Both the position numbers and the translations under genes were made by a program. A DNA stretch of 64,000 bases from contig JAKLKF010000017.1 of assembly GCA_023150805.1 (NCBI GenBank), forward strand, positions 19,333 to 83,332, read 5' to 3'. Positions within the stretch are counted from its first letter, which is position 1. Every line of letters begins with the position of its first letter. The stretch comes from Myxococcota bacterium (GTDB lineage: Bacteria > Myxococcota_A > UBA796 > UBA2385). Shown here piece by piece: positions 1 to 64,000 of this stretch. The notes under the pieces were generated by a model that worked only from the letters and a program-made list of their open reading frames with translations, was not told where the DNA came from and did not search any database.

Positions 1-9
1 GTCCCAGCC

Positions 10-1428
10 CTATTCCCCCACGCTCACATCCAGCACCGCGTTCCACAGCACCCGCACCCCCCGCCGCAGGTTCTCGATGCTGACGTGCTCGCCGTCTCCG
101 TGCATGGTGGCCAGCTCTTCGGCGGTCACGACGAAGGGCACGAAGCCGTAGGCCCGCACGCCCAGCGGCCGCAGCAGGATGGAGTCCGTGAAGCCCACGC
201 TGATCACCGGCCCGGCGACGGCGTTCGGATCCCCCTGCACCGCCCGGGCGGCCAGCGCCTGGTAGAAGGGATCGTCCGCCCACGGGCTGACCGAGGCGTC
301 AAAACGCTGGAGCACCTCGATCTGTACATTCGGATCGTCGATGGTGGTGACCAGCTCCTCCACCATGGCGTCGGGTGTGGTGCCCGGCAGCAGGCGACTG
401 TCCACGTTCGCCCAGACGGTGCTGGGCACGACGTTGGGCTGCTCGGCGCCGCCGAAGCCGGTGACGTGGGCGGTGTCGGTCATGCCGGCGCGGGTGAGCG
501 GGTTGCCCATCAGGCGCCCGCGCACCAGCAGCTTGACCAGGCCCGGCCGCTGCAGGACGAAGCCGGCGGCGCCGCCCTGGTGGGCGCCGATGTTGTGCAG
601 CAGCTCCAGCAGGGCGGGGTCCCAGGTGGGCTTGGGCTGGCGGTCCAGCAGGGCCTGGGCGGCGCGGGCCAGGCGCTCGGGGGCCTGGTCGGGCTGGGGC
701 ACGCTGCCGTGGCCGGGCTCGCCCGAGGCGACCAGGCGGGCCCACAGGACCCCCTTCTCGCCGACCGAGATGGGGTGCACGGTCTGTCCGGGGAAGAGCA
801 TGTCGGCGATGCCGACGCCCCCCTCGTTGACGACGTGCGAGCAGCCGATCTCGTCCCAGCGGGAGATGACGTGCTGGATGCCGCGGTTGTCGACCTCCTC
901 GTCGGCGACGGCCAGGAGCACCAGGTCGCGGGACAGGGGCAGGTCACTGTTTGCGGCCAGGGCCAGGACCATGGCCTCGACCGCACCCATTCCTTTCATG
1001 TCCAGGGCGCCGCGGCCCCACACATCCCCCTGGGCGTCGATGGTGCCCGACAGGGGGCCCTTGCCCTGGGGCCAGCGCGCCTCCTCGGCGGTGGCGACGT
1101 CGATGTGAGACAGCAGGCACAGGGGCGGCTGCTGGCCCGTGCCTGCCACCCGCGCGACCAGGCTGCCCCGGCCGGGGGCGTACTCCCAGACCTCGCTCTG
1201 GATGCCCCGGGCCTGCAGCCAGTCGGCCAGGAAGCGGGCGCCCGCCGTCTCGTTGCCGGGGGGGTTGACGGTGTCGACCCGCAGGTAGCCCGAGAGCAGG
1301 CGCGCCGTGTCTCGGCCGACCGCGGCCCAGTCCTGGTCGCGCCAGGGGGCGGCGGGATCCGGCGAGGCAGCGGCGGAGGCGGGAGGAGCGCCGAGGGCGA
1401 GGGAGGCGGCGAGGAGCAGGGGCAGCAT
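10..1428 (-). CDS. M20/M25/M40 family zinc metallopeptidase, secreted
   Basis: Signal peptide MLPLLLAASLALGAPPASA; metal-binding motifs LLSHIDV, GRGALDMKG and ADEEVD typical of M20 peptidases. Confidence 0.93.
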   Translation of the reverse strand: MLPLLLAASLALGAPPASAAASPDPAAPWRDQDWAAVGRDTARLLSGYLRVDTVNPPGNETAGARFLADWLQARGIQSEVWEYAPGRGSLVARVAGTGQQPPLCLLSHIDVATAEEARWPQGKGPLSGTIDAQGDVWGRGALDMKGMGAVEAMVLALAANSDLPLSRDLVLLAVADEEVDNRGIQHVISRWDEIGCSHVVNEGGVGIADMLFPGQTVHPISVGEKGVLWARLVASGEPGHGSVPQPDQAPERLARAAQALLDRQPKPTWDPALLELLHNIGAHQGGAAGFVLQRPGLVKLLVRGRLMGNPLTRAGMTDTAHVTGFGGAEQPNVVPSTVWANVDSRLLPGTTPDAMVEELVTTIDDPNVQIEVLQRFDASVSPWADDPFYQALAARAVQGDPNAVAGPVISVGFTDSILLRPLGVRAYGFVPFVVTAEELATMHGDGEHVSIENLRRGVRVLWNAVLDVSVGE

Positions 1429-1575
1429 GGGGGACCCTTAGTCCGCTGGGGTACCGGGTCGCCGGGCGGTCGAGGGGAGCTGTGCGAGATTCGCAGGAAC
1501 GCTTCGGCGAACCTGGGTTGGCCAGGTGAGTCGAGCGCGACGGGAGGCCTGATGTCTGCGCTGCCGCTAATTCGC

Positions 1576-3081
1576 ATGTCCACCACCCTGTGCCTGGTCT
1601 CGCTCGCGATGGCCTGCCGGAGCAAGGACGAGCTGGCCTGCGGCCCGGGCACCGTCGAGGTGGACGGCCTGTGCGTGCCGGACGAATCGGCCACCGACTC
1701 CGACTCCGACTCCGACACCGATCCCGGCGCTCGCTGGTCCGGTACGGAGCGCCTGCCTGCCGGTGGCTGCTCCCTTCGCGGGGAGGAGCGCGAGGACCTC
1801 GCCGGGAGGGCCGTGGCGATGGGGGAACTGGACAGAGACGGCCAGGCCGATGTCCTCGTAGGGGAGCCCTTCGCGTGGGCGGACACGGACGACGCGGGCC
1901 AGGTCTGCCTGCTCCAGGAGCCGGTCACGGAGGACGTGGACCTGGGCACCGGCGCACGCGGCATCGAGGGCGATGCGGAGCGCGCCTGCCTGGGCAACGG
2001 CCTGGCAGTGCTGGGCGACGTCAATGGCGACGGGGTGCCAGAGGCGGCGGCCTCGGCTCCCGAGGCCAGCACCGCCAACACCAGCCCCCAGGGACGTGGC
2101 AGCATCTTCATCTCCTCGGACCTGTTGGAGGCTGAGGCCACGGTTGACGCCGTGGCGACCTGGACCGGCGAGGACGACGAGGACGCTGCGGGCAGCGCTG
2201 TCGCCGCCGGGTCGGACCTGACTGGGGACGGCGTGCCGGACCAGGCCATCGGCGCCCTGGGGTGGGGAGGCAGCACCGGGGCCGTCTATGTGTTGGGCCC
2301 GAGCGTGCTCGACGGGGGCTCCCTGGACGGGGCGGACGCGCGCTTCCATCCATTGGATGACGAGCTGTCCGGAGACTGCTTCGGCACCTCCCTGGCGATG
2401 CTGGGCGACCTGGATGGTGAGGGAATCGGCGACCTGGGCGTGGGCAGGGCATCCCACGACAGCGGCGGCGCGGTGGTGGTCTTCCTGGGACCTGCCGCCG
2501 GCGGCCGGGACGCCGCCGACTTCGAAGGCCTGGTGATGGGCAGGGGCGGCGCGATCGGCCTGCACCACCAGGGCCTCGCCGGGCCCGGCGACGTGGACGG
2601 CGATGGCACGGCCGACATCCTGGTCGGCGCGCCCGAGACCCACACCGACGAGGATGACTCCGGCACCCCCTTCCTCATCTCCGGGGCGGCCGCGCTGGAG
2701 GGCACCGACGTCTTGCTGGCTACCGCGACGATCGAGGGCCACATCTACGCCCAGGCCCTCGGCCGGTCGGTCGCCGCGATGGGTGACCAGGACGGAGACG
2801 ACCATGCAGAGGTGCTGATCGGATCCATGGGTGACGACCTGGAGGGGGACTACGGCGGATCAGCCATCCTGTATTACGGACCGGTCAGCGGGACCCTCAC
2901 CCGCGAAGACGCCGACGCTGCCTGGGGTGGCACCACCAACGCCAACGCCGGGGTGTCGCTCGCGGCAGGGCAGGACCTCAACGGCGATCGGTACAGCGAT
3001 CTGGTGATCGGGGCCGAGAGCGCTACCGGTGGCGCCCTGTGGTCCGGCGTGGTCTACGTCGTGCCCGGAATGGCGCCCTGA
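1576..3081 (+). CDS. FG-GAP/integrin-alpha-like repeat lipoprotein
   Basis: Lipobox LVSLAMAC, CGPGTVEVDGLCVP motif, DSDSDSDTD linker, repeated GDVNGDGVPE/GDLDGEGIGD/GDVDGDGTAD FG-GAP motifs; alternative start at 1552. Confidence 0.88.
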   Translation: MSTTLCLVSLAMACRSKDELACGPGTVEVDGLCVPDESATDSDSDSDTDPGARWSGTERLPAGGCSLRGEEREDLAGRAVAMGELDRDGQADVLVGEPFAWADTDDAGQVCLLQEPVTEDVDLGTGARGIEGDAERACLGNGLAVLGDVNGDGVPEAAASAPEASTANTSPQGRGSIFISSDLLEAEATVDAVATWTGEDDEDAAGSAVAAGSDLTGDGVPDQAIGALGWGGSTGAVYVLGPSVLDGGSLDGADARFHPLDDELSGDCFGTSLAMLGDLDGEGIGDLGVGRASHDSGGAVVVFLGPAAGGRDAADFEGLVMGRGGAIGLHHQGLAGPGDVDGDGTADILVGAPETHTDEDDSGTPFLISGAAALEGTDVLLATATIEGHIYAQALGRSVAAMGDQDGDDHAEVLIGSMGDDLEGDYGGSAILYYGPVSGTLTREDADAAWGGTTNANAGVSLAAGQDLNGDRYSDLVIGAESATGGALWSGVVYVVPGMAP

Positions 3082-3095
3082 TCAAGCCGGGAAGC

Positions 3096-4349
3096 TCATC
3101 GGGACGATGGGTCAGCGGCGCTGGGGATCGTGAGCAGCACCTCGCTGCCGTCGAGCACGGTCCAGACGGGATCCCCCCCCGCCAGCCGACGGGTCTCTCG
3201 CAGGATGACCGGCACGCCGTCTCCCTGGGCTTCCATGAAGAAGCCGCGCCCGCTGCCCTGGCCGGCTTCCCCCACGGGCAACTTGACCATGATCGACTTC
3301 ACGGCCTCGTTGCGGGTCGACTGGCGCAGCGCGATGCTCTCGACCGACAGGGTGTTGGGCAGCGGACCCGGGGAGTACAGCTCCAGGCGGTCGTCGAAGA
3401 GGAACAAGCGGATCCGCGAGCCATGGACGGAGTAGTCCCGGTGGACGACCGCGTTGACGATGGCCTCGAACAGGGCGCGCTCGGAGAACTGAGGCACCTC
3501 CGCCCGAGGAGGCCCTTCCTGCACGCTGACCTGCATGTTCCGCCGCGCGAAGGCGTACAAGGCGAGGATCTGCTGGTCGAGGGGGCCCGTGATGTCCGCG
3601 GCGTCGACCTGGTTGTTCGAGTCCTGGACCACGCCCCGGAAGCGCACGGCGCGGGCGCTCGCCCCGGGCAGCCAGGTCTCCGGGTGGGTGCAGCACAAGA
3701 GCAGCCCGGTGACCGTGGCGCGCTCCTGCCCCTCGTCCATGGTCAGGATCTTGCGCTTGTGCAGAGTCCGAACCGGATCTTCGACGGTGGGGTCGCAGAG
3801 TCGGCCCCACAAGCTCGGCTCCAGGTCAACAAGCCGCGTCTCCGGGACCGCCTGCTCGTCGAAGCGGATCAGGCGCGCCTGGCTGCGCTGTTGGAAGAGT
3901 CGCGCCAGCAGCTCGGGGGGCATCTCCCGCTTGCTGCTGCCGATGCGTTGAAAGTAGCCGCCAGGGCTGCGGTGGACGAAGAGGCTGCGGGGCACCTCGA
4001 TCTTGAGCACCGCGCGCAGCTCGCCGAGCGCATCCGGCAGCTCCAGGCGCAGGATGTGTACCCGCAGCGGCGGGGTGACGCTGTCGTGGCAGAGCTCGCG
4101 GACGAAGGTCTCGACCAGGTCCAGCTTGTCGACCGGGATCCCGTCGACCTGCCGGCTCTTGTCGTCGACGCCCAGCAGGCAGACGCCATCGGCGGTGTTG
4201 GCCATCGCGGCCAGCTCGTCGGCGAGGCTTTCCCGTGCGGGTCCGGTCACCTTCTTGCCGGCGAGCGTGACCGCCTTGAGCTCCAGAGCGTTGTCTTCGC
4301 CCAGGCGGATCTTGTCCAGCAGTTCAGGAGCCGAGTCGAACATCCACAC
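3096..4349 (-). CDS. Schlafen/AlbA_2-domain ATP-binding protein (putative transcriptional regulator family)
   Basis: N-terminal ENNALELKAV-like AlbA_2 region and GVDDKSRQVDGIP; ALFEAIVNAVVHRDYSVHGSRIRLFLFDDRLELYSPGPLP is the hallmark of HATPase_c_4-type COG2865 proteins. Confidence 0.85.
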   Translation of the reverse strand: MWMFDSAPELLDKIRLGEDNALELKAVTLAGKKVTGPARESLADELAAMANTADGVCLLGVDDKSRQVDGIPVDKLDLVETFVRELCHDSVTPPLRVHILRLELPDALGELRAVLKIEVPRSLFVHRSPGGYFQRIGSSKREMPPELLARLFQQRSQARLIRFDEQAVPETRLVDLEPSLWGRLCDPTVEDPVRTLHKRKILTMDEGQERATVTGLLLCCTHPETWLPGASARAVRFRGVVQDSNNQVDAADITGPLDQQILALYAFARRNMQVSVQEGPPRAEVPQFSERALFEAIVNAVVHRDYSVHGSRIRLFLFDDRLELYSPGPLPNTLSVESIALRQSTRNEAVKSIMVKLPVGEAGQGSGRGFFMEAQGDGVPVILRETRRLAGGDPVWTVLDGSEVLLTIPSAADPSSR

Positions 4350-7101
4350 CTCCGTGGGCGATCCGGCGGTACCGCTCCCGGAAGGCCTCGGCGCCGCCCT
4401 CCATCACCCGGCAGATCTCGTCGCGCACGTCCTGCTCCTGCAGGCCCCCGGTGCAGACCTGGGTGGCCTGGCCCCCGCGAACGTCCAGCGCGACGACGTG
4501 CTCCGCGTCCCCGTTGACCACGATGTTGGGATTGTGGGTCACGACCAGGACCTGCCGGCGGGACTTGATGCGGCGGAGCTGCTGCACGATGAGATCGTAG
4601 ACGAGCTGGTTGTCCAGGTCGTCTTCGGGCTGGTCCAGCAGGATCGGCTCGTCGCCGTGGGAGAGCAGAAAGGCGAGCAGGGCCGCAGAGCGCTGGCCGG
4701 GGGATCCCTGGGTGATGGGCTGGAAGCCCTTGCGCCGCCCTGCGGGCTGGAAGGACACGAGCAGGGTGTCGCCCGGGAACCAGGCGTCGAGGCGATCCAT
4801 CTGCTCCGGGGGGCGGGCCTGGAGGAAGGTGGCGAAGGTCTTGTGGTTGGCGGTCACTGCGCCCAAGCGGATCCCTTGAAGCCGTGTCTTGAGCAGGTCC
4901 ACGCGGGAGAGCATCGCTGCCTGGAGCTCCAGCCGCTTGTCGGGTGCAGCCTTCTCGAACTCGTCACGGAACTTCCCGACCAGGTCACCGACCAGGGTCC
5001 CCGCCTGGCCCGGCTCGCCGATGTCGCTTCCGAACCGCGTGTCCTCGCAGCCGAGTAGGGACCGGAGTCCGCTGACCACCGAGTCCGGGTCTCCCAGCGG
5101 CACGACCTCGATCCGCACGAGCTGGTTGTCCTTCAAGACCGCCTCCAGGAACTGCGCGCGCTGGGCGCTGAGCTCCAGGCGAAGCGCGCGCAGGCGCGCC
5201 AGGCTCTCTCCGGCCTGGGTCTGCATGGTGGCCAGGCTCAGCCGGGTGCCCTCGAAGCCCTTGAGCTTCTGCTCCAGGAGCTGCCGCTGCTGCACCAGCC
5301 GGCCGTACTCGCTGGGATCGCCGCCCCCCGCGGCCTGGAGGTCCTCGATGAGGCGAGCGTAGGCCGCGTCCACCGCTGCCACCGCTTGCGTCCAGGGTGA
5401 GCCCGCTCGCTCCGCGCTCCACCGGTTCCTGAGCGCCGACGCCCGGTCCGCGAGCGCACGCGCCTCCACGCGGAGGGCGTCGACCTCGGCGCCAAAGCGC
5501 GCCATCGCGGCCGTCACGGCGGCGTCGGCCGGGTCCGCGGGATCGAACACGCTCCCGTCGGCAGGGGCCAGCTCGACCGCCTCGGCGGCCGCGGCCAGGC
5601 CGTTGACCAGTCCGTCCAGCCCCCCGCTCCACTCATCGACGGCGCGGCCCTGGCGGCGGCGGCGCTGCCAGCGCTGGAGCAGGTCGGCGTGGCCTGCCCC
5701 CTCGAAGACGAGGAGCTTGCGCTGGACGTCCTCCAGCTCTCCGCGGACCCGGGGCTCGTCCCCCAGGCTCGCCGCCACCTCGCGCACCTTCGCGCGCAGC
5801 GAGAGGAAGCGGGTCTCCTCGGCGGTCCAGCGCTCCTTCCAGGCACGGAACCCCACCTCGGGGGCTTCGTCGACGATCCGCAGCAGCGCCTCGGGCTCGC
5901 GGGTCAGCTCGTAGACCTGCTTCTGGCTGTAGATGCGCACGGGGAAGCGCTCGGCCACCTGGCCTTCGCTCTTCGACCAGGTGCCGTCGGGCTGCGCTAC
6001 CTCGATGGGCGGTGCGGTCCCGGCGCGGTCCCACTGGATCCGGAAGCGGGCGCCATCCTTGCGGTACACCACGCTGACCTTGGAGGCGTCAGTGAGGATG
6101 CCCCGGCCGCGGTTCTCATATTTCTTGACCAGCTCGCTCCACTCGGTCTTGAGCCCCGCGGGCAGCTCCGTCTCGCGCCGCAGGGCCGCGCGGGCCAGCT
6201 CCAGGATGGAGGACTTGCCGGTGCCCCGGCCGCCGATGATGGCGTTGAGCCAGGGGTTCAGCGTCAAGGTGAACGGTGCGCTCCGGCCGATGTAGCGCGT
6301 GTTCTCGATGGTGATCGACTCCAGGACCAAGGCAGCGTGCTGGTTTGGATCCTGCGCCGTGGTCGGGTTGCAGACGCTCAGGGCGCCGTCCTGGAGGGCC
6401 AGGCGCAGTCCCTCCAGGGTCGGGGCCGTCATCTTGATCCAGGTGCTGTGCGATCCGATGTCGGCGGGGGTGTGGGCGTCGGACGACCAGATCTGCGTAC
6501 ACCTACCCGTGGGTGGCAGGTAGCTCGGAATCGTCCCGTCCACGTACTTGAGCAGGTCGGGATCTCCGTGCTTCACTTCGATGGCAGACACGTCCGGCAA
6601 CCGGAGCAGGTCGCGAAGCGTCCCGCTGGGGCCGATCTCCTTCAGGACCCCGTTCTCCGCGTCGACGTGCGCCAGGATGCACAGGCCGCCCAACTGGCGC
6701 GCCTCGCGCATGGCGTCCTCCACGGACTTCTGGGGCCTGGTCTCCTTCTCGCCCCAGCCCTGGACTGGCAGATCGCACTTTGTCAACAATGCGGCGACCT
6801 GATCGCGTCCCACGGTCGAGTCGAACAGCACGAGCAGATGTACGCCGGGGTACACCGTCAACTCGACGCCGGGGAACAACGCCGCCCGGTTCCCCAACGC
6901 TGTGCGCGCCGGCTCGATGCCGTTGGGGGTGTTGTGGTCGGTGACCGCGACGACCTGCACGCCGCTGGCGACGACGCCCGCTGCCCAGTCGGCGAACGTG
7001 ACCTCGCCCCGCTTGGTGTAGTCATAGGACTCGGGAGTGTGGACATGCAGGTCGCAGCGCCACCAGCGGGCGCCGGGCCAGCTCCAGGCGGTCGGGCTCA
7101 T
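4324..7101 (-). CDS. PHP-domain + SMC-like AAA ATPase (TrlF-like)
   Basis: PHP motifs DLHVHTP, VTDHNTP, HVDAENG, SSDAHTP; Walker A GGRGTGKS, coiled-coil middle, signature SPGQRSAALLAFLL, Walker B PILLDQPEDDLDN, H-loop THNPNIVV. ATG 7101 chosen over 7206. Confidence 0.9.
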   Translation of the reverse strand: MSPTAWSWPGARWWRCDLHVHTPESYDYTKRGEVTFADWAAGVVASGVQVVAVTDHNTPNGIEPARTALGNRAALFPGVELTVYPGVHLLVLFDSTVGRDQVAALLTKCDLPVQGWGEKETRPQKSVEDAMREARQLGGLCILAHVDAENGVLKEIGPSGTLRDLLRLPDVSAIEVKHGDPDLLKYVDGTIPSYLPPTGRCTQIWSSDAHTPADIGSHSTWIKMTAPTLEGLRLALQDGALSVCNPTTAQDPNQHAALVLESITIENTRYIGRSAPFTLTLNPWLNAIIGGRGTGKSSILELARAALRRETELPAGLKTEWSELVKKYENRGRGILTDASKVSVVYRKDGARFRIQWDRAGTAPPIEVAQPDGTWSKSEGQVAERFPVRIYSQKQVYELTREPEALLRIVDEAPEVGFRAWKERWTAEETRFLSLRAKVREVAASLGDEPRVRGELEDVQRKLLVFEGAGHADLLQRWQRRRRQGRAVDEWSGGLDGLVNGLAAAAEAVELAPADGSVFDPADPADAAVTAAMARFGAEVDALRVEARALADRASALRNRWSAERAGSPWTQAVAAVDAAYARLIEDLQAAGGGDPSEYGRLVQQRQLLEQKLKGFEGTRLSLATMQTQAGESLARLRALRLELSAQRAQFLEAVLKDNQLVRIEVVPLGDPDSVVSGLRSLLGCEDTRFGSDIGEPGQAGTLVGDLVGKFRDEFEKAAPDKRLELQAAMLSRVDLLKTRLQGIRLGAVTANHKTFATFLQARPPEQMDRLDAWFPGDTLLVSFQPAGRRKGFQPITQGSPGQRSAALLAFLLSHGDEPILLDQPEDDLDNQLVYDLIVQQLRRIKSRRQVLVVTHNPNIVVNGDAEHVVALDVRGGQATQVCTGGLQEQDVRDEICRVMEGGAEAFRERYRRIAHGGVDVRLGS

Positions 7102-7217
7102 CTCGCCTCCAGGGGCCACCAGCCAGGCAGGGGAAACTTGACTATCAAGGTCGACCGGCCAGAGGACGCCCGCCCACCGTCCCGGGGCCCTATATTGGCC
7201 CGCCACCCGAGGGTCCC

Positions 7218-8417
7218 ATGCTGCTGTTGTGGCTGCTCGCCACGCTGGCCCTGGCCGCCGACACGAGCTGGTACGCCGTGCCCAACGTCGCCTACGACAG
7301 CGACGACGGCCTGGGCTTTGGCGCCCGCTTCGAGCATGCCCGGCTGGACCCGGCGCTCTCGCCCTACCGGCGGGCCTGGATGGTCCACAGCTTCGCCAGC
7401 ATGCGTGGCTACCAGCACCACCGCGTGCGCTTCGACCGCCTGGGCCTGGGCCGCGACGGGCGCACCCGCCTGACGGTCAACCTGTCCTACCGGCAGTGGG
7501 CGAATGACGGCTACTGGGGCATCGGCAACGGCACCCTGCGGGAGCAGGCCTTCGTCGAGGACGCCGACGGCGGCGCGCTGGACGCGGACGACCCCGCCCG
7601 CAAGCGCTACCGCTACCAGCTCCTCCAGCCCTTCGCCCAGGTGGCGCTGCGCCGGCAGGTGACCGCGGGCGGACCCCTCTACGCCTACCTGGCGCTCAAC
7701 CCCAAGTACAGCGTGGTGAAGACCTACGAGGGCAGCCTGCTCGCCGAGCAGCGGCCCTACGGCATGGACGGCGGCTTCGTGCCCCAGCTCCTCTTCGGGA
7801 TCCAGCACGACACGCGCAGCCCCGAGGTCTGCCCCAGCGAGGGCGCCCTGCTGGAGCTGGGCGGGCGCCTGGCCCCCTGGGGCACGGGGCAGGCCGGCGG
7901 CTTCGGGGGCCTGTTCCTGTCGGCGCGGGGCTTCCAGGCGCTGGGCACGCCGCGGCTGGTGCTGGCCGGGCGCCTGATGGCCGAGGCCATGTGGGGCAGC
8001 GTGCCCTTCTACGAGATGGTCCACTGGGGCGGCGCCACGCCGGTCCAGGGCGTCGGCGGCTTCGAGACCCTGCGCGGGATCAGCTTCGGCCGCTGGCGCG
8101 CGCCGGGCAAGGCCGTCGCCAACGCCGAGCTGCGCGCCCGCGTGCTCGACGGCGACGCGGGCCAGGTCCACCTGGGCCTGGAGCTGGCGCCCTACGTCGA
8201 CGCGGGCGCCGTCTTCTTCGCCGGCGACCAGGCGACGGCGGCGACGCCCGCCAACCCCATCCACCCGGCCGCCGGGGTCGGCACGCGCCTGGTGCTGGAC
8301 GAGACCTTCGTCGGGCGGGTCGACCTGGGCTGGGGGGTGGACCCCGTGCAGACCGACCAGGGCGTCGAGTCGCGCAAGACCATGGGGATCTACGTGGTCT
8401 TCGACCACCCGTTCTGA
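7218..8417 (+). CDS. Omp85/BamA-TamA-like outer membrane beta-barrel protein
   Basis: Signal peptide MLLLWLLATLALA; alternating aromatic/polar beta-strand pattern, GVGGFETLRGISFGRWRAPGKAVANAELRARV typical of Omp85 surface-antigen barrels. Confidence 0.75.
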   Translation: MLLLWLLATLALAADTSWYAVPNVAYDSDDGLGFGARFEHARLDPALSPYRRAWMVHSFASMRGYQHHRVRFDRLGLGRDGRTRLTVNLSYRQWANDGYWGIGNGTLREQAFVEDADGGALDADDPARKRYRYQLLQPFAQVALRRQVTAGGPLYAYLALNPKYSVVKTYEGSLLAEQRPYGMDGGFVPQLLFGIQHDTRSPEVCPSEGALLELGGRLAPWGTGQAGGFGGLFLSARGFQALGTPRLVLAGRLMAEAMWGSVPFYEMVHWGGATPVQGVGGFETLRGISFGRWRAPGKAVANAELRARVLDGDAGQVHLGLELAPYVDAGAVFFAGDQATAATPANPIHPAAGVGTRLVLDETFVGRVDLGWGVDPVQTDQGVESRKTMGIYVVFDHPF

Positions 8418-8422
8418 CCTCC

Positions 8423-9289
8423 TCACTCGTACATGCGGCGCATCGGATCGCCCGGCTGGACCTGCGCGTCGAAGTCGCGCCCCAGGTCGGACCGCTGCAC
8501 GCGCCGGTGGTAGCTGGCCGGGCTGTCCCCCGTGAATGCACGGAAGGCGTGGATGAAGTGCGACTGGTCGCAGTAGCCGGCCTCGTGCGCGATCCGCCCC
8601 CAGTCCGGCTGCTGGCCGTGCTGGTCGAGCGCCTCGAAGGCGCGCTGGAAGCGCACGACCTGGGAGAACAGGCGCGGCTCGACGCCGACGGCCTGCCGGA
8701 AGCGCCTCAGGAATTGCCGACGGCCGAGCGCGCAGTCGGCCGCCAGCTCCTCGACGGACACGCGGCCGCGAGACTCCAGGATGCGCTCCACCGCCTCGAC
8801 CACCGGCTGGTCGAGCGCCGGCTGGCGCAGGTTCGCCCAGAGGAAGCGCTCTACCGCTGCGACCCGCGCCGCCAGGTCGGGCGCCTGCCGCACCTCGGAC
8901 TCCAGGACCCGACTGGCGACAAAGAGCGAGTCCAGCGCCAGGTTGCAGTCCACCAGCGGAGGGGAAGGAGCCTGCAGGTAGGGCCGCAGGCCCCACGGGT
9001 GGAAGCCCACCATCAGCACACCCAGGCGGCCACGCGCCCGGTAGGACACGGTGCGGGTCTGGAAGCCTGTGAGGGCGAAAGGAGGGCTCTCGCGCGCCGG
9101 ACCGTCGAGCGTGCGCTCATCCGCTGCGTCTCCCCAGGAGACCACGAGCTGGACGTGGGGAACGGGGAGCACCGAGAGCCAGGCGGACTCGGCCAGGCAA
9201 GGAGGGGGAGGAGCCTCCAGCGCGTAGTAGTAGGCCACCGAGCGGGCCAGGTGGGCGGAGGGGCGGAGGAACTCGGCGTGGACGGTCAT
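8423..9289 (-). CDS. AraC-family transcriptional regulator
   Basis: C-terminal double HTH: VSVEELAADCALGRRQFLRRFRQAVGVEPRLFSQVVRFQRAFEAL...WGRIAHEAGYCDQSHFIHAFRAFTGDSPASYHRR. Confidence 0.93.
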   Translation of the reverse strand: MTVHAEFLRPSAHLARSVAYYYALEAPPPPCLAESAWLSVLPVPHVQLVVSWGDAADERTLDGPARESPPFALTGFQTRTVSYRARGRLGVLMVGFHPWGLRPYLQAPSPPLVDCNLALDSLFVASRVLESEVRQAPDLAARVAAVERFLWANLRQPALDQPVVEAVERILESRGRVSVEELAADCALGRRQFLRRFRQAVGVEPRLFSQVVRFQRAFEALDQHGQQPDWGRIAHEAGYCDQSHFIHAFRAFTGDSPASYHRRVQRSDLGRDFDAQVQPGDPMRRMYE

Positions 9290-9450
9290 GGCGCACCCGG
9301 CGGCCGCCAGCTTCCGGCTGGCCCGGCACCGGTCTAATCCCGAGCTTCGGCGCGCATTGGAGGAATGGGACACGGATGCGTCTCGACTCCACAAGAAGGG
9401 TGGTGGTGCGAGCGGTGAGCTTCCGCGAACAACCCCACCCGGAGCCCTCC

Positions 9451-10149
9451 ATGAACGACGCGCGCTTCACCTCTCTCGCCGCGGCCGCCGCCCTGCTCGC
9501 CATGCCGCTGGCCTGGGCCAGCTTCCTGCTCGGCCCGGCCGCCTTCGGCTGGGACTTCGACCTGCTCTTCGACCCCGCGCGAAGCGTCGCCCACCCAGGC
9601 GTCGACAGCGCCCTGGTCCGCTGGGGCTGGGTGCTGGACGTGCTGGGCTACTACTTCCTGCACCTGCCGGCCGTGCTGGTGGTCGCCGCGCGGACCCGGG
9701 CGGTTGCCCCCCTCGCCACCGCCCTGTCCGAGCGCGCCGCACTCGCCTACATGGCGGTCGGCAGCACGGGCGCCGCCATCCTTGCGGGCACCACCACCCA
9801 CTTCGGTCGCTTCGCGGCGGCCACACCCGAGGTCGCGGACATCATCCGCGAGCTGCACGTCACCACCTTCGCGATGGTGGTGGACGGGATCTGGAACATC
9901 CTCACCATGGGCCTGCTGGCCACCTGGCTGCTGGTGGGCGGACACCTGCTCGCCGCGACCTCGCCCTGGCTCGGGAGAGCCATGACGGGCATCGGCCTGC
10001 TGGCCACGCTGGACGTCGTCGGCTGGGTGACGGGCGTGGAGGGTGTCGCCATGGCCGGCCTCTACGGCTACCTGGCGCTCTTCCCGATCTGGGGCGCCGC
10101 CCTTGGAGCGAGCCTGCTGCGAGGGGATGCTCCGGCAGCGACAGCCTGA
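9451..10149 (+). CDS. Multi-pass integral membrane protein
   Basis: Repeated hydrophobic helices; divergent from the AraC regulator. Confidence 0.75.
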   Translation: MNDARFTSLAAAAALLAMPLAWASFLLGPAAFGWDFDLLFDPARSVAHPGVDSALVRWGWVLDVLGYYFLHLPAVLVVAARTRAVAPLATALSERAALAYMAVGSTGAAILAGTTTHFGRFAAATPEVADIIRELHVTTFAMVVDGIWNILTMGLLATWLLVGGHLLAATSPWLGRAMTGIGLLATLDVVGWVTGVEGVAMAGLYGYLALFPIWGAALGASLLRGDAPAATA

Positions 10150-10245
10150 GGCGCGCGGTGCATCGGCGCGCACGGTCGTTGCACGGCCATGCCCTTGGCC
10201 CGCTCGCGTGGGGGGGCTAACGGCCCTCTCTTCCGGAGCGCTGCC

Positions 10246-11322
10246 ATGTGGATCCTCCTCGCCCTCCTCGCCTGCGGTGACGGTGCCTCCGATGGGGCCC
10301 CCGAGGGCGCCCCCGCCGGCGCTCCCTCGGGGGCCGCCACCGCCGCGCCGCCCACCGCGGTCCGCACGCTGACCCTGGCGCCCCAGGAGTGGGTGCAGAC
10401 GGTCACCGCGACCGGCGTGGTCGAGGTGCGGGACTCGGTCGAGCTGCGACCCGAAACCAGCGGCGTCATCACGGCGATCCACTTCCAGGACGGGCAGGCG
10501 GTCGAGCAGGGCGCCCTGCTGGTCCAGCTCCGCGACACAGACGCCCGCGCCCAGGTGGCCGAGGCGGAGGCGCGCCTGGCCCTGGCCGAGGTGACGCTGG
10601 GCCGCCTGCAGGCCCTGGTCGCAACCGACAACGCGCCCCGGGCCGAGGTGGACCAGGCCCAGGCCGAGCGGGACCTGGCGGCCGCCCAGGTGGCCCGCGC
10701 CAAGGAGGCGGTGCGGCGCACCCGGGTGGTGGCGCCTTTCGCCGGGGTGCTGGGCCGGCGGGACTTCGCGGTCGGCGCGACGGTGGATCCCGCGCGGACG
10801 CTGACCCGGCTGGACCGCCTGGACCTGCTGGTGGTCGACGTCTCCGTCTCCGAGGACGACGCCGTGGCCGTGGTGATGGATCAGCCGGCGACCGTGTCGG
10901 TGGAGGCGGTGCAGGTCGAGCAGACCGGGCGCGTCCGCTACGTGTCACCACGGGCCCGCGCCGGGTCGCGCACGGTGGACGTCCGGGTCGAGGTCGACGA
11001 CCTGGGGGGGCGCCTGCGGCCGGGGCTGTCGGCGGCGGTGCGGATCGAGGTGGGCCGGCTGCCTGACGCCGTAGTGGTGCCGGCCTACGCGGTGATCCAG
11101 GGCGCGACCGGCGCCAGCGCCTGGGTGGTCGGCGAGGGGGACAAGGCCGAGCCACGCAGCCTGGTGCTCGGCGGGCGCGCGCCCGACGCGGTCCAGGTGG
11201 AGTCGGGCCTGGCGGTCGGCGACCGGCTGATCCTGGAGGGCTTCACGCGCCTGCGGCCCGGCGCGCCGGTGACCGAGGCGGCGCCCTCCCCCGGCGCAGG
11301 TGCCACGCCAGGGGCGCGCTGA
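10246..11322 (+). CDS. RND efflux periplasmic adaptor (HlyD/AcrA family) lipoprotein
   Basis: Lipobox WILLALLAC; barrel-sandwich ETSGVITAIHFQDGQAVEQGALLVQLRD, coiled coil, RRTRVVAPFAGVLGRRDFAVGATV. Confidence 0.93.
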   Translation: MWILLALLACGDGASDGAPEGAPAGAPSGAATAAPPTAVRTLTLAPQEWVQTVTATGVVEVRDSVELRPETSGVITAIHFQDGQAVEQGALLVQLRDTDARAQVAEAEARLALAEVTLGRLQALVATDNAPRAEVDQAQAERDLAAAQVARAKEAVRRTRVVAPFAGVLGRRDFAVGATVDPARTLTRLDRLDLLVVDVSVSEDDAVAVVMDQPATVSVEAVQVEQTGRVRYVSPRARAGSRTVDVRVEVDDLGGRLRPGLSAAVRIEVGRLPDAVVVPAYAVIQGATGASAWVVGEGDKAEPRSLVLGGRAPDAVQVESGLAVGDRLILEGFTRLRPGAPVTEAAPSPGAGATPGAR

Positions 11323-14300
11323 TGAACCCGAGGACCTTCGTCGAGCACCCGGTCCTGGCCCTGGTGCTCTCGATCGTGATCCTGATCTTCGGGCTGGTGG
11401 CCTACCCGCGCCTGCCGGTGCGCGAGACGCCCGACGTGCAGCAGCCGATCGTCACCGTGCAGACGACCTGGCCCGGCGCCGACCCGGCCCTGGTAGAGGG
11501 GCAGGTCACCGAGACGCTGGAGCGCGAGATCAACGGCATCGAGGGCGTGCGCACGCTGACCTCGCAGAGCGTCGACCAGCAGAGCAGCATCACCGTCGAG
11601 TTCGACCTGGGCCGCGACCTCGAGGCCGCCGCCAACGACGTGCGCTCGCGGGTCTCGCGGGCGCGGCGCCGCCTGCCGCCCGACGTGCTCGACCCGGTGG
11701 TCGAGAAGTCCGAGGCCTCGGCCCAGCCGGTCATCTTCCTGCGCGTGGTCGGCGAGGGGCGCGACCTGCTCTCGCTCACCGAGATCGCCGACACCGTGGT
11801 GCGCGAGCGGCTGCAGAACGCCGTCGGCGTCGGCGCCGTCGAGATCATGGGCGAGCAGCGCTTCGCGATGCGGGTCGAGCTGGACCCGGCGGCGCTCTCG
11901 GCCCGGGGGCTGTCGCCCCTGGACGTCGAGGCGGCGCTGCAGGCGCAGAACGTGCAGCTCCCGGCCGGGCGGGTCGAGGGCCAGGCGATGGACATCAACC
12001 TGCGCCTGGACGCGGCGATGCGCACGCCCGAGGAGTTCGAGGCGCTGGTGCTCTCCGACGCCGGCGGCGGCGTGGTGCGCCTGGGCGACGTGGCCGAGGT
12101 GCGCCTGGGATCGGCCAACGAGCGGCAGGCGGCGCGGGCCGACGGCGTGCCCTCGCTGAGCCTGTCGATCGCGCCGCTGGCCAGCGCCAACATCATCGAG
12201 CTGTCCGACGACGTGCGGGCGCGCCTGCCCGAGGTCCAGGCGGCGCTGCCCACGGGCGTCTCCGTCGAGGTGCAGTACGACCGCTCGCAGCCGGTGCGCC
12301 GCTCGATCCACGACGTGCAGCTCACGCTGATCGTCGCCTTCACCCTGGTCGCGGTCGTCATCTTCGCCTTCCTGCGCGACCTGCGCAGCACGGCGGTGCC
12401 CCTGCTGGCGATCCCCGTGTCCATCGTCGGCACCTTCTTCGCCATCTGGCTCTTCGGCTTCTCGGTCAACGTCTTCACGCTCTTCGGGCTGGTCCTGGCC
12501 ATCGGCCTGGTGGTCGACGACGCCATCGTCGTGCTGGAGAACGTGCACCGCCGGATCCAGCTCGGGGAGTCGCCGCACGACGCGGCCATCGCCGGCACCG
12601 ACCAGGTCCGCTTCGCCGTCATCGCGACCACGATCTCGCTCATCGTGGTCTTCCTGCCGGTGATCTTCACCGGCGGCACGACCGGCCGCCTCTTCGTCGA
12701 GTTCGGCACCACCGTCGCCGTCGCCGTCGCCCTGTCCGCCTTGGTGGCGCTCACGCTGACGCCGATGCTCTGCGCCTTCATCCTCAAGCCCGAGCACTCG
12801 GAGGGCGCGCAGGCCTCGGTGGGCGAGCGGCTCTTCGAGCGGGTCGAGGCCGCCTTCGGCCGCACGCTGGACCTGGCGATGCGGCGCAAGGTGCTGGCCC
12901 TGCCGGTCCTGGCGGTCGCGGCGGCCCTGGGCTTCGCGGCCTTCCGTGCCCTCCCCCAGGAGTTCTTCCCCATCGAGGACCGCAACGTCTTCTTCGTCCG
13001 CACGGTGGCGCCCGAGGGCACGGCCTTCCCCTACCTGGACACCCGCATGAAGGCGCTCGAGCCCATGCTGATGGAGACGGTACCCGAGCGCATGGTCATG
13101 CTGACCCGCGTCGCCAGCGCGCCGGGCTCGTCGGTCTCGGCCGGCAACATCGGCACCTTCGTGTTCCCGCTGAAGCCGGCCGACGAGCGGGAGCGCAGCC
13201 AGCAGGAGATCGTCGACGCCGTCCGCAAGGCCTTGTCGGCCCAGACGGGCTTCCTGGCCATCCCCATCCAGTTCCCGACCGTGGGCCGCAGCTTCAACCC
13301 GCCGCTGCAGATCGTGCTGATGCACCCGGACTTCGAGGCCCTCAAGCAGGCCCTGCCCGGGGTGGTGGGCGCCCTGCGGCAGGTGCCCGGCCTGGTCGCG
13401 GTCAACGAGGACCTGAAGATCAACCGGCCCGAGCTGCAGGTGGCCGTCGACCGCGAGCGCGCCGCCGCCGCCGGGATCACCACCCGCCAGCTCGCACGCG
13501 GGCTGCAGATCGCCTCCAGCGGCCTGGACGTCTCGGACTTCCCGCGCGGCTCCCGCCAGTACGACGTGCTGCTCGGCCTGCCCCCCAGCGGCCGCGACAC
13601 GCCCGACGAGGTGGCCGACCTGCGCCTGCGCGCGGCGGACGGCGGCATGGTGCCGCTGGACCAGCTCGTGCGCTTCGAGGAGCGCTCGACGACCAACGCC
13701 CGCTACCGCTACATGCGCAGCCCCTCGGCCACGGTGTCGGCCTCGCTCGACGGCATCACGCTCGGGCAGGGGCTGGAGCGGGCGCTGCCGGTGGTGCGGG
13801 CCCAGCTCGGCGAGGGCTTCTCGGTCGCGCTGGCCGGCGAGTCCCGCGACTTCGCCGACGCCCAGAGCTCGGGGCTGGGCATCTTCGGGCTGGCCCTGGT
13901 GCTGGTCTTCCTGACCCTGGCGGCCCAGTTCGACAGCTTTCGCGACCCGCTGGCCGTGCTGCTGACCGTGCCCTTCGCCCTGGTGGGCGCGGTGCTGGGC
14001 CTGTGGGTGCTGGGCATGACCTTCAGCTTCTTCGCCCAGGTGGGGCTCATCCTGCTGATCGGGCTGGTGACCAAGAACGGCATCCTGATCGTCGAGTACG
14101 CCCGCCAGCTCGTGCACCAGGGCAAGGGCCTGTCCGAGGCGGCGGTGGAGGCCACCCGCCTGCGCTTCCGGCCGATCCTGATGACCAGCATCGCCACCGT
14201 CGGCGGCGCCCTGCCCATCGCCATCGGCTGGTCGGGCGGCTCGCGCACGCCGCTGGGCGTGGTGGTCGTCGCCGGCATGCTGCTGTCGACGGCGCTCACG

Positions 14301-15635
14301 CTGTACATCGTCCCGATGGCCTGGATCTGGTTCCACGGGCGGCAGAAGGCGGGTCCGGGCCCCGGCGCGGCGGCGGGCCTGGCCCTGGCCGCGACCCTGG
14401 CCGGCGGCCTGCTGGCGGGGGGGCCGGCGCGGGCCGGGGAGCTGTCGCTGGAGCAGGCCCTGCGCCTCGCCGACCAGCAGATGCCGGCCCTGGTCGCCGC
14501 GCGCGCCGGGGTCGAGGCCGACCGCGCCACCGTGGGCCAGGCCCGCGCCGGGGCCCTGCCCCAGGTCGCCGGCTCGGCCAGCCTGCTGGTGGGGCTGGAC
14601 CCGCGCAGCAGCCTGGGGGGCGACGGGCAGGTGGGCACCGTCGCGACGGCGGGCGCGCGGGTGGACCTGCCGCTGCTCGACCTGGCGACCTGGGGCCAGG
14701 TCGGCGCCGCGCAGGCGGGCCTGGACGCCAGCGAGGCGGCCTACCGGGCCAGCCGGCAGGAGCTCCTGGCCCAGGTGGCCGGGCGGTGGCTGGCCCTGCA
14801 GCGCGCCGAGGCCGTGCTGGCGACCGCCTCGGCGACGGTGGCCCGCAGCCGCCGCTTCCAGGGCCTGGCCGAGGCGCGGCTGGGCGCGGGCCTGGGCCTG
14901 TCCATCGACCGGACCCGGGCCGAGGTGGCCGTCCTGCGCGACGAGCTGGCCGAGCGAGAGGCCCGCACCGCCGTCGTCACCGCCCGCCAGGACCTGGCCG
15001 CCGCCCTGCTCCTGTCGGCCGACCAGGTGACCCTGCCCGCCCCCGCCCCGCTGCTGGCGGTCTCGGACCTGCCCTCGCCGGCGCAGGCCGAGGCCCTCGC
15101 CCAGGCGCTGCAGACGCCGACCGTGGACGCCGCCCAGGCCGCGGTGGAGGCCGCCCGGCGGCAGCGCCAGGCCACCGGCGCCCAGGCCCTGCCCTCGCTG
15201 GATGGCTGGGCGCAGGCGGGGGCCTACAGCTCGGCGAACGGCGACGGGCCCTTCGTGTCGGGCGGCCTGCAGGCCACCGTGCCCCTCTTCCTGGGCGGCC
15301 GGGTGCGCGCCGAGCGCTCGGGCGCCCAGGCCGACGAGACCGCCGCCCAGGCCGGGCTGGACGCCGCCCGCGCCGACGTCGCCGCCACCCTGCGCTCCCT
15401 GCAGGCCGAGCTCTCCGACCGCGCCGCCGCCCTGCCCATCGCCCAGGCCGCCGAGGCCCTGGCGGGAGACGAGGTCCGCCAGGCCGAGGAGCGCTACGCC
15501 GCCGGGGTCGGCTCCTCCTACGAGGTGGCCGACGCCGTCTCCCGCGCCGCCCAGGCCGAGCGCGCCCGCGTGGACACCGTCTGGGCCTACAACCGCGCGG
15601 TGGTGTCCTGGTGGCTGGTCACGGGGGCCTGGTAG
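11322..15635 (+). CDS. RND (HAE1-type) efflux permease fused to TolC-family outer membrane factor
   Basis: AcrB-like N-terminal ~1010 aa with LVVDDAIVVLENVHRR (TM4 DD) and LVTKNGILIVEYA (TM10 K); C-terminal ~400 aa TolC-like ELSLEQALRLADQQMPALVAARAGVEADRATVGQARAGALPQV; 1 nt overlap with adaptor gene. Confidence 0.9.
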   Translation: MNPRTFVEHPVLALVLSIVILIFGLVAYPRLPVRETPDVQQPIVTVQTTWPGADPALVEGQVTETLEREINGIEGVRTLTSQSVDQQSSITVEFDLGRDLEAAANDVRSRVSRARRRLPPDVLDPVVEKSEASAQPVIFLRVVGEGRDLLSLTEIADTVVRERLQNAVGVGAVEIMGEQRFAMRVELDPAALSARGLSPLDVEAALQAQNVQLPAGRVEGQAMDINLRLDAAMRTPEEFEALVLSDAGGGVVRLGDVAEVRLGSANERQAARADGVPSLSLSIAPLASANIIELSDDVRARLPEVQAALPTGVSVEVQYDRSQPVRRSIHDVQLTLIVAFTLVAVVIFAFLRDLRSTAVPLLAIPVSIVGTFFAIWLFGFSVNVFTLFGLVLAIGLVVDDAIVVLENVHRRIQLGESPHDAAIAGTDQVRFAVIATTISLIVVFLPVIFTGGTTGRLFVEFGTTVAVAVALSALVALTLTPMLCAFILKPEHSEGAQASVGERLFERVEAAFGRTLDLAMRRKVLALPVLAVAAALGFAAFRALPQEFFPIEDRNVFFVRTVAPEGTAFPYLDTRMKALEPMLMETVPERMVMLTRVASAPGSSVSAGNIGTFVFPLKPADERERSQQEIVDAVRKALSAQTGFLAIPIQFPTVGRSFNPPLQIVLMHPDFEALKQALPGVVGALRQVPGLVAVNEDLKINRPELQVAVDRERAAAAGITTRQLARGLQIASSGLDVSDFPRGSRQYDVLLGLPPSGRDTPDEVADLRLRAADGGMVPLDQLVRFEERSTTNARYRYMRSPSATVSASLDGITLGQGLERALPVVRAQLGEGFSVALAGESRDFADAQSSGLGIFGLALVLVFLTLAAQFDSFRDPLAVLLTVPFALVGAVLGLWVLGMTFSFFAQVGLILLIGLVTKNGILIVEYARQLVHQGKGLSEAAVEATRLRFRPILMTSIATVGGALPIAIGWSGGSRTPLGVVVVAGMLLSTALTLYIVPMAWIWFHGRQKAGPGPGAAAGLALAATLAGGLLAGGPARAGELSLEQALRLADQQMPALVAARAGVEADRATVGQARAGALPQVAGSASLLVGLDPRSSLGGDGQVGTVATAGARVDLPLLDLATWGQVGAAQAGLDASEAAYRASRQELLAQVAGRWLALQRAEAVLATASATVARSRRFQGLAEARLGAGLGLSIDRTRAEVAVLRDELAEREARTAVVTARQDLAAALLLSADQVTLPAPAPLLAVSDLPSPAQAEALAQALQTPTVDAAQAAVEAARRQRQATGAQALPSLDGWAQAGAYSSANGDGPFVSGGLQATVPLFLGGRVRAERSGAQADETAAQAGLDAARADVAATLRSLQAELSDRAAALPIAQAAEALAGDEVRQAEERYAAGVGSSYEVADAVSRAAQAERARVDTVWAYNRAVVSWWLVTGAW

Positions 15636-15655
15636 GCGCCGGGCCCCGACCGCCC

Positions 15656-16714
15656 CTACTCGACGCCGGCGACCTGCAGGATCACCTCGACCGCCTGGTC
15701 CACCGGCGGCCAGTCCCAGCTCCCCGAGAGCACGGCCAGGTCGTCCTTGAGCCCGTCGCCGTCCTCGTCCCACAGGGCCCCGGTGTTCGCCGCCAGCGAG
15801 CGGAGCTGCGCCTGGGGTGTGCCGTCGATGTCCTGGAACTCGTAGGCGTTGATGCCCACGAAGGCCGCGCCGGCCGAGGTCAGCGCGTTCTCGGCGTCCA
15901 GCGAGGTGGCGGCACCCAGGCAGGCGCCCTCGGGCAGGTCGTGGCCATAGGCCGTGTCCCGCAGGGCGTTCTCGACGGCCAGGACCACGACCTTGGCCGC
16001 CCCCGTGCGGAAGCCCACGCCGGCCAGGGTGCCGGTGCCGGCCACGCTGGTGTCCTGGACCCCGTGGACCCCGCCTCCGAAGGCGTCGTCGCCGGCCGCC
16101 TGCCAGGGCTTGACGTCGCGGGCGCTGTCGTAGGAGCCGTCGCAGGCCTGGTCGTAGCCCCGGCCGCGCACGGCCTGCACGATGGCCTCGTAGCCCGAGC
16201 CCGGGCCGTCCCCGCCCCAGACCATCTCCAGGGCGGAGGTGCTCGACCGGATCGCGCCGAGGTCGGTGGTGAGCTGCTGGACCAGGGTGTAGGGGCGCCC
16301 GCCGTCGGCCGCCCACCACTGGCCGGAGACGTTGTAGTCGTCGAAGGTGGCCACCGCGAAGCCGACGTCGTGCCCCGTCGCCATCAGCGCCTCGGCCAGC
16401 TCGGCGACGCGCACGTCGATCTCGGGGTGGTAGCAGTCGTACCAGTAGGCCGTGTCGACCAGCACGACGACGTCGATCTTCTCGGGGTCGACCGGCGTGC
16501 CGCCGTCCCCGCCGCCGTCCCCGCCGCCGTCGCCCGGCTCGTCGTCGGTCGGCCGCCAGCCCGTGTCGTCGCCCGTCGTGGCGCCTCCGTCCGGGCCCGG
16601 CCCTCCGCCGCCGTCGCCGCCGGTGTTGCCCCCGGCCCCGCCGTTGAGCTTGTAGTCGGAGCAGGACAGCCAGAGCAGGGGCAGGAGCAGGGGCAGGAGC
16701 GGGGGCAGGCGCAT
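15656..16714 (-). CDS. Lipoprotein with von Willebrand factor A-like domain
   Basis: Lipobox LLWLSCSDYKLNGG, Gly/Asp linker, IDVVVLVDTAYWYDCY... VWA-like start, plus GVNAYEF/AANTGALW segment. Confidence 0.6.
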   Translation of the reverse strand: MRLPPLLPLLLPLLWLSCSDYKLNGGAGGNTGGDGGGGPGPDGGATTGDDTGWRPTDDEPGDGGGDGGGDGGTPVDPEKIDVVVLVDTAYWYDCYHPEIDVRVAELAEALMATGHDVGFAVATFDDYNVSGQWWAADGGRPYTLVQQLTTDLGAIRSSTSALEMVWGGDGPGSGYEAIVQAVRGRGYDQACDGSYDSARDVKPWQAAGDDAFGGGVHGVQDTSVAGTGTLAGVGFRTGAAKVVVLAVENALRDTAYGHDLPEGACLGAATSLDAENALTSAGAAFVGINAYEFQDIDGTPQAQLRSLAANTGALWDEDGDGLKDDLAVLSGSWDWPPVDQAVEVILQVAGVE

Positions 16715-16789
16715 CGGGCGGACCTCGGGTGCCGGCGCGCAGCCTACTCCAGGCTTGCGCCGCCGGCCGCCACGGGCGAACTGGGAGGC

Positions 16790-17299
16790 ATGAAGGACCT
16801 CCGAAGCCAGCTCCAGGCCGCCTACGGGCCGGCCGCCACCCCGCCGCCGACCGCCACCGCCCCCGAGTCGCCGGCCGACGATCCACTCGCCCAGGGCATC
16901 CTGGCCGAGGGCGCCCACCTGCACAGCCCGTGGATCGAGCGCCTGCAGGTGCTGATCCGCTCGCTCTCCGCCGCTCCCAAGCTGGGCGACAACCGCAAGC
17001 TGGCCCACGCCCAGCAGGTCACTGCCCAGGTGATGCGCGAGCTCAAGAAGGTGCAGCGCCAGGGCGCGGCCAAGGAGCTGGGCAAGCTGCGCGACGACTG
17101 GCTGGCCCAGCGGGAGAAGGCCGCGTGGGCCGCGGTCAAGCTGCGCTTCGCCGAGCGCGGCCTGTCCGAGAAGGCCTACCGGTCGCTGAAGCAGGAGGGC
17201 GCGGACCCCGTCGCGGTGCTCCAGCGCCTGGGGCAGGTCGATCCCGCCGAGCTGGAGGCGATGGGCGCCGCGCGGCTGAAGGCCCTGCTCAGCCCCTGA
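16790..17299 (+). CDS. Hypothetical charged helical protein (169 aa)
   Basis: ATG after GGGAGGC; Lys/Arg/Glu-rich coding composition, confined between convergent/divergent neighbours. Confidence 0.6.
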   Translation: MKDLRSQLQAAYGPAATPPPTATAPESPADDPLAQGILAEGAHLHSPWIERLQVLIRSLSAAPKLGDNRKLAHAQQVTAQVMRELKKVQRQGAAKELGKLRDDWLAQREKAAWAAVKLRFAERGLSEKAYRSLKQEGADPVAVLQRLGQVDPAELEAMGAARLKALLSP

Positions 17300-17323
17300 T
17301 CCGCCGGGCCCGCGGGCCGCGGC

Positions 17324-18037
17324 CTACCGGACGGCGGCGTGGCAGCCGGCGCAGGAGGACACGACGCGGCCGAACAGCTCGGCGCGGCCGCCGGTGTCGG
17401 CGCTGCCGACCTGCTCCTGCCCCATGTTGGACAGGATCATCCCGTAGGCGGCGACCGTGCCCGCGGCCTCCTCGGGCACGCCCAGCCCCTCCATGTCGAA
17501 GACCGGCGCCCGGATCGCGTCCAGGCCACCCTGCCAGGCCGCGTCGTCGGGCTTGACCAGGCCGATCCACAGGTGGTCCACGGCCCAGCCGTGCCGCGCG
17601 GCGTGCCCGTGCACCCCGCCGTTGTTGTCGGGCGCCGGCCCCGTGGACCCGGGGATGCGCGCCGCCACGTTGAGCGACTGGTGGCAGCCGCCGCAGGTGT
17701 TGCCCAGGCCGCCGATGCAGGCGGCCAGGCCCTCGGCGTCGCGAGCGGCGACCCCGGTCTCGGCGATGGTGCGCATGTCGGTCATGAAGCTGCCGTAGGT
17801 GGCCGGCTCCCCCGGGAAGGCGTCGTGCTCGGCCAGCCACGAGAGCTCGGCCCGCGCCTCGTCCAGCCGCCCGGCGATCACGTGGTCGCGGGCCTGGGCC
17901 GCCCGCGTGAAGTGCTCGCTCATGTGCAGCTGCATCATCTCCCGCTCCCAGTTCACCGACCCGTCGTCTTCGGGCAGCGGCGCCGATGGCGTCGAGGACT
18001 TGGGAGCACAAGCGAGCGCGAGCGCCAGGGCGAGCAT
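17324..18037 (-). CDS. Diheme c-type cytochrome-like lipoprotein
   Basis: Signal MLALALALAC; two CXXCH motifs (CGGCH, CAGCH). Confidence 0.8.
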   Translation of the reverse strand: MLALALALACAPKSSTPSAPLPEDDGSVNWEREMMQLHMSEHFTRAAQARDHVIAGRLDEARAELSWLAEHDAFPGEPATYGSFMTDMRTIAETGVAARDAEGLAACIGGLGNTCGGCHQSLNVAARIPGSTGPAPDNNGGVHGHAARHGWAVDHLWIGLVKPDDAAWQGGLDAIRAPVFDMEGLGVPEEAAGTVAAYGMILSNMGQEQVGSADTGGRAELFGRVVSSCAGCHAAVR

Positions 18038-18152
18038 GGGGACCTCCGTGTCTGCTGCATATTGCGCACCGCGCTCGGCTGCGTCGCCGCCCGCGGCGCG
18101 TGGGCTTCCCCAGGCTCGCCCGCGGGAGTAGATCCGCGCAAGAGGAGTCGTC

Positions 18153-18386
18153 ATGCCCCTGTACGAGTACGCCTGCCACCAGTGCGGCCGCCAGTTCGAG
18201 CTGCTGGTGCGCTCCGACACCGTGCCCGCCTGCCCCACCTGCGGCGCGCAGGACCTCAGGAAGCTGCTGTCCACCTTCGCCGTCAGCGTCGCCGCCGGCG
18301 GGGGCGCGTCGATGCTGGCCGCCCCCGCGCCCTGCGGGAGCTGCGGGAACCCGGGCGGCCCCGGATCCTGTCGCTACGACGCCTGA
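18153..18386 (+). CDS. FmdB-family zinc ribbon protein
   Basis: MPLYEYACHQCGRQFELLVR...CPTCGAQDLRKLLSTFAV. Confidence 0.93.
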   Translation: MPLYEYACHQCGRQFELLVRSDTVPACPTCGAQDLRKLLSTFAVSVAAGGGASMLAAPAPCGSCGNPGGPGSCRYDA

Positions 18387-18566
18387 GCGGGGGGAGGCCG
18401 TCTCGAGGGCGCGGCAAAGCGGTACCAGTCGCGACACCCGCTGACGGGTGCGGCCCGTTACCCTGTCGTGCATGCACGGGGTCCCACCAGGCGGGGGCCC
18501 TCCTTCGCCCCGATCGGACCCCGGAACCCGCGCGCCCCGCGGCGTGCGCCCCTCCTGGACGCAGCG

Positions 18567-19211
18567 ATGCCCTACACCATCGGCAAGAACAACCTCGTGG
18601 AGCTGGAGCCCCACGCCGAGGGCGTGTTCGACCCGTGGTCCGCGCCCACCGCCGAGGTGGTCTCCGACAAGCGGCGGCACGAGGCGCTCGAGGCCTTCAC
18701 CGAGGCGCGCAAGGCGCTGGGCGACGGAGACCTGGCCCGCGCCGCCGACCTGCTCGCGCGGGCCGCGGCCCTCGACCCGACCGACCTCCGCTACGCAGCC
18801 TACGTCGAGCAGGTCGCCGAGGAGGAGCGGCGCCGCCAGCAGGTCTCGGTCGAGACCCCGACCCTGGCCAGCCCTCGGCCGACCGCGCCACGCGCCGGCC
18901 GCCTGCGCACCGTGCTCGTCGGCGCGACCCTGCTCCTGGTGGTGGTGGCCGCCTTCCTGGCCACGCGCCCCCGCGGCAGCGACGCCCTGCCCGACCTGTC
19001 CGCCCAGCACCAGGACGTGGCGCCCTTCACCCGGCTGAGCCGGGCCCCCGGCGGCGGCTGGATCGCCACGGTGGACGAGCCCCTGGCCGCGCTGCCCGCG
19101 CAGGACCGCGCCGCGCGCTGCCAGGCCATCCTGGCAGCGCTCCCAGCCGCCGAGGAGCCTTCCCTGCTCCTGCGCAGCACCGACGGGCAGGCCCTGGCCT
19201 GCCAGCCCTGA
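18567..19211 (+). CDS. Single-pass membrane protein with N-terminal TPR-like helices
   Basis: ARKALGDGDLARAADLLARAAALDPTDLRYAAYVEQV TPR-like unit; TM VLVGATLLLVVVAAFLA. Confidence 0.65.
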   Translation: MPYTIGKNNLVELEPHAEGVFDPWSAPTAEVVSDKRRHEALEAFTEARKALGDGDLARAADLLARAAALDPTDLRYAAYVEQVAEEERRRQQVSVETPTLASPRPTAPRAGRLRTVLVGATLLLVVVAAFLATRPRGSDALPDLSAQHQDVAPFTRLSRAPGGGWIATVDEPLAALPAQDRAARCQAILAALPAAEEPSLLLRSTDGQALACQP

Positions 19212-19229
19212 GCAGGCGCGCGCCGCGGC

Positions 19230-19682
19230 TCAGGCCGCGCCGTCGATCCGCTGCCGCAGCGCCGCCAGCACGGCGTGCTCGGGGAGCTGGGTGAGCTCCT
19301 TGTCGATGGCCTGGTGCACCAGGTCGAGGGTGGCCGGGCTCATCGCCTTGCGCAGCGCGCCCAGGAACCGCGGCGGAGCGGCCAGCACGATCCCCTCGTA
19401 GCGCCCGTCCTTGCGCGCCGCGTCCAGGTGATCGGCCAGCTCCATCGCGAACAGCTCGGACTGGTGGGCGTGCGCGCCGGACTCGCCCAGGTCCGAGGGG
19501 TGGGCACCGCGCTCCGCGAAGCTCCGGCTGGGGCGGTCGCTCTCCAGCTCCCGGCCCCGCAGCCGGCTGGCAGGGTGGACCAGCTCGTCGATCACGACGG
19601 GTCCCTCGGTGAGGGCGGCGTCGGTGCGGAAGATGCGCGCCCGGCTGCTGTCGGCCAGGACGATCCAGGTGGCGTGGTTCAT
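19230..19682 (-). CDS. Host attachment protein / baeRF-like family
   Basis: TWIVLADSSRARIF...ELADHLDAARKDGRYEGIVLAAPPRFLGALRKAM...VHQAIDKELTQLPEHAV pattern. Confidence 0.85.
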   Translation of the reverse strand: MNHATWIVLADSSRARIFRTDAALTEGPVVIDELVHPASRLRGRELESDRPSRSFAERGAHPSDLGESGAHAHQSELFAMELADHLDAARKDGRYEGIVLAAPPRFLGALRKAMSPATLDLVHQAIDKELTQLPEHAVLAALRQRIDGAA

Positions 19683-19779
19683 GGGACCTCCCAGGGTCGA
19701 TCCCTTGGTGCGCACCCGCGCAGTCCGCGGGGACGGGCAGGGCATTCGGTCGCACCGCCCTGCGCTACGCTGCGCCGCC

Positions 19780-21279
19780 ATGGCGACCGGCCCCCGCCCC
19801 GACCCGCGCCCGAACGCGCCCTCCGCCTGGGGGATCCTGTTCGCCCTGCTGGCCTGCTTCGGGGCCGCCGGCCTGCTGCACGGCATGCAGCCGATGCCGC
19901 GCGACGCCGACGCCGCCTACCACTACGCCGTGGTGCAGCTCATCGGCGAGCACGGGATGCTCGAGGCCTTCCCCTGGGAGCGCTTCAGCATCGTCCGCGA
20001 CCGGTACTCCGACAAGGAGCTGCTCTTCCACCTGGTCCACCTGCCGTGGCGCGGCCTGGGCTACGAGCGCTCCGTCCAGGTGGTCGGCGGCCTGCTGGGC
20101 GGGCTGTGGCTGCTGGCGACCTGGGCCATCCTGGCCCGGGAGCGCGTGGCGCGCGCCTGGCTGTGGCCCCTCGTGTCGGTGGCCGCCAGCAGCTACTTCC
20201 TGGTCCGCTTCTCGCTGTTCCGCCCCCACCTGCTGGCAGTGCCGCTCACCCTGCTGGTCGCCTGGGCCGCGACCCGGCAGCGCCTGCGCCTGCTCTTCGC
20301 CCTGGCCGTGGTCTACCCGCTGGCCTACCACGCCTTCCACGCGCTCTGGGTGGCCCTGGTCCTGATCGAGGGCGTGCGCTGGCTGTCGACCGGCCGCCCC
20401 GCCTGGCGCCCCGCCGCCGCCCTGCTGGCCGGCAACACCCTGGGGCTGCTGCTGCACCCGCACTTCCCGGCCGTGCTCGAGCACTCCTGGCTGGAGACCT
20501 TCCAGACCCTCTTCGCCTCGGCGGTGCTGGGGGAGCAGGTCCCCGACGTGGGCAAGGAGTTCGCTCCCTTCTCGCCAGCCGAGCTGCCGATCCAGCTCGG
20601 CCTGCCCCTGCTGGCCACCGCCGGCGCGCTGGTCGGCGCCTGGCGCGCCCGCCGCCAGGACCCGCTGCCGCTGGCCTTCACCGCCCTGGCTGTCGCGTTC
20701 GGCGTGCTGTCCCTCGCCTCGCAGCGCTTCGTCGAGTACTTCGTCCCGCTCGCCACCGTGGCGCTGGCCCTGGCCTGGCCTCGCCACCCCCGGCTCCCGC
20801 TGCTCTCGCTGTCGGCGGGGCTCCTGCTGCTGGCCGCCACCGGCCGCGCCGAGATCACCCGCCTGCTCCAGCGGATCGAGCTGGCGCCCCCCGAGGTCGC
20901 CCTGGCCCTGCAGGAGCGGGTCCCCGACCGCGCCCACGTCTTCCACTGTTCATGGGACACGGTGGGCTATGTCTGGCTGCTGCTGCCGGGCCGCGAGGCG
21001 ATGTACGCGCTCAACCCCGTGCGCTTCTACCGCTTCGACCCCGAGGGCTACCTGCGCTTCCACGCCCTGGTGCGCCAGGGCGAGCCGGCGCCCGCCGCCG
21101 TGGTGCGAGAGCGCTACGACTCCCGCTACGTGCTGTGTGACATCCGCAGTGACTTCCGCCCCTTCCTGGCCGCGCTGGAGGCCGACCCGCAGGCCACCGA
21201 CCTGGGCCGCTTCGGCTACTGGCGGCTGTTCGACGTAGGCGCGCCCCCGTCCCAGCGGGAGGCCGGCGGAGCCTGGTGA
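19780..21279 (+). CDS. Multi-pass membrane protein, possible GT-C-type glycosyltransferase
   Basis: About 10 hydrophobic helices, early acidic motif MPRDADAAYHYAVV, soluble C-terminal domain. Confidence 0.6.
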   Translation: MATGPRPDPRPNAPSAWGILFALLACFGAAGLLHGMQPMPRDADAAYHYAVVQLIGEHGMLEAFPWERFSIVRDRYSDKELLFHLVHLPWRGLGYERSVQVVGGLLGGLWLLATWAILARERVARAWLWPLVSVAASSYFLVRFSLFRPHLLAVPLTLLVAWAATRQRLRLLFALAVVYPLAYHAFHALWVALVLIEGVRWLSTGRPAWRPAAALLAGNTLGLLLHPHFPAVLEHSWLETFQTLFASAVLGEQVPDVGKEFAPFSPAELPIQLGLPLLATAGALVGAWRARRQDPLPLAFTALAVAFGVLSLASQRFVEYFVPLATVALALAWPRHPRLPLLSLSAGLLLLAATGRAEITRLLQRIELAPPEVALALQERVPDRAHVFHCSWDTVGYVWLLLPGREAMYALNPVRFYRFDPEGYLRFHALVRQGEPAPAAVVRERYDSRYVLCDIRSDFRPFLAALEADPQATDLGRFGYWRLFDVGAPPSQREAGGAW

Positions 21280-21305
21280 GCGCTCCTTCCAGGGGAAGGC
21301 CGCGC

Positions 21306-23681
21306 CTACTCGCAGGCGTACTGGTCGCAGGAGATGTCTCCGTCGGCGCCCACGAAGTAGCCCGAGTGGTAGTAGACGGAGATGTCGTCCGGGGTGTTGT
21401 CCATGGTGCCGCTGCCCCAGTCCGTGCCGTCGCTGGTCAGCCTCCCCGTGCTGGAGGTGGACAGGTAGGCGCCGCCCCCCTCCTCGTCGTTGGCGTAGTT
21501 GTCCCGGACGCTGCCGCCGACCAGCGACAGGGTGGCGTCGTCCAGCCAGAAGGCGCCACCGGTCCGCGAGGCGCTGTTGCCCTCCACGACACAGTCCGCC
21601 AGCTCGATGGTGGCGCCGTCATCGGCGGAGATGGCGCCCCCGTTGTAGGGGTACCGGTTCGCCGTGATCTCGCAGCCCTCCATCACCAGGTCCGAGGACA
21701 GGATGTAGATCCCACCCCCGTAGTAGCTGGCGTCGTTGTCGTGGATCACCGTGTCGACCGCCAGCGTGTCACAGTCCTCCAGGTACATGCCGCCGGCGTA
21801 GGTCGTCCCTCCCATGGTCATCACCACCCCGTCCAGGACCAGGCTGGAGGCGTCGTGGCAGCGCACGCCGCTGCCACCGTCGTGGGCGCTGCCCGTGCCC
21901 GCCAGGTAGCCCGCCCCGTCGTACAGGGTCAGGTCGGTCAGGCTGGCGTCGACCGTGGCGCCGGTCACCACCACGACCGGTCCCAGGCCCTCTCCGCGCA
22001 GCGTCACGTCACCCCAGCCGATCACGTCCACGTCGTGGTGCAGGACCAGGCGCGTGCTCCACGCGCCGTCGCAGAAGGAGAGGGTGCCCGCGGCGGTCGA
22101 GGTCCACACGAAGGGGGAGGCCGCGGTGCCCGCCGCGAAGGTGGCGGACAGGTCCGTGTCCACGCCCGCGCTGCTGGTCCAGACCACCCCGCTGCCGTGG
22201 GTGTCCGGGTCGCAGTCGTTGTCCACGTCGTCACAGGTCTCGGTCGCGCCCGGGTGGACCGTCTCGTCGTCGTCGTGGCAGTCCAGCGCCTCGTCGTGCC
22301 AGTCGGCGCCCGGGTCGGCGCAGCGCCGCCAGGTGCTGCCCTCGCCCGCGTAGCCGTCCCCGTCCTGGTCCTCGTACCAGGTGGGCGCCGAGTCCGGGTC
22401 CACGCTGGCGTCCTCGTCGTCGACGTCCCCGTCGCAGTCCTCGTCGGTGTCCGCGGCGTCACACAGCTCCTGGCCCGCCGGCGACACGTCGGCGTCGCCG
22501 TCGTCGCAGTCCGTCGACAGGGCGGAGAAGGCCGCGGTGGCGGTCGACGGATCCACGCAGGCCCAGGTCGCGCTGCCGGCGCCATAGCCGTCCTCGTCGC
22601 CGTCCGCGTACCAGGGCTCCATCGTCGAGGTCAGCGTGTCGTCGTCGAGGTCGTCGGCCAGGCCGTCGCAGTCCTCGTCGGTCGCGTGTACATCGCAGAC
22701 CTCGTCGGCGGAGGGGCTGACGTCGGGATCGGCGTCGTCGCAGTCGTCGGCGGTCGCCGCGTAGTCCAGGCTGCCCGGCGGCGGATCGCAGGACCGGCTC
22801 CCGGCGTCCCCCTCCGCCCCGTGCCCGTCTCCGTCTCCGTCCACGTACCAGGTGGCGTAGCCGCCGACGGCCACGTCCGGGTCCCGATCGTCCGCCAGCC
22901 CGTCACAGTCCTCGTCGGTGTCGGCGTCGTCGCACAGCTCGGTCATGCCCGGGTTGACCTTCGGGTTGCCGTCGTCGCAGTCCAGGGCGTTGTCCGCCCG
23001 GCCGCCCGGGTCGTCGCAAGCCAGCACCGGATCCGATCCCACGCCGTAGCCGTCGCCGTCCGCGTCGGGGTACCAGGGCACCCGGCCGCTGCCGTCCAGG
23101 TCGGGGTCCAGGTCGTCCAGGATCCCGTCGCAGTCGTTGTCGACGTCGTCACAGACCTCGCGCGCGCCCGGGTTCACCGCCGGGTCCAGGTCGTCGCAGT
23201 CCACACAGTGCGCGAAACCGTCCTCGTCCTCGTCCTGGTACAGGGTGACCCCGTCGCAGTCGTAGTCGGTGGGGTCGGTGCAGTCCTCCTCGGGCGCGCC
23301 GGGGTGGAAGGCGGGGTCGGCGTCGTCGCAGTCCCCGCCCTGGTCGACCCAGCCCGATCCGGCCGGTCGATCGCAGGCGGTCTGCCCGCTGTCGGGCGCG
23401 CCGTAGCCGTCCCCGTCGCCGTCCAGGAACCAGCGGGTGGCGTCGGCCGCGGCCGCCTCGTCCACCGTGCCGTCGCAGTCGTCGTCCACCTCGTTGCACA
23501 GCTCGGTGGCCCATGGGTGGACGGCGGGATCGCTGTCGTCGCAGTCGTCCCCGCCGGCGGCGAGGTCGACGAAGCCGTCGTCGTCGGCGTCGACCCCACC
23601 GCCGCCGTCGTCGTCGTCCTCGTCGGACTTGGGCAGGCAGGCCAGCAGGCCCAGCAGGAGCAGCGACACGGGTGCGGACAC
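21306..23681 (-). CDS. MopE-type metal-binding repeat lipoprotein with right-handed beta-helix C-terminus
   Basis: GTG start with lipobox LLLLGLLAC; about 12 DxDxDGYG...CDD.D....P repeats; C-terminal beta-helix repeats (VVMTMGGTTYAGGMYLEDCDTLAVDTVIHDNDASYYGGGIYI). Confidence 0.85.
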   Translation of the reverse strand: MSAPVSLLLLGLLACLPKSDEDDDDGGGGVDADDDGFVDLAAGGDDCDDSDPAVHPWATELCNEVDDDCDGTVDEAAAADATRWFLDGDGDGYGAPDSGQTACDRPAGSGWVDQGGDCDDADPAFHPGAPEEDCTDPTDYDCDGVTLYQDEDEDGFAHCVDCDDLDPAVNPGAREVCDDVDNDCDGILDDLDPDLDGSGRVPWYPDADGDGYGVGSDPVLACDDPGGRADNALDCDDGNPKVNPGMTELCDDADTDEDCDGLADDRDPDVAVGGYATWYVDGDGDGHGAEGDAGSRSCDPPPGSLDYAATADDCDDADPDVSPSADEVCDVHATDEDCDGLADDLDDDTLTSTMEPWYADGDEDGYGAGSATWACVDPSTATAAFSALSTDCDDGDADVSPAGQELCDAADTDEDCDGDVDDEDASVDPDSAPTWYEDQDGDGYAGEGSTWRRCADPGADWHDEALDCHDDDETVHPGATETCDDVDNDCDPDTHGSGVVWTSSAGVDTDLSATFAAGTAASPFVWTSTAAGTLSFCDGAWSTRLVLHHDVDVIGWGDVTLRGEGLGPVVVVTGATVDASLTDLTLYDGAGYLAGTGSAHDGGSGVRCHDASSLVLDGVVMTMGGTTYAGGMYLEDCDTLAVDTVIHDNDASYYGGGIYILSSDLVMEGCEITANRYPYNGGAISADDGATIELADCVVEGNSASRTGGAFWLDDATLSLVGGSVRDNYANDEEGGGAYLSTSSTGRLTSDGTDWGSGTMDNTPDDISVYYHSGYFVGADGDISCDQYACE

Positions 23682-23766
23682 GGGACCTCCGGGACGGCAC
23701 CACCGTAGGCCGAGGCGGCGGCCGACACAACGATTCCGGTTGCGCGGGCGGGGACACCGCGCCACC

Positions 23767-25059
23767 ATGCCGGCCATGCACCCCCTCGCCCTCTCTGCCC
23801 TGGCCCTGGTCTCCCTCCCCGCCTGCTCGTCCCTGACCTGCGGGCCCGGCACCGTGCGCGAGGGCGACCAGTGCGTGCCGGCCGACGCCGGCACCGGCGA
23901 CGGGGGAGGCACCGGCGACGGGGGCACCGCGGGCGACGGCGGAGGAGACGGCGGAGGCACCGGAGACGGGGGCACCGCGGGCGACGGAGGCACCGGCGAC
24001 GGGGGCACCGCGGGCGACGGAGGCACCGGCGACGGCGGAGGCACCGGCGACGGCGGAGGCACCGGCGACGGCGGAGGCACCGGCGACGGGGGGTCCACGG
24101 AGCTGGTCTTCGCCCCCTTCGTGGACGCGACGCTCTACCCGGTCGCCCGCCTGGGCGAGATCGCCGCCGAGACGGGGGTCGCCACCTACGCGCTGGGCTT
24201 CCTGGTCGCCCAGGGCGCGGGCGACTGCACGCCGAGCTGGGGCGGCTACTACAGCCTGGAGGCCGGGCCCGACTCCTGGGGCAGCAGCGGGCAGTACTTC
24301 CTCTACGACGAGATCGAGACCGTGCGGGCCGGCGGCGGCGACGTGATCGTCTCGCTGGGCGGGGCAGCGGGCGTGCCGCTGGAGGTGGCCTGCGACAGCG
24401 TCGACGAGCTGACCGACCAGCTCCGCGCCATCGTCGACACCCTGGACCTGGCCGTGCTGGACTTCGACGTCGAGGGCGCCTGGCTGGCCGACGACGAGAG
24501 CGTCTCCCGTCGCAACGCCGCCATCGCCGCCCTGCAGGCCGAGCTGGCCGCCGAGGGACGCGACCTCGAGGTCTGGTTCACCCTGCCCGTCCTGCCCTCG
24601 GGCATCACCCCCGACGGCGAGGCGCTGCTGGCCGACGCCCTGGACCAGGGGGTCGACATCGGGGGCGTCAACGTGATGACCATGGACTACGGCGACGGCG
24701 CGGCCCCCGACCCCGACGGGCGCATGGGCGAGTACGCCATCGACGCCGTCACCAGCCTCCATGGCCAGCTGGCCGACCTGTGGCGCGACGCCGGCCACAC
24801 CCCCACCGACGCCGAGCTGTGGGCGCGCATCGGCGCGACCCCGATGATCGGCCTGAACGACGTCGTGACCGAGACCTTCACCCTGGAGGACGCGGGCCAG
24901 CTCCGCGACTTCGCCCGGGACCAGGGCATGGGCATGCTGTCGATGTGGTCGGTCAACCGCGACCACCCCTGCCCCGACAGCGAGTGGGTCGAGCTGACCT
25001 GCAGCAGCACCGAGGACCAGACCGAGGACTGGCAGTTCATGGCCGCCCTGGGCGGCTGA
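23767..25059 (+). CDS. GH18-family (chitinase-like) glycoside hydrolase lipoprotein
   Basis: Lipobox LVSLPAC; CGPGTVREGDQCVP; TGDGG linker; DTLDLAVLDFDVEGAW matches the GH18 DxxDxDxE site; VNVMTMDYG. Confidence 0.88.
   Translation: MPAMHPLALSALALVSLPACSSLTCGPGTVREGDQCVPADAGTGDGGGTGDGGTAGDGGGDGGGTGDGGTAGDGGTGDGGTAGDGGTGDGGGTGDGGGTGDGGGTGDGGSTELVFAPFVDATLYPVARLGEIAAETGVATYALGFLVAQGAGDCTPSWGGYYSLEAGPDSWGSSGQYFLYDEIETVRAGGGDVIVSLGGAAGVPLEVACDSVDELTDQLRAIVDTLDLAVLDFDVEGAWLADDESVSRRNAAIAALQAELAAEGRDLEVWFTLPVLPSGITPDGEALLADALDQGVDIGGVNVMTMDYGDGAAPDPDGRMGEYAIDAVTSLHGQLADLWRDAGHTPTDAELWARIGATPMIGLNDVVTETFTLEDAGQLRDFARDQGMGMLSMWSVNRDHPCPDSEWVELTCSSTEDQTEDWQFMAALGG
23890..24093 (+). repeat. In-frame low-complexity repeat encoding (TGDGG)n linker
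   Basis: Iterated accggcgacggcggaggc / accgcgggcgacgg units inside the GH18 gene. Confidence 0.9.
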
Positions 25060-25074
25060 GCCCGACCCTGAGGT

Positions 25075-26499
25075 TCAGCCCTCGAAGGCCTCGACCTGGG
25101 CCTGCATGGCCGCGCGCAGGCGCTCGAGCGCGTCGAGGTCCTGCGCCGAGGGGCTGCCGGGCAGCAGGTCCTCGCCCTCGGTGCCCGCGCCCGGGTCCAG
25201 GCGGTAGAGCTGCTCGGTGCGCGCGCCCCACTGTTCATCCCACACCAGCTTGTAGTCCGCGTCGCGCAGGGTGCGCTGGTGCTCCGACCGGGTGAGGCCC
25301 AGCCCGTTGGGGCGGAAGTGCTCGGCGTACACGACCTCGCGCGGCGACGGCAGGCCCGGCTCCTCGATCCACGGCACCAGGCTCTGTCCGTCCAGCACCG
25401 GCGGCTCGCCCCGCTCGTCCAGCACGGATGCCAGGTCCACCCCGGCCAGCTCCGCCACCGTGGGCAGGATGTCGACGACGTGCACCAGCGCGTCGCTCTC
25501 GCCGCCGGGCTCGCCCACCCGCGGGCCGGCCACGATGAGTGGCACCCGCACCCCGCCCTCGAAGATGGTCGCCTTGCCCCGGGTCACGTCCCACGGCGGC
25601 TCCATCCCGTGGCCCGGCGTGCCGTTGTCCGACAGGTAGATGATGGTCGTCCGGGCCCGCACGTCGGCGGGGATGCCGTCCAGCAGCCGCCCGATCTCGG
25701 TGTCGGCCGCCTCGACCATCGCCTCGTACAGCTCCAGCTCGCTGGAGGCTCCGTTCACCTTGTCGGTCACCAGCCGGCTCGGCGGCGCGTGCAGGGGGTC
25801 GTGGGCGTCGTTGTAGCCCACGTACAGGAACCACGGCTCCGGCGTGTGTTCGACCCGGGCCAGCGCCTCGTCGGTGTTGTCGCTGGTCATGTAGCGGTGG
25901 GTCCAGGTCGGCTCGCCGTCGATCACCTTCTCCCACTTGCGGAAGCTGCGCGGCAGGTGCCCGCCCGAGATGGCCTCCAGCGGGTTGCCCAGGCTACCGG
26001 CGGCGCAGTCGAAGCCCTGGTCCAAGGGGTCGCTGGCCGGGCTGTCGGTCTCGAAGCCGGTGACGTGCCACTTGCCCACCAGGGCGCTGGTGTAGGGGTC
26101 GGGGGCCTGCCACAGCAGCTCGGGCAGGGTCAGCTCGTCGGGGGACAGCTCGGCCGTCTCGGTCTCGGCGTAGATCCACCAGCCGATGCCGTGCCGGCTG
26201 GGCTGCCTTCCGGTCAGGATCGAGGCCCGGGTCGGCGAGCAGGACGGGCTGGCGTAGGCGTTGCGGAACAGCACCCCCTGGGCCGCCAGCGCGTCGATGT
26301 TCGGCGTGCGGGCCGGCGAGGGGTGCTCGCCGTAGACCGCCGTCTTGTCGACGCCGATGTCGTCGCTGACGATGACCAGGATGTTCTGCCCGGGCTGGCC
26401 GGGGCCGTCGCCGTCGCACAGGCTGTCCGACCGCCCGCAGGCCAGGGCGGCGGGCAGGGGCAGGAGCAGGGCGGGGAGGAGGGGGCGGCGGGGGGACAT
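25075..26499 (-). CDS. Type I sulfatase (arylsulfatase), lipoprotein
   Basis: Lipobox LPAALAC; formylglycine motif CSPTRASILTGRQ; ILVIVSDDIGVDKT and YLSDNGTPGHG. Confidence 0.95.
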   Translation of the reverse strand: MSPRRPLLPALLLPLPAALACGRSDSLCDGDGPGQPGQNILVIVSDDIGVDKTAVYGEHPSPARTPNIDALAAQGVLFRNAYASPSCSPTRASILTGRQPSRHGIGWWIYAETETAELSPDELTLPELLWQAPDPYTSALVGKWHVTGFETDSPASDPLDQGFDCAAGSLGNPLEAISGGHLPRSFRKWEKVIDGEPTWTHRYMTSDNTDEALARVEHTPEPWFLYVGYNDAHDPLHAPPSRLVTDKVNGASSELELYEAMVEAADTEIGRLLDGIPADVRARTTIIYLSDNGTPGHGMEPPWDVTRGKATIFEGGVRVPLIVAGPRVGEPGGESDALVHVVDILPTVAELAGVDLASVLDERGEPPVLDGQSLVPWIEEPGLPSPREVVYAEHFRPNGLGLTRSEHQRTLRDADYKLVWDEQWGARTEQLYRLDPGAGTEGEDLLPGSPSAQDLDALERLRAAMQAQVEAFEG

Positions 26500-26539
26500 C
26501 GGGCGAGGATAGCCGGCGGGGCGGCGGTCGCGCCTGGGT

Positions 26540-27217
26540 TCAGCTCGCCATCTCCCTGCGCCGCCATGCCGTCGCCTCCAGGTAGTCCCGCGCGTCGCGC
26601 TGGCGGTCGACCACCTCCCAGCCCCGCGCGACCAGCTCGGGATCGTAGTCGTACAGGCCGTGCACCGGCTGCCCTGTGAACAGACCGTAGATCCACAGCA
26701 CGACGGGGCGGCTCTTGTCCAGCATCCAGGCCAGGGCGGCGTTGCGGCTGCGCGTCTCGTCCGCGATGCACAGCAGGCCGCCGGGCGCCACGCGCGCGCA
26801 GAGGTGGTCGAGCACGACCAGGCAGTCCCTCCAGCCGAAGGTGTTGAGGAAGAAGGCGGCGATGACCACGTCGTAGCGCTCGTCGGGCGGCAGCCGCGTC
26901 AGGTCGGCGGCCAGGAAGCGGTGGGGGTGGTCGGGTCCGATCGCCGCCTCGACCCGCCGGCGGGCGCGCGCGACCATGGCCGGCGCGATGTCGACGTAGG
27001 TGACGACGGCGCCGGAGCGCGCCAGGTCGACGTTGAAGTCGCCCGGCCCGCAGCCGACCTGCAGGACCCGGTCGCCGGGCCGGATGTGCGCCAGGAGGCG
27101 GCGCTGGGTGCGCAGCGCGCCGCCGCCCGTGAGCAGCGCGGTGAGCAGCAGGTAGACCGGTGCGAGGGGGCCGTAGTCCGCCGAATGGACGGGAGGAGGC
27201 GGGTCTTGCGAGGTCAT
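26540..27217 (-). CDS. Class I SAM-dependent methyltransferase
   Basis: GDRVLQVGCGPGDFNVDLARSGAVVTYVDIAPAMV motif I; YDVVIAAFFLNTFGWRDCL. Confidence 0.93.
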   Translation of the reverse strand: MTSQDPPPPVHSADYGPLAPVYLLLTALLTGGGALRTQRRLLAHIRPGDRVLQVGCGPGDFNVDLARSGAVVTYVDIAPAMVARARRRVEAAIGPDHPHRFLAADLTRLPPDERYDVVIAAFFLNTFGWRDCLVVLDHLCARVAPGGLLCIADETRSRNAALAWMLDKSRPVVLWIYGLFTGQPVHGLYDYDPELVARGWEVVDRQRDARDYLEATAWRRREMAS

Positions 27218-27278
27218 CGTCTGTTCGACTCCTCGGGCCCCTCCTACACCCCCATTGTGGACCCACCCAGCCCCCCGC

Positions 27279-27755
27279 TCACCAGATCGCCGCGATCTCC
27301 CAGCTCACCTCGCCCGCGGGACTGTCGACCTCGAAGCCGTCGCCCGCCTCCAGCTCGGCCAGGGCCTGGCCCAGGGGCGAGGAGGGGGAGATCACGCGCA
27401 CCGTCCGGCCGCCGACCTCGGCCGAGGCGCCGCCGACGGGGGCGAGGAAGACCAGGTCGCGGCGCGGCCCGACCAGCTCGACCAGGGCGCCGACCTCGGC
27501 CACCATGCGTGGGGTCGGCGCCAGCACCTCGAACCAGGCGCGCAGGCGCTGCAGCTCGTCGATGCGCCAGGCCTGGCCGCGGGCCAGGTAGGAGGCCTCG
27601 GTGGCGCGGGTGTCGTACTTGCCCTCGGCCTTGCTCTGGTCGCTGCCGACCTCGTCGCGCGCCATGGCGGCGACGGCCTCCACGGCGGCCAGCTCGGCCT
27701 CCAGCGCGGCCCGCAGGGCGGCGACGACGGCGTCCTTGTCGATGTTCACGCTCAC
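27279..27755 (-). CDS. GreA/GreB-family elongation factor-like protein
   Basis: SDQSKAEGKYDTRATEASYLARGQAWRIDEL...VRVISPSSPLGQALAELEAGDGFEV; GTG start overlapping the upstream stop (GTGA). Confidence 0.8.
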   Translation of the reverse strand: MSVNIDKDAVVAALRAALEAELAAVEAVAAMARDEVGSDQSKAEGKYDTRATEASYLARGQAWRIDELQRLRAWFEVLAPTPRMVAEVGALVELVGPRRDLVFLAPVGGASAEVGGRTVRVISPSSPLGQALAELEAGDGFEVDSPAGEVSWEIAAIW

Positions 27756-29542
27756 GGGCGCCTCCGCCGCCGGAGCAGGAGGGGCAGCAGCGGCAGGGCC
27801 AGGCCGCCCGCGGGGGCGGCGGCGCAGCCCACGGGCAGCTCGGCGGTGGGCTGCTGGGCGACGGGCAGCACCTCGAAGGTGCCGGTGGCCGCCTCGCCTG
27901 GACCCCAGCGGTCGACGGCGCGCACCGACCAGCCGACCACGTCCCCCGCGGCGACCTGGCCGGTCAGGTCCAGCGACGCCTCGTCCAGGGTCACGGTGCT
28001 CGCCTCCTCGCCGGTGCGCGCCCAGGTGAGCTCGTAGGACAGGCGGTCGCCGTCGGGATCCTCGGCCGCCCACTGCAAGAGCACCCGGTCCTCGGTGGCG
28101 CTGGCCACGGGGAAGGTCAGGGTCGGGGCCGGCGGGGGCTGGTCGGCGACAGCCAGGACGGCGGCGGCGGCGTTCACCCGCCCGCAGCCGTACCAGGGGC
28201 TCCAGCCCTGGTCGTCGTAGGCTCCGTCTTCACTGTCCACGTCGATGGGCTCGGCCGTCTCGCACAGGACCTGGCGCACCTGGGCGGCGGTCAGGCGGGG
28301 GTTGGCGGCGAGCATCAGCGCGGCGACGCCGCTGACGACGGGGGCCGAGGCGCTGGTGCCCGAGAAGGAGCCGACGTAGTCGCCGTCGCCCTCGTAGCTG
28401 CCGTAGCCCTGGTCTCCGGTCAGGTCGGTGGTCAGGATCGCGCCCGAGGGGCCGGTGAGGTCCACGCCGTCGCCGTAGCTGCTGTACCACTCGCGGTCGT
28501 CGTCCCCGTCGCTGGCGGCCACGCCGATCACCGCCTCGTGGGCCAGCAGCCCGTCGCCGCCGTTGTCGCAGGCGCCGTTGCCGGCGCTGAAGACCACGAC
28601 GGCGCCCAGGCCGCCGCGACCCTCCTCCTCGGCGTGGTCCAGGGCCTCCGCCACGGTGGCCCACAGCATGTAGGCCGAGCAGCCGTTGTCGAAGCCCCAG
28701 GAGTTGGACAGCACGGCGGCGCCGGCGTCCACGGCGTCGACCAGGGCGTCGTGCAGGTCCGAGGTGGTCGTGTCGCCGCCCAGCAGCCGCACCCCGTAGA
28801 CCTGGGCGTCGTAGGCCACGCCGGCCACGCCCACCCCGTTGTCGCCCACCGCGGCGGCGATGCCGGCGGCGCAGGTGCCGTGCGCGGCGTCGTCGTCGGC
28901 CGGGTCGGGGCTGGGGTCGGCGTCGCCGTCGACGAAGTCCCAGCCGTCGACCACGTCCAGGTCGGGGTGGTCGACCTGCACGCCGCCGTCGATCACGGCG
29001 ACGAGCAGGCCCGCGCCGGTGGTGACGGCCCAGGCGGCCTCGGCGTCGATGTCCACGCCGGCCGTCCAGCCGCCCTGGCCGCTGTTCTCCAGGTGCCACT
29101 GGCCCGACAGGTAGGGGTCGTCGGGCAGGGCCGTCGGGGCCGGCGAGAGCGCCAGGTCGGGGTGGGCCCACAGCACGTCGGGGCGCTGGCGGAGCTGGCG
29201 CGAGAGCGAGATCTCGTCGACGCCGTCGGCGACCTGGAGCAGGAGCTGGCGGCGGCTGCCCGCCAGCAGGCGGGAGGAGGCGACCTGGGGCAGGGCCGCG
29301 AGGGCCGCGAGGGCCGCGTCGTCGGTGGCCCGGACGATCAGCGCGCCGGTGCGGCGGGCCTGGGGACCCGGGGCGCCGGGGAGGGCCCGGCCCCGGGCGT
29401 CGCCGGGACGCAGGCGGCCGTCCTCTCCCAGCACGGCGATCTCGGGCCCGCGACCGGGGAAGAACCAGGCGGGCGCGGCGGCGGCGGCGGCAGCGCCGGG
29501 ACACAGCGACAGGGACAGGGCCAGCAGCAGGGGGATCGGCAT
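27752..29542 (-). CDS. S8 (subtilisin-like) serine protease with MYXO-CTERM-like C-terminal anchor
   Basis: Catalytic AVIDGGVQVDHPD, HGTCAAGI, SFSGTSASAPVVSG; C-terminus GCAAAPAGGLALPLLPLLLRRRRRP. Confidence 0.93.
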   Translation of the reverse strand: MPIPLLLALSLSLCPGAAAAAAAPAWFFPGRGPEIAVLGEDGRLRPGDARGRALPGAPGPQARRTGALIVRATDDAALAALAALPQVASSRLLAGSRRQLLLQVADGVDEISLSRQLRQRPDVLWAHPDLALSPAPTALPDDPYLSGQWHLENSGQGGWTAGVDIDAEAAWAVTTGAGLLVAVIDGGVQVDHPDLDVVDGWDFVDGDADPSPDPADDDAAHGTCAAGIAAAVGDNGVGVAGVAYDAQVYGVRLLGGDTTTSDLHDALVDAVDAGAAVLSNSWGFDNGCSAYMLWATVAEALDHAEEEGRGGLGAVVVFSAGNGACDNGGDGLLAHEAVIGVAASDGDDDREWYSSYGDGVDLTGPSGAILTTDLTGDQGYGSYEGDGDYVGSFSGTSASAPVVSGVAALMLAANPRLTAAQVRQVLCETAEPIDVDSEDGAYDDQGWSPWYGCGRVNAAAAVLAVADQPPPAPTLTFPVASATEDRVLLQWAAEDPDGDRLSYELTWARTGEEASTVTLDEASLDLTGQVAAGDVVGWSVRAVDRWGPGEAATGTFEVLPVAQQPTAELPVGCAAAPAGGLALPLLPLLLRRRRRP

Positions 29543-29577
29543 GGCGCCAACGTAGCGCACGGGGCTACCCTGCCGCC

Positions 29578-30972
29578 GTGACCCTCGCCGCCCTGCTGCT
29601 GTGGACCTCGCTCTCCCCCTTCGGCTGCGCCGACAAGGGCCAGGACACCGCCGCCTGGACGCCGCCGGGCTGCGGGGACGGCGTGCTCGTCGAGGGCGAG
29701 GCCTGCGACGACGGCGCCGCCAACAGCGACAGCGCCCCCGACGCCTGCCGGGCGGACTGCACCCTGCCCGGCTGCGGCGACGGGGTGGTCGACGGTGGAG
29801 AGGAGTGCGACGACGGTGGGCCCTGGGGCGGCGACGGCTGCACCCCCTCCTGCGCGGTCGAGCCCGGGCCCTTCGAGGTCGAGCCGAACCAGCCCTGGGA
29901 CGCCGCCGAGAGCTGGGCGGGCGAGGTCGTGTACGGCAGCCTCTCCGCCGGCGACGAGGACTGCTTCTCGCTGGCCCTGGCCGAGTGCGAGGCCCTCTCG
30001 GCCCGGCTGGTGGGCCCCTGCCCCGACCCGGCCACCCTGCGCCTGCACGACCCCTCGGGCGCGCAGGTCGCCGCCGGGCCTCCGGGGACCGACGGCTGCG
30101 CGGCGCTGGACCCGGCCGAGCACGAGGGCGCGCGCTTCGTGGCCGCGGGCCCGTGGACGGTCTGCGTCGAGGGGCTGCTGGGCGGCGAGGTGGCGGCCTG
30201 GGCGCTGGAGCTGGCGCCGGTGGCCGCGAAGGACGCCAGCTACAGCATCCCCGCGGGCGAGGACCCCGACGGCGATGGCCGGCCGGACCGCTGCGACGCC
30301 GACCGCGACGGCGACGGGCTGGCCAACGACGGCGACCTGTGCCCCGACGTGCCCGACGGGCCCGACACGCCGCCGCCGACCCCCGACGCCGACGGCTTCC
30401 TGCGCGCCTGGCTGGCGGTCGGCCCCTTCACGGGCACGACCAGCTCCGAGAGCTGCCGGCCCAGCGACGACATGCTGCTGGGCGAGGACGACGCGCTGGC
30501 CAGCCCGGTCCTGGGCGACGACGCCGGCGGCCTGCCCTGGCGCGCGCTGTGGAGCGAGGGCAGCCGGGTCGACCTGCTGGCGCCCTTCGGCACGGTCGAG
30601 CCACCGCGCGAGGCCTACCTGTTGACCTGGGTCCACAGCGCCTCGACGCGCGAGGCGACCCTGGCCCTGGGCCTGGACGACGGCGGCCGCGCCTGGCTGG
30701 GCGGGGTGCAGGTCCTGGACGTCAGCGCCTGCCAGGGCACCGTGGTCGACCAGTTCACGGCCGCGGTGACCCTGGTCGAAGGCTGGCAGCCCCTGCTGCT
30801 CAAGATCCGCGACCAGGGTGGCGAGTGGGGCGCCTACGTGCGCTTCCTGGACGGCGCGGGCGCGCCGATCACCGACCTCACCCTGTCCCTGTCGGCCGAC
30901 GGGGCGGGCGCGCCCGGCCAGACCGACCGGGACGGCGACGGCGTGGGCGACGCCTGCGACCCGGATCCGTGA
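29578..30972 (+). CDS. Cys-rich repeat (DUF4215/Myxococcus Cys-rich type) lipoprotein with thrombospondin-type-3-like segments
   Basis: CGDGVLVEGEACDDGAANSDSAPDACRADCTLPGCGDGVVDGGEECDDG; DPDGDGRPDRCDADRDGDGLANDGDLCPD; GTG start. Confidence 0.8.
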   Translation: MTLAALLLWTSLSPFGCADKGQDTAAWTPPGCGDGVLVEGEACDDGAANSDSAPDACRADCTLPGCGDGVVDGGEECDDGGPWGGDGCTPSCAVEPGPFEVEPNQPWDAAESWAGEVVYGSLSAGDEDCFSLALAECEALSARLVGPCPDPATLRLHDPSGAQVAAGPPGTDGCAALDPAEHEGARFVAAGPWTVCVEGLLGGEVAAWALELAPVAAKDASYSIPAGEDPDGDGRPDRCDADRDGDGLANDGDLCPDVPDGPDTPPPTPDADGFLRAWLAVGPFTGTTSSESCRPSDDMLLGEDDALASPVLGDDAGGLPWRALWSEGSRVDLLAPFGTVEPPREAYLLTWVHSASTREATLALGLDDGGRAWLGGVQVLDVSACQGTVVDQFTAAVTLVEGWQPLLLKIRDQGGEWGAYVRFLDGAGAPITDLTLSLSADGAGAPGQTDRDGDGVGDACDPDP

Positions 30973-31043
30973 GGCCCGGCCGGTGGGCCCAGGTGCGCCG
31001 CGTGGGCGCGTGCGCGGAGTAGGCTGACCGCCCTGGAGGTCCC

Positions 31044-32231
31044 GTGGAGGCGCTCGCGATGTTGCTGGCCGCCGGTGGCCAGTTCTTCTTCATCGGCGGC
31101 ATCGTCGCCCTCGTGGCCTGGCTGAGCCACCGCGCCCGCCAGCGTCAGAACGCCCGCTGGGCCGCGACCGCCGCGCGGGAGGGCCTGAACTTCACCCCCG
31201 GCGCCTTCATGACCGCGCCGCGGATGGACGGGCTGCGCGGGCCGGTCGGCGTGCTGGTCACGACCATCGCGCGCAGCGCCGGCAAGTCCAGCATCCCCTA
31301 CACCGTGGTCACCCTGCAGTGCCCGGTCGCGCTGCCGCCGGGCCTGCAGATCACGCGCGAGGGCGCGGGAGACGCGCTGGCCAAGCTCTTCGGCGGCCAG
31401 GACATCGAGCTGGGGGATCCGCTCTTGGACCCCAAGCTGCGGATCAAGGGCCTGGACCCCGAGGCGGTGCGCGAGGTGCTGGCCTGGCCGGCGGTGCGGG
31501 AGCGGCTCTACGTGCTGCTGCAGGCCAGCCAGCACAGCCGCGTCGAGGCCGGCCGGATCATCCTGGAGGAGCAGGGCAACAAGGACCTCCAGCTCGAGCG
31601 CAACCTGGCCGAGGGCGCGGCGCTGGCCGAGGCGCTGGCCGAGGCGGTGCAGGCGCCGTGGGCGGCGCTGGCGGCGCGCACCGGGCTGGTCCTGGAGGGC
31701 TCGGGCGGCGGCGTGGACCTGCGCGGCGAGATCGACGGGCTGCGCGTGGAGGCCCGCGCCCAGGTGGGGCGCGGCGACGCCGGGCCCCAGACGGTGGTGC
31801 GGATCACCCTGCCCGAGGGCCTGCCCCGCATGGGCATCAGCCTGTCCGAGCGGGGCGGCGAGAGCGGGGGCCTGCGCCTGGGAGACCCCGTGCTGGACGG
31901 GCTGGTCAAGGTCGAGGCGCGCGACGACCAGGCTGCCCGCGCGCTGCTGACCGGGCCCGCGGCCCAGGCCGCCGACCTGCACGGCAAGCTGCTGGCCGTG
32001 ATCCACGGCCGGCCGGGCAGCGTGCTCAGCGGCCGCGAGCTGCGCGTCCTGGGGCCGGGCGCCACCGCCGACCACGTGGGCGCGTTGATCGACGAGGGCC
32101 TGGCCCTGGCCCGCGCCCTGGTCGAGGTGGCCGGCCTGTCGCCGGTCGCCGAGGCCCCCCGCGCCCCGCAGGCCACCGACCGCCCCGACCCGCTGGCGGC
32201 CGCCGCGGCCCGGCTGCGGATGCGCTCGTGA
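31044..32231 (+). CDS. Hypothetical protein with N-terminal TM
   Basis: GTG start, TM QFFFIGGIVALVAWLS; no recognised domain. Confidence 0.6.
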   Translation: MEALAMLLAAGGQFFFIGGIVALVAWLSHRARQRQNARWAATAAREGLNFTPGAFMTAPRMDGLRGPVGVLVTTIARSAGKSSIPYTVVTLQCPVALPPGLQITREGAGDALAKLFGGQDIELGDPLLDPKLRIKGLDPEAVREVLAWPAVRERLYVLLQASQHSRVEAGRIILEEQGNKDLQLERNLAEGAALAEALAEAVQAPWAALAARTGLVLEGSGGGVDLRGEIDGLRVEARAQVGRGDAGPQTVVRITLPEGLPRMGISLSERGGESGGLRLGDPVLDGLVKVEARDDQAARALLTGPAAQAADLHGKLLAVIHGRPGSVLSGRELRVLGPGATADHVGALIDEGLALARALVEVAGLSPVAEAPRAPQATDRPDPLAAAAARLRMRS

Positions 32232-32770
32232 ACCCCCGCCCCACCTGGGTCGAGGCGCTGCCCGACGGCTGGCGCGCCGACCTGTCGGCTCGGCCGCGGG
32301 ACCGGCACATCGCCCTGGGCATCCTGGGGCTGGCCGCCGTCTGGACCGCCCTGAGCTGCGGCGGCGCCCTGGCGCTGCGGGGCGACGGCGGCGCGGCCTG
32401 GTGCAGCCTGGCGCTGTCGCCCCTGCTGTGGCTGCTCGGCGCCGCCATGGCGGTCGAGGGGCTGACCCGCCGGGAGCTGCGGCTACAAGGCGGCCACCTG
32501 CGGGAGACGGTCCACCGCCCCTGGGGCCGCCGCGTCGACGAGGTCGCGCTGGCCGGCCTGGAGGTCGAGGGCAGCCACGCCTTCAGCGGCAAGGGCGCGA
32601 CCACCTGCTGGCTGCGGCTCTACGCGCCGGGGCAGGCCAAGGCGCGCTTCACGGTGGTCCTGCCCGGCGGCCTGGCCCTGGCAGAGCGCACGGGGGCGGT
32701 GGCCGAGCTCTCGTGGATGGTCGACAGCCTGGCGCCCCTGTGCGTGGGCCGGCGGGTGGGCGGGGGCTGA
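32228..32770 (+). CDS. Hypothetical membrane protein
   Basis: GTG start overlapping previous stop (GTGA); two hydrophobic segments. Confidence 0.65.
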   Translation: MNPRPTWVEALPDGWRADLSARPRDRHIALGILGLAAVWTALSCGGALALRGDGGAAWCSLALSPLLWLLGAAMAVEGLTRRELRLQGGHLRETVHRPWGRRVDEVALAGLEVEGSHAFSGKGATTCWLRLYAPGQAKARFTVVLPGGLALAERTGAVAELSWMVDSLAPLCVGRRVGGG

Positions 32771-32794
32771 GAGGGTGGGGGCCGAGCAGGGGCC

Positions 32795-34555
32795 TCAGCC
32801 CGCGACCACCTGGTTCCGACCGCCGCGCTTGGCGGCGTACAGCGCGGCGTCGGCGCGGTCGATCACCACCTCCAGGGCCTCGCCGGGGCGGCGAAGGGTG
32901 GTGCCGATGCTCACGGTCACGCGCTGGTCCTGCAGCGGGCCGTCCAGCACCAGCGCCTGGACCTCCGCGCGCAGCCGCTCGGCCAACGCCGCGAGGCCCT
33001 GCGGGTCGAGCCCCACCGCGAACACGGCGATCTCCTCTCCGCCCAGCCGGATCGGCAGGTCGCCGGCCCGCGCCCGGTCGCGGACCGCCTGCCCCACCCG
33101 CCGCAGCACCGCGTCGCCCTGGACGTGGCCCCAGGTGTCGTTGACCCGCTTGAAGTGGTCGATGTCCAGCAGGGCGACCCCGACGTCACCGCCGGTCCCC
33201 CGGTCCTGGAGCTGGAACAGCCGATCGACCGCGTCGTGCATGTAGACCCGGGTGAACAGACCCGTCAGCGGGTCCCGGATGCTGCGCTCGTAGACCTCCT
33301 GGCGTCGTTGGTCCACTTCCCGGAGCACCATCTCGCGCTCGACCGCGATGTGCAGCGGCAGGGCGAGCTGCTCCACGATCAGGCCCAGCGCCTCCAGGTC
33401 GTCGGGGTCCTCCGACATGTCCAGGGACGCGACCGCGGCGATGGTGCCCCGCTCCGGCGTGAACAGAGGCAGCACCACCCGCAGCCCGCCGGGGGACCGC
33501 TCGATGGCGAAGCGCGTGTCCAGCACCGGCCCACCCGGCCCGTGGCGGCGCGCCCAGCCCGACGCGTCCAGGCCCAGGGCCCAGGCGTCGGGGTGCCCGG
33601 CGTCGGCGCGCTCGCCGCGGAACCGGGTCTCGGGCCGGAAGCACACCGCCTGGCCCCCCGCGTCGCGCGCCAGCAGGCGCAGGGAGGTCACGGGCAGGCT
33701 GCGCTGGATGACCTCCAGCAGGCGCCCGGCGATGTCCTGGAAGTCGCGGACCAGGCTCATCGCCTGGGTGATCTCCCGCAGGGTCGCGTTCAGCCGCGAC
33801 AGCCGCAGGATGTCGGTGTCCCGGTCGGCCAGCAGGTACAGGCCGCAGTCCAGGTGGCGGAGGCGCTCGAGCAGCGTGCGGGCCAGGGGCTCGCGCAGGA
33901 TCGACCCGTGCTGGGGCGCGATGGTCTGGAACGGGAGCCGGGCCAGGGTCGCCAGCGAGTAGTCCAGGATGTCTCGGCTGGGCATGTAGTGCTCGTGGAA
34001 GGAGCGCATGCGGTCGAAGTGGGACTCGTCCTCGGCGAACAGGTGGAAGTCGTCGTCGATAGCGCCGAACAGGTCCGAGGAGAACAGGACCCGCGCCTGC
34101 GGGTCGTAGGTGGCGATGGCGCCGGCGAAGTGGGCGTAGGGCGTGAAGACGAAGTGCAGCACGCGGTCCTCCAGCCGCAGGCTCCAGTCGTGCTGGTCCA
34201 CCAGCCAGAACGGCACGGGCAGGTCGTAGTGCTGCAGGAGCATCGCGCTGCGCCAGTGGGTCACGACCCGGGCGTCGGGGCGCCGCCAGGTGGCCAGGAT
34301 GTGGGGCAGGGCGGCCACGATGTCGGGGTCCTGGTGCTGGGCGACGAAGTACCGGACCTGGTCCATGGCCACGACCTGTTCGATCTTCGCCCGCGTCTTC
34401 TCCCAGGTCCGCATCGATCCCGGGTCGATCAGCACGGACTGGTCGCCCTGCTCCACCAGGTAGGCGTGACACTGGAAGGGATCTCCTTCCTGGACGTGGC
34501 CCACCCACCACACACGGGGGGCGAGCGCGATGGGGTGAGACAGGTCCGGCCGCAT
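32795..34555 (-). CDS. Diguanylate cyclase with N-terminal MBL-fold/ODP-like (di-iron) sensor domain
   Basis: QHQDPDIVAALP, YAHFAGAIATYD, SSDLFGA; GGDEF domain with IRLGGEEIAVF and I-site RAGD five residues upstream. Confidence 0.9.
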   Translation of the reverse strand: MRPDLSHPIALAPRVWWVGHVQEGDPFQCHAYLVEQGDQSVLIDPGSMRTWEKTRAKIEQVVAMDQVRYFVAQHQDPDIVAALPHILATWRRPDARVVTHWRSAMLLQHYDLPVPFWLVDQHDWSLRLEDRVLHFVFTPYAHFAGAIATYDPQARVLFSSDLFGAIDDDFHLFAEDESHFDRMRSFHEHYMPSRDILDYSLATLARLPFQTIAPQHGSILREPLARTLLERLRHLDCGLYLLADRDTDILRLSRLNATLREITQAMSLVRDFQDIAGRLLEVIQRSLPVTSLRLLARDAGGQAVCFRPETRFRGERADAGHPDAWALGLDASGWARRHGPGGPVLDTRFAIERSPGGLRVVLPLFTPERGTIAAVASLDMSEDPDDLEALGLIVEQLALPLHIAVEREMVLREVDQRRQEVYERSIRDPLTGLFTRVYMHDAVDRLFQLQDRGTGGDVGVALLDIDHFKRVNDTWGHVQGDAVLRRVGQAVRDRARAGDLPIRLGGEEIAVFAVGLDPQGLAALAERLRAEVQALVLDGPLQDQRVTVSIGTTLRRPGEALEVVIDRADAALYAAKRGGRNQVVAG

Positions 34556-34632
34556 GGACGCCTCCGCCGCTGGGCTCGCCACCGGCATCGGTCCGCGCCC
34601 GCCGCCGGTGCGTCACGAACGGTCACGGCGCC

Positions 34633-35994
34633 CTACTCGGCCAGCACCACCAGCAGGTACTCGCCGGCACGCGGGTCGCCGTCGTCGTCCACCCAGGTGT
34701 CCACCACCAGGTGCCAGGTGCCGGCGTCCAGCGTGCGGCGCACGTGCTGGTCGTCGCGCTCGACGCAGGCGTCGCCGTCGACCTCCTCGCCCAGCAGGTG
34801 CAGGTCGACGTCGACCTGGCCCCGGTCGAAGACCATGGCGCGCACCGTGGTCCGGCGATCCAGCTCCAGGCGGTAGACCACCTCGCGCCCGCCCTCGTCG
34901 GCGCTGGACCCGCAGCCGTCGTACCGGGCGATGAGCGCTTCGCCGGCCTCGCGGGTGTCGCGCAGGTCGGTGAACGGCAGCTCGGAGGGGACGCGCAGCG
35001 GGTCGGCGGCGGTGCCCAGGCCGACCAGGGGCGCCTGCGGCTCGTCGAAGGACTCGCCCTCCAGGGCGGCCCGCCGCAGGCGGTCCAGGCCGTCGAGCAC
35101 CAGCAGGTTGCGCACGTTGGCGCCGTGCTCCAGGCCGCTGTCGCCCAGCTTGCAGGCACCGCCCGCGTAGGGCTCCAGGTGCACGCCGTCGCTGTACAGG
35201 CCGTAGCCGTCGACCGCCCGCAGCCCGAGCTCCAGGTCGACCAGGGGCACCTGTCGCGCCTGGGCGATGCCGCGCACGACGGCGTTGTAGCGGGGGACCC
35301 AGGCGTCGGCGCCGGCGTCGTCCAGGCGCGGGGGGATGGTGACCAGCAGGGGGATCACCCCGGCGTCCAGGTGCCAGTCCACCAGGTCGAGCATGTCCTC
35401 GCCGAAGGACCAGATGGCGTCCTTCCAGGTGGCGGCCATGTGCATGTCGTTGGTGCCGTACTGGACGACGGCGAAGCGCGGCGAGAGGGCCGCGTCCTCC
35501 TGCTCCACGGGCGAGGGGTCGCCCGAGAGCGCCCAGGCGGCGGTCTGGCCGACCTCGGCGGCCTCGCTCTGCCGGTCCCAGGGCGTGCGGCTGCCGGCGT
35601 CGCCCGCCAGGAAGTGGTCGATGGTCTCCTGCAGCTCGTCGCGATCGCCCAGGTTGACGGCGTCGCCGGCGAAGCAGCCCAGCGCGTTGCTGTCGACCGT
35701 GATGCTGTCGCCCACCTTCATGAACACCCGCTTGGAGCGGCCCAGGGCGGCGTCGGACAGGGCGACCAGGTGGTCGCGCAGGGCGGGGGGGATGGGCGAC
35801 TGCAGGCGGTCGGCGGGGTAGCGCGCGGGGCCCTCGGCCGGGGTCGTCCCCGTCCCCCCGCCGTCGCCGCCTCCGGCGTCGGTGGCGGCACCGCCGGTGT
35901 CGCCGGTCGGATCGGTGCCCTCGCCCGGCCCGCGGCGGGGATCGGGAGCGGACGCCGTGCAGGCGAGGGCCAGGAGGATCGAGGCGCCGGTCAC
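34633..35994 (-). CDS. SGNH/GDSL hydrolase-like lipoprotein
   Basis: GTG start, lipobox LLALAC; KVGDSITVDS, QYGTNDMH, YSDGVHL blocks. Confidence 0.82.
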   Translation of the reverse strand: MTGASILLALACTASAPDPRRGPGEGTDPTGDTGGAATDAGGGDGGGTGTTPAEGPARYPADRLQSPIPPALRDHLVALSDAALGRSKRVFMKVGDSITVDSNALGCFAGDAVNLGDRDELQETIDHFLAGDAGSRTPWDRQSEAAEVGQTAAWALSGDPSPVEQEDAALSPRFAVVQYGTNDMHMAATWKDAIWSFGEDMLDLVDWHLDAGVIPLLVTIPPRLDDAGADAWVPRYNAVVRGIAQARQVPLVDLELGLRAVDGYGLYSDGVHLEPYAGGACKLGDSGLEHGANVRNLLVLDGLDRLRRAALEGESFDEPQAPLVGLGTAADPLRVPSELPFTDLRDTREAGEALIARYDGCGSSADEGGREVVYRLELDRRTTVRAMVFDRGQVDVDLHLLGEEVDGDACVERDDQHVRRTLDAGTWHLVVDTWVDDDGDPRAGEYLLVVLAE

Positions 35995-36956
35995 GGAGGG
36001 AAGACCTCCTCGACGGTGAAGTCGACCCAGAACAGGGCGGCGGTGTTCGGCACCTCCTCCAGCAGGGCGCGGCCGATGTCCCCGGGGGGATCGTCCAGGT
36101 CCGACCACCAGCCGCGGTCGGTCTCGTAGCCGTACTGGAAGGCCACGGGGGCGGGGGCGAAGGTGCGGCCCCAGTCGTCGAAGGTGGCGACCAGCGCGGA
36201 GAGCGACCCCACGTCCTGGCCGTCGTCGACGAAGAGCAGCCCCTCGCGCTCGGTCGGCGGCATCTTCTCGGGCAGCCAGTGCTTGAGGAACAGCGTGTGA
36301 TCGGCGTCGTAGGTGCGCAGCGCGTCGCGCCAGTCCGCCGCCTTGTCGTCGGTGACCGGCTTGCCGTCGTCGTAGGTGCGGAAGCGGAACCACTCGACGT
36401 CGACGCCGAAGCCGACGACGCTCTCGTGGTGGCCGTAGCGGTCCATGACCAGGGTGACGAGGTCCTCGACCGAGGCGTCGCCGGGCTCGACCTGGATCCA
36501 GATCTGCAGCCCGGCGGCGTCGAAGGCGTGGAGCGCGTCCTCGTTGGCGTCCTGGGAGGAGAAGCCGATGTCGTCCCAGCTCCCGCCGGGGGAGGGGAAG
36601 TTCAGGTAGCAGGTGCCGTCGTCGCCGGCGACGCCGACGATCCACACCCCGCCGGGGGCGGCGCCGTCGAAGCGGTCGGCCATGCCCTGCGCCACCTCGG
36701 TCCAGTAGGCCTCGTCGGACATGGCGTGCGCGCCGTAGGGCGAGGCGCGGAAGCCGCCGACCAGGGCGGCGGGCCCGTCCCCGCCCCCGTCGCCGGTCTC
36801 GCCCCCGTCGCCGGTCCCACCCCCGTCGCCGGTCTGGGGCCCGGGGGTGCCGGTGTCGGTGTCGGGCTGGTCGACGGGGCCCGCGCGACGGGGCTCGGGG
36901 TCGAGGCAGGCGGCGAGCAGCAGGGCGAGAGGCAGCGGGGCCAGGGGCAGCGGCAT
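35991..36956 (-). CDS. Lipoprotein, putative TIM-barrel glycosidase-like protein
   Basis: Lipobox ALLLAAC; TGDGGETGDGG linker; VVGFGVDVEWFRF and FQYGYETDRGWW suggest a sugar-active barrel; stop overlaps next gene (GTGA). Confidence 0.6.
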   Translation of the reverse strand: MPLPLAPLPLALLLAACLDPEPRRAGPVDQPDTDTGTPGPQTGDGGGTGDGGETGDGGGDGPAALVGGFRASPYGAHAMSDEAYWTEVAQGMADRFDGAAPGGVWIVGVAGDDGTCYLNFPSPGGSWDDIGFSSQDANEDALHAFDAAGLQIWIQVEPGDASVEDLVTLVMDRYGHHESVVGFGVDVEWFRFRTYDDGKPVTDDKAADWRDALRTYDADHTLFLKHWLPEKMPPTEREGLLFVDDGQDVGSLSALVATFDDWGRTFAPAPVAFQYGYETDRGWWSDLDDPPGDIGRALLEEVPNTAALFWVDFTVEEVFPP

Positions 36957-37034
36957 GGGGTCCTCGGGCTGGCACTCTTTTCGCAAGCCTCGTGCCACGC
37001 ACCTCCCCGGCACCCCCCTCCTCCTGGAGACCGC

Positions 37035-38150
37035 GTGGGCCCGATCCCCCTGCTCCGCTCCACCGGACTCGCAGCCTTCTCCCTCGCCTTCGCCGCGTGC
37101 ACGCCCGACGGCCTGCCCACCCGGCCCCTGCCCGACGGCGGCGGCGGTGGGGCAGGCGATGGGGGCACCGATGACCCGTGGGGCACGGAGGACACAGGGG
37201 AGACCGACGGGGGCACCGCCGACGGGGGCACCACCGACGGGGGCACCGAGCCGGACGACGCCCTGCGGCTGGTCGTGAAGCCGGACTACCTCAACCTGCA
37301 CGAGGGCCCCTCCAACGACGACCCCGTGATCCGCGCCCTGGGCTGCGGCAGCGAGGTGACGGTGACGGGCGACGCCGACGGCAACTGGCAGCCCGTGACG
37401 GGTGCCGGCGAAGATGGCTGGGTCAAGAAGGCCTGGCTGGCGCGGCCCGACGAGGCCGGCGACGACCCCTGCCCGGGGCCGGACCCCTACCTGGACGACA
37501 CCCCGGGCCGGGTCGAGGACCTGCTGTCCGTGACGCCCTACGTCGAGCAGGACTGCCGCGACACCAGCTTAGAGGGCTGGCCCTTCGAGGCGCAGCGCTG
37601 CACCTACAACGGCGGCCTGGTGGTCAAGGTCGCCAACCCCTCGGCCGAGCAGGTGACCGCCTGGATCGCCGACGCCTCGCAGCTCATCCCGGCGCTGTGG
37701 GCGCTGGAGGAGCGCGACCGCGACGCCTGGAAGGACGGCCTGGAGATCATCGCCAGCCACACCCTCTACCAGTCCTCGCGCATCTTCCCGCTCGAGGGCG
37801 AGGTGGACGAGGGCTACGTCTACGACTTCAGCCGCGGGGTCACCGAGGGCTGCTCCTCGGGCTGCTACTGCCGCATCAACTCGCTGACCCGCCAGCAGTG
37901 GTGCGAGTACGCCGACAAGGAGCTGGGCCTGGAGGACGAGGAGGACTGCCTGGACGAGTACAGCACCACCGAGTGGACCGAGGCGTGGGCGGACCACTGC
38001 CTGGACGCCCACCGCGCCGCGTGGACCGGGGTGCACCACGGCTACCGGGCGATGGCCTGGTGGGCCAACCAGACGATCGAGGACTCCTTCCCCGACCCCG
38101 AGACGGCCGATCCCGACGAGGTGATCGACCTGCTCGACGCCCTGTACTGA
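37035..38150 (+). CDS. SH3b-domain lipoprotein
   Basis: GTG start, lipobox SLAFAAC; DGGTTDGGT linker; LVVKPDYLNLHEGPSNDDPVIRALGCGSEVTVTG...GWVKKAWL SH3b signature. Confidence 0.75.
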   Translation: MGPIPLLRSTGLAAFSLAFAACTPDGLPTRPLPDGGGGGAGDGGTDDPWGTEDTGETDGGTADGGTTDGGTEPDDALRLVVKPDYLNLHEGPSNDDPVIRALGCGSEVTVTGDADGNWQPVTGAGEDGWVKKAWLARPDEAGDDPCPGPDPYLDDTPGRVEDLLSVTPYVEQDCRDTSLEGWPFEAQRCTYNGGLVVKVANPSAEQVTAWIADASQLIPALWALEERDRDAWKDGLEIIASHTLYQSSRIFPLEGEVDEGYVYDFSRGVTEGCSSGCYCRINSLTRQQWCEYADKELGLEDEEDCLDEYSTTEWTEAWADHCLDAHRAAWTGVHHGYRAMAWWANQTIEDSFPDPETADPDEVIDLLDALY

Positions 38151-38156
38151 GGGGGC

Positions 38157-38933
38157 TCAGCGCCGCAGCAGGCAGCCGGGCCCGGGCGCCTGCTGCAGCC
38201 AGCGGCGGCGGGTCTCCTGAAAGCCGTCCTGGTCGGGCCAGGGCGCCGGGTTCTCCTGGATCCACGCCGCCCGCTTGCTGGCGGTGGGGCCGTTCACCGA
38301 CCACTTGCGGGGCGAGGGGAAGACCGCCGCCAGCCGCGCGGCCTGCTCGGCGGAGAGGTCGGCGGCGTCGGCCTGCCAGTAGCGCCAGGCGCCGGCCTGC
38401 ACGCCGAAGGTCAGGATCCCCGTCTCGGCGACGTTCAGGTACAGCTCCAGGATGCGCTCCTTGGGCAGGAGCAGCTCCATGAGCAGGGCGTACCAGGTCT
38501 CCAGCCCCTTGCGCAGCCAGCTCTGCTCCTGCCACAGGAAGACGTTGCGGGCGGCCTGCTGGGTGATGGTGCTGCCGCCGCGCAGGCGGCCGCCGTCGCC
38601 CTCGGCCTTGCTGTCGGCGTTGGCCTGGACGGCGGCGCAGATGCCCTGCCAGTCGAAGCCGCGGTGCAGCCAGAAGCGGGCGTCCTCGCTGGCGACGACG
38701 GCGCGGGGCACCCGGCGGCCCAGCGCGTCCAGGTCGCGCCACTGGCGGGTGGGCCAGCGCCACTCCCCCTCGTACGCGTGGTGGTCGAGGATGGCCCCGA
38801 TCATCGTGAAGGTGAGCGGCGGGTTCACGACCCGGGCCAGGCCCACCTGGACCACGCTGAGCAGGACGGCGCCGAGGGCCGCGGCCAGCAGCAGCCGGGG
38901 GAGCGCGCGCACGGCGCGTCGGAGGCGGGACAT
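38157..38933 (-). CDS. mtgA: Monofunctional biosynthetic peptidoglycan transglycosylase (GT51)
   Basis: ASEDARFWLHRGFDWQGI, GGSTITQQAARNVFL, LPKERILELYLNVAETG. Confidence 0.94.
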   Translation of the reverse strand: MSRLRRAVRALPRLLLAAALGAVLLSVVQVGLARVVNPPLTFTMIGAILDHHAYEGEWRWPTRQWRDLDALGRRVPRAVVASEDARFWLHRGFDWQGICAAVQANADSKAEGDGGRLRGGSTITQQAARNVFLWQEQSWLRKGLETWYALLMELLLPKERILELYLNVAETGILTFGVQAGAWRYWQADAADLSAEQAARLAAVFPSPRKWSVNGPTASKRAAWIQENPAPWPDQDGFQETRRRWLQQAPGPGCLLRR

Positions 38934-38943
38934 GCCGGTTCCT

Positions 38944-39321
38944 TCAGCGCCGGTCCCGGCCCCAGCGGACCAGGTCCCGGGGCGCGTCCTCCGGCTCCTC
39001 GGGCTCGCGCCGCCACTGCCGCCAGAAGCCCAGGGCCAGCACCGTCGAGGTCGCCACCCCGACCCAGCCCAGGAGCCAGAGCTGCAGCGTGTTCAGCTCC
39101 TGGCCCTGCAGGGTGGGCGCCTTGACCTTGCCGAGCGCGCTGGCCCACACGTAGAGGCCCAGGCCCACACCCAGCGCCCACTGGACGATCGCCACGACGG
39201 GCGCGGCGCCGGTGGTCGGCAGCCGGTCACCCACCCCGACCAGGAGCAGCAGGGCCAGGAGCGGGCCGAGGATGGCACCAGCGACGAGCACCGTGTCGAC
39301 GAGCGTCAGGGCCGGATCCAC
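38944..39321 (-). CDS. Small multi-pass membrane protein
   Basis: GTG start; three hydrophobic helices. Confidence 0.6.
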   Translation of the reverse strand: MDPALTLVDTVLVAGAILGPLLALLLLVGVGDRLPTTGAAPVVAIVQWALGVGLGLYVWASALGKVKAPTLQGQELNTLQLWLLGWVGVATSTVLALGFWRQWRREPEEPEDAPRDLVRWGRDRR

Positions 39322-39370
39322 GGGCGCCTCCTCGGGCGCATCATACTCCCCTCGACCGGGAGTGCCCCCG

Positions 39371-39835
39371 ATGCCGCTGTTGCTCCTGCTGCTCGCCGCC
39401 CGCCTGCCGGATCCGCCTGCCGCCGTCGCCGAGCTGCTGCTGGCCGACGCCGACGGGCAGGTCCTGGTCCAGCTCCGCCAGGAGCGGTGCTGGCGCGACC
39501 GCGCCCTGCCCGCGCCGCTGGAGACGCTGCAGGATCCGCTGCACACGGGCCTGCGGCTGGAGCTGGCGCGTGCGCCCGGCGCCCGGACCTGCCTGTGGAC
39601 CGGCTACCGCCCCTCGGCGCACGAGGCGGAGGGCGACACGCTGGTGCGCTACCAGCTCCTGCTGGAGCAGCGGGAGGAGGTGGTGGAGGGCGTCTGGGTC
39701 GAGGACCACGAGGAGGTGCCCCGCCGCTGGTGGACCGCGACCGGCCAGCACCAGGGGGCCCGGCTGGAGCTGTCGCTGCGCAGCTGGGAGGACCAGGGCG
39801 CCGCGACGCTGCGGGGCGTCGTCGCGACCCCCTGA
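39371..39835 (+). CDS. Hypothetical secreted protein
   Basis: Signal-like MPLLLLLLAA; short ORF between annotated neighbours. Confidence 0.55.
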   Translation: MPLLLLLLAARLPDPPAAVAELLLADADGQVLVQLRQERCWRDRALPAPLETLQDPLHTGLRLELARAPGARTCLWTGYRPSAHEAEGDTLVRYQLLLEQREEVVEGVWVEDHEEVPRRWWTATGQHQGARLELSLRSWEDQGAATLRGVVATP

Positions 39836-39875
39836 ATGGCATAGACGCACGCCCCTTCCCACCCAGGAGCCCCCC

Positions 39876-40337
39876 ATGCCCACCACCATCCACGGCGCGG
39901 ACGGCCTGCGCGCCGCCGTCGGCCAGGACCTCGGCGCCACCGCCTGGCAGACCATGGAGTTCGCCCGGATCCAGACCTTCGCCGACGCCACCGACGATCA
40001 CCAGTGGATCCACGTCGACCGCGACCGCATCGCCAAGGAGTCGCCCTACGGCGCGCCCATCGCCCACGGCTACCTGACCCTGTCCCTGGTGGCCGGGAAG
40101 TTCTTCGAGCTCATCGAGCTGCAGGGCTTCCAGATGGTGATCAACTACGGCTGCAACAAGGTGCGCTTCCCCAACCCGCTGAAGGAAGGCAACCGCTACC
40201 GCCTGTCGATGACCCTGTCGGAGGTGGCCGACCGCAAGGAGTGGCTGGAGGCCACCTTCGTCGCGACCATCGAGATCGAGGGCCAGGGCAAGCCGGCCTG
40301 CGTCGCCGAGTGCGTCTACCGCTTCCTGCCGCAGTAG
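39876..40337 (+). CDS. MaoC-family (R)-hydratase
   Basis: FADATDDHQWIHVDRDRIAKESPYGAPIAHGYLTLSL. Confidence 0.95.
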   Translation: MPTTIHGADGLRAAVGQDLGATAWQTMEFARIQTFADATDDHQWIHVDRDRIAKESPYGAPIAHGYLTLSLVAGKFFELIELQGFQMVINYGCNKVRFPNPLKEGNRYRLSMTLSEVADRKEWLEATFVATIEIEGQGKPACVAECVYRFLPQ

Positions 40338-40344
40338 GTTTCAG

Positions 40345-40427
40345 GGGGGGAACCCCTCCGGGGTCGGGGGCGCCCCACGGGGGAAACCCCTCCGGGGTCG
40401 GGGGCGCCCCACGGGGGGAACCCCTCC
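40345..40427. repeat. 34-bp GC-rich tandem repeat, about 2.4 copies, with hairpin potential
   Basis: (ggggggaacccctccggggtcgggggcgccccac)n between convergent stops; internal ACCCC/GGGGT and GGGGCGCCCC palindromes. Confidence 0.85.
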
Positions 40428-40438
40428 AGGTTCCGCCC

Positions 40439-41098
40439 TCAGCCGCCGTCGCCCCACTGGACCAGCTCGTCGCTGGTCTGGGTGCTGCTGTCGCCCTCGG
40501 AGTACTCCCGCAGCAGCTCGACGGAGCCGTCGGTGGCGCCGTCGGCGTGGAGGCGACCGGAGGTGGAGACGCTGCTGGCGTCGGCCGCCTCCAGGTCGTA
40601 GGCCGACAGGTCGACCTCGCCGCCCAGCTCGTCGGGGCTCATCTCCAGCGAGAAGCTGGCCTGGGTGGGCACGCCGGTGGTCTCGTCGACCTCGACGGGC
40701 AGCTCGCCGGCCGGGTCGGGGACCTGCAGGTCCAGGGCCCACAGGTCGTCGAGCTGGTCGTCGCCGGTGGCCACGGCCAGCTCGACCTCGACCGCCAGGT
40801 AGTCGTCGCAGATCACGTCGAGGTCGGCCACCGCCGCGCCCTCGGGGGCCTCGGCCTCCTCCAGGTCGACGAAGCGCACACCGGCGGTGCTCTGCACCTG
40901 GGCCAGCAGGGTGGTCGCGGGGCTGACCAGGGTCGTCGCCGCCGCCGACCAGGGCCCCGACAGCGGGTCCATCGCCTGGGCCGCCGAGAAGCCCAGCGGG
41001 CTCACCTCGTCCCAGTCCAGGTCGGTCTCGGTGGCGTCGCAGTGGGGGACGAAGGTATCCATCCGGCAGCCCAGCAGGCAGAGCAGGAGCGGAAACAT
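40439..41098 (-). CDS. Hypothetical lipoprotein
   Basis: Lipobox LLLCLLGC; acidic mature protein. Confidence 0.65.
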   Translation of the reverse strand: MFPLLLCLLGCRMDTFVPHCDATETDLDWDEVSPLGFSAAQAMDPLSGPWSAAATTLVSPATTLLAQVQSTAGVRFVDLEEAEAPEGAAVADLDVICDDYLAVEVELAVATGDDQLDDLWALDLQVPDPAGELPVEVDETTGVPTQASFSLEMSPDELGGEVDLSAYDLEAADASSVSTSGRLHADGATDGSVELLREYSEGDSSTQTSDELVQWGDGG

Positions 41099-41142
41099 GC
41101 AGCCTCCTCGCGGGGATCGTAGCCCCGCCGCGCGCCCGCCGC

Positions 41143-41766
41143 TCAGCGGCCCAGGAGCAGGTCGCTCGCCGCCGCCAGCGCCGACAGCGGCCCCGCGCCG
41201 GCCACCTCGGCGCCGATCAGCAGGGCGGCCAGCAGGAAGGGGCCCACCACCTGGAGCCGGGCCCAGTGCGGGCGCCAGCGGTAGGGCACCAGGCCGTCGA
41301 CGATGCGCCCGCCGTCCAGCGGGGGCACGGGCAGCAGGTTGAAGGCGGCCAGCCCCAGGTTCAGCGGCACGGCGACCGCCAGCAGCGCCAGCAGGCCGCT
41401 GCCGACCGGGTGGGCCGGCGCCAGCGCGACCGGGCGGTGGACCAGCGCGGCCAGCAGGGCCAGCACCAGGTTGCTGGCCGGGCCGGCCCCCGCCGCCAGC
41501 AGCAGGCCCGTGTCCTGGTGCACGCCGCGGAAGCGCAGCGGGTTGACCGGCACGGGCTTCGCCCAGCCGATGGGCACGCCGACGAGCGGCAGCAGCACGG
41601 TGCCCACCCAGTCGACGTGGACCAGCGGGTCCACCCGCATCCGCCCCATCAGGCGGGCGGTGTCGTCGCCCAGGCGGTTCGCCGTCCAGGCGTGGGCCCA
41701 CTCGTGCACCGACAGCGACAGCCACAGGGGCACCAGCACGGTCAGCCGGGCGACCAGCCAGTCCAT
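41143..41766 (-). CDS. Site-2 protease/M50-family membrane metalloprotease
   Basis: HEWAH (HExxH) in [15 protein letters not shown] second metal motif. Confidence 0.92.
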
Positions 41767-41767
41767 C

Positions 41768-43207
41768 TCAGGCCGGCTCCCGCGGGGGCTCGACACGCAC
41801 GACGTGCCGCCGCGCGACCGCGACCTCGCGACCGTCGGCCTGCCGCAGCTTCAGGAAGTGGCCGTCCGCCCACACCAGGGCCCCCTCGACCACGGTGCCG
41901 TCGGCGAGCTGGACGCGGGCCTGCTGGCTGCCGTCGCCGCGCGAGAGCTGCCAGGAGGAGTCGACCAGGGCCTGGTCCAGCGGCGCGAAGGCCTCGCCCT
42001 GGGCGCGCAGGGCGGCCAGCGCGTCGGCCAGGTCCTGCGCGCGCAGCTCGACCGTGCCCTGTCGCTCGGCGCGGCGGCGCACGGCCAGCAGGGCCGCCTC
42101 GTTGCAGAGCTGCTCCAGCCCCGCGCCGGTGGCGCCGGCCGCGCGCTCGGCCCAGGCCGCCAGGTCGACGTCGGGCGCGAGCGGCTTGCCCTGGGCGTGG
42201 ATGCGCAGGACCTGGGTCGCCGCGGCCTGGTCCAGCGGCGGGATGCGCAGCCGCACGTCGAAGCGGCCGGGCCGGATGAGCGCCGGGTCCAGGATGTCGG
42301 AGCGGTTGGTGGCGCCGATGACGACGACGCGGGCCTGGGGCTCGAAGCCGTCCATCGCCACCAGGATCTGGTTGAGCGTCTGTTCGCGCTCCTCGTTCCA
42401 GTGGCCGATGCCCGAGCCGCGGCGCCGCCCGATGGCGTCCAGCTCGTCGATGAAGATGACGGCGGGCGCGTTCTTGCTGGCCTGCTCGAACAGGTCGCGC
42501 ACCCGCGCGGCGCCCACGCCGACGAACATCTCGACGAACTCCGAGCCGGAGACCACGAAGAAGCGCACCCCGGCCTCGCCGGCGACGGCCCGCGCCAGCA
42601 GGGTCTTGCCGCTGCCGGGCGGCCCCTCCAGCAGGATGCCGCGGGGCACGCGGGCCCCGGCCTGGGCCCAGGCGTCGGGGTGCTGCAGGAAGTCGACCAC
42701 GTCGGACAGGCGGGCCTTGGCCTCGTCGCAGCCGCCGACGTCGGAGAAGCGCGTGGCGGGGGGCTTCTCCAGCAGCCGCGCCCGGCTCTTGCGCATCTGG
42801 TCGGCGGTGGCCGTGCCCTGGGCGCGCAGCCGCCGCAGGAACCAGGCCAGGCCTCCCACCACGACCAGGGCCACCACCAGCAGGGGCAGGAGGCCCAGCA
42901 GCCCGCCGGCCAGCCCGACCAGGCCCAGGTCGTAGTCCAGGTAGATCCCCCGCTCGGCCAGGACCTGGATCGCCTCGGGCGCCAGCACGCCGCGGGACCG
43001 GTAGACCTGCCCGTCGCGGGTGCTCACCTCGTAGGTCATGTCTTCGGTCCAGCGGACTCCGAGCACCTCGTCCTGGGCGATGTCCTGCTCGACCTGGGCC
43101 CAGGGCTGCTCGGGCGGCTCCTCGCCCTGCACCAGCCAGAAGGCGCCGAGGAAGAGGAGCACGAGCGCCAGCCAGACCAGCAGGGTGCGGCGGGAGGAGG
43201 GGGTCAC
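41768..43207 (-). CDS. FtsH-like membrane AAA ATPase lacking M41 peptidase domain, with Sm/SH3-like C-terminus
   Basis: N-terminal TMs, [71 protein letters not shown]; no HEAGH; C-term [42 protein letters not shown]. Confidence 0.9.
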
Positions 43208-43281
43208 GGGGCACCCGGGGCGGAGGCTGGCGGGGTGGGGGAGGGCGAGAGGATACAGGAGCGCCCCGCCTGGGAGACCCC

Positions 43282-45351
43282 GTGCTGCTCCTCGCCCTGC
43301 TGGCCTGCTCCTCGCCGCCGCCCCAGACCATCACCGTCTACGTCGACTCGGACGACCCCGCGCTGGCCGCCATCACCACGATGGTCGAGCGCGTGGGCGA
43401 CGACCGCCTGACGGTCAGTGTGGAGAGCGCCAGCATCGCCCAGGCCGAGCAGGACGAGGACCTGGCCATCGTCGTCGAGCCCAGCGGCGAGTGCGGGGAG
43501 TGCTACATCCTGCGCGACGAGGACGGCGCCTGGCAGGTCGAGGGCGGCGGCCTGCTGGGCAAGCAGTACGGCCTGGCCCACATGCTCGAGCTGTTCGGCT
43601 ACCGCTTCCCGCACCCCTTCCAGGCGCGGGTGCCCGCCGTGCTGCCCAAGGGGCTGGACGACGACCACCCCGACCTGCTGCGGGTCCACGCGCCCGAACA
43701 GACCCTGCGCGGGCTGCACCTGCACACGCTGCACCCCATCGAGGGCCTGTTCGGCTTCTGGGACGAGGTGCCCGGAGGGGCCGAAGGCGCCGAGCTGGAG
43801 CGGGTCGAGGCGGTGGTCGACTGGGTGGTGAAGAACCGCGGCAACCACCTGCAGTGGGTGGGGCTGGACGACATCGAGGACGGAGGGGCGCCGCACGAGG
43901 CCTGGCTGGCGCGGGCGACGGCGGCGAACGAGGCGGCCCACGCGCGCGGGCTGACCACCGGCCTGGGCGTGCAGCTCTTCGGCAGCGGCAACCTCCAGCA
44001 GGCCTTCGACCTGCTCGACAGCGACCCCGGCGACCGCGAGGGCCGGCTGGAGGCGATGGCGGCCCGCTGGGCCCTGGTCACGCCGGCGGGCTTCGACGTG
44101 TACGATCTCTCCTTCGGCGAGTTCTTCGGCGAGGACCCGCAGAGCTTCGTCGACGCGGCGACCCTGGCGCGCCAGAGCCTGGCGGCGGCCGACCCCGAGG
44201 CCGAGATGTCGGCCGTGGTCCACGTCGGCGCCAGCGAGGACCAGCGCGTCGAGTACGATGGACAGTCGATGATCTACTACATGCTGGCGCAGTACGTGGA
44301 GGACACGATCCTGCACGTCCACACCGTCATGTACTACAACCTGTACGACGACGCGGGCGGGGCCTACCACCACGACGACTTCTCCGAGCACCGCGCCCTG
44401 ATCCAGCAGCAGCTCCAGCAGGGCGAGCGCGTCGCCTACTTCCCCGAGAGCGCCTACTGGGTGGCCTTCGACAACCCGGTGCCGCTCTACCTGCCTCTGT
44501 ACGTCAAGAGCCGGCACCACGACATCGCCAGCCTGCGGGCCGATGCCCTGGCCGCGGGCGCGCCGGACCTGGACGAGCACGTCCTGTTCAGCACGGGCTG
44601 GGAGTGGGGCTACTGGCAGAACGACGCCTTCACGCTGCGCATGGGCTACGAGCTGCCCCCGGACTGGGGGGATCTGTACCGGGACTGGTTCGCCGTGGAC
44701 GGCGCCGACGGCCTGGCCCTGGCGCAGGCGGTGGTCGACCTGGCCGAGGCCCAGCACGTCGCGCTCATCGAGGGCCGCGGCGCGGCCTACCTGGCCGGGC
44801 GCGACGCGGCGATGGACGTGGGCTTCGGCGCGGGCATCGTGGCGGCCCCCGACCGGCTGGGCTTCGAGGAGCTGGCGGCCCTGGGCGAGGCCGAGCGCGC
44901 CGCCTTCGACGCGGCGACGCTGGAGCCGCTGCGCGGCCTGGAGGCGGCGACGGCCCAGGCGCTGGACGCGGTGCAGGCGCTGGACCTGGTCCGCACGGAC
45001 CGGTGGGCGCAGGAGATCCGCGACGGGGTCGAGGTGGACCTGTACCGGGTGCGCTTCACCCTGGGTCTGTACCAGGCGGTGCTGGCGGGGGCGGCCGGCG
45101 AGGATCCGACGCCCTCCCTGGCGGCCGCCGACGAGGCCTGGGCCCAGGCTCGCGCCGTGGTCGACCGCCGCCACGCCGACCTGCACGATCCGCTGGGCGA
45201 GACGCTGGTCGACGACGGCGTGGAGAACCCCACGATCTACGACTACGGCTACCTGTTGCGGGCCGGGGAGCTGTGCTTCTGGGAGCGGGAGCGGGTCCAG
45301 GCGGCGCGGCTGCTGGAGGGCAGCGACGAGCAGGTCCCGAGCTGCTTCTGA
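43282..45351 (+). CDS. Lipoprotein, putative glycoside hydrolase-like (alpha-glucuronidase/GH20-like fold)
   Basis: GTG start, lipobox [32 protein letters not shown] resembles N-terminal domains preceding TIM-barrel glycosidases. Confidence 0.55.
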
Positions 45352-45442
45352 GCGCCGCCCCCCGGCGGCGGGGACCGGTGCGTCGGAGCCTGTGCGATGA
45401 TGGGCTCCTCCTCGTCCCCCGCGCGGAGCGCGACGAACCCGG

Positions 45443-46837
45443 ATGGTCCGAGCCTCCTCTGCCTTGCCCGCCCGCGTGGCCCTCACCCTGGCGACCCTGC
45501 TGGTGGTGGTCGGGGGGCCGGAGCTCGCGCTGCGCCTGGCCGGCCACGGCCCGAGCCTGCGGCGGGGCGAGATGCACGCCGACCCCGACCTGCTGTGGGC
45601 CTTCAACCCCGGCGCCGACCGCCCGATGGGACGGCACACGACCATCAACCGCCTGGGCCTGCAGGGCCCCGAGCCCACCCGCCACCCGCGGCTGCTGGCG
45701 ACGGGCGACTCCTCGGTGTTCGGAGTGTCGATCAACGACGCGCCGACCTTCTCGCAGGTGCTGGGGGAGGCGCTCGACCTGGAGGTCCACAACGGCGGGG
45801 TGCCCGGCTACAGCTCCGCGCAGTCCCTCGCCCAGGTCGAGCGGGTGTGGGGCGCGCTGGACCCCACGCTGCTGGTGGTCGCCAACCTGTGGAGCGACAA
45901 CAACTTCGCCACCTTCGTCGACGCCGAGGAGCTGGTGCAGGCGGGGCGGCCGCTGGCTCGGGCCCGGCACCTGCTCGTGCAGGGCGCGCTGCGCTCGGCG
46001 ACGCTGGCCGCCATGGCGCGGTGGGTGGGTGCGGAGCACCAGCAGGAGATCGGGTGGGGCCAGCGCGGGCAGCAGACCACGCGCGGCGACCGGCGGGTGC
46101 CCCCCGCCGACTACTCGGCCCACCTGGACGCCATGGCGCGCCAGGCCCGGCAGGACGGCGCGGGCGTGATCTTCCTGATCCTGCCCAACGTCGAGGACGT
46201 CGACCACCCCGGTCGGCCCTGGCCCTGGGACCCCTACCGCCGCCTGATGCGGGAGGCGGCGGCGCGGCACGGTTGCCCGGTGGTCGACGGGCCGGCGCTG
46301 GTGCGGGCGACGGGCAAGGGCGCCGGGGAGCTGTTCGTGGACGAGATGCACCCCAGCGCCACCGGCCACCAGGTGCTGGGGCGAGGCCTGGCCCAGGCGG
46401 CGCGCGAGGCCGGCTGGCCCGACGCCGCAGGCCTCTGCCAGGGCGAGGGGCCCGCCTCGACGGACTTCGACGACCCCTGGACCTGGCCCGCCGGGCGCGC
46501 GCCGACCGCGACGGCGCCCGCGGTGGCGGGCGTGCTGCGGGGCTCGCGGCGACGGCAGGAGCCGCTGACCGTGCGGCTGATCGCCCCGGACGGCGCCGTC
46601 CTGGACCAGGTCGAGCTGCCGGGCGCGGCGCCCTTCAGCCTGCAGGTCGAGCCGGCGCCCGCCCGCGCGGCGGTCGAGGTCTGGCAGCGGGAGCCGCGGC
46701 CGGCGCGCCTGCTGCGGCAGGAGCTGGAGCTGGTGGATGGCCCCCGCTGGGGCGTCACGATCGACCTCCCGGACCGCCAGCGTCCGGCGGAGGGGCGCAC
46801 CCCGCCTCCCCGGCCGGGCGCGCCGGCGCCGCCGTGA
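45443..46837 (+). CDS. SGNH/GDSL hydrolase-family membrane-anchored protein
   Basis: N-terminal TM; LATGDSSVFG, NGGVPGYSS, DEMHPSATGH blocks. Confidence 0.85.
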   Translation: MVRASSALPARVALTLATLLVVVGGPELALRLAGHGPSLRRGEMHADPDLLWAFNPGADRPMGRHTTINRLGLQGPEPTRHPRLLATGDSSVFGVSINDAPTFSQVLGEALDLEVHNGGVPGYSSAQSLAQVERVWGALDPTLLVVANLWSDNNFATFVDAEELVQAGRPLARARHLLVQGALRSATLAAMARWVGAEHQQEIGWGQRGQQTTRGDRRVPPADYSAHLDAMARQARQDGAGVIFLILPNVEDVDHPGRPWPWDPYRRLMREAAARHGCPVVDGPALVRATGKGAGELFVDEMHPSATGHQVLGRGLAQAAREAGWPDAAGLCQGEGPASTDFDDPWTWPAGRAPTATAPAVAGVLRGSRRRQEPLTVRLIAPDGAVLDQVELPGAAPFSLQVEPAPARAAVEVWQREPRPARLLRQELELVDGPRWGVTIDLPDRQRPAEGRTPPPRPGAPAPP

Positions 46838-48492
46838 CCTCCTCGCCCCGCCCGCTCCCGGTCGGCGCGGAGTCCCTGGCCGTCGGGCTGGTCGCCGCGC
46901 TGGCGACGGCGGCGCCGCTGGCGCTGGCCGCGGCCGCGGGGCTGGACCTGCCGCTGGGCAGCGACGCGCCGCTGTGGGGGCTCTCGGTGCTGGACGTCGC
47001 GCACGGCAACGCCGGGATCCTCCCGCCGCTGTACGGCGGGCTGGCGGCCCTGCCCCACCTGCTGGGGCTACCGGCCGGCACGGCAGCGCGCCTGGTCTCG
47101 GCGCTGGCGCACGGCGGCACGGCGCTGGCCGCGGCCGGGCTGGTGCGGCAGGCCGGCGGCCCGCCAGGGACCGCGCTGGTGGCGGCCCTGGCCGTCGCCC
47201 TGCACCCCGACCTGCTGCTGACCGCGCTGCTGACCCAGCCCGACGCGCTCACGGCCGCGGTGTTCACGGCCGTGGCCCTCGGCCTGGCGGCGGTCGCCCG
47301 CCGCGCGACGCCGGCGACCCTGGCGGCGGGCGGCGGGGCGCTGGTCCTGGCCTGGCTGGTGCGGGAGTCCGGCCTGGTCGTGCTGGGCGCGGGGGCGGGC
47401 GCGCTGGGGCTGGCCGCGGCGATCCCCGGGCCCGGGCAGCGGCGGCTCCCCGCGCTCGGGCGGGGCTCCCTTGCGGTCGCGGCGACCCTTGCGCTGTCCC
47501 TGGGGATCAGCTCCGCGATCCAGCCGGCGGGGCGCGCGGGGGTGGCCCCCCCCTGGCTGGCGCGGCTGGAGACCGTGGCGGTGGACGAGGGGCTGGTGGA
47601 GGCGGGGAGCCTGCCGACCTTCCTCTCGGCCCACAGCGAGCCCTGGCCTGCCTGGAACAGCGCCCGGGTGGCCGCCCAGACCCAGCGGCTGGCGCGCCAG
47701 CTCCAGGACACGCCGGGGGATCGGCGGGCGGCCCTGCTGCGGGTGACCGTCCAGCACGGGCTCCTCGCCAGCAGCGACCTGCTGATCGTCCTGGGCCTGG
47801 GGGCGCTGGGACTGGCGGTCCAGGCGGCCGGCGCGCGCCGCCCGCGCCTGCTGCTGGCCCTGCTGCCCACGGTGGGCGTCGCGCTGGCCGCGATGCTGGT
47901 CTGGACCCAGCGTCGGCACGTCTCGGTGCTGCTGCCCGTCGGCCTGGCCGGCGCGGCGCTGCTCACCGGGTGGGCCCGACCTCCGGCCGCGCGCGCCCTG
48001 CTGGGCCTGGTGGTGGCGCTGGCGGTGCCCGCGTGGCAGGCCCCGATCACGGCCGAGGCGGTGCGCACGCTGCAGGCGTCCGCCCGCCAGGTCCAGGACG
48101 CCTGGCTGCTGGGCCGGGAGCTGCGCGAGCGCCTGCCACCCGACGCGCGGATCTGCGGCACCGTGGGCCGCGACCTGGTCGGCTGGGGCGGGGTGCTGCT
48201 GGTGGGCGCCGAGCGGGCCGGCTGCCAGGCCGAGGGCGAGGTGCCCACCGCGCCGGGGGGCCAGGCGTCGTGGATGTGCGCGCGGGTCGTGCGCGGCCAG
48301 GAGCGGGCGCCCGCGGGGTGGGCGGTCCTGGCGCGGCAGGGCGAGCTGACGGCCCTGTGGCCGGAGCCCACGCTGGACCTCCAGGAGCGCAGGCGCCGCG
48401 CGCGCCTGCTGCCGGTGGACGCCTACGTGCCGGTGCCCCGCCCGCCCCCCGACGCGCCGGTTGCCCCCTCCCCGGGCTCTCTCCCCGGCTGA
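46834..48492 (+). CDS. Multi-pass membrane protein, probable GT-C/GT39-like
   Basis: GTGA overlap with upstream SGNH gene; many TM helices; soluble C-terminal tail. Confidence 0.65.
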   Translation: MTSSPRPLPVGAESLAVGLVAALATAAPLALAAAAGLDLPLGSDAPLWGLSVLDVAHGNAGILPPLYGGLAALPHLLGLPAGTAARLVSALAHGGTALAAAGLVRQAGGPPGTALVAALAVALHPDLLLTALLTQPDALTAAVFTAVALGLAAVARRATPATLAAGGGALVLAWLVRESGLVVLGAGAGALGLAAAIPGPGQRRLPALGRGSLAVAATLALSLGISSAIQPAGRAGVAPPWLARLETVAVDEGLVEAGSLPTFLSAHSEPWPAWNSARVAAQTQRLARQLQDTPGDRRAALLRVTVQHGLLASSDLLIVLGLGALGLAVQAAGARRPRLLLALLPTVGVALAAMLVWTQRRHVSVLLPVGLAGAALLTGWARPPAARALLGLVVALAVPAWQAPITAEAVRTLQASARQVQDAWLLGRELRERLPPDARICGTVGRDLVGWGGVLLVGAERAGCQAEGEVPTAPGGQASWMCARVVRGQERAPAGWAVLARQGELTALWPEPTLDLQERRRRARLLPVDAYVPVPRPPPDAPVAPSPGSLPG

Positions 48493-48526
48493 GCCGCGCC
48501 CGCCCCGGGGAGGCGCCGCGGGCGGC

Positions 48527-49552
48527 TCAGGCCGGCGGCGGCCACAGGCCCTGCTGCCGCACGAAGTCCGCCAGCACCCCCGCGAACCGCTCGCTGCCCT
48601 CCTCGTCGACGTGGCCGCCGTCGAAGAAGCCCGCCTCGCGCAGGTCGGGATCCTCCTCCAGCGCGGCGTAGACGGCGGGATCGGTCCGGTCCGGGTGGTC
48701 GGGGGCCTCGACCCGGACCGCCCCGCTCTCCAGGTCCACCACCCGCTGGCGCCCACCCTCGCGGCGCAGCACGACCCCCCGCCGCGGGAGCGCGGCGCGG
48801 AGCCCGTCGGTCGCCTCCAGCATCGGCAGGTCCGGGAGCTGGGCGCGGGCGGCGGCCAGCAGGGGCCCGACGCTGTCGCCCCCCCGCACGTCGAAGGTCG
48901 AGACCGGGCTGAACACGGCGGCCACGCGGGCCCCGGTGATGCCGCGGATCCGCCGCACCACCCGCCCCAGCGTGGGCAGCTCGTCCTGGCGCGGGCGCTG
49001 GATGACCAGGACGAGGTCGACCTGCGCCCGCCGGAGCAGGTGCTCGGCCCAGTGCTCGAGCTGGTCGGGGCGCATCCCGGGCACGCCGCCGACCAGCACC
49101 GGCGCGTCGAGCGCCTGTCCCAGGCGCACCGGCAGGCACCGGGCCCAGTCCACGCCCCAGCCGAAGGGCACCGAGTCGCCCAGCACCAGGACCCGGGGGC
49201 GGGGCGCCTGCTCCACCTCGGCCCGCCCGCGCAGCCGCTCCTGGTTGCTGTCCACCGAGAAGGCCCGGCGCCGCTTCATCGCCGCGCGGGCGGCGGGATC
49301 GATGGCGTCCCGGGGATCGTGGGGCCGGTCGGGCACGACCACCACCGCGTCGCGCAGCCCCGGGATCAAGAGGTTCGCGGGGCCGTGCGCGAGCGCCACC
49401 GGCTCGACGATGCGGTCGGACTCGGTGGGGAGGGCATAGACGCCGCGGGTGGCGACCCGCCAACCCAGCCAGGCCAGGCCAGAAGCGACCATGGCGCTGC
49501 CTCCCGCGAGGAGGAGACGACGGCTGAGCGGGGCGCCGGGCGCTGGAACCAC
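48527..49552 (-). CDS. SGNH hydrolase-like protein, possible Tat signal
   Basis: SRRLLLAGGSAMVASGLAWLG leader; VLVLGDSVPFGWG, GGVPGMRPDQ, GGHVDEEGS; start uncertain (GTG 49552 or ATG 49492). Confidence 0.8.
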   Translation of the reverse strand: MVPAPGAPLSRRLLLAGGSAMVASGLAWLGWRVATRGVYALPTESDRIVEPVALAHGPANLLIPGLRDAVVVVPDRPHDPRDAIDPAARAAMKRRRAFSVDSNQERLRGRAEVEQAPRPRVLVLGDSVPFGWGVDWARCLPVRLGQALDAPVLVGGVPGMRPDQLEHWAEHLLRRAQVDLVLVIQRPRQDELPTLGRVVRRIRGITGARVAAVFSPVSTFDVRGGDSVGPLLAAARAQLPDLPMLEATDGLRAALPRRGVVLRREGGRQRVVDLESGAVRVEAPDHPDRTDPAVYAALEEDPDLREAGFFDGGHVDEEGSERFAGVLADFVRQQGLWPPPA

Positions 49553-49633
49553 GGGAGGATCGGAGCACGGGACGCCGCCCCGGCGCAAGCGCGCGGGCGA
49601 GGATACCCGTGGCCACCCCCCCCCGGAGCGCCC

Positions 49634-50782
49634 ATGCCCCCCGCCGGTCGGCTCGCGCTGCGCTGGCTCGGCCGCCTGGCGCTGGTGCCAGCGGGCGCGC
49701 TCCTGGGCATGGTGGGGGCCGAGCTGGGGGCCCGCGTCGTCGCACCCACCCCGGCGGCCGAGCTGCTGGGCGAGCCCTCGCGCGACGCCACGCCGGGGCT
49801 GTACCAGTCCCACCCGACGCAGGGCCACGTCCCCGTCCCCGGCTACGACCACGCCTGGCCCGCGCCCGGCGGCGCCATCCGCACCCGCATCGGCCCCGAG
49901 GGCTACCGCCTGCCCGCGGCCGATCCGGGCCGGCCCCGGTGGCTGGCGGTCGGCGACTCCTACACCATCGCCGTGCAGGTCCCCGAGGAGCGGACCTTCA
50001 CCACCCTGCTGGGCCAGGCCACGGGCACCTCGGTCGTCAACGGCGGGGTGGACGGCTACAGCACCTGGCAGGCCCAGCTCCGCTACGAGCAGCTCGACCC
50101 GGTGGTCGACGCCGAGGGCGTGCTCTACGTGCTCTTCGAGGGCAACGACCTGTCGGACAACCAGGTCTTCGTGGGGCGGATGCGGGCCAGCCCCGGCGAG
50201 GACGGCCGCCTGCGCTTCCCCCCTCCCGATCCCCACTTCCGCCCCGAGCCGCTCACCCGCTGGCGCCCGCCGACCCTGGTGGACCACCTGCGCGCGCGCA
50301 GCCTGCTCTTCGCCGCCGTCCACGTCGTGCGCCACCGCCCGGAGGTCGTGCAGCGCGGCACCCTGGACCGATACCGGCGCGAGACCTTCGCCATGACCCG
50401 CGAGGGGCGGGGCGAGCGGGACCGCCTCCTGGCCGAGCTGGCCCCCGCGCTGGCGGCGCTGGCCTCGTCGGCCGCGGCCCGGGGGGACCGGGCCCTGGTG
50501 GCCCTCGCGCCCGCGCCCTGGATGCTGGACCCCACCCTGGCCGACGCCACGTTGCAGGCCCTGGGCCAGCGCGCCGGCGACGCCGACATCGAGGGCTTCC
50601 GGGCCGACATCGCCCGCGCCGTGGCGGCGGCCGGGCTGCCGGCCTGCGACCTGATGCCGGACCTGCACGCCGCCGAGCAGGCGGGGGAGCGGCCCTACCT
50701 CCGCTACAACGGCCACTGGTCGGTGCGCGGGCACGCGGTCGTCGCCCAGGCCCTGGCGCGGTGCCTGTCCCCGTCGGGCTGA
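49634..50782 (+). CDS. SGNH hydrolase-family membrane-anchored protein
   Basis: N-terminal TM; LAVGDSYTIAVQV, NGGVDGYSTWQ, YNGHWSVRGH. Confidence 0.87.
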   Translation: MPPAGRLALRWLGRLALVPAGALLGMVGAELGARVVAPTPAAELLGEPSRDATPGLYQSHPTQGHVPVPGYDHAWPAPGGAIRTRIGPEGYRLPAADPGRPRWLAVGDSYTIAVQVPEERTFTTLLGQATGTSVVNGGVDGYSTWQAQLRYEQLDPVVDAEGVLYVLFEGNDLSDNQVFVGRMRASPGEDGRLRFPPPDPHFRPEPLTRWRPPTLVDHLRARSLLFAAVHVVRHRPEVVQRGTLDRYRRETFAMTREGRGERDRLLAELAPALAALASSAAARGDRALVALAPAPWMLDPTLADATLQALGQRAGDADIEGFRADIARAVAAAGLPACDLMPDLHAAEQAGERPYLRYNGHWSVRGHAVVAQALARCLSPSG

Positions 50783-50789
50783 TCCCCGC

Positions 50790-52502
50790 TCAGCGGGCCC
50801 CGGTGCCCCGCAGGTCCCACGCGCGCACCACGCCCTCGGACACGGTGGGCGGGCCCAGCAGCGCCGCGAGGTAGCGGGCGTACGGCCCCCCCTGGCCCGG
50901 CTGCACCTCGCCCACCATGGCGTCGAGATCGTCGTGCACCACGACCCAGGCGTAGCCGGCCAGCAGGCGGGCGCGGAGCTGCTCCTCGCTCGTCGCCCGG
51001 TCCGGCGCCGGGGGCTGGGCGCGCTGCTGCAGGCCCAGGACCAGGTCGTTGTCGCCCGATCGCGAGGGGTGGGGATCGGGCCCATAGGGGATCGGGCGCC
51101 CGTGCCCGGCCTGCCACCACAGGTAGCGGCTGGCGTACATCGTGCGGTTGACCTGGGGCGGCAGGTCGAGCACGCCGAGGTGGGCGTCCGGATCGCCGGG
51201 CGCCGCGGCCATGGCGAGCACCGCCGGGGGGATCGCCGCCGGCGCCGTGGCCAGCGGCAGGGAGACGGGGGCCGCCCACAGCCCCTCGGCCAGCGCCAGG
51301 GCGGCGAGGGGGAGCGCCAGCAGGGCGCGGTCCGCCAGGGCGGCGCCGGCCAGCGCGCACAGCACGGCGATGCCCGCCACCCCCAGCCGGGCCGCGTGCG
51401 TGATCGCCAGCTCGGGCACGGCGAGCTGGAGCAGGTGGAAGGGCAGGGCGACCACGCCGGATCCCAGGCGGACGATCTGCCCGCCCCAGACCAGGTAGGG
51501 CCCCAGCGCGCAGGTGAGGGCCAGCGCCCCCGCCAGGGCCCAGGGCAGCAGGCTCCGGGGGCGCAGCCACAGGGCCAGCAGGGCCGGCAGGATCAGGCTC
51601 CAGCGCAGGTAGAGGCTGTGGGCGAACAGCTCGCCGACCGCGGCGAAGTCGAAGGAGCGGAAGCCGGGGAGGAACAGCTCGCGCGGATCGACGGCGTTGT
51701 GCAGGATGAGGGCGAGGTTCTGGTGGCCGCCGCGCGGGAGCACCGCGTCGGGGGCCTCGAAGCTGGCGCGGAAGGCCAGGAACACCGGCAGGGCCAGGGC
51801 GGCGGCCGCCAGCGCCCCCGCCAGGGCGGGCAGCAGGCCCCGCCGACGCAGGGCGAGGTCCCCGCCGACGACCACGGCGACGGCGAGGACGACGGCCAGC
51901 CCCAGGTAGAAGGTGTTGGCCGCGGCGAGCCCCGCGAGCAGGCCGGCGGCGAGGTGGGGGCGCAGGCCGCCCAGGCGCCGGGCGCGCGCCCAGCCCCACA
52001 GGGCGAGCGCGACGAAGCCGGTGCTGGTCGCCTCGCTGATGCCGTTGAACTGCTCCGCCAGCAGGTAGGGGCTGCTCATGTGCGCGACGCCGGCGAGCAG
52101 GCAGTGGGGTCCCGGGCGCGACAACTCTCCACAGAGGAGGTGGGCACCGAGGCCGGCGAGCAGCAGGCGCAGCACCGCGACGGCGTTCCAGGCCAGGGCC
52201 ACCGACGACGGGGAAGCGCCGCCGGGCAGCGAGATCGGCAGGGCCAGCGCCGCGCCCACCGGGTCGATCTGGAACAGGACCCCGCCGCGCGGGTACACCA
52301 GCAGCTCCGTCCGCCAGGGGAGCTCGCCCTGGAGCAGGCTGCTCGCCCACCACCACAGGCCCCAGGCGTGGTTGTAGACGTCCACGCCCGGGTGGCCCAG
52401 CAGCGCCCCCGTGCGCCAGGACGGCCAGGTCAGGGCCAGCGCCAGGGCCAGGTAGGCGACCAGGCCGGCCAGCAGGACGGTGCGCGCGCGCCGGGGTCCC
52501 AC
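50790..52502 (-). CDS. Multi-pass membrane protein (GT-C-like paralogue A)
   Basis: GHPGVDVYNHAWGLWWWASSLLQG, SPYLLAEQFNGISEA, C-terminal LDLPPQVN...GHGRPIPYG. Confidence 0.75.
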   Translation of the reverse strand: MGPRRARTVLLAGLVAYLALALALTWPSWRTGALLGHPGVDVYNHAWGLWWWASSLLQGELPWRTELLVYPRGGVLFQIDPVGAALALPISLPGGASPSSVALAWNAVAVLRLLLAGLGAHLLCGELSRPGPHCLLAGVAHMSSPYLLAEQFNGISEATSTGFVALALWGWARARRLGGLRPHLAAGLLAGLAAANTFYLGLAVVLAVAVVVGGDLALRRRGLLPALAGALAAAALALPVFLAFRASFEAPDAVLPRGGHQNLALILHNAVDPRELFLPGFRSFDFAAVGELFAHSLYLRWSLILPALLALWLRPRSLLPWALAGALALTCALGPYLVWGGQIVRLGSGVVALPFHLLQLAVPELAITHAARLGVAGIAVLCALAGAALADRALLALPLAALALAEGLWAAPVSLPLATAPAAIPPAVLAMAAAPGDPDAHLGVLDLPPQVNRTMYASRYLWWQAGHGRPIPYGPDPHPSRSGDNDLVLGLQQRAQPPAPDRATSEEQLRARLLAGYAWVVVHDDLDAMVGEVQPGQGGPYARYLAALLGPPTVSEGVVRAWDLRGTGAR

Positions 52503-52546
52503 CCATCCTCCCGGGCCGGGGGGGGCCGGATGCTATCATCGCGGCC

Positions 52547-54151
52547 ATGAGCGCCTCACGGGGACGACGCGACCTGGTCGCGGGCATCGCGGCGACGATC
52601 GGGGTGGGCCTGGCGGCGGCGGCGTGCCTGGGCGCCTGGCCCTGGGCGCTCCCCTCGCGGCCCGAGGTGCTGCTCGGCAGGGACCTGCCCGAGGACGGCG
52701 CCCACACCGTCTTCCTGTACGCGGCGGTCGCCGACGGGCTCCGCGCGGGCTCCACCCACCTGGACGGCTACTGGCATCCCTTCGGCCGCCCCCTGCTGGA
52801 CGGCGCCTGGAACGTGGTCGACGCGGTCGTCGCCGCCCCGCTGCTCGGGGCGGTGGGCCCCTACCGGGGCACCCTGCTCGCGACCTCCCTGTTCGGCCTC
52901 CTCAACGCCCTCTCCGGCGGCTTCATGGGGTGGCGGGTCGGCGGCCCCGGGTGGCCGATGGTGGTGGGGTCGGTCGGGCTCGCCTTCGCCCCCTTCGCGT
53001 GGGGAGAGGTGCACCAGGGCCGGCCGACCCAGAGCCTGCTGGCGGCGGTCGCGCTGGTGGTGGCGGCGGCCTGGGCCCCCGGCCGCGGGCTGGCGGCGGG
53101 TGCGGCCACGGCGCTGGCGGGCTGGGTGTACTGGTTCCAGGGCCTGTTCGCGTCGCTGATCGCCGGCCTGCTGGTGGCGACCGGCCAGGCGCCGCGCCGG
53201 GCCGCGCCGGCCCTGCTGGTGGCGGCCGTGACCTGCGCGGTGCTCGTGGCGCCCTTCGCGGTCCTGGTGGCCGACCGCTGGGGCGAGCTGCAGGGCAGCG
53301 CCGCCCGGCGCGCCTTCCCGGTGCCCGTGGCCCTGCCCTGGCAGGTGCCCCTCTCGGCCGGGGACCGCGTGGACGGACGCTACCTCCCCCTCGGCCTGCT
53401 GGCTCTCGCGCTCCTGGCGCTCGGCGGAGGGGCGCGCCTGCGCGCGGCGGCGCTGTGGGCGGGGGCGGCGGCCCTCTCCCTGCTGGCGCTGGGCGAGGAG
53501 GTGGTGATCGACGGGCAGCGGTGGCTGCTGCCCTGGCGCTGGCTGTCCGAGCTGCCCCTGCTGTCCCGGCTGTGGTGGCCGTACCGGGCGCTGGGGGCGG
53601 CGACCGTCGCCCTGGCGGCCGCGGCGGCGCTCGGGGCGGCGACGCGGCCCGGGAGGTGGTTGGCGGGCCCGGCCTGCCTGGCGGTCGCCGGCCAGTGCCT
53701 GCTGGTCCCCGGCCGACCGCCGGCCGAGCGGGTGCCGCCTCCCGCGGGCTGGGAGCAGGCCCTTCCCGCGGGCCCGGTGCTGGTGCTGCCGGCCTTCGAG
53801 GCGCGCTCCAGCCGCCTGACCCTGCTGCAGCAGCCGCGCCACGGCCGGCCCCTGGTCAACGGCATGGGCATGGCCCAGCGCGACCTGTGGCCGCCGGAAT
53901 TCACGGCCTGGTGGCGCGCGGACCCGCTGCTCACCGGCATCGAGGACATCGAGGGGGGGCGGCTGCCCACCGCGGCAGCCTCGCCGCAGGGCCTCCGCGC
54001 CGCCGGCGTGGTGGCCGTGGTGGCCGACCGGGCGTGGTGGGCGGGCCTGCCCCCGGCGCACCGGAGCTGGCTGGAGCGCGGCCTGGGCAGCCCCGACTGC
54101 GGCCTGCCGGGCAGCGCCTGCGCCTGGGTGCTCGGCGAGGCCTCCCGGTGA
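52547..54151 (+). CDS. Multi-pass membrane protein (GT-C-like paralogue B)
   Basis: Multiple TM helices, early acidic/His motif DGAHTVFLY, C-terminal RHGRPLVNG. Confidence 0.7.
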   Translation: MSASRGRRDLVAGIAATIGVGLAAAACLGAWPWALPSRPEVLLGRDLPEDGAHTVFLYAAVADGLRAGSTHLDGYWHPFGRPLLDGAWNVVDAVVAAPLLGAVGPYRGTLLATSLFGLLNALSGGFMGWRVGGPGWPMVVGSVGLAFAPFAWGEVHQGRPTQSLLAAVALVVAAAWAPGRGLAAGAATALAGWVYWFQGLFASLIAGLLVATGQAPRRAAPALLVAAVTCAVLVAPFAVLVADRWGELQGSAARRAFPVPVALPWQVPLSAGDRVDGRYLPLGLLALALLALGGGARLRAAALWAGAAALSLLALGEEVVIDGQRWLLPWRWLSELPLLSRLWWPYRALGAATVALAAAAALGAATRPGRWLAGPACLAVAGQCLLVPGRPPAERVPPPAGWEQALPAGPVLVLPAFEARSSRLTLLQQPRHGRPLVNGMGMAQRDLWPPEFTAWWRADPLLTGIEDIEGGRLPTAAASPQGLRAAGVVAVVADRAWWAGLPPAHRSWLERGLGSPDCGLPGSACAWVLGEASR

Positions 54152-56004
54152 CCGCCCAGCGCCTCGACCGGCGCTGGCGTGCCGGACGGGCCGCGGTGCT
54201 GGTCGCCTTCGCGGGGGCGCTGGGCGCGCCGGCCTGGGTCGCGCCCACGACCCACGTCCTGGGGTCCTGGCGGACCGACACGGTCAAGCACGTCTGGTCG
54301 CTCTGGCTGGGGCGCCAGGTGCTGGCGGAACGCCCCGCGATCTGGGGCAGGACGGAGCTGGTCAACCACCCCGATGGCATGGACATCATGCTGGTGGAGC
54401 CGCTGGGCGGCCTGGTGGCGCTGCTGCTGTCGCCCCTGCCCCTGCCCCTGGTCGCCAACCTGCTGGCCTTCGCCAACCTGGTGTTGCTGGGCCTGTTCAC
54501 CGCCGCCCTTGCCGACCGCGTCACCCAGGGCGACCGGCTGGCCGGCCTGGTGGCGGGCCTGGTGGCGATGGGCTCGGCGACCACCGCCTTCTTCTTCCAC
54601 CTGGGCGTCGGGGAGATCCAGCACCTCTTCGTGATCCCGATGGTGCTGTGGGCGCTGGAGCGGGTGCGCGCGCGGCCACGGCCGGCCGAGGCGATGCTGC
54701 TGGCGGGCAGCCTGTGGCTCGCGATGCTGGCCGGCCACTACCTCGCCCTGCTCTGTGGGCTGGCGGCGCTGGCGGCGGGGCTCGGCGCCCTGCTGGTGGG
54801 CCCTCAGCGCGGGCGCCTGCTGCTGGCGCTCGGGGCCGCGGCGGTGGTGGCGGTGCTGCCGGTGGGCCTGCTGGTGGAGAGCCTGCGCGACGCCGGCCCG
54901 GTGGAGAACCTGACCGCCGAGAAGAACGACTGGCGCCTCCTCCTGCGGGTCCCGCCGACCGAGGCCCAGGCCGTCCGCCTGGACCTCGCGCGCCTCGCGT
55001 GGCCCTTCCGTGGCCTGTCGCCGGGGCTGTTCCCGGCCTACGTCGGCGGCCAGTACCTGGGGCCGATCCCCCTGCTGCTCGCGGCGTGGGGCGTGGCCGG
55101 CGCCCCCCGCCGGGCCCTGCCGCTGGCCGCCGCCGCCGCCACCGGCCTGCTCTTCGCGATGGGCTCGCAGCCCGTCGTCGCCGCCGCCGAGGTCGAGCTG
55201 CCGGGGGGCACGGTGCTGCCCTTCGCCTGGCTCAGCGCCGCCCTGCACAGCGTCGCCGTGCCGCCGCACTACCCGGTCCGCTTCGTGGCCGTCGCGATGG
55301 TGGGCGTGGCGGTCCTGGGGGCCCTGGCCATCGCCGGTCGCACGAACCGCCGGGTGCGGCTGGCCCTGGTCGGCCTGGCCCTGGTGGGCATCGCCGACGC
55401 CAACCTGCGCGGCGAGGAGCGCTGGCCCTGGCCGGTGACGGAGCTGACGCCGGTCCGGTTCCTCGACGGCCTGCGGCAGGTCGACGACGGCGCGGTGCTC
55501 GACCTGTCCTGGTACTCCCAGGCCGACCAGGACGGCCGGAACCAGAGCGCGTGGTACCAGGTCCAGCATGGCCTGCCGACCCAGATCGTCCCGATCACCC
55601 GCCTGGACCGGCTGCATCGCGAGGGCGCGGCGCGGGCGCTCGCCCTCCCCATGGTGGAGGAGCTGCGGCAGATCGGCACCGGGACGGACGACGCGCCCGG
55701 GGGCGGGGGCGACCACCGGGCCGACCTCGCCCTGCTCCGCGAGGACGGCTTCCGCTGGATCCTCGTCTTCGGCGAGCGGCACCGACCGGCAGGCGACCAG
55801 CTGGCCGGCGGAGGGACGCTGCCCGCCGGCGAGGTGGCGGTCCTGTCCATGCTGCTGGGGCCGCCGACCTTCGAGGAGGGGTCGGTGGCGGCGTGGCGGC
55901 TGCCCGAGCTGACCCTGCCGGAGGAGGAGCTGGCGCCGGCGCGCGCCCGGCGGTTGCAGGGCATCCCGCAGGCGACGGAGCGGCTCTTCCGTGCTCCCCC
56001 CTGA
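54148..56004 (+). CDS. Multi-pass membrane protein (GT-C-like paralogue C)
   Basis: GTGA overlap; RTDTVKHVWSLWLG, C-terminal LDLSWYSQADQDGRNQSAWYQVQHGLPTQ. Confidence 0.7.
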   Translation: MTAQRLDRRWRAGRAAVLVAFAGALGAPAWVAPTTHVLGSWRTDTVKHVWSLWLGRQVLAERPAIWGRTELVNHPDGMDIMLVEPLGGLVALLLSPLPLPLVANLLAFANLVLLGLFTAALADRVTQGDRLAGLVAGLVAMGSATTAFFFHLGVGEIQHLFVIPMVLWALERVRARPRPAEAMLLAGSLWLAMLAGHYLALLCGLAALAAGLGALLVGPQRGRLLLALGAAAVVAVLPVGLLVESLRDAGPVENLTAEKNDWRLLLRVPPTEAQAVRLDLARLAWPFRGLSPGLFPAYVGGQYLGPIPLLLAAWGVAGAPRRALPLAAAAATGLLFAMGSQPVVAAAEVELPGGTVLPFAWLSAALHSVAVPPHYPVRFVAVAMVGVAVLGALAIAGRTNRRVRLALVGLALVGIADANLRGEERWPWPVTELTPVRFLDGLRQVDDGAVLDLSWYSQADQDGRNQSAWYQVQHGLPTQIVPITRLDRLHREGAARALALPMVEELRQIGTGTDDAPGGGGDHRADLALLREDGFRWILVFGERHRPAGDQLAGGGTLPAGEVAVLSMLLGPPTFEEGSVAAWRLPELTLPEEELAPARARRLQGIPQATERLFRAPP

Positions 56005-57706
56005 GACCCTCCGCGCGGCGGTGTCGGCCGGTGCACGCGCGCTGGCGGGCCACCTGGGGCTGGCCTTGCTGGCGTCGATGCCCATGGCGCTCAGCCCGGC
56101 GACCCGCCTGCTGGGCCACCCCGAGGTCGATGTCTGGAACCACGCCTGGGGGCCCTGGTGGTTCTGGACCAGCCTGTCCCAGGGCCACCTGCCCTTGCAG
56201 ACGACCTTGCTGGGGGCGCCGCTGGGGGGGCGCCTGTGGTTCCCCGACGGCCTGGGCGCCCTGGTCGGCGCGCCCCTCGTCCCGCTGCTGGGGCCTGTCG
56301 TCGCCTGGAACGCGGTCGTGCTCTTCCACCTGGTGCTGGCCTCGGTCGGCGGCCGGCGGCTGGCCCGGGCGCTGGGCGCGGAGGACCGCGAGAGCTGGCT
56401 GGGCGCGGCGCTGCTGTGCTGCTCGCCCTACCTGCTCAGCGAGGCGCACAACGGCATCAGCGAGGCGATGGCGGTCGGCCCGCCGGTGCTGGCGCTGGCG
56501 GCCACCGTGACCGCGATGCAGAGCGGGCGCGCCCGGAGCTGGGTCCTGGCGGGCGCCTGGGGCGGGCTGACGCTCGCGGGAACGGCCTACTTCAGCATCG
56601 GCCTGCTGGCCGTCGCGGCGCCCCTGCTGCTCGGCGGCCTGGTCCGTCACGGCGCCCGCCGCGTCCTGCCCGGCGCCGCGCTGGCGTTGCTGATCGCCGC
56701 GGCCATCGGCCTGCCGGCCCTGCGGGCGGCCTGGTGGACGCTGCAGGCCGACCCGCTGGTCTTCCGGCCCCCGACCCGGACCCTGGCCGACCTGGAGCCC
56801 CAGCTCCGCCACAACGCGGTCGACCCCCGGACCTTCCTGTGGCCCGGCGACTTCCAGTCGGTCCTCCTCGACGGCGAGTCCTTCCGGCACAGCTCCTACC
56901 TGGGCCTCCTGGCGCTGCTGCTCGCCCTGCGCAGCCGGGCCTGGCTGGCCCTGGTGGCCGCGCTGCTGGGCCTGGTGCTGTCCCTGGGCCCCTGGCTGTG
57001 GTTCGACGGCGACTGGCTGCTCTGGCAGGGCCAGCGCCTCGCCCTGCCCTACAAGGCCCTGTTCGAGGTGCTCCCGCCCAGCACCGCGGGCCACCCGCAG
57101 CGCGTCGGGCTGCCGGCCATCGCGCTGGTGGCAGCGCTGGCGGCCCGCGGCCTGCGGGGCCTCTCGCCCCGCGTGGCGGCGTCGCTGGCCGGGCTGGCGC
57201 TGGCCGAGGTCCTGCTCCTGAGCCCCTCGCCCTGGCCCCTGGCCCGCACGCCGGTGATCGATCCCGCCCCCGCCCTGGCCGTGCGCGCGGCGACGCAGGC
57301 GGCGGGGGGCGGGCTGGTGCTCGACCTGCCCGCCGACGTGCCCGGGCGCGGCATGGTGACCAGCCGCCACCTGTTCGCGCAGACGCTGCATGGCCAGCCG
57401 CTGCCCTACAAGCCGGACGTGCGCGCGAACACCTCGTCGCTGGGGGGGATCGCGGCCTTACGCTGGCTGGCGAGCGGCGAGGGGGATCCGCCGTGGGACG
57501 GCGGGCAGGAGCTTGCGCAGGCTGGCGTCGCGGTGGTGGTGGTGCACCGCGACCTGCTCGCCGAGGAAGACGCCCGGCGGGTGGAGGACGCCCTGCGACA
57601 GTGGCTGGGCTCCCCCCAGGAGGTCGGCACCGCCGCGGTGTTCCGCCGGCCGGCGCCGGCGACCGGCGCGCCAAGGTGGAGCCCTGGGCTACAGTCGCCG
57701 CGATGA
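55991..57706 (+). CDS. Multi-pass membrane protein (GT-C-like paralogue D)
   Basis: GTG start; GHPEVDVWNHAWGPWWFWTSLSQG, SPYLLSEAHNGISEA, LDLPADVPGR...LHGQPLPYK. Confidence 0.75.
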   Translation: MLPPETLRAAVSAGARALAGHLGLALLASMPMALSPATRLLGHPEVDVWNHAWGPWWFWTSLSQGHLPLQTTLLGAPLGGRLWFPDGLGALVGAPLVPLLGPVVAWNAVVLFHLVLASVGGRRLARALGAEDRESWLGAALLCCSPYLLSEAHNGISEAMAVGPPVLALAATVTAMQSGRARSWVLAGAWGGLTLAGTAYFSIGLLAVAAPLLLGGLVRHGARRVLPGAALALLIAAAIGLPALRAAWWTLQADPLVFRPPTRTLADLEPQLRHNAVDPRTFLWPGDFQSVLLDGESFRHSSYLGLLALLLALRSRAWLALVAALLGLVLSLGPWLWFDGDWLLWQGQRLALPYKALFEVLPPSTAGHPQRVGLPAIALVAALAARGLRGLSPRVAASLAGLALAEVLLLSPSPWPLARTPVIDPAPALAVRAATQAAGGGLVLDLPADVPGRGMVTSRHLFAQTLHGQPLPYKPDVRANTSSLGGIAALRWLASGEGDPPWDGGQELAQAGVAVVVVHRDLLAEEDARRVEDALRQWLGSPQEVGTAAVFRRPAPATGAPRWSPGLQSPR

Positions 57707-58509
57707 TCCCGCCCGCCCTCGTCGCCGCCGCCGCAGCCGCAGCCACCGCCGCCGCCGCCGCCGCCGCCGCACCGGCCCGCGTCGCCATCCCGGCCGGCCG
57801 GTTCACGATGGGGGCCGACGGGCACCCCGACGCGCCGCCGCGCCAGGTCCGGCTGTCCGCCTTCGAGATCGATCGCACCGAGGTCTCGATCGGCCAGTTC
57901 GAGGAGTTCACGGCGGCGGGCGGCTACCGCAAGCCCGAGCTGTGGAGCGAGGCCGGGCGGGCCTGGCTGGCGCAGCACGCCGACGGCGCGGGCGCCGAGC
58001 TGCGCAGCGCCGGGCGCGGCCCGGACCACCCGGTCGTCGCCGTGACCTGGTACGAGGCGGACGCCTACTGCCGGTGGCGGGGCGGCGCCCTGCCGACCGA
58101 GGCCCAGTGGGAGTACGCGGCCTGCGGCGAGGGCGGCCGGCCCTACCCGTGGGGAGACGATCCCCACGTGGCCGAGGAGGCGATGGAGGGGATCCGGCAC
58201 GAGGCCAAGAACGACGTCGCGACCAGCCCGGTCCAGGAGTTCCGCCCCGAGGCGGTCGGCCCCTTCGGCCTGATCCACACCGCGGGCAACGTCTGGGAGT
58301 GGACGGCGACCTGGTACGACGCCCGCACCTACACGATCGAGGGGGACGCCACGGATCCGGGCGGTCCGCCCACCGGCACCTGGAAGACCCTGCGCGGCGG
58401 CTCGTACCTCAACCTGCTGAGCTACCGCACCTGCCAGCACCGCGAGCCGGCCCGGCCGGACCGGGTCGCCTTCACGACGGGGTTCCGATGCGCCTGGCCC
58501 TCGCCCTGA
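57703..58509 (+). CDS. SUMF1/FGE-sulfatase-domain protein, secreted
   Basis: ATGA overlap; poly-Ala signal region; IPAGRFTMGADGHPDAPPRQV, LPTEAQWEYAA, GNVWEWT, LRGGSY, GFRCA. Confidence 0.92.
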   Translation: MIPPALVAAAAAAATAAAAAAAAPARVAIPAGRFTMGADGHPDAPPRQVRLSAFEIDRTEVSIGQFEEFTAAGGYRKPELWSEAGRAWLAQHADGAGAELRSAGRGPDHPVVAVTWYEADAYCRWRGGALPTEAQWEYAACGEGGRPYPWGDDPHVAEEAMEGIRHEAKNDVATSPVQEFRPEAVGPFGLIHTAGNVWEWTATWYDARTYTIEGDATDPGGPPTGTWKTLRGGSYLNLLSYRTCQHREPARPDRVAFTTGFRCAWPSP

Positions 58510-59513
58510 GCCTGTGGGCGGCCTGCGCGACGGAGCCCGGCCCGGCGGATCCGTCCGCGCCGGGCCCCGCGCAGGGGCCGCCCGCCCCGGGCGCCGGCCC
58601 GCCGGGAGGTCCGCCCCCAGGTGCGCCGGGAGGGGGCGGACCGCCACGGTCGGCGGGGCCCGACCCGACCGACCGCGACTTCCCCCCGGCCGAGGTCGAC
58701 GCCGAGGGGATGGTCCGGATCCCCGGCGGCTGGGTGCGCGCCGGCTGGTCGCAGATCGGCCCCGACCACAGCGACACCGAGCGCCCGAAGGCGAGCCCCT
58801 GGACCCTGGGGCAGGGCGCGGGGCTGCGCCCGGTGGAGGCCTGGGTGGCCCCCTTCCGCATCCAGCCCACCGAGGTCACGCGGGCGCAGTACCGCGAGTT
58901 CCTGCTGGCGACGGGCTACCGGCCCCCGTCGGTGGAGGAGGCCTGGTTCCAGGAGCACGACTGGGGCTGGAAGGGCACCGACTACCACCCGGGCACCGCG
59001 GACCACCCGGTGGTGGGCACCAGCTGGTACGACGCCTGGGAGTACTGCCACTGGCGGGGCTGGCGCCTGCCGACCGACGTCGAGTGGACCCTGGCCACCT
59101 ACGGCCCCGCCGAGGACGGCCGCACCTACCCCTGGGGCCGCGGCTACGACGCGGGCCGCCTGAACCACGGCCGCGCCGGCGGCGAGCTGTTCGACGACTC
59201 CGACGGCTACCTGACCACCGCGCCGGTCGGCAGCTTCCCCCGCGGGCGCAGCCCCTACGGCCTGGAGGACACCTTCGGCAACGTCTGGGAGTGGGTGGAG
59301 GACAACTTCCGTGACGACTGGCGGCTGGTGGACAGCCGCCCCTACGAGCACGGCATCACCGACGTGTTCGCGGGTGGGCCCGGCATGTTCGTCGTCGTCC
59401 GGGGCGGCTCCTACTACTTCGACGTGGCGGTCAACCCCCACGCCGAGCGCACCTTCTTCGCCCGGGAGCTGCGCCGCAAGTCCAGCGGGTTCCGCTGCGC
59501 CGCCGACCCGTGA
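58488..59513 (+). CDS. SUMF1/FGE-sulfatase-domain lipoprotein
   Basis: Lipobox LSLWAAC; IPGGWVRAGWSQIG, LPTDVEWTLA, GNVWEWVED, VRGGSY, SGFRCA; overlaps upstream gene by 22 nt. Confidence 0.92.
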   Translation: MRLALALSLWAACATEPGPADPSAPGPAQGPPAPGAGPPGGPPPGAPGGGGPPRSAGPDPTDRDFPPAEVDAEGMVRIPGGWVRAGWSQIGPDHSDTERPKASPWTLGQGAGLRPVEAWVAPFRIQPTEVTRAQYREFLLATGYRPPSVEEAWFQEHDWGWKGTDYHPGTADHPVVGTSWYDAWEYCHWRGWRLPTDVEWTLATYGPAEDGRTYPWGRGYDAGRLNHGRAGGELFDDSDGYLTTAPVGSFPRGRSPYGLEDTFGNVWEWVEDNFRDDWRLVDSRPYEHGITDVFAGGPGMFVVVRGGSYYFDVAVNPHAERTFFARELRRKSSGFRCAADP

Positions 59514-61516
59514 CGCGCCCTCGGCCGCTGGCGGTGGTGGCGGGCCTGTCCCTGGGGCTCTCGATCGCCGTCGTGGCCGAGCGCGAGCGCCTGGAGGCCG
59601 GGCCGCCGGGCTGGACCGCCCAGGCGCCCGGCGTGCCCCTCTTCCTCGCCACCGACGCCGGCGCGCCCCGCCTGCCGGGCCAGGGCTGGCCGCTGGCCTG
59701 GCTCTGGTCGCTCCGCCACGACCAGCGCCAGGCCCAGGGCCTGGCCGTCCAGGCGGAGCTGCCCGCGGGCGCCAGCCTGGCGGTAGGGCTGGAGGCGCCG
59801 GACGGCCAGGCCCTGCTCCTCTCGGCGCGCGCCTTCGGCGACCGCTTGGTCACCGTCGGCATGCGCGACCGCTCGCGGGGCGACGGGATGCAGGTCCTGC
59901 GCGAGCTGCGCTGCGACGCCCGGGTCGCGCTGCCCGCGCAGGGTCCGATCCTGCTGGCCGTCGGCCCCGGCGCGCAGGGAGGGGTGCAGGTCCAGGTCGG
60001 GGACCAGGAGGTGCGCTGCGACGGACCCGCGCCGGTCGGCACGCCGCTCCTGCAGGCCGGCCTGCGCCGCGTGGGGCTGCACCGCATCGAGGTGGCGGGC
60101 CACGAGGGCCAGGACGCGCCGGGCCCGTCGTGGCCTGCCCGGCTGCTGGCCGCGGGCCTGGGGGCCGGCCTCGCCGCCGCGTGGCCGGGCGTCGCCGCCC
60201 GCGCGCGCCTGCGGGCCGATCTCGCCCGCCTGTGCCTCCTGCCGTGGCTCCTCGCCGGTCCCCTGGCCTTCCTGGACCTGGAGGGCATGCTCCAGGCGAC
60301 GCGCATCGTCGTCGACCACCCGCTGCGCGTCGCCGTGGTGGTCCCGCTGCTGCTGTCGGCCGTCGCCGCGTGGGCGCTGGGCAGCGGCACCTTGCTGGCC
60401 CGCGAGGCCACCGACCGGGCCCTCTCGCCCCGGGCGGTCGCCGTCGTGGCGTCCGGAGCCACGCTCAGCGGCCTGCTGGTCGCGGCCGCCCGCCCGCAGT
60501 GGGCCTGGTCGGCGCTCTTCGCCGCGGGGGCGGGAGCCAGCCTGGGGGCGCTGCTGTGGCTGGCCGTGCGGGCCACGCGCGTGCGGCTGTACAACCCCCT
60601 GAGCCTGGCGCTCGCGGTGGCCTGCCTGGCCGGGGCCGAGCAGGCGCTGACCTGGACGGCCACGGGCCAGCGCCTGGTCGGCGTGAGCAACCGGTCGACC
60701 GAGGTCCCGAGCAACGCCGCCGGCCACGACCCCCTCGACGACTTCGCGATCATCGACGGCAGCCACCAGCACACCCGCTACCCCAGCCACGGCTACCCGG
60801 TCGCGCCCCCCCCGCGCACCGCGCCGGTGCGGATCGTGGCCCTGGGCAGCAGCAGCACGGGCGGCGCCTACCAGTTCGACGACCTGGACCAGTTCTGGCC
60901 CGCCGAGCTGGAGCGCCGCCTGGGGCCCGGGGTGCAGGTCGTCAACCAGGGGGTGGGCGGGTGGACCACCGTGCACATCCGCCGCTACGTCGAGACCCGC
61001 CTCCTGGACCTCGACCCTGACATCCTGGTCGTCTACCAGGGACACAACGACCTCAAGCAGCCCGCGGCCCGCCCCTACGCCGCCGTGTACGCCGAGCGGT
61101 CGGGGGCCGCGTCGGCCGCCGCCACCCTCTCCGGCCACCTCGCCCGCGTCCGCCTCTACCAGCTCCTGCGCTTCGCCCTCACCCCCCTGTCTGCGCAGCC
61201 TGGCGGCATCGCGGTGCCCATCCCCGACGCCCGCCGCAACCTCGCCCGCATCATCGACCTGGCGGGCGAGCGGGATGCCCGGGTCCTGCTCGTGCGCGAG
61301 GGCACCTACCCCGACCCCTCCGAGCTGGCGCCCTACGGCGAGCTGATGGCCTCGCTGGCCGACGGGCAGCGGGTGGCCTGGCTCGACGGGGGACAGGTCC
61401 TCGCGCCCGCCGACGCCTGGAACCTGTTCCTGGACGGCGTCCACCTGACGGCCCAGGGCCACCGGGTCCTGGCGCAGGCGATGGCCGACGAGCTGCGGCG
61501 CCTGGGCTGGCTGTAG
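59510..61516 (+). CDS. Membrane protein with C-terminal SGNH hydrolase domain
   Basis: GTGA overlap; TM helices mid-protein; IVALGSSSTGGAYQF, NQGVGGWTT, YQGHNDLKQP, DGVHLTAQGH. Confidence 0.87.
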   Translation: MTRPRPLAVVAGLSLGLSIAVVAERERLEAGPPGWTAQAPGVPLFLATDAGAPRLPGQGWPLAWLWSLRHDQRQAQGLAVQAELPAGASLAVGLEAPDGQALLLSARAFGDRLVTVGMRDRSRGDGMQVLRELRCDARVALPAQGPILLAVGPGAQGGVQVQVGDQEVRCDGPAPVGTPLLQAGLRRVGLHRIEVAGHEGQDAPGPSWPARLLAAGLGAGLAAAWPGVAARARLRADLARLCLLPWLLAGPLAFLDLEGMLQATRIVVDHPLRVAVVVPLLLSAVAAWALGSGTLLAREATDRALSPRAVAVVASGATLSGLLVAAARPQWAWSALFAAGAGASLGALLWLAVRATRVRLYNPLSLALAVACLAGAEQALTWTATGQRLVGVSNRSTEVPSNAAGHDPLDDFAIIDGSHQHTRYPSHGYPVAPPPRTAPVRIVALGSSSTGGAYQFDDLDQFWPAELERRLGPGVQVVNQGVGGWTTVHIRRYVETRLLDLDPDILVVYQGHNDLKQPAARPYAAVYAERSGAASAAATLSGHLARVRLYQLLRFALTPLSAQPGGIAVPIPDARRNLARIIDLAGERDARVLLVREGTYPDPSELAPYGELMASLADGQRVAWLDGGQVLAPADAWNLFLDGVHLTAQGHRVLAQAMADELRRLGWL

Positions 61517-61531
61517 GGGCGGGGACGCTCC

Positions 61532-63424
61532 TCAGGGCCGCAGGGTCACCGCGAAGGCCTCCAGGCCGTCCGCGATCCGGGCCTGCTCGCGCAGCGCCGC
61601 CTGGGGGAAGCCCGCCGCCTGGACCTGGGCCAGCAGGCTCCGGCCGCCGTCCAGGCCCGGGCTCGAGACCAGCACGAGGGCGTGGAGCTCGTCCAGCCGG
61701 TCGACCTGCTGGGCCAGCATCGGCCGGTAGTCGCCGCGGTCCACGCCGGGGCTGTGCCGATCGAAGGCCAGGACCACGTCGGCCTCGACGAGAGCCCGCG
61801 CGTAGAGGTCGTTGATCTCCAGCTCCACGGGCAGCGTCCGCGAGGCGATGAAGTAGGCGTGCGACCAGGGGCGATCCGGCGACCGCAGCCGCGCCAGCAT
61901 CGAGATCAGCGCCTGTGGCGCGCGCTGCTCCCTGGCCGCCTGCGGCGGCTGGCCCGGCGCGAACAGCTCCCCGACGGGCGCCCCCAGCAGCGGGACCCAC
62001 CGCGCCGCGGCGCCCGGGCTGTGGATCCAGCCGGTCACGAGGAAGAGCGCCAGCCCCATGGCGGCGGCGACGGGCGCCCAGGCCGCGCGTCCCACCAGGC
62101 CCAGCCAGGCCCCCGCGACCGGGGCGAAGAAGACGACCAGGCCGGTGCTGAGGCGGTTCTGGATGTCCAGGCGCAGGAAGTTGGCCGGGTCGCCGGTGTG
62201 CAACAGCAGCACCAGCACCACCCCCGCCGACAGGACGAAGGGCCGCAGGGAGCGGGCGCGCCGGTCGAGCAGGGCGAAGGCCGCGCCGACGGGCAGCAGG
62301 ATCCCGGCCAGGGGCAGCGACTGCACCAGGTAGGCCCAGGCCAGGGACAGGGAGGGGACCAGGCCCGGCGAGGCGAAGTGGCGGGTGTTCACCACCAGGT
62401 TGTGGCGCAGGTCCCCCAGGGCCCAGGCATACCAGGGGCCCGCCAGCACCAGGCAGGTCGACCCGGCCAGCACCAGGTGGACCACCCGCCGCGCTGGCGA
62501 GGAGGCCCAGCCCGGCTCCCCCCGCCAGCGCCGCTCCCCCCGCAGCACCACCGCCACGGCGACCGCCGAGGGCGCCACGATGCCCAGCCCCCAGGCGAGC
62601 AGCCACCAGCCCTGGGACACCCACTGGTCGGGGCGGGAGCACATCCGCAACGAGACCGCCCCGGCCCCCACCACCCAGGCCACCTGCGCCGCGCCCAGGG
62701 CCCACAGCCGCCAGGCGCGCGGCTGCCGCCCGGGTGCCGCGAGCGCCGCCCAGGCCAGCGGGACCACCACGTAGTAGCCCGTCGACCACTTGGTCAGCAT
62801 CGACAGGGCCAGCAGCACGCCCACCGCCAGCGACGGGCCCCGCCTGCGGAAGCCGTCGCTGGCCACCAGCGCCCACAGGGCCGCGGCGGTCATCGCCGCC
62901 TGCGGGTAGTCCAGCAGGTACATCCGGGAGGTGAACCAGGGCACGGGCGAGGCGACCGCCAGCGAGAGCACCGCCAGCCCCCCCAGGCGCCCGCCGAGCT
63001 GCCGCCCGATGCCGGCGAGGGACGGCAGCAGGACCAGCCCGAAGGCGACCACCGCCAGCCGCGCGACCTCGACCGACACCCCACCCAGCGTGAAGGCGAG
63101 CGCGGTCCACAGGTAGACCAGCGGCGGGTAGGCGCCGTAGAGCGGGTAGCGCCCGGGGTGCCCGGCGAGGTTCGAGAACACCGGCTCGCCGTGTCGCTGG
63201 AGGAAGGTGGGATCGAGGGTGAGCAGGAAGCGGTGGAAGTTGACCGCCCGGGGGTAGTGGCCGTCGTACAGCGGCAGCACGTCCTGCCCGCGCACCAGCC
63301 AGGCGTTCTGCCCGACCGCCACCACCACCAGCAGCGCGACCAGCACCGCATAGGCCCACGACGGCACCGGGTCGGGCGCGGTCGCGTCCGGTCGGGGGAG
63401 CTGCGCGGGCGAGGTCCCAGCCAC
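61532..63424 (-). CDS. GT39/ArnT-like multi-pass glycosyltransferase
   Basis: LPLYDGHYPRAVNFHRF early acidic loop, YPPLVYLWTALAF, SMLTKWSTGYYV; many TM helices; alternative ATG at 63514. Confidence 0.75.
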   Translation of the reverse strand: MAGTSPAQLPRPDATAPDPVPSWAYAVLVALLVVVAVGQNAWLVRGQDVLPLYDGHYPRAVNFHRFLLTLDPTFLQRHGEPVFSNLAGHPGRYPLYGAYPPLVYLWTALAFTLGGVSVEVARLAVVAFGLVLLPSLAGIGRQLGGRLGGLAVLSLAVASPVPWFTSRMYLLDYPQAAMTAAALWALVASDGFRRRGPSLAVGVLLALSMLTKWSTGYYVVVPLAWAALAAPGRQPRAWRLWALGAAQVAWVVGAGAVSLRMCSRPDQWVSQGWWLLAWGLGIVAPSAVAVAVVLRGERRWRGEPGWASSPARRVVHLVLAGSTCLVLAGPWYAWALGDLRHNLVVNTRHFASPGLVPSLSLAWAYLVQSLPLAGILLPVGAAFALLDRRARSLRPFVLSAGVVLVLLLHTGDPANFLRLDIQNRLSTGLVVFFAPVAGAWLGLVGRAAWAPVAAAMGLALFLVTGWIHSPGAAARWVPLLGAPVGELFAPGQPPQAAREQRAPQALISMLARLRSPDRPWSHAYFIASRTLPVELEINDLYARALVEADVVLAFDRHSPGVDRGDYRPMLAQQVDRLDELHALVLVSSPGLDGGRSLLAQVQAAGFPQAALREQARIADGLEAFAVTLRP

Positions 63425-63444
63425 GGCGCGCCAGCGTACCCGCT

Positions 63445-63501
63445 GCTGACCGCGGCGGCCGTCGCCGCCGGAGCTGACCGCGGCGGCCGTGGCCGCCGCC
63501 G
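63445..63501. repeat. 28-bp direct tandem repeat, two copies
   Basis: gctgaccgcggcggccgtcgccgccgga followed by gctgaccgcggcggccgtggccgccgcc in the divergent intergenic region. Confidence 0.7.
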
Positions 63502-63634
63502 GTGGTCGCGCCACGCTCGCCGCGGCCCCCGGGGGTATAGTCGCCGCGCCGACCGCGCCCTGCCCCCGGCCGCGCTGCCCCGCGGCCGCCTCGCGCGGTC
63601 CCGAGACCCGATCCCCCCCTCCGTGGAGATCTCC

Positions 63635-64000
63635 ATGCGCCGCCTCGCCCTGTCCTTCCTCCTCTTCGCCACCGCGTGTCCGGCCCAGCCTCCCGCGGAG
63701 CCCCAGGCCCCCGCCACCGGCGGCGTGGAGGGCCAGCCCCCGCCCCCGACCGAGGGCGCGGCCGGCGGGACCCCGCCCGGGGACGCGGCGCCGCCGGCCA
63801 CCGACGCGGGGCCCGGCGCGGGCCCGCCGGGCGCGATGCCCCCTGGCGGCGCGCCCGTGGTGCCCACGCTGGCGGTCACGGCGGGTGAAGGCGTGGTGCT
63901 CAGCGGCACCGTGACCTACGCGGGCGCCCTGGACCGTCCGATCCGCATCGACCTGCTGCAGAAGGACACGGCCGCCGACCTGCCCAACGCCATGAAGATC
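63635..64000 (+). CDS. Probable lipoprotein, truncated by window edge
   Basis: ATG with lipobox-like LLFATAC; Pro/Gly/Ala-rich linker; open frame to the window end (122 codons). Confidence 0.7.
   Translation, partial: MRRLALSFLLFATACPAQPPAEPQAPATGGVEGQPPPPTEGAAGGTPPGDAAPPATDAGPGAGPPGAMPPGGAPVVPTLAVTAGEGVVLSGTVTYAGALDRPIRIDLLQKDTAADLPNAMKI

Follow-up and report, generated by a model that had tools for sequence, protein, structure and literature searches.

The window analysed here, a stretch of 64,000 nucleotides from a Myxococcota bacterium, carries two overlapping genes on its minus strand (Table I), the first encoding a TrlF/Ppl-family protein and the second a protein that combines a Schlafen/AlbA_2 domain with a GHKL-type ATP-binding domain. 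We propose, with roughly even confidence, that the pair constitutes a two-gene anti-phage module composed of an NTP-gated PHP DNA exonuclease and a Schlafen tRNase-like nuclease.

Table I. Positions of the two genes and of their domains and motifs within the window
Feature	Position	Strand	Remarks
Gene 1, TrlF/Ppl family, PHP + split SMC/ABC ATPase, 925 aa	4324..7101	minus	ATG 7101
PHP domain of gene 1, residues ~10-245	6367..7074	minus	Pfam-type match, ligand alignment, Foldseek
Walker A GGRGTGKS of gene 1, residues 290-297	6211..6234	minus	
Long coiled-coil insertion separating the two ATPase lobes of gene 1, residues ~403-656	5134..5895	minus	AlphaFold2 model
Walker B LLDQPEDD of gene 1, Gln where the catalytic Glu is usual	4618..4641	minus	alignment
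Gene 2, SLFN_AlbA_2 + HATPase_c_4 (GHKL)	3096..4349	minus	417 aa from GTG 4349; 415 aa from ATG 4343
Schlafen/AlbA_2 nuclease-type domain of gene 2, residues 18-143 (GTG numbering)	3921..4298	minus	triad E18/E23/D63 + K25
HATPase_c_4/GHKL ATP-binding domain of gene 2, Pfam residues 310-403	3141..3422	minus	
Overlap of gene 1 3' end and gene 2 start	4324..4349	minus	26 nt from GTG 4349; 20 nt from ATG 4343

Both reading frames are present as described in the initial annotation, and all the PHP and ATPase motifs named there were found in protein 1. Its length had been given as 926 residues, a count that includes the stop codon, since the frame from ATG 7101 to the stop at 4324 codes for 925 residues plus stop; a GGAGG lies 4 nt before the ATG, at 7106–7110. 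The PHP metal site is complete, with nine out of nine ligands (H19, H21, D27, H56, E80, H88, H145, D208 and H210, numbered from the ATG), of which E80 and H88 lie beyond the motifs listed earlier, and Foldseek matches the domain to EndoQ and to the PHP domain of RNase AM. The best fold matches of the ATPase and coiled coil are the heads of Wadjet JetC, RecN and Rad50. Of the SMC-like anti-phage families cited previously, protein 1 resembles Wadjet, whereas membership of the OLD, RloC or PrrC families is unsupported, NCBIfam and fold matches pointing to TrlF/Ppl and to SMC/RecN/JetC. The glutamine of the Walker B motif is invariant in all members of the family that were checked, which is consistent with an ATP-binding switch and would give a structural reason for ATP being a holding signal and not a fuel. 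Protein 1 scores 536 bits against the TrlF model NF045780 (cut-off 350) over residues 11–915, and 425 bits against the PADLOC Ppl model PDLC02208 over the same residues. Against the Ppl_antiphage equivalog NF042955 it reaches 510.6 bits for a cut-off of 1000, and on this score it is classed as a relative of Ppl and not as Ppl proper. A sequence search of the PDB returned no solved Ppl structure. Phage-encoded copies were also considered and rejected, the seven phage records that match gene 1 doing so only in its C-terminal 13% and gene 2 giving no match to phage records.

In protein 2, Pfam recognises SLFN_AlbA_2 (E 3e-14) and HATPase_c_4 (E 6e-14), in agreement with the initial annotation, and an N-box (E295-x3-N299) is located just upstream of the latter stretch. 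With a probability of 1.00, Foldseek retrieves SLFN13, SLFN14, SLFN11 and SLFN5 as well as the SAMD9 tRNase domain, while the C-terminal part gives fold matches to GHKL kinases. Residues E18, E23 and D63 align with the catalytic acidic triad of SLFN14 (E206, E211 and D249) and are invariant across 38 homologues; within the clade to which the window pair belongs, all members retain the triad, K25 and the GHKL boxes. Protein 2 is probably a tRNA- or RNA-cleaving nuclease. A rather unlikely alternative is that gene 1 is the sole effector and that gene 2 encodes a regulator or restrainer, a nucleic-acid binder of the COG2865 type that represses expression or silences the Ppl-like nuclease. COG2865-like proteins are indeed commonly annotated as regulators, controllers are often encoded by overlapping downstream genes, and solo Ppl functions without gene 2. 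However, neither Pfam nor the structure model reveals a helix-turn-helix in window protein 2, its structural neighbours are Schlafen nucleases, and a pure binder would have no need of the triad and K25 that are kept across the clade.

The overlap of the two genes is confirmed, but the 26 nt stated initially assume a start at GTG 4349. A start at ATG 4343, which shortens the overlap to 20 nt, is more likely, because it is situated 5 nt past a GGAGG (4349–4353) and corresponds to the start position of most homologues. Among 54 paired loci that were measured, the genes overlap in 33 and, with one exception, are at most 14 nt apart in the remainder; gene 2 is probably translationally coupled to gene 1.

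Genome surveys show conservation of the pair across many phyla. When the neighbourhoods of PHP-ATPase homologues were surveyed in three phyla, as the initial annotation had suggested, an AlbA_2 partner of the gene 2 type was found directly downstream of TrlF at 34 of the 54 loci that exceed the family threshold. As matches to protein 2 at E ≤ 1e-40 occur at only 31 places in 338 genomes of the phylum, chance adjacency is ruled out. Moreover, a mirror-tree comparison of proteins 1 and 2 in the window clade gives r = 0.91, the best of 1000 permutations reaching 0.27: the two proteins co-diverge and are inherited together. Gene 2 is not exclusive to TrlF, since close relatives of its product are also encoded outside TrlF loci, TrlF being present at just 7 of the 14 assessable full-length matches in the phylum.

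Within the window clade the PHP ligands are invariant, and no full-length member has an incomplete site; three paired loci that seemed to lack the PHP domain (L018, L030 and L117) are truncated at contig edges. In distant paired clades the PHP ligands are partly lost and E18 and E23 of the partner mostly kept, D63 being lost in many of those loci with an eroded PHP site; two active nucleases are thus not universal. The retention of E18 and E23 beside a partial loss of PHP ligands might indicate that gene 2 is the killer, an abortive tRNase, and gene 1 mainly its sensor and activator, an SMC-like ATPase that senses DNA ends and NTPs and in which the PHP domain plays only an auxiliary part. PMC12839542 describes both defence ABC ATPases that sense for separate nucleases (PARIS) and the recruitment by BREX and related loci of Schlafen RNases that carry a minimal histidine kinase. 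We nevertheless regard this explanation as unlikely, given the complete PHP site throughout the window clade, the fact that in Ppl the homologous PHP domain is the nuclease, and the absence of D63 from many of the same distant loci.

In other genomes, homologous pairs lie within defence operons, either flanked by HmaB and HmaC or inserted between the BREX genes PglX and PglZ, and plasmid-borne pairs were also found, among them one in a soil Burkholderia thailandensis. The core genes HmaA/B/C and PglX/PglZ are absent beside the window pair, so that the locus itself is neither Hma nor BREX; no defence island was found among the neighbour genes checked, no RNA element or tRNA is present at the locus, and the pair stands alone among genes for an M20 peptidase, an FG-GAP protein, an Omp85-like protein and an AraC protein. 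The same slot in a relative of the same genus is occupied by different genes, and the distribution of TrlF above the cut-off is patchy (5 of 60 near relatives, 15 of 386 genomes of the phylum). A housekeeping function in DNA repair or nucleotide metabolism, to which the RecN/Rad50-like fold of gene 1 and the window neighbours might point, is most improbable in view of this patchiness, the different content of the slot in the same genus, the plasmid-borne copies, the homologues within Hma and BREX operons and the anti-phage role of the homologue Ppl. The initial annotation had put forward a candidate two-gene defence module and had named beforehand conservation across genomes, proximity of homologues to defence genes and conservation of the PHP ligands as decisive; the observations on all three speak in its favour. 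Family membership, intact active sites, co-inheritance, gene overlap and location within defence loci are computed results, well supported for membership and conservation.

In the two-nuclease module that we favour, the gene 1 product would be an SMC/RecN-like ATPase holding a PHP nuclease. At a normal NTP pool, nucleotide in the ATPase and PHP sites would keep it off; a phage that depletes nucleotides and uncovers 3' ends of DNA would release the PHP domain to degrade DNA. According to a review (PMC12904381), the Ppl of E. coli digests ssDNA as a 3'-5' exonuclease, is inhibited by NTPs and becomes active once nucleotides are depleted and 3'-OH ends are present, and by analogy gene 1 may share both the NTP inhibition and the exonuclease activity; we likewise infer that the PHP effector is "ATP-gated", as it had been described initially. 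The gene 2 product would be a second, Schlafen-type nuclease whose GHKL domain binds ATP, serving as a back-up or shut-down effector that either responds to the signal sensed by gene 1 or is set free by gene 1 itself. The two proteins may thereby act jointly, protein 2 being gated and cutting RNA.

A tree places known Ppl and other solo forms among the paired ones. As solo TrlF forms persist without it, the partner is dispensable in those lineages, and "single-gene" Ppl may represent a reduced version of a defence module that has two nucleases. More tentatively, the ancestral system of the Ppl clade could have been a coupled pair in which a PHP DNA exonuclease gated by NTPs is joined by a Schlafen tRNase that binds ATP, working alone or slotted into BREX/Hma operons as a second line of defence, from which single-gene Ppl descends by reduction with loss of the Schlafen partner. 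If true, this would join PHP-SMC nucleases (Ppl) and bacterial Schlafens in one module, explain the recurrence of GHKL-containing Schlafens in BREX-type loci, and make of Ppl a remnant of a two-effector system instead of a stand-alone oddity. PHP-SMC ATPases on their own are an already known anti-phage family (Ppl), which the initial annotation had missed; the discovery of Ppl was reportedly published in a 2020 Science paper. For its pairing with an overlapping Schlafen gene, a literature search covering part of the likely sources found no earlier description, although one may exist.

Comparison with known systems places the pair as follows. The RNases of PMC12839542 that are recruited to BREX and BREX-related systems combine Schlafen and minimal-histidine-kinase domains as gene 2 does, in the same kinds of loci, but are described with a C-terminal wHTH, which window protein 2 lacks; the main text, as far as searched, mentions neither PHP nor Ppl nor TrlF. 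The top full-length structural match to gene 2 (E 2e-18), and also its top PDB sequence match, is DIP2311 (PDB 3lmm), an uncharacterised structural-genomics protein with no known link to TrlF. The heads of Wadjet JetC, RecN and Rad50 share the ATPase and coiled-coil fold of gene 1, but are devoid of PHP and have other partners. The annotation family TrlF (TrlF family AAA-like ATPase), to which gene 1 belongs, mixes solo and paired lineages, and in one clade or more the set of PHP ligands differs. Finally, Ppl (e.g. E. coli plasmid NZ_CP085624, WP_015059139) shares the architecture of gene 1 from end to end (residues 11–915), and at the aligned active-site positions it is identical in all nine PHP ligands as well as in the motifs of the ATPase (Walker A, signature, D-Q-P-E Walker B and THN); it is a distant homologue with 29% identity, and whereas Ppl is an experimentally supported single-gene system, gene 1 of the window is overlapped by a Schlafen-GHKL gene.

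The two genes overlap, as the initial annotation held, but the 26 nt proposed there, counted from GTG 4349, is less likely than 20 nt, counted from ATG 4343, the position matching the start of the majority of gene 2 homologues.

Features of the window
Feature	Coordinates	Strand	Remarks
Gene 1 (TrlF/Ppl relative)	ATG 7101 to stop 4324	minus	925 aa; ATG 4 nt after GGAGG
Gene 2 (Schlafen-GHKL protein)	start ATG 4343 (more likely) or GTG 4349; end 3096	minus	ATG 4343 5 nt after second GGAGG
Unusual fusion	32798-34588		ODP-family metallo-beta-lactamase-fold domain with GGDEF diguanylate cyclase

Family assignment was tested with profiles, alignments and models; as the gene 1 query often spanned 4324-7104 (one extra leading residue), its profile-match and alignment residue numbers equal ATG numbering plus one. 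Gene 1 matches the NCBIfam TrlF family with 536 bits (cut-off 350) and the Ppl anti-phage model end to end with 511 bits, under the equivalog cut-off of 1000, and the PADLOC Ppl model covers residues 11-915 (E 1.6e-127). Alignment with an annotated Ppl from an E. coli plasmid gives 29% identity, with all nine PHP ligands and every tested ATPase motif identical. Its AlphaFold2 model (mean pLDDT 87.6) places the PHP domain at the N-terminus and also contains a split ABC head and a long coiled coil. Among solved folds the N-terminus comes closest to EndoQ and to the PHP domain of RNase AM, the ATPase to Wadjet JetC, RecN and Rad50. A separate clade of solo TrlF proteins (L040, L041, L070, L088-L091, L103, L118, L119) carries a different PHP site (H57 replaced by Y, H89 by N and H146 by G/S/D/E), and the NCBI family thus mixes PHP chemistries, some possibly altered or inactive. 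Another, monophyletic group of TrlF-like ATPases (L079, L081-L086, L116) has neither PHP domain, contig truncation not being the reason, nor Schlafen partner.

Gene 2 contains the Pfam domains SLFN_AlbA_2 and HATPase_c_4; no helix-turn-helix was found in the protein. Its model (AlphaFold2, mean pLDDT 90.5) matches DIP2311 (3lmm) over its length; the N-terminal part resembles the Schlafen nuclease domains of SLFN13, 14, 11 and 5 and the tRNase domain of SAMD9, the C-terminal part GHKL kinases. In alignment E18/E23/D63 fall on the acidic residues of SLFN14, and this triad is invariant across 38 homologues.

The pairing is real. As the initial annotation required, it is conserved across genomes: of 54 TrlF loci above the family cut-off in whole-genome samples from three phyla, 34 are followed directly by the partner (11/15, 17/27 and 6/12 by phylum sample), one of the 34 with a 0.3-kb gap and a few contig-edge loci being only partly assessable. 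Overlap occurs in 33 of 54 measured paired loci from all sources, and the remainder are at most 14 nt apart except one. Among 12 plasmid records matching gene 2, TrlF is immediately upstream in nine by annotation and in a tenth by homology search. The expected conservation of PHP ligands was likewise borne out: every window-clade locus with full-length copies retains the nine ligands together with the Schlafen triad, and also the GHKL boxes apart from one Asp/Asn swap. In a mirror-tree comparison the distances of the two proteins correlate (r = 0.88 for 55 loci; r = 0.91 within the window clade, where 1000 permutations reached 0.27 at best). Shared species history contributes to this correlation, but the patchy distribution across phyla and on plasmids suggests that the two genes are transferred together. 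Distant paired clades (L108, L111, L112, L114, L107, L123, L127) have lost both PHP H211 and Schlafen D63, often both to Lys, while keeping E18/E23 and the GHKL boxes.

Pairing clusters strongly on a tree built from 91 TrlF proteins, with 11 changes against 29 in shuffles. A focused tree places Ppl proper within the paired lineages, as it does several further solo groups (the enterobacterial-plasmid type, L098/L142, L141/L143, L024, L029, L120). Taken with the mirror-tree result, this nesting speaks for a paired ancestor whose descendants repeatedly lost the partner, a reading graded as likely, since the branch to Ppl is long (2.35), the tree is rooted at its midpoint and SH-aLRT is the only support measure. 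Solo TrlF, 41% identical to gene 1, occurs commonly on conjugative plasmids from Klebsiella, Citrobacter and Enterobacter, and on plasmid L136 it adjoins a restriction-modification pair.

Among the genes checked, no defence island was found around the window pair, whose neighbours include M20 peptidase, FG-GAP protein, Omp85-like and AraC genes. In a same-genus genome the M20-Omp85 spacing is likewise 5.7 kb and the pair is absent, other genes occupying the slot, which is a small variable locus. There (L202:240-5850; genome G001, contig C113) we noted a DNA_alkylation repair gene, a broken NTPase-like ORF and an uncharacterised gene pair, one member nucleotidyltransferase-like and the other with a wHTH, that resembles AbiE on visual inspection. 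TrlF above cut-off occurs in only 5/60 near relatives and 15/386 genomes of the phylum, as patchy a distribution as one would expect for a defence gene that is exchanged.

Several genomes embed the pair in anti-phage operons. The order is HmaA-HmaB-pair-HmaC in L017, L019 and L037 (Schlafen partner divergent in L037), partial on contig L147, and pair-HmaC in L036; in BREX loci it is PglX-pair-PglZ(-BrxL) in L014 and L026 and pair-PglZ in L031. The gene 2 subfamily is not exclusive to TrlF, which lies upstream in only 7 of 14 assessable full-length relatives in the phylum sample. One close relative (L177:2-3750) is instead flanked by genes for a NOV_C-domain protein on one side and a SMODS nucleotidyltransferase on the other, suggesting that the subfamily has other partners; at L027 two Schlafen-GHKL paralogues lie less than 10 kb apart (2029-3777, 8846-10108), one alone adjoining TrlF.

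The most likely reading of the pair is a two-nuclease anti-phage module gated by NTPs. The tests covered its family assignment, conservation and defence context, from which we infer nuclease activity, gating and partnership at the protein level: gene 1 would be a Ppl-like PHP DNA nuclease, and gene 2 a coupled Schlafen-type effector or back-up, probably cutting tRNA. Alternatively, gene 2 may restrain gene 1, or gene 2 alone may kill while gene 1 acts as its sensor; a housekeeping role is the least likely reading. The two-nuclease module may possibly have been described before. The main text of a BREX survey, as far as searched, does not contain 'PHP' or 'Ppl'; the survey counts at least 1017 taxa in which Schlafen RNases, fused to a minimal histidine kinase and a wHTH, lie near BREX and related loci (PMC12839542). 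Walker B reads D-Q-P in 87/87 aligned gene 1 family members, placing Gln at the usual position of the catalytic Glu and suggesting that ATP binding, not fast hydrolysis, matters. This agrees with the reviewed behaviour of E. coli Ppl, a single-gene 3'-5' ssDNA exonuclease that NTPs inhibit by binding in both its PHP and its NTPase domain, and that is switched on when nucleotides are depleted and 3'-OH ends are present (PMC12904381).

Follow-up and report, generated by a model that had tools for sequence, protein, structure and literature searches.

A fused RND permease–outer membrane factor gene with an internal signal-peptide-like segment as a predicted signal-peptidase-processed polyprotein in Myxococcota

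The window analysed here, a 64,000-nucleotide stretch of a Myxococcota genome, carries a single open reading frame on the forward strand (11322–15635) that starts with ATG and runs for 1437 codons without an internal stop, joining an RND permease to a TolC-like outer membrane factor (OMF). Directly 5´ of this ORF lies the gene of a periplasmic adaptor (membrane fusion protein), the partner of the fused pump (10189–11322, forward strand; HlyD_D23, and RND_mfp with 224 bits). A start at 10246 is likelier than one at 10189, as it yields a lipoprotein-like N-terminus (MWILLALLAC/G). The adaptor TGA overlaps the permease ATG by one base (TGATG), and the complete pump is thus laid out as two genes, the adaptor followed by the fused permease–OMF. 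A scan for promoters and terminators found none. An AraC-type protein with a DUF6597 domain (8423–9394, reverse strand) is encoded divergently from a small membrane protein (9376–10149) and the pump operon, and is a possible regulator of that operon.

The permease part comprises residues 1–1006 (11322–14339) and is covered over its full length by the Pfam domain ACR_tran (residues 4–1005; E 5.5e-279, 928.6 bits). The proton relay is intact, with the tandem Asp of TM4 (VVDDAIVV), the Lys of TM10 (VTKNGILI) and the Thr of TM11 (RPILMTS) all present. Among the NCBIfam models, the best match is the multidrug RND model NF033617 (RND_permease_2), whose 976.4 bits lie below the curated cut-off of 1250 and so do not place the protein in that subfamily, whereas the CusA/CzcA model of the heavy-metal (HME) class, TIGR00914, reaches 402.5 bits against a cut-off of 701, so that the permease is not HME by cut-off. 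The motifs and scores agree with the HAE1-type assignment made in the preliminary description, and drug efflux is the predicted function of this proton-driven type of permease.

The permease is followed by a signal-peptide-like segment (14340–14435), which consists of a basic n-region (RQK), a hydrophobic core, AAAGLALAATLAGGLLAGG, and an ARA site (14427–14435). The junction reads RQKAGPGPGAAAGLALAATLAGGLLAGGPARA/GELSLEQAL from position 14340, just as had been described beforehand, and the predicted signal peptidase I site, ARA/G (14427–14438), would be cut between 14435 and 14436. The core has a mean hydropathy of 1.92, and the three elements together qualify the segment as a predicted signal peptide, even though this core is the weakest of all the fused ORFs considered below and the n-region is rich in Gly and Pro.

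Cleavage at this site would leave a mature OMF of 399 amino acids (14436–15632). OEP matches two stretches of the OMF part with 148 bits, above the Pfam cut-off, the best stretch lying at residues 1043–1228 (E 1.4e-41), and phmmer returns TolC-type matches (E 1.6e-6). In the AlphaFold prediction (pTM 0.39), the first repeat is H-H-E-E-H-H and only the first of the two strand pairs comes out; over that first half, the elements follow one another as in TolC. The first helix begins about five residues past the predicted cut, without a linker. The Foldseek matches down to E 0.001 are OMFs, though with TM-scores of about 0.3. The OMF has no Cys at +1 and is therefore not a lipoprotein.

As the window belongs to a fragmented assembly (contig C88 of 398, 7.77 Mb in total), a sequencing or assembly error could in principle hide a stop between two ordinary genes. 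The relatives refute this explanation and leave it a negligible likelihood. The congener UBA2385 (G001) is fused at the same place, with one frame through the junction, in-frame indels and no stop (73% identity over query residues 399–1435), and so are seven more orthologues (G034, G049, G025, G035, G016, G047 and, at class level, G067), which excludes an indel. Moreover, the same architecture is found in a genome assembled in one contig (L100 in G130) and in fused paralogues of the window genome itself. A separate OMF gene next to the permease is absent from all close relatives, whose permease genes are either fused or have no OMF nearby; the arrangement that would have spoken against the fusion, two separate genes with a stop at the junction, was not seen among them. 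The two paralogues of the window genome, L004 (G000:C365:66802-74091) and L005 (G000:C10:7775-15250), are of different RND subtypes, and each has an adaptor-like gene directly upstream.

It is also most improbable that the ORF is a decayed or chimeric gene without function. The OMF part does evolve faster than the permease (61% versus 82% identity to the congener) and six relatives have no OMF part, but the frame is kept through in-frame indels, the proton-relay motifs of the permease are intact and the adaptor gene stands upstream in the orthologues.

A scan of the genome collection with the fused protein alone found only the congener, and in plasmid searches with the window protein and with L005, none of the records reached 80% coverage of the query. 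A profile built over the last permease helix, the junction and the OMF was searched against 284 genomes of the phylum, and the regions fetched contain 59 distinct fused RND–OMF ORFs, which are spread over 51 genomes in 13 families and include three in the window genome. These span at least four permease subtypes: DD/K (the window protein), VDN/NN (L005), VDA (L004) and a further K-type.

The signal features of the junctions were assessed by a simple, home-made rule, which requires an uncharged 11-residue core with a mean hydropathy of at least 1.5 and a signal peptidase I motif no more than 12 residues after it. All 59 fused junctions pass with a relaxed motif and 52 of them have a strict AxA, counts that come from related and hence non-independent sequences; signal-peptide features like those of the window protein are present at every fused junction examined. 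In composition-matched shuffles, a mean of 17.3 junctions passed the relaxed rule (maximum 27) and 6.8 the strict one (maximum 14), to be set against 58/59 and 49/59 for the real junctions in that run, which used slightly shorter segments. Only 1 of 38 unfused permease tails passes. This tail, in L114 (G283:C359), is an extra hydrophobic, signal-like extension followed by one stop and an OMF in the same frame; either the fusion is broken or the sequence contains an error. Across the fused ORFs the junction varies freely in length and sequence, while the basic n-region, the core and the small-x-Ala ending persist. No Cys was seen at +1 in the fused junctions examined, so their signals are not of the lipoprotein type, and the +1 residue is mixed within the phylum of the window. 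The group of family f16 (L118–L121 and L099) carries a long, often acidic stretch of up to about 70 amino acids that separates the signal site from the OMF and is rich in Glu and Gln in L118.

Fusions of the CusA–TolC type, which the preliminary description had taken as reported for heavy-metal pumps, do exist as annotated proteins in Bacteroidota, while the literature searched contained no report of them. They occur in plasmid records of Haliscomenobacter, Flavobacterium and Adhaeribacter (1451–1464 aa, ACR_tran plus OEP) and are annotated merely as CusA/CzcA heavy-metal RND transporters (e.g., WP_013768944.1 and WP_264563277.1); in 63 plasmid records, a single place covers 80% or more of the fused query. 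The first Bacteroidota plasmid regions examined (Emticicia and Bernardetia) were unfused. Like the window protein, the Bacteroidota fusions are single ORFs of about 1450 amino acids with ACR_tran, OEP, an internal signal-like segment and an adjacent adaptor gene. They differ in having an HME (metal) permease, a Gln at +1 and an adaptor gene that follows, whereas the window has an HAE1 permease and an adaptor that precedes.

This Gln bears on cleavage. The majority of Bacteroidota proteins released by signal peptidase I start with Gln (71% as a mean over species; Bochtler et al., PMC5837995), which becomes pyroglutamate (PMC5837995). In all 19 Bacteroidota fusions examined (15 after thinning at 70% identity), an Ala or Ser stands a short way past the hydrophobic core with Gln directly after it, while the neighbouring positions vary. 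Shuffling of the 21 residues after the core gave a mean of 9.5 out of 19 and never 19 in 20,000 shuffles, a figure that is not a strict probability, since these fusions are related to one another. A blind rule taking the first motif places Gln at +1 in 15 of the 19. These fusions belong to a different phylum and a different RND subfamily from the window protein. Without cleavage, it is hard to explain why an internal site should bear the residue that typifies cleaved products in their phylum.

Taken at about 85% probability, the reading that best fits these sequence data is that the two-gene operon encodes an HAE1-type pump whose permease and OMF are made as a polyprotein, inserted co-translationally and cut by signal peptidase I. 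The permease would insert into the inner membrane during translation and leave its C-terminus in the cytoplasm. The hydrophobic segment that follows would then serve as an internal signal and 13th membrane span with N-in/C-out orientation, carrying the OMF across the inner membrane. Signal peptidase I would cut after ARA, at residue 1038, and the released OMF would assemble in the outer membrane, so that the adaptor and the fused permease–OMF would form a complete tripartite efflux pump. We infer the insertion route, the cleavage, the equal synthesis of both parts and the assembly with the co-encoded adaptor. The polyprotein interpretation, put forward from the window alone, gains support from the conserved fusion and from the signal features of the 59 junctions.

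The same junction could instead stay uncut, the segment forming a permanent 13th membrane span that tethers the OMF to the permease. Cleavage is a prediction, and in some relatives a long linker separates the signal from the OMF (e.g., L118). In the window protein, however, no linker precedes the OMF fold, which starts right at the site. A signal-peptidase-type ending is kept in 59/59 fused ORFs, and the Gln that all 19 Bacteroidota fusions have at +1 marks cleaved products; permanent tethering thus appears very unlikely. In TolC structures, the N-terminus lies well above the inner membrane. With this geometry and no linker before the first OMF helix, an uncut chain could hardly reach the outer membrane. 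It is likewise unlikely that the OMF is produced separately, from ribosomes that initiate within the ORF at the Met of IVPMAWIW in the last permease helix, with the long product minor or absent. An in-frame ATG does occur in the interval from the last permease helix to the signal core in 35 of the 59 fused ORFs, the window's included, but most of these codons simply encode Met residues within the last helix, at positions that are not conserved. The other 24 have no ATG in this interval, and the orthologue L011 keeps the signal with no ATG, GTG or TTG there. Shine–Dalgarno sequences do not discriminate, since real gene starts here also do without them.

In the textbook view, the parts of a tripartite pump are made separately and meet later. 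In AcrAB-TolC and MexAB-OprM, the components are encoded by separate genes, and the OMF, which bears a signal at its own N-terminus, often serves more than one pump. The window system consists of the same three component families, its permease aligning over the full length to AcrB/MexB and its OMF to TolC. A cleaved polyprotein, if confirmed, would couple the channel to its pump at synthesis and set the ratio of the two. Signal peptidase I would here also act within a polytopic membrane protein, which is rare in bacteria. The cytochrome b/c1 precursor FbcH of Bradyrhizobium is a comparable chain, a membrane protein with an internal signal peptide that is cut by signal peptidase into two subunits; its proteins are unrelated to those of the window and belong to a respiratory complex. 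A literature search for RND–TolC fusions and for FbcH returned nothing usable, and the accessible part of a 2021 review of tripartite pumps makes no mention of an RND–OMF fusion. The domain architecture itself is already in databases, unremarked; current annotation hides it by naming these proteins only "RND transporter". Within the literature searched, nothing appears to precede the HAE1 form of this phylum, the census of fused ORFs or the test based on Gln. Furthermore, the Gln signature makes cleavage in Bacteroidota testable in existing proteomes.

As to their evolution, signal-peptidase-processed RND–OMF polyproteins are likely to be widespread and repeatedly evolved, comprising drug-type pumps in this deltaproteobacterial phylum and metal pumps in Bacteroidota, and would supply each pump with its own channel from one translation event. 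Quick trees were used: the permease tree requires at least seven changes between the fused and unfused states, and the nine OMF parts orthologous to that of the window form one clade (SH-aLRT 99). Six unfused orthologues of family f2 (L015–L020) stop 10–20 residues past the last helix, and no OMF gene was found in their fetched flanks. L010 and L125 are fused and branch next to or among them, for which reason loss of the OMF part in f2 would be the simplest account; these permeases presumably borrow another OMF.

Finally, in a different lineage (L053–L055, about 35% identical), the adaptor, permease and OMF genes lie in one frame with single TAG stops between them. The permease is followed by TAG, ATG and directly by the OMF signal, one stop codon short of a fusion. 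Such in-frame cases came from a search that reads through stops and thus favours them, which makes their frequency uninformative, and the idea that selection keeps separate genes in frame was dropped. As the layout of L053–L055 illustrates, a fusion whose internal signal already works could arise through the loss of one stop.
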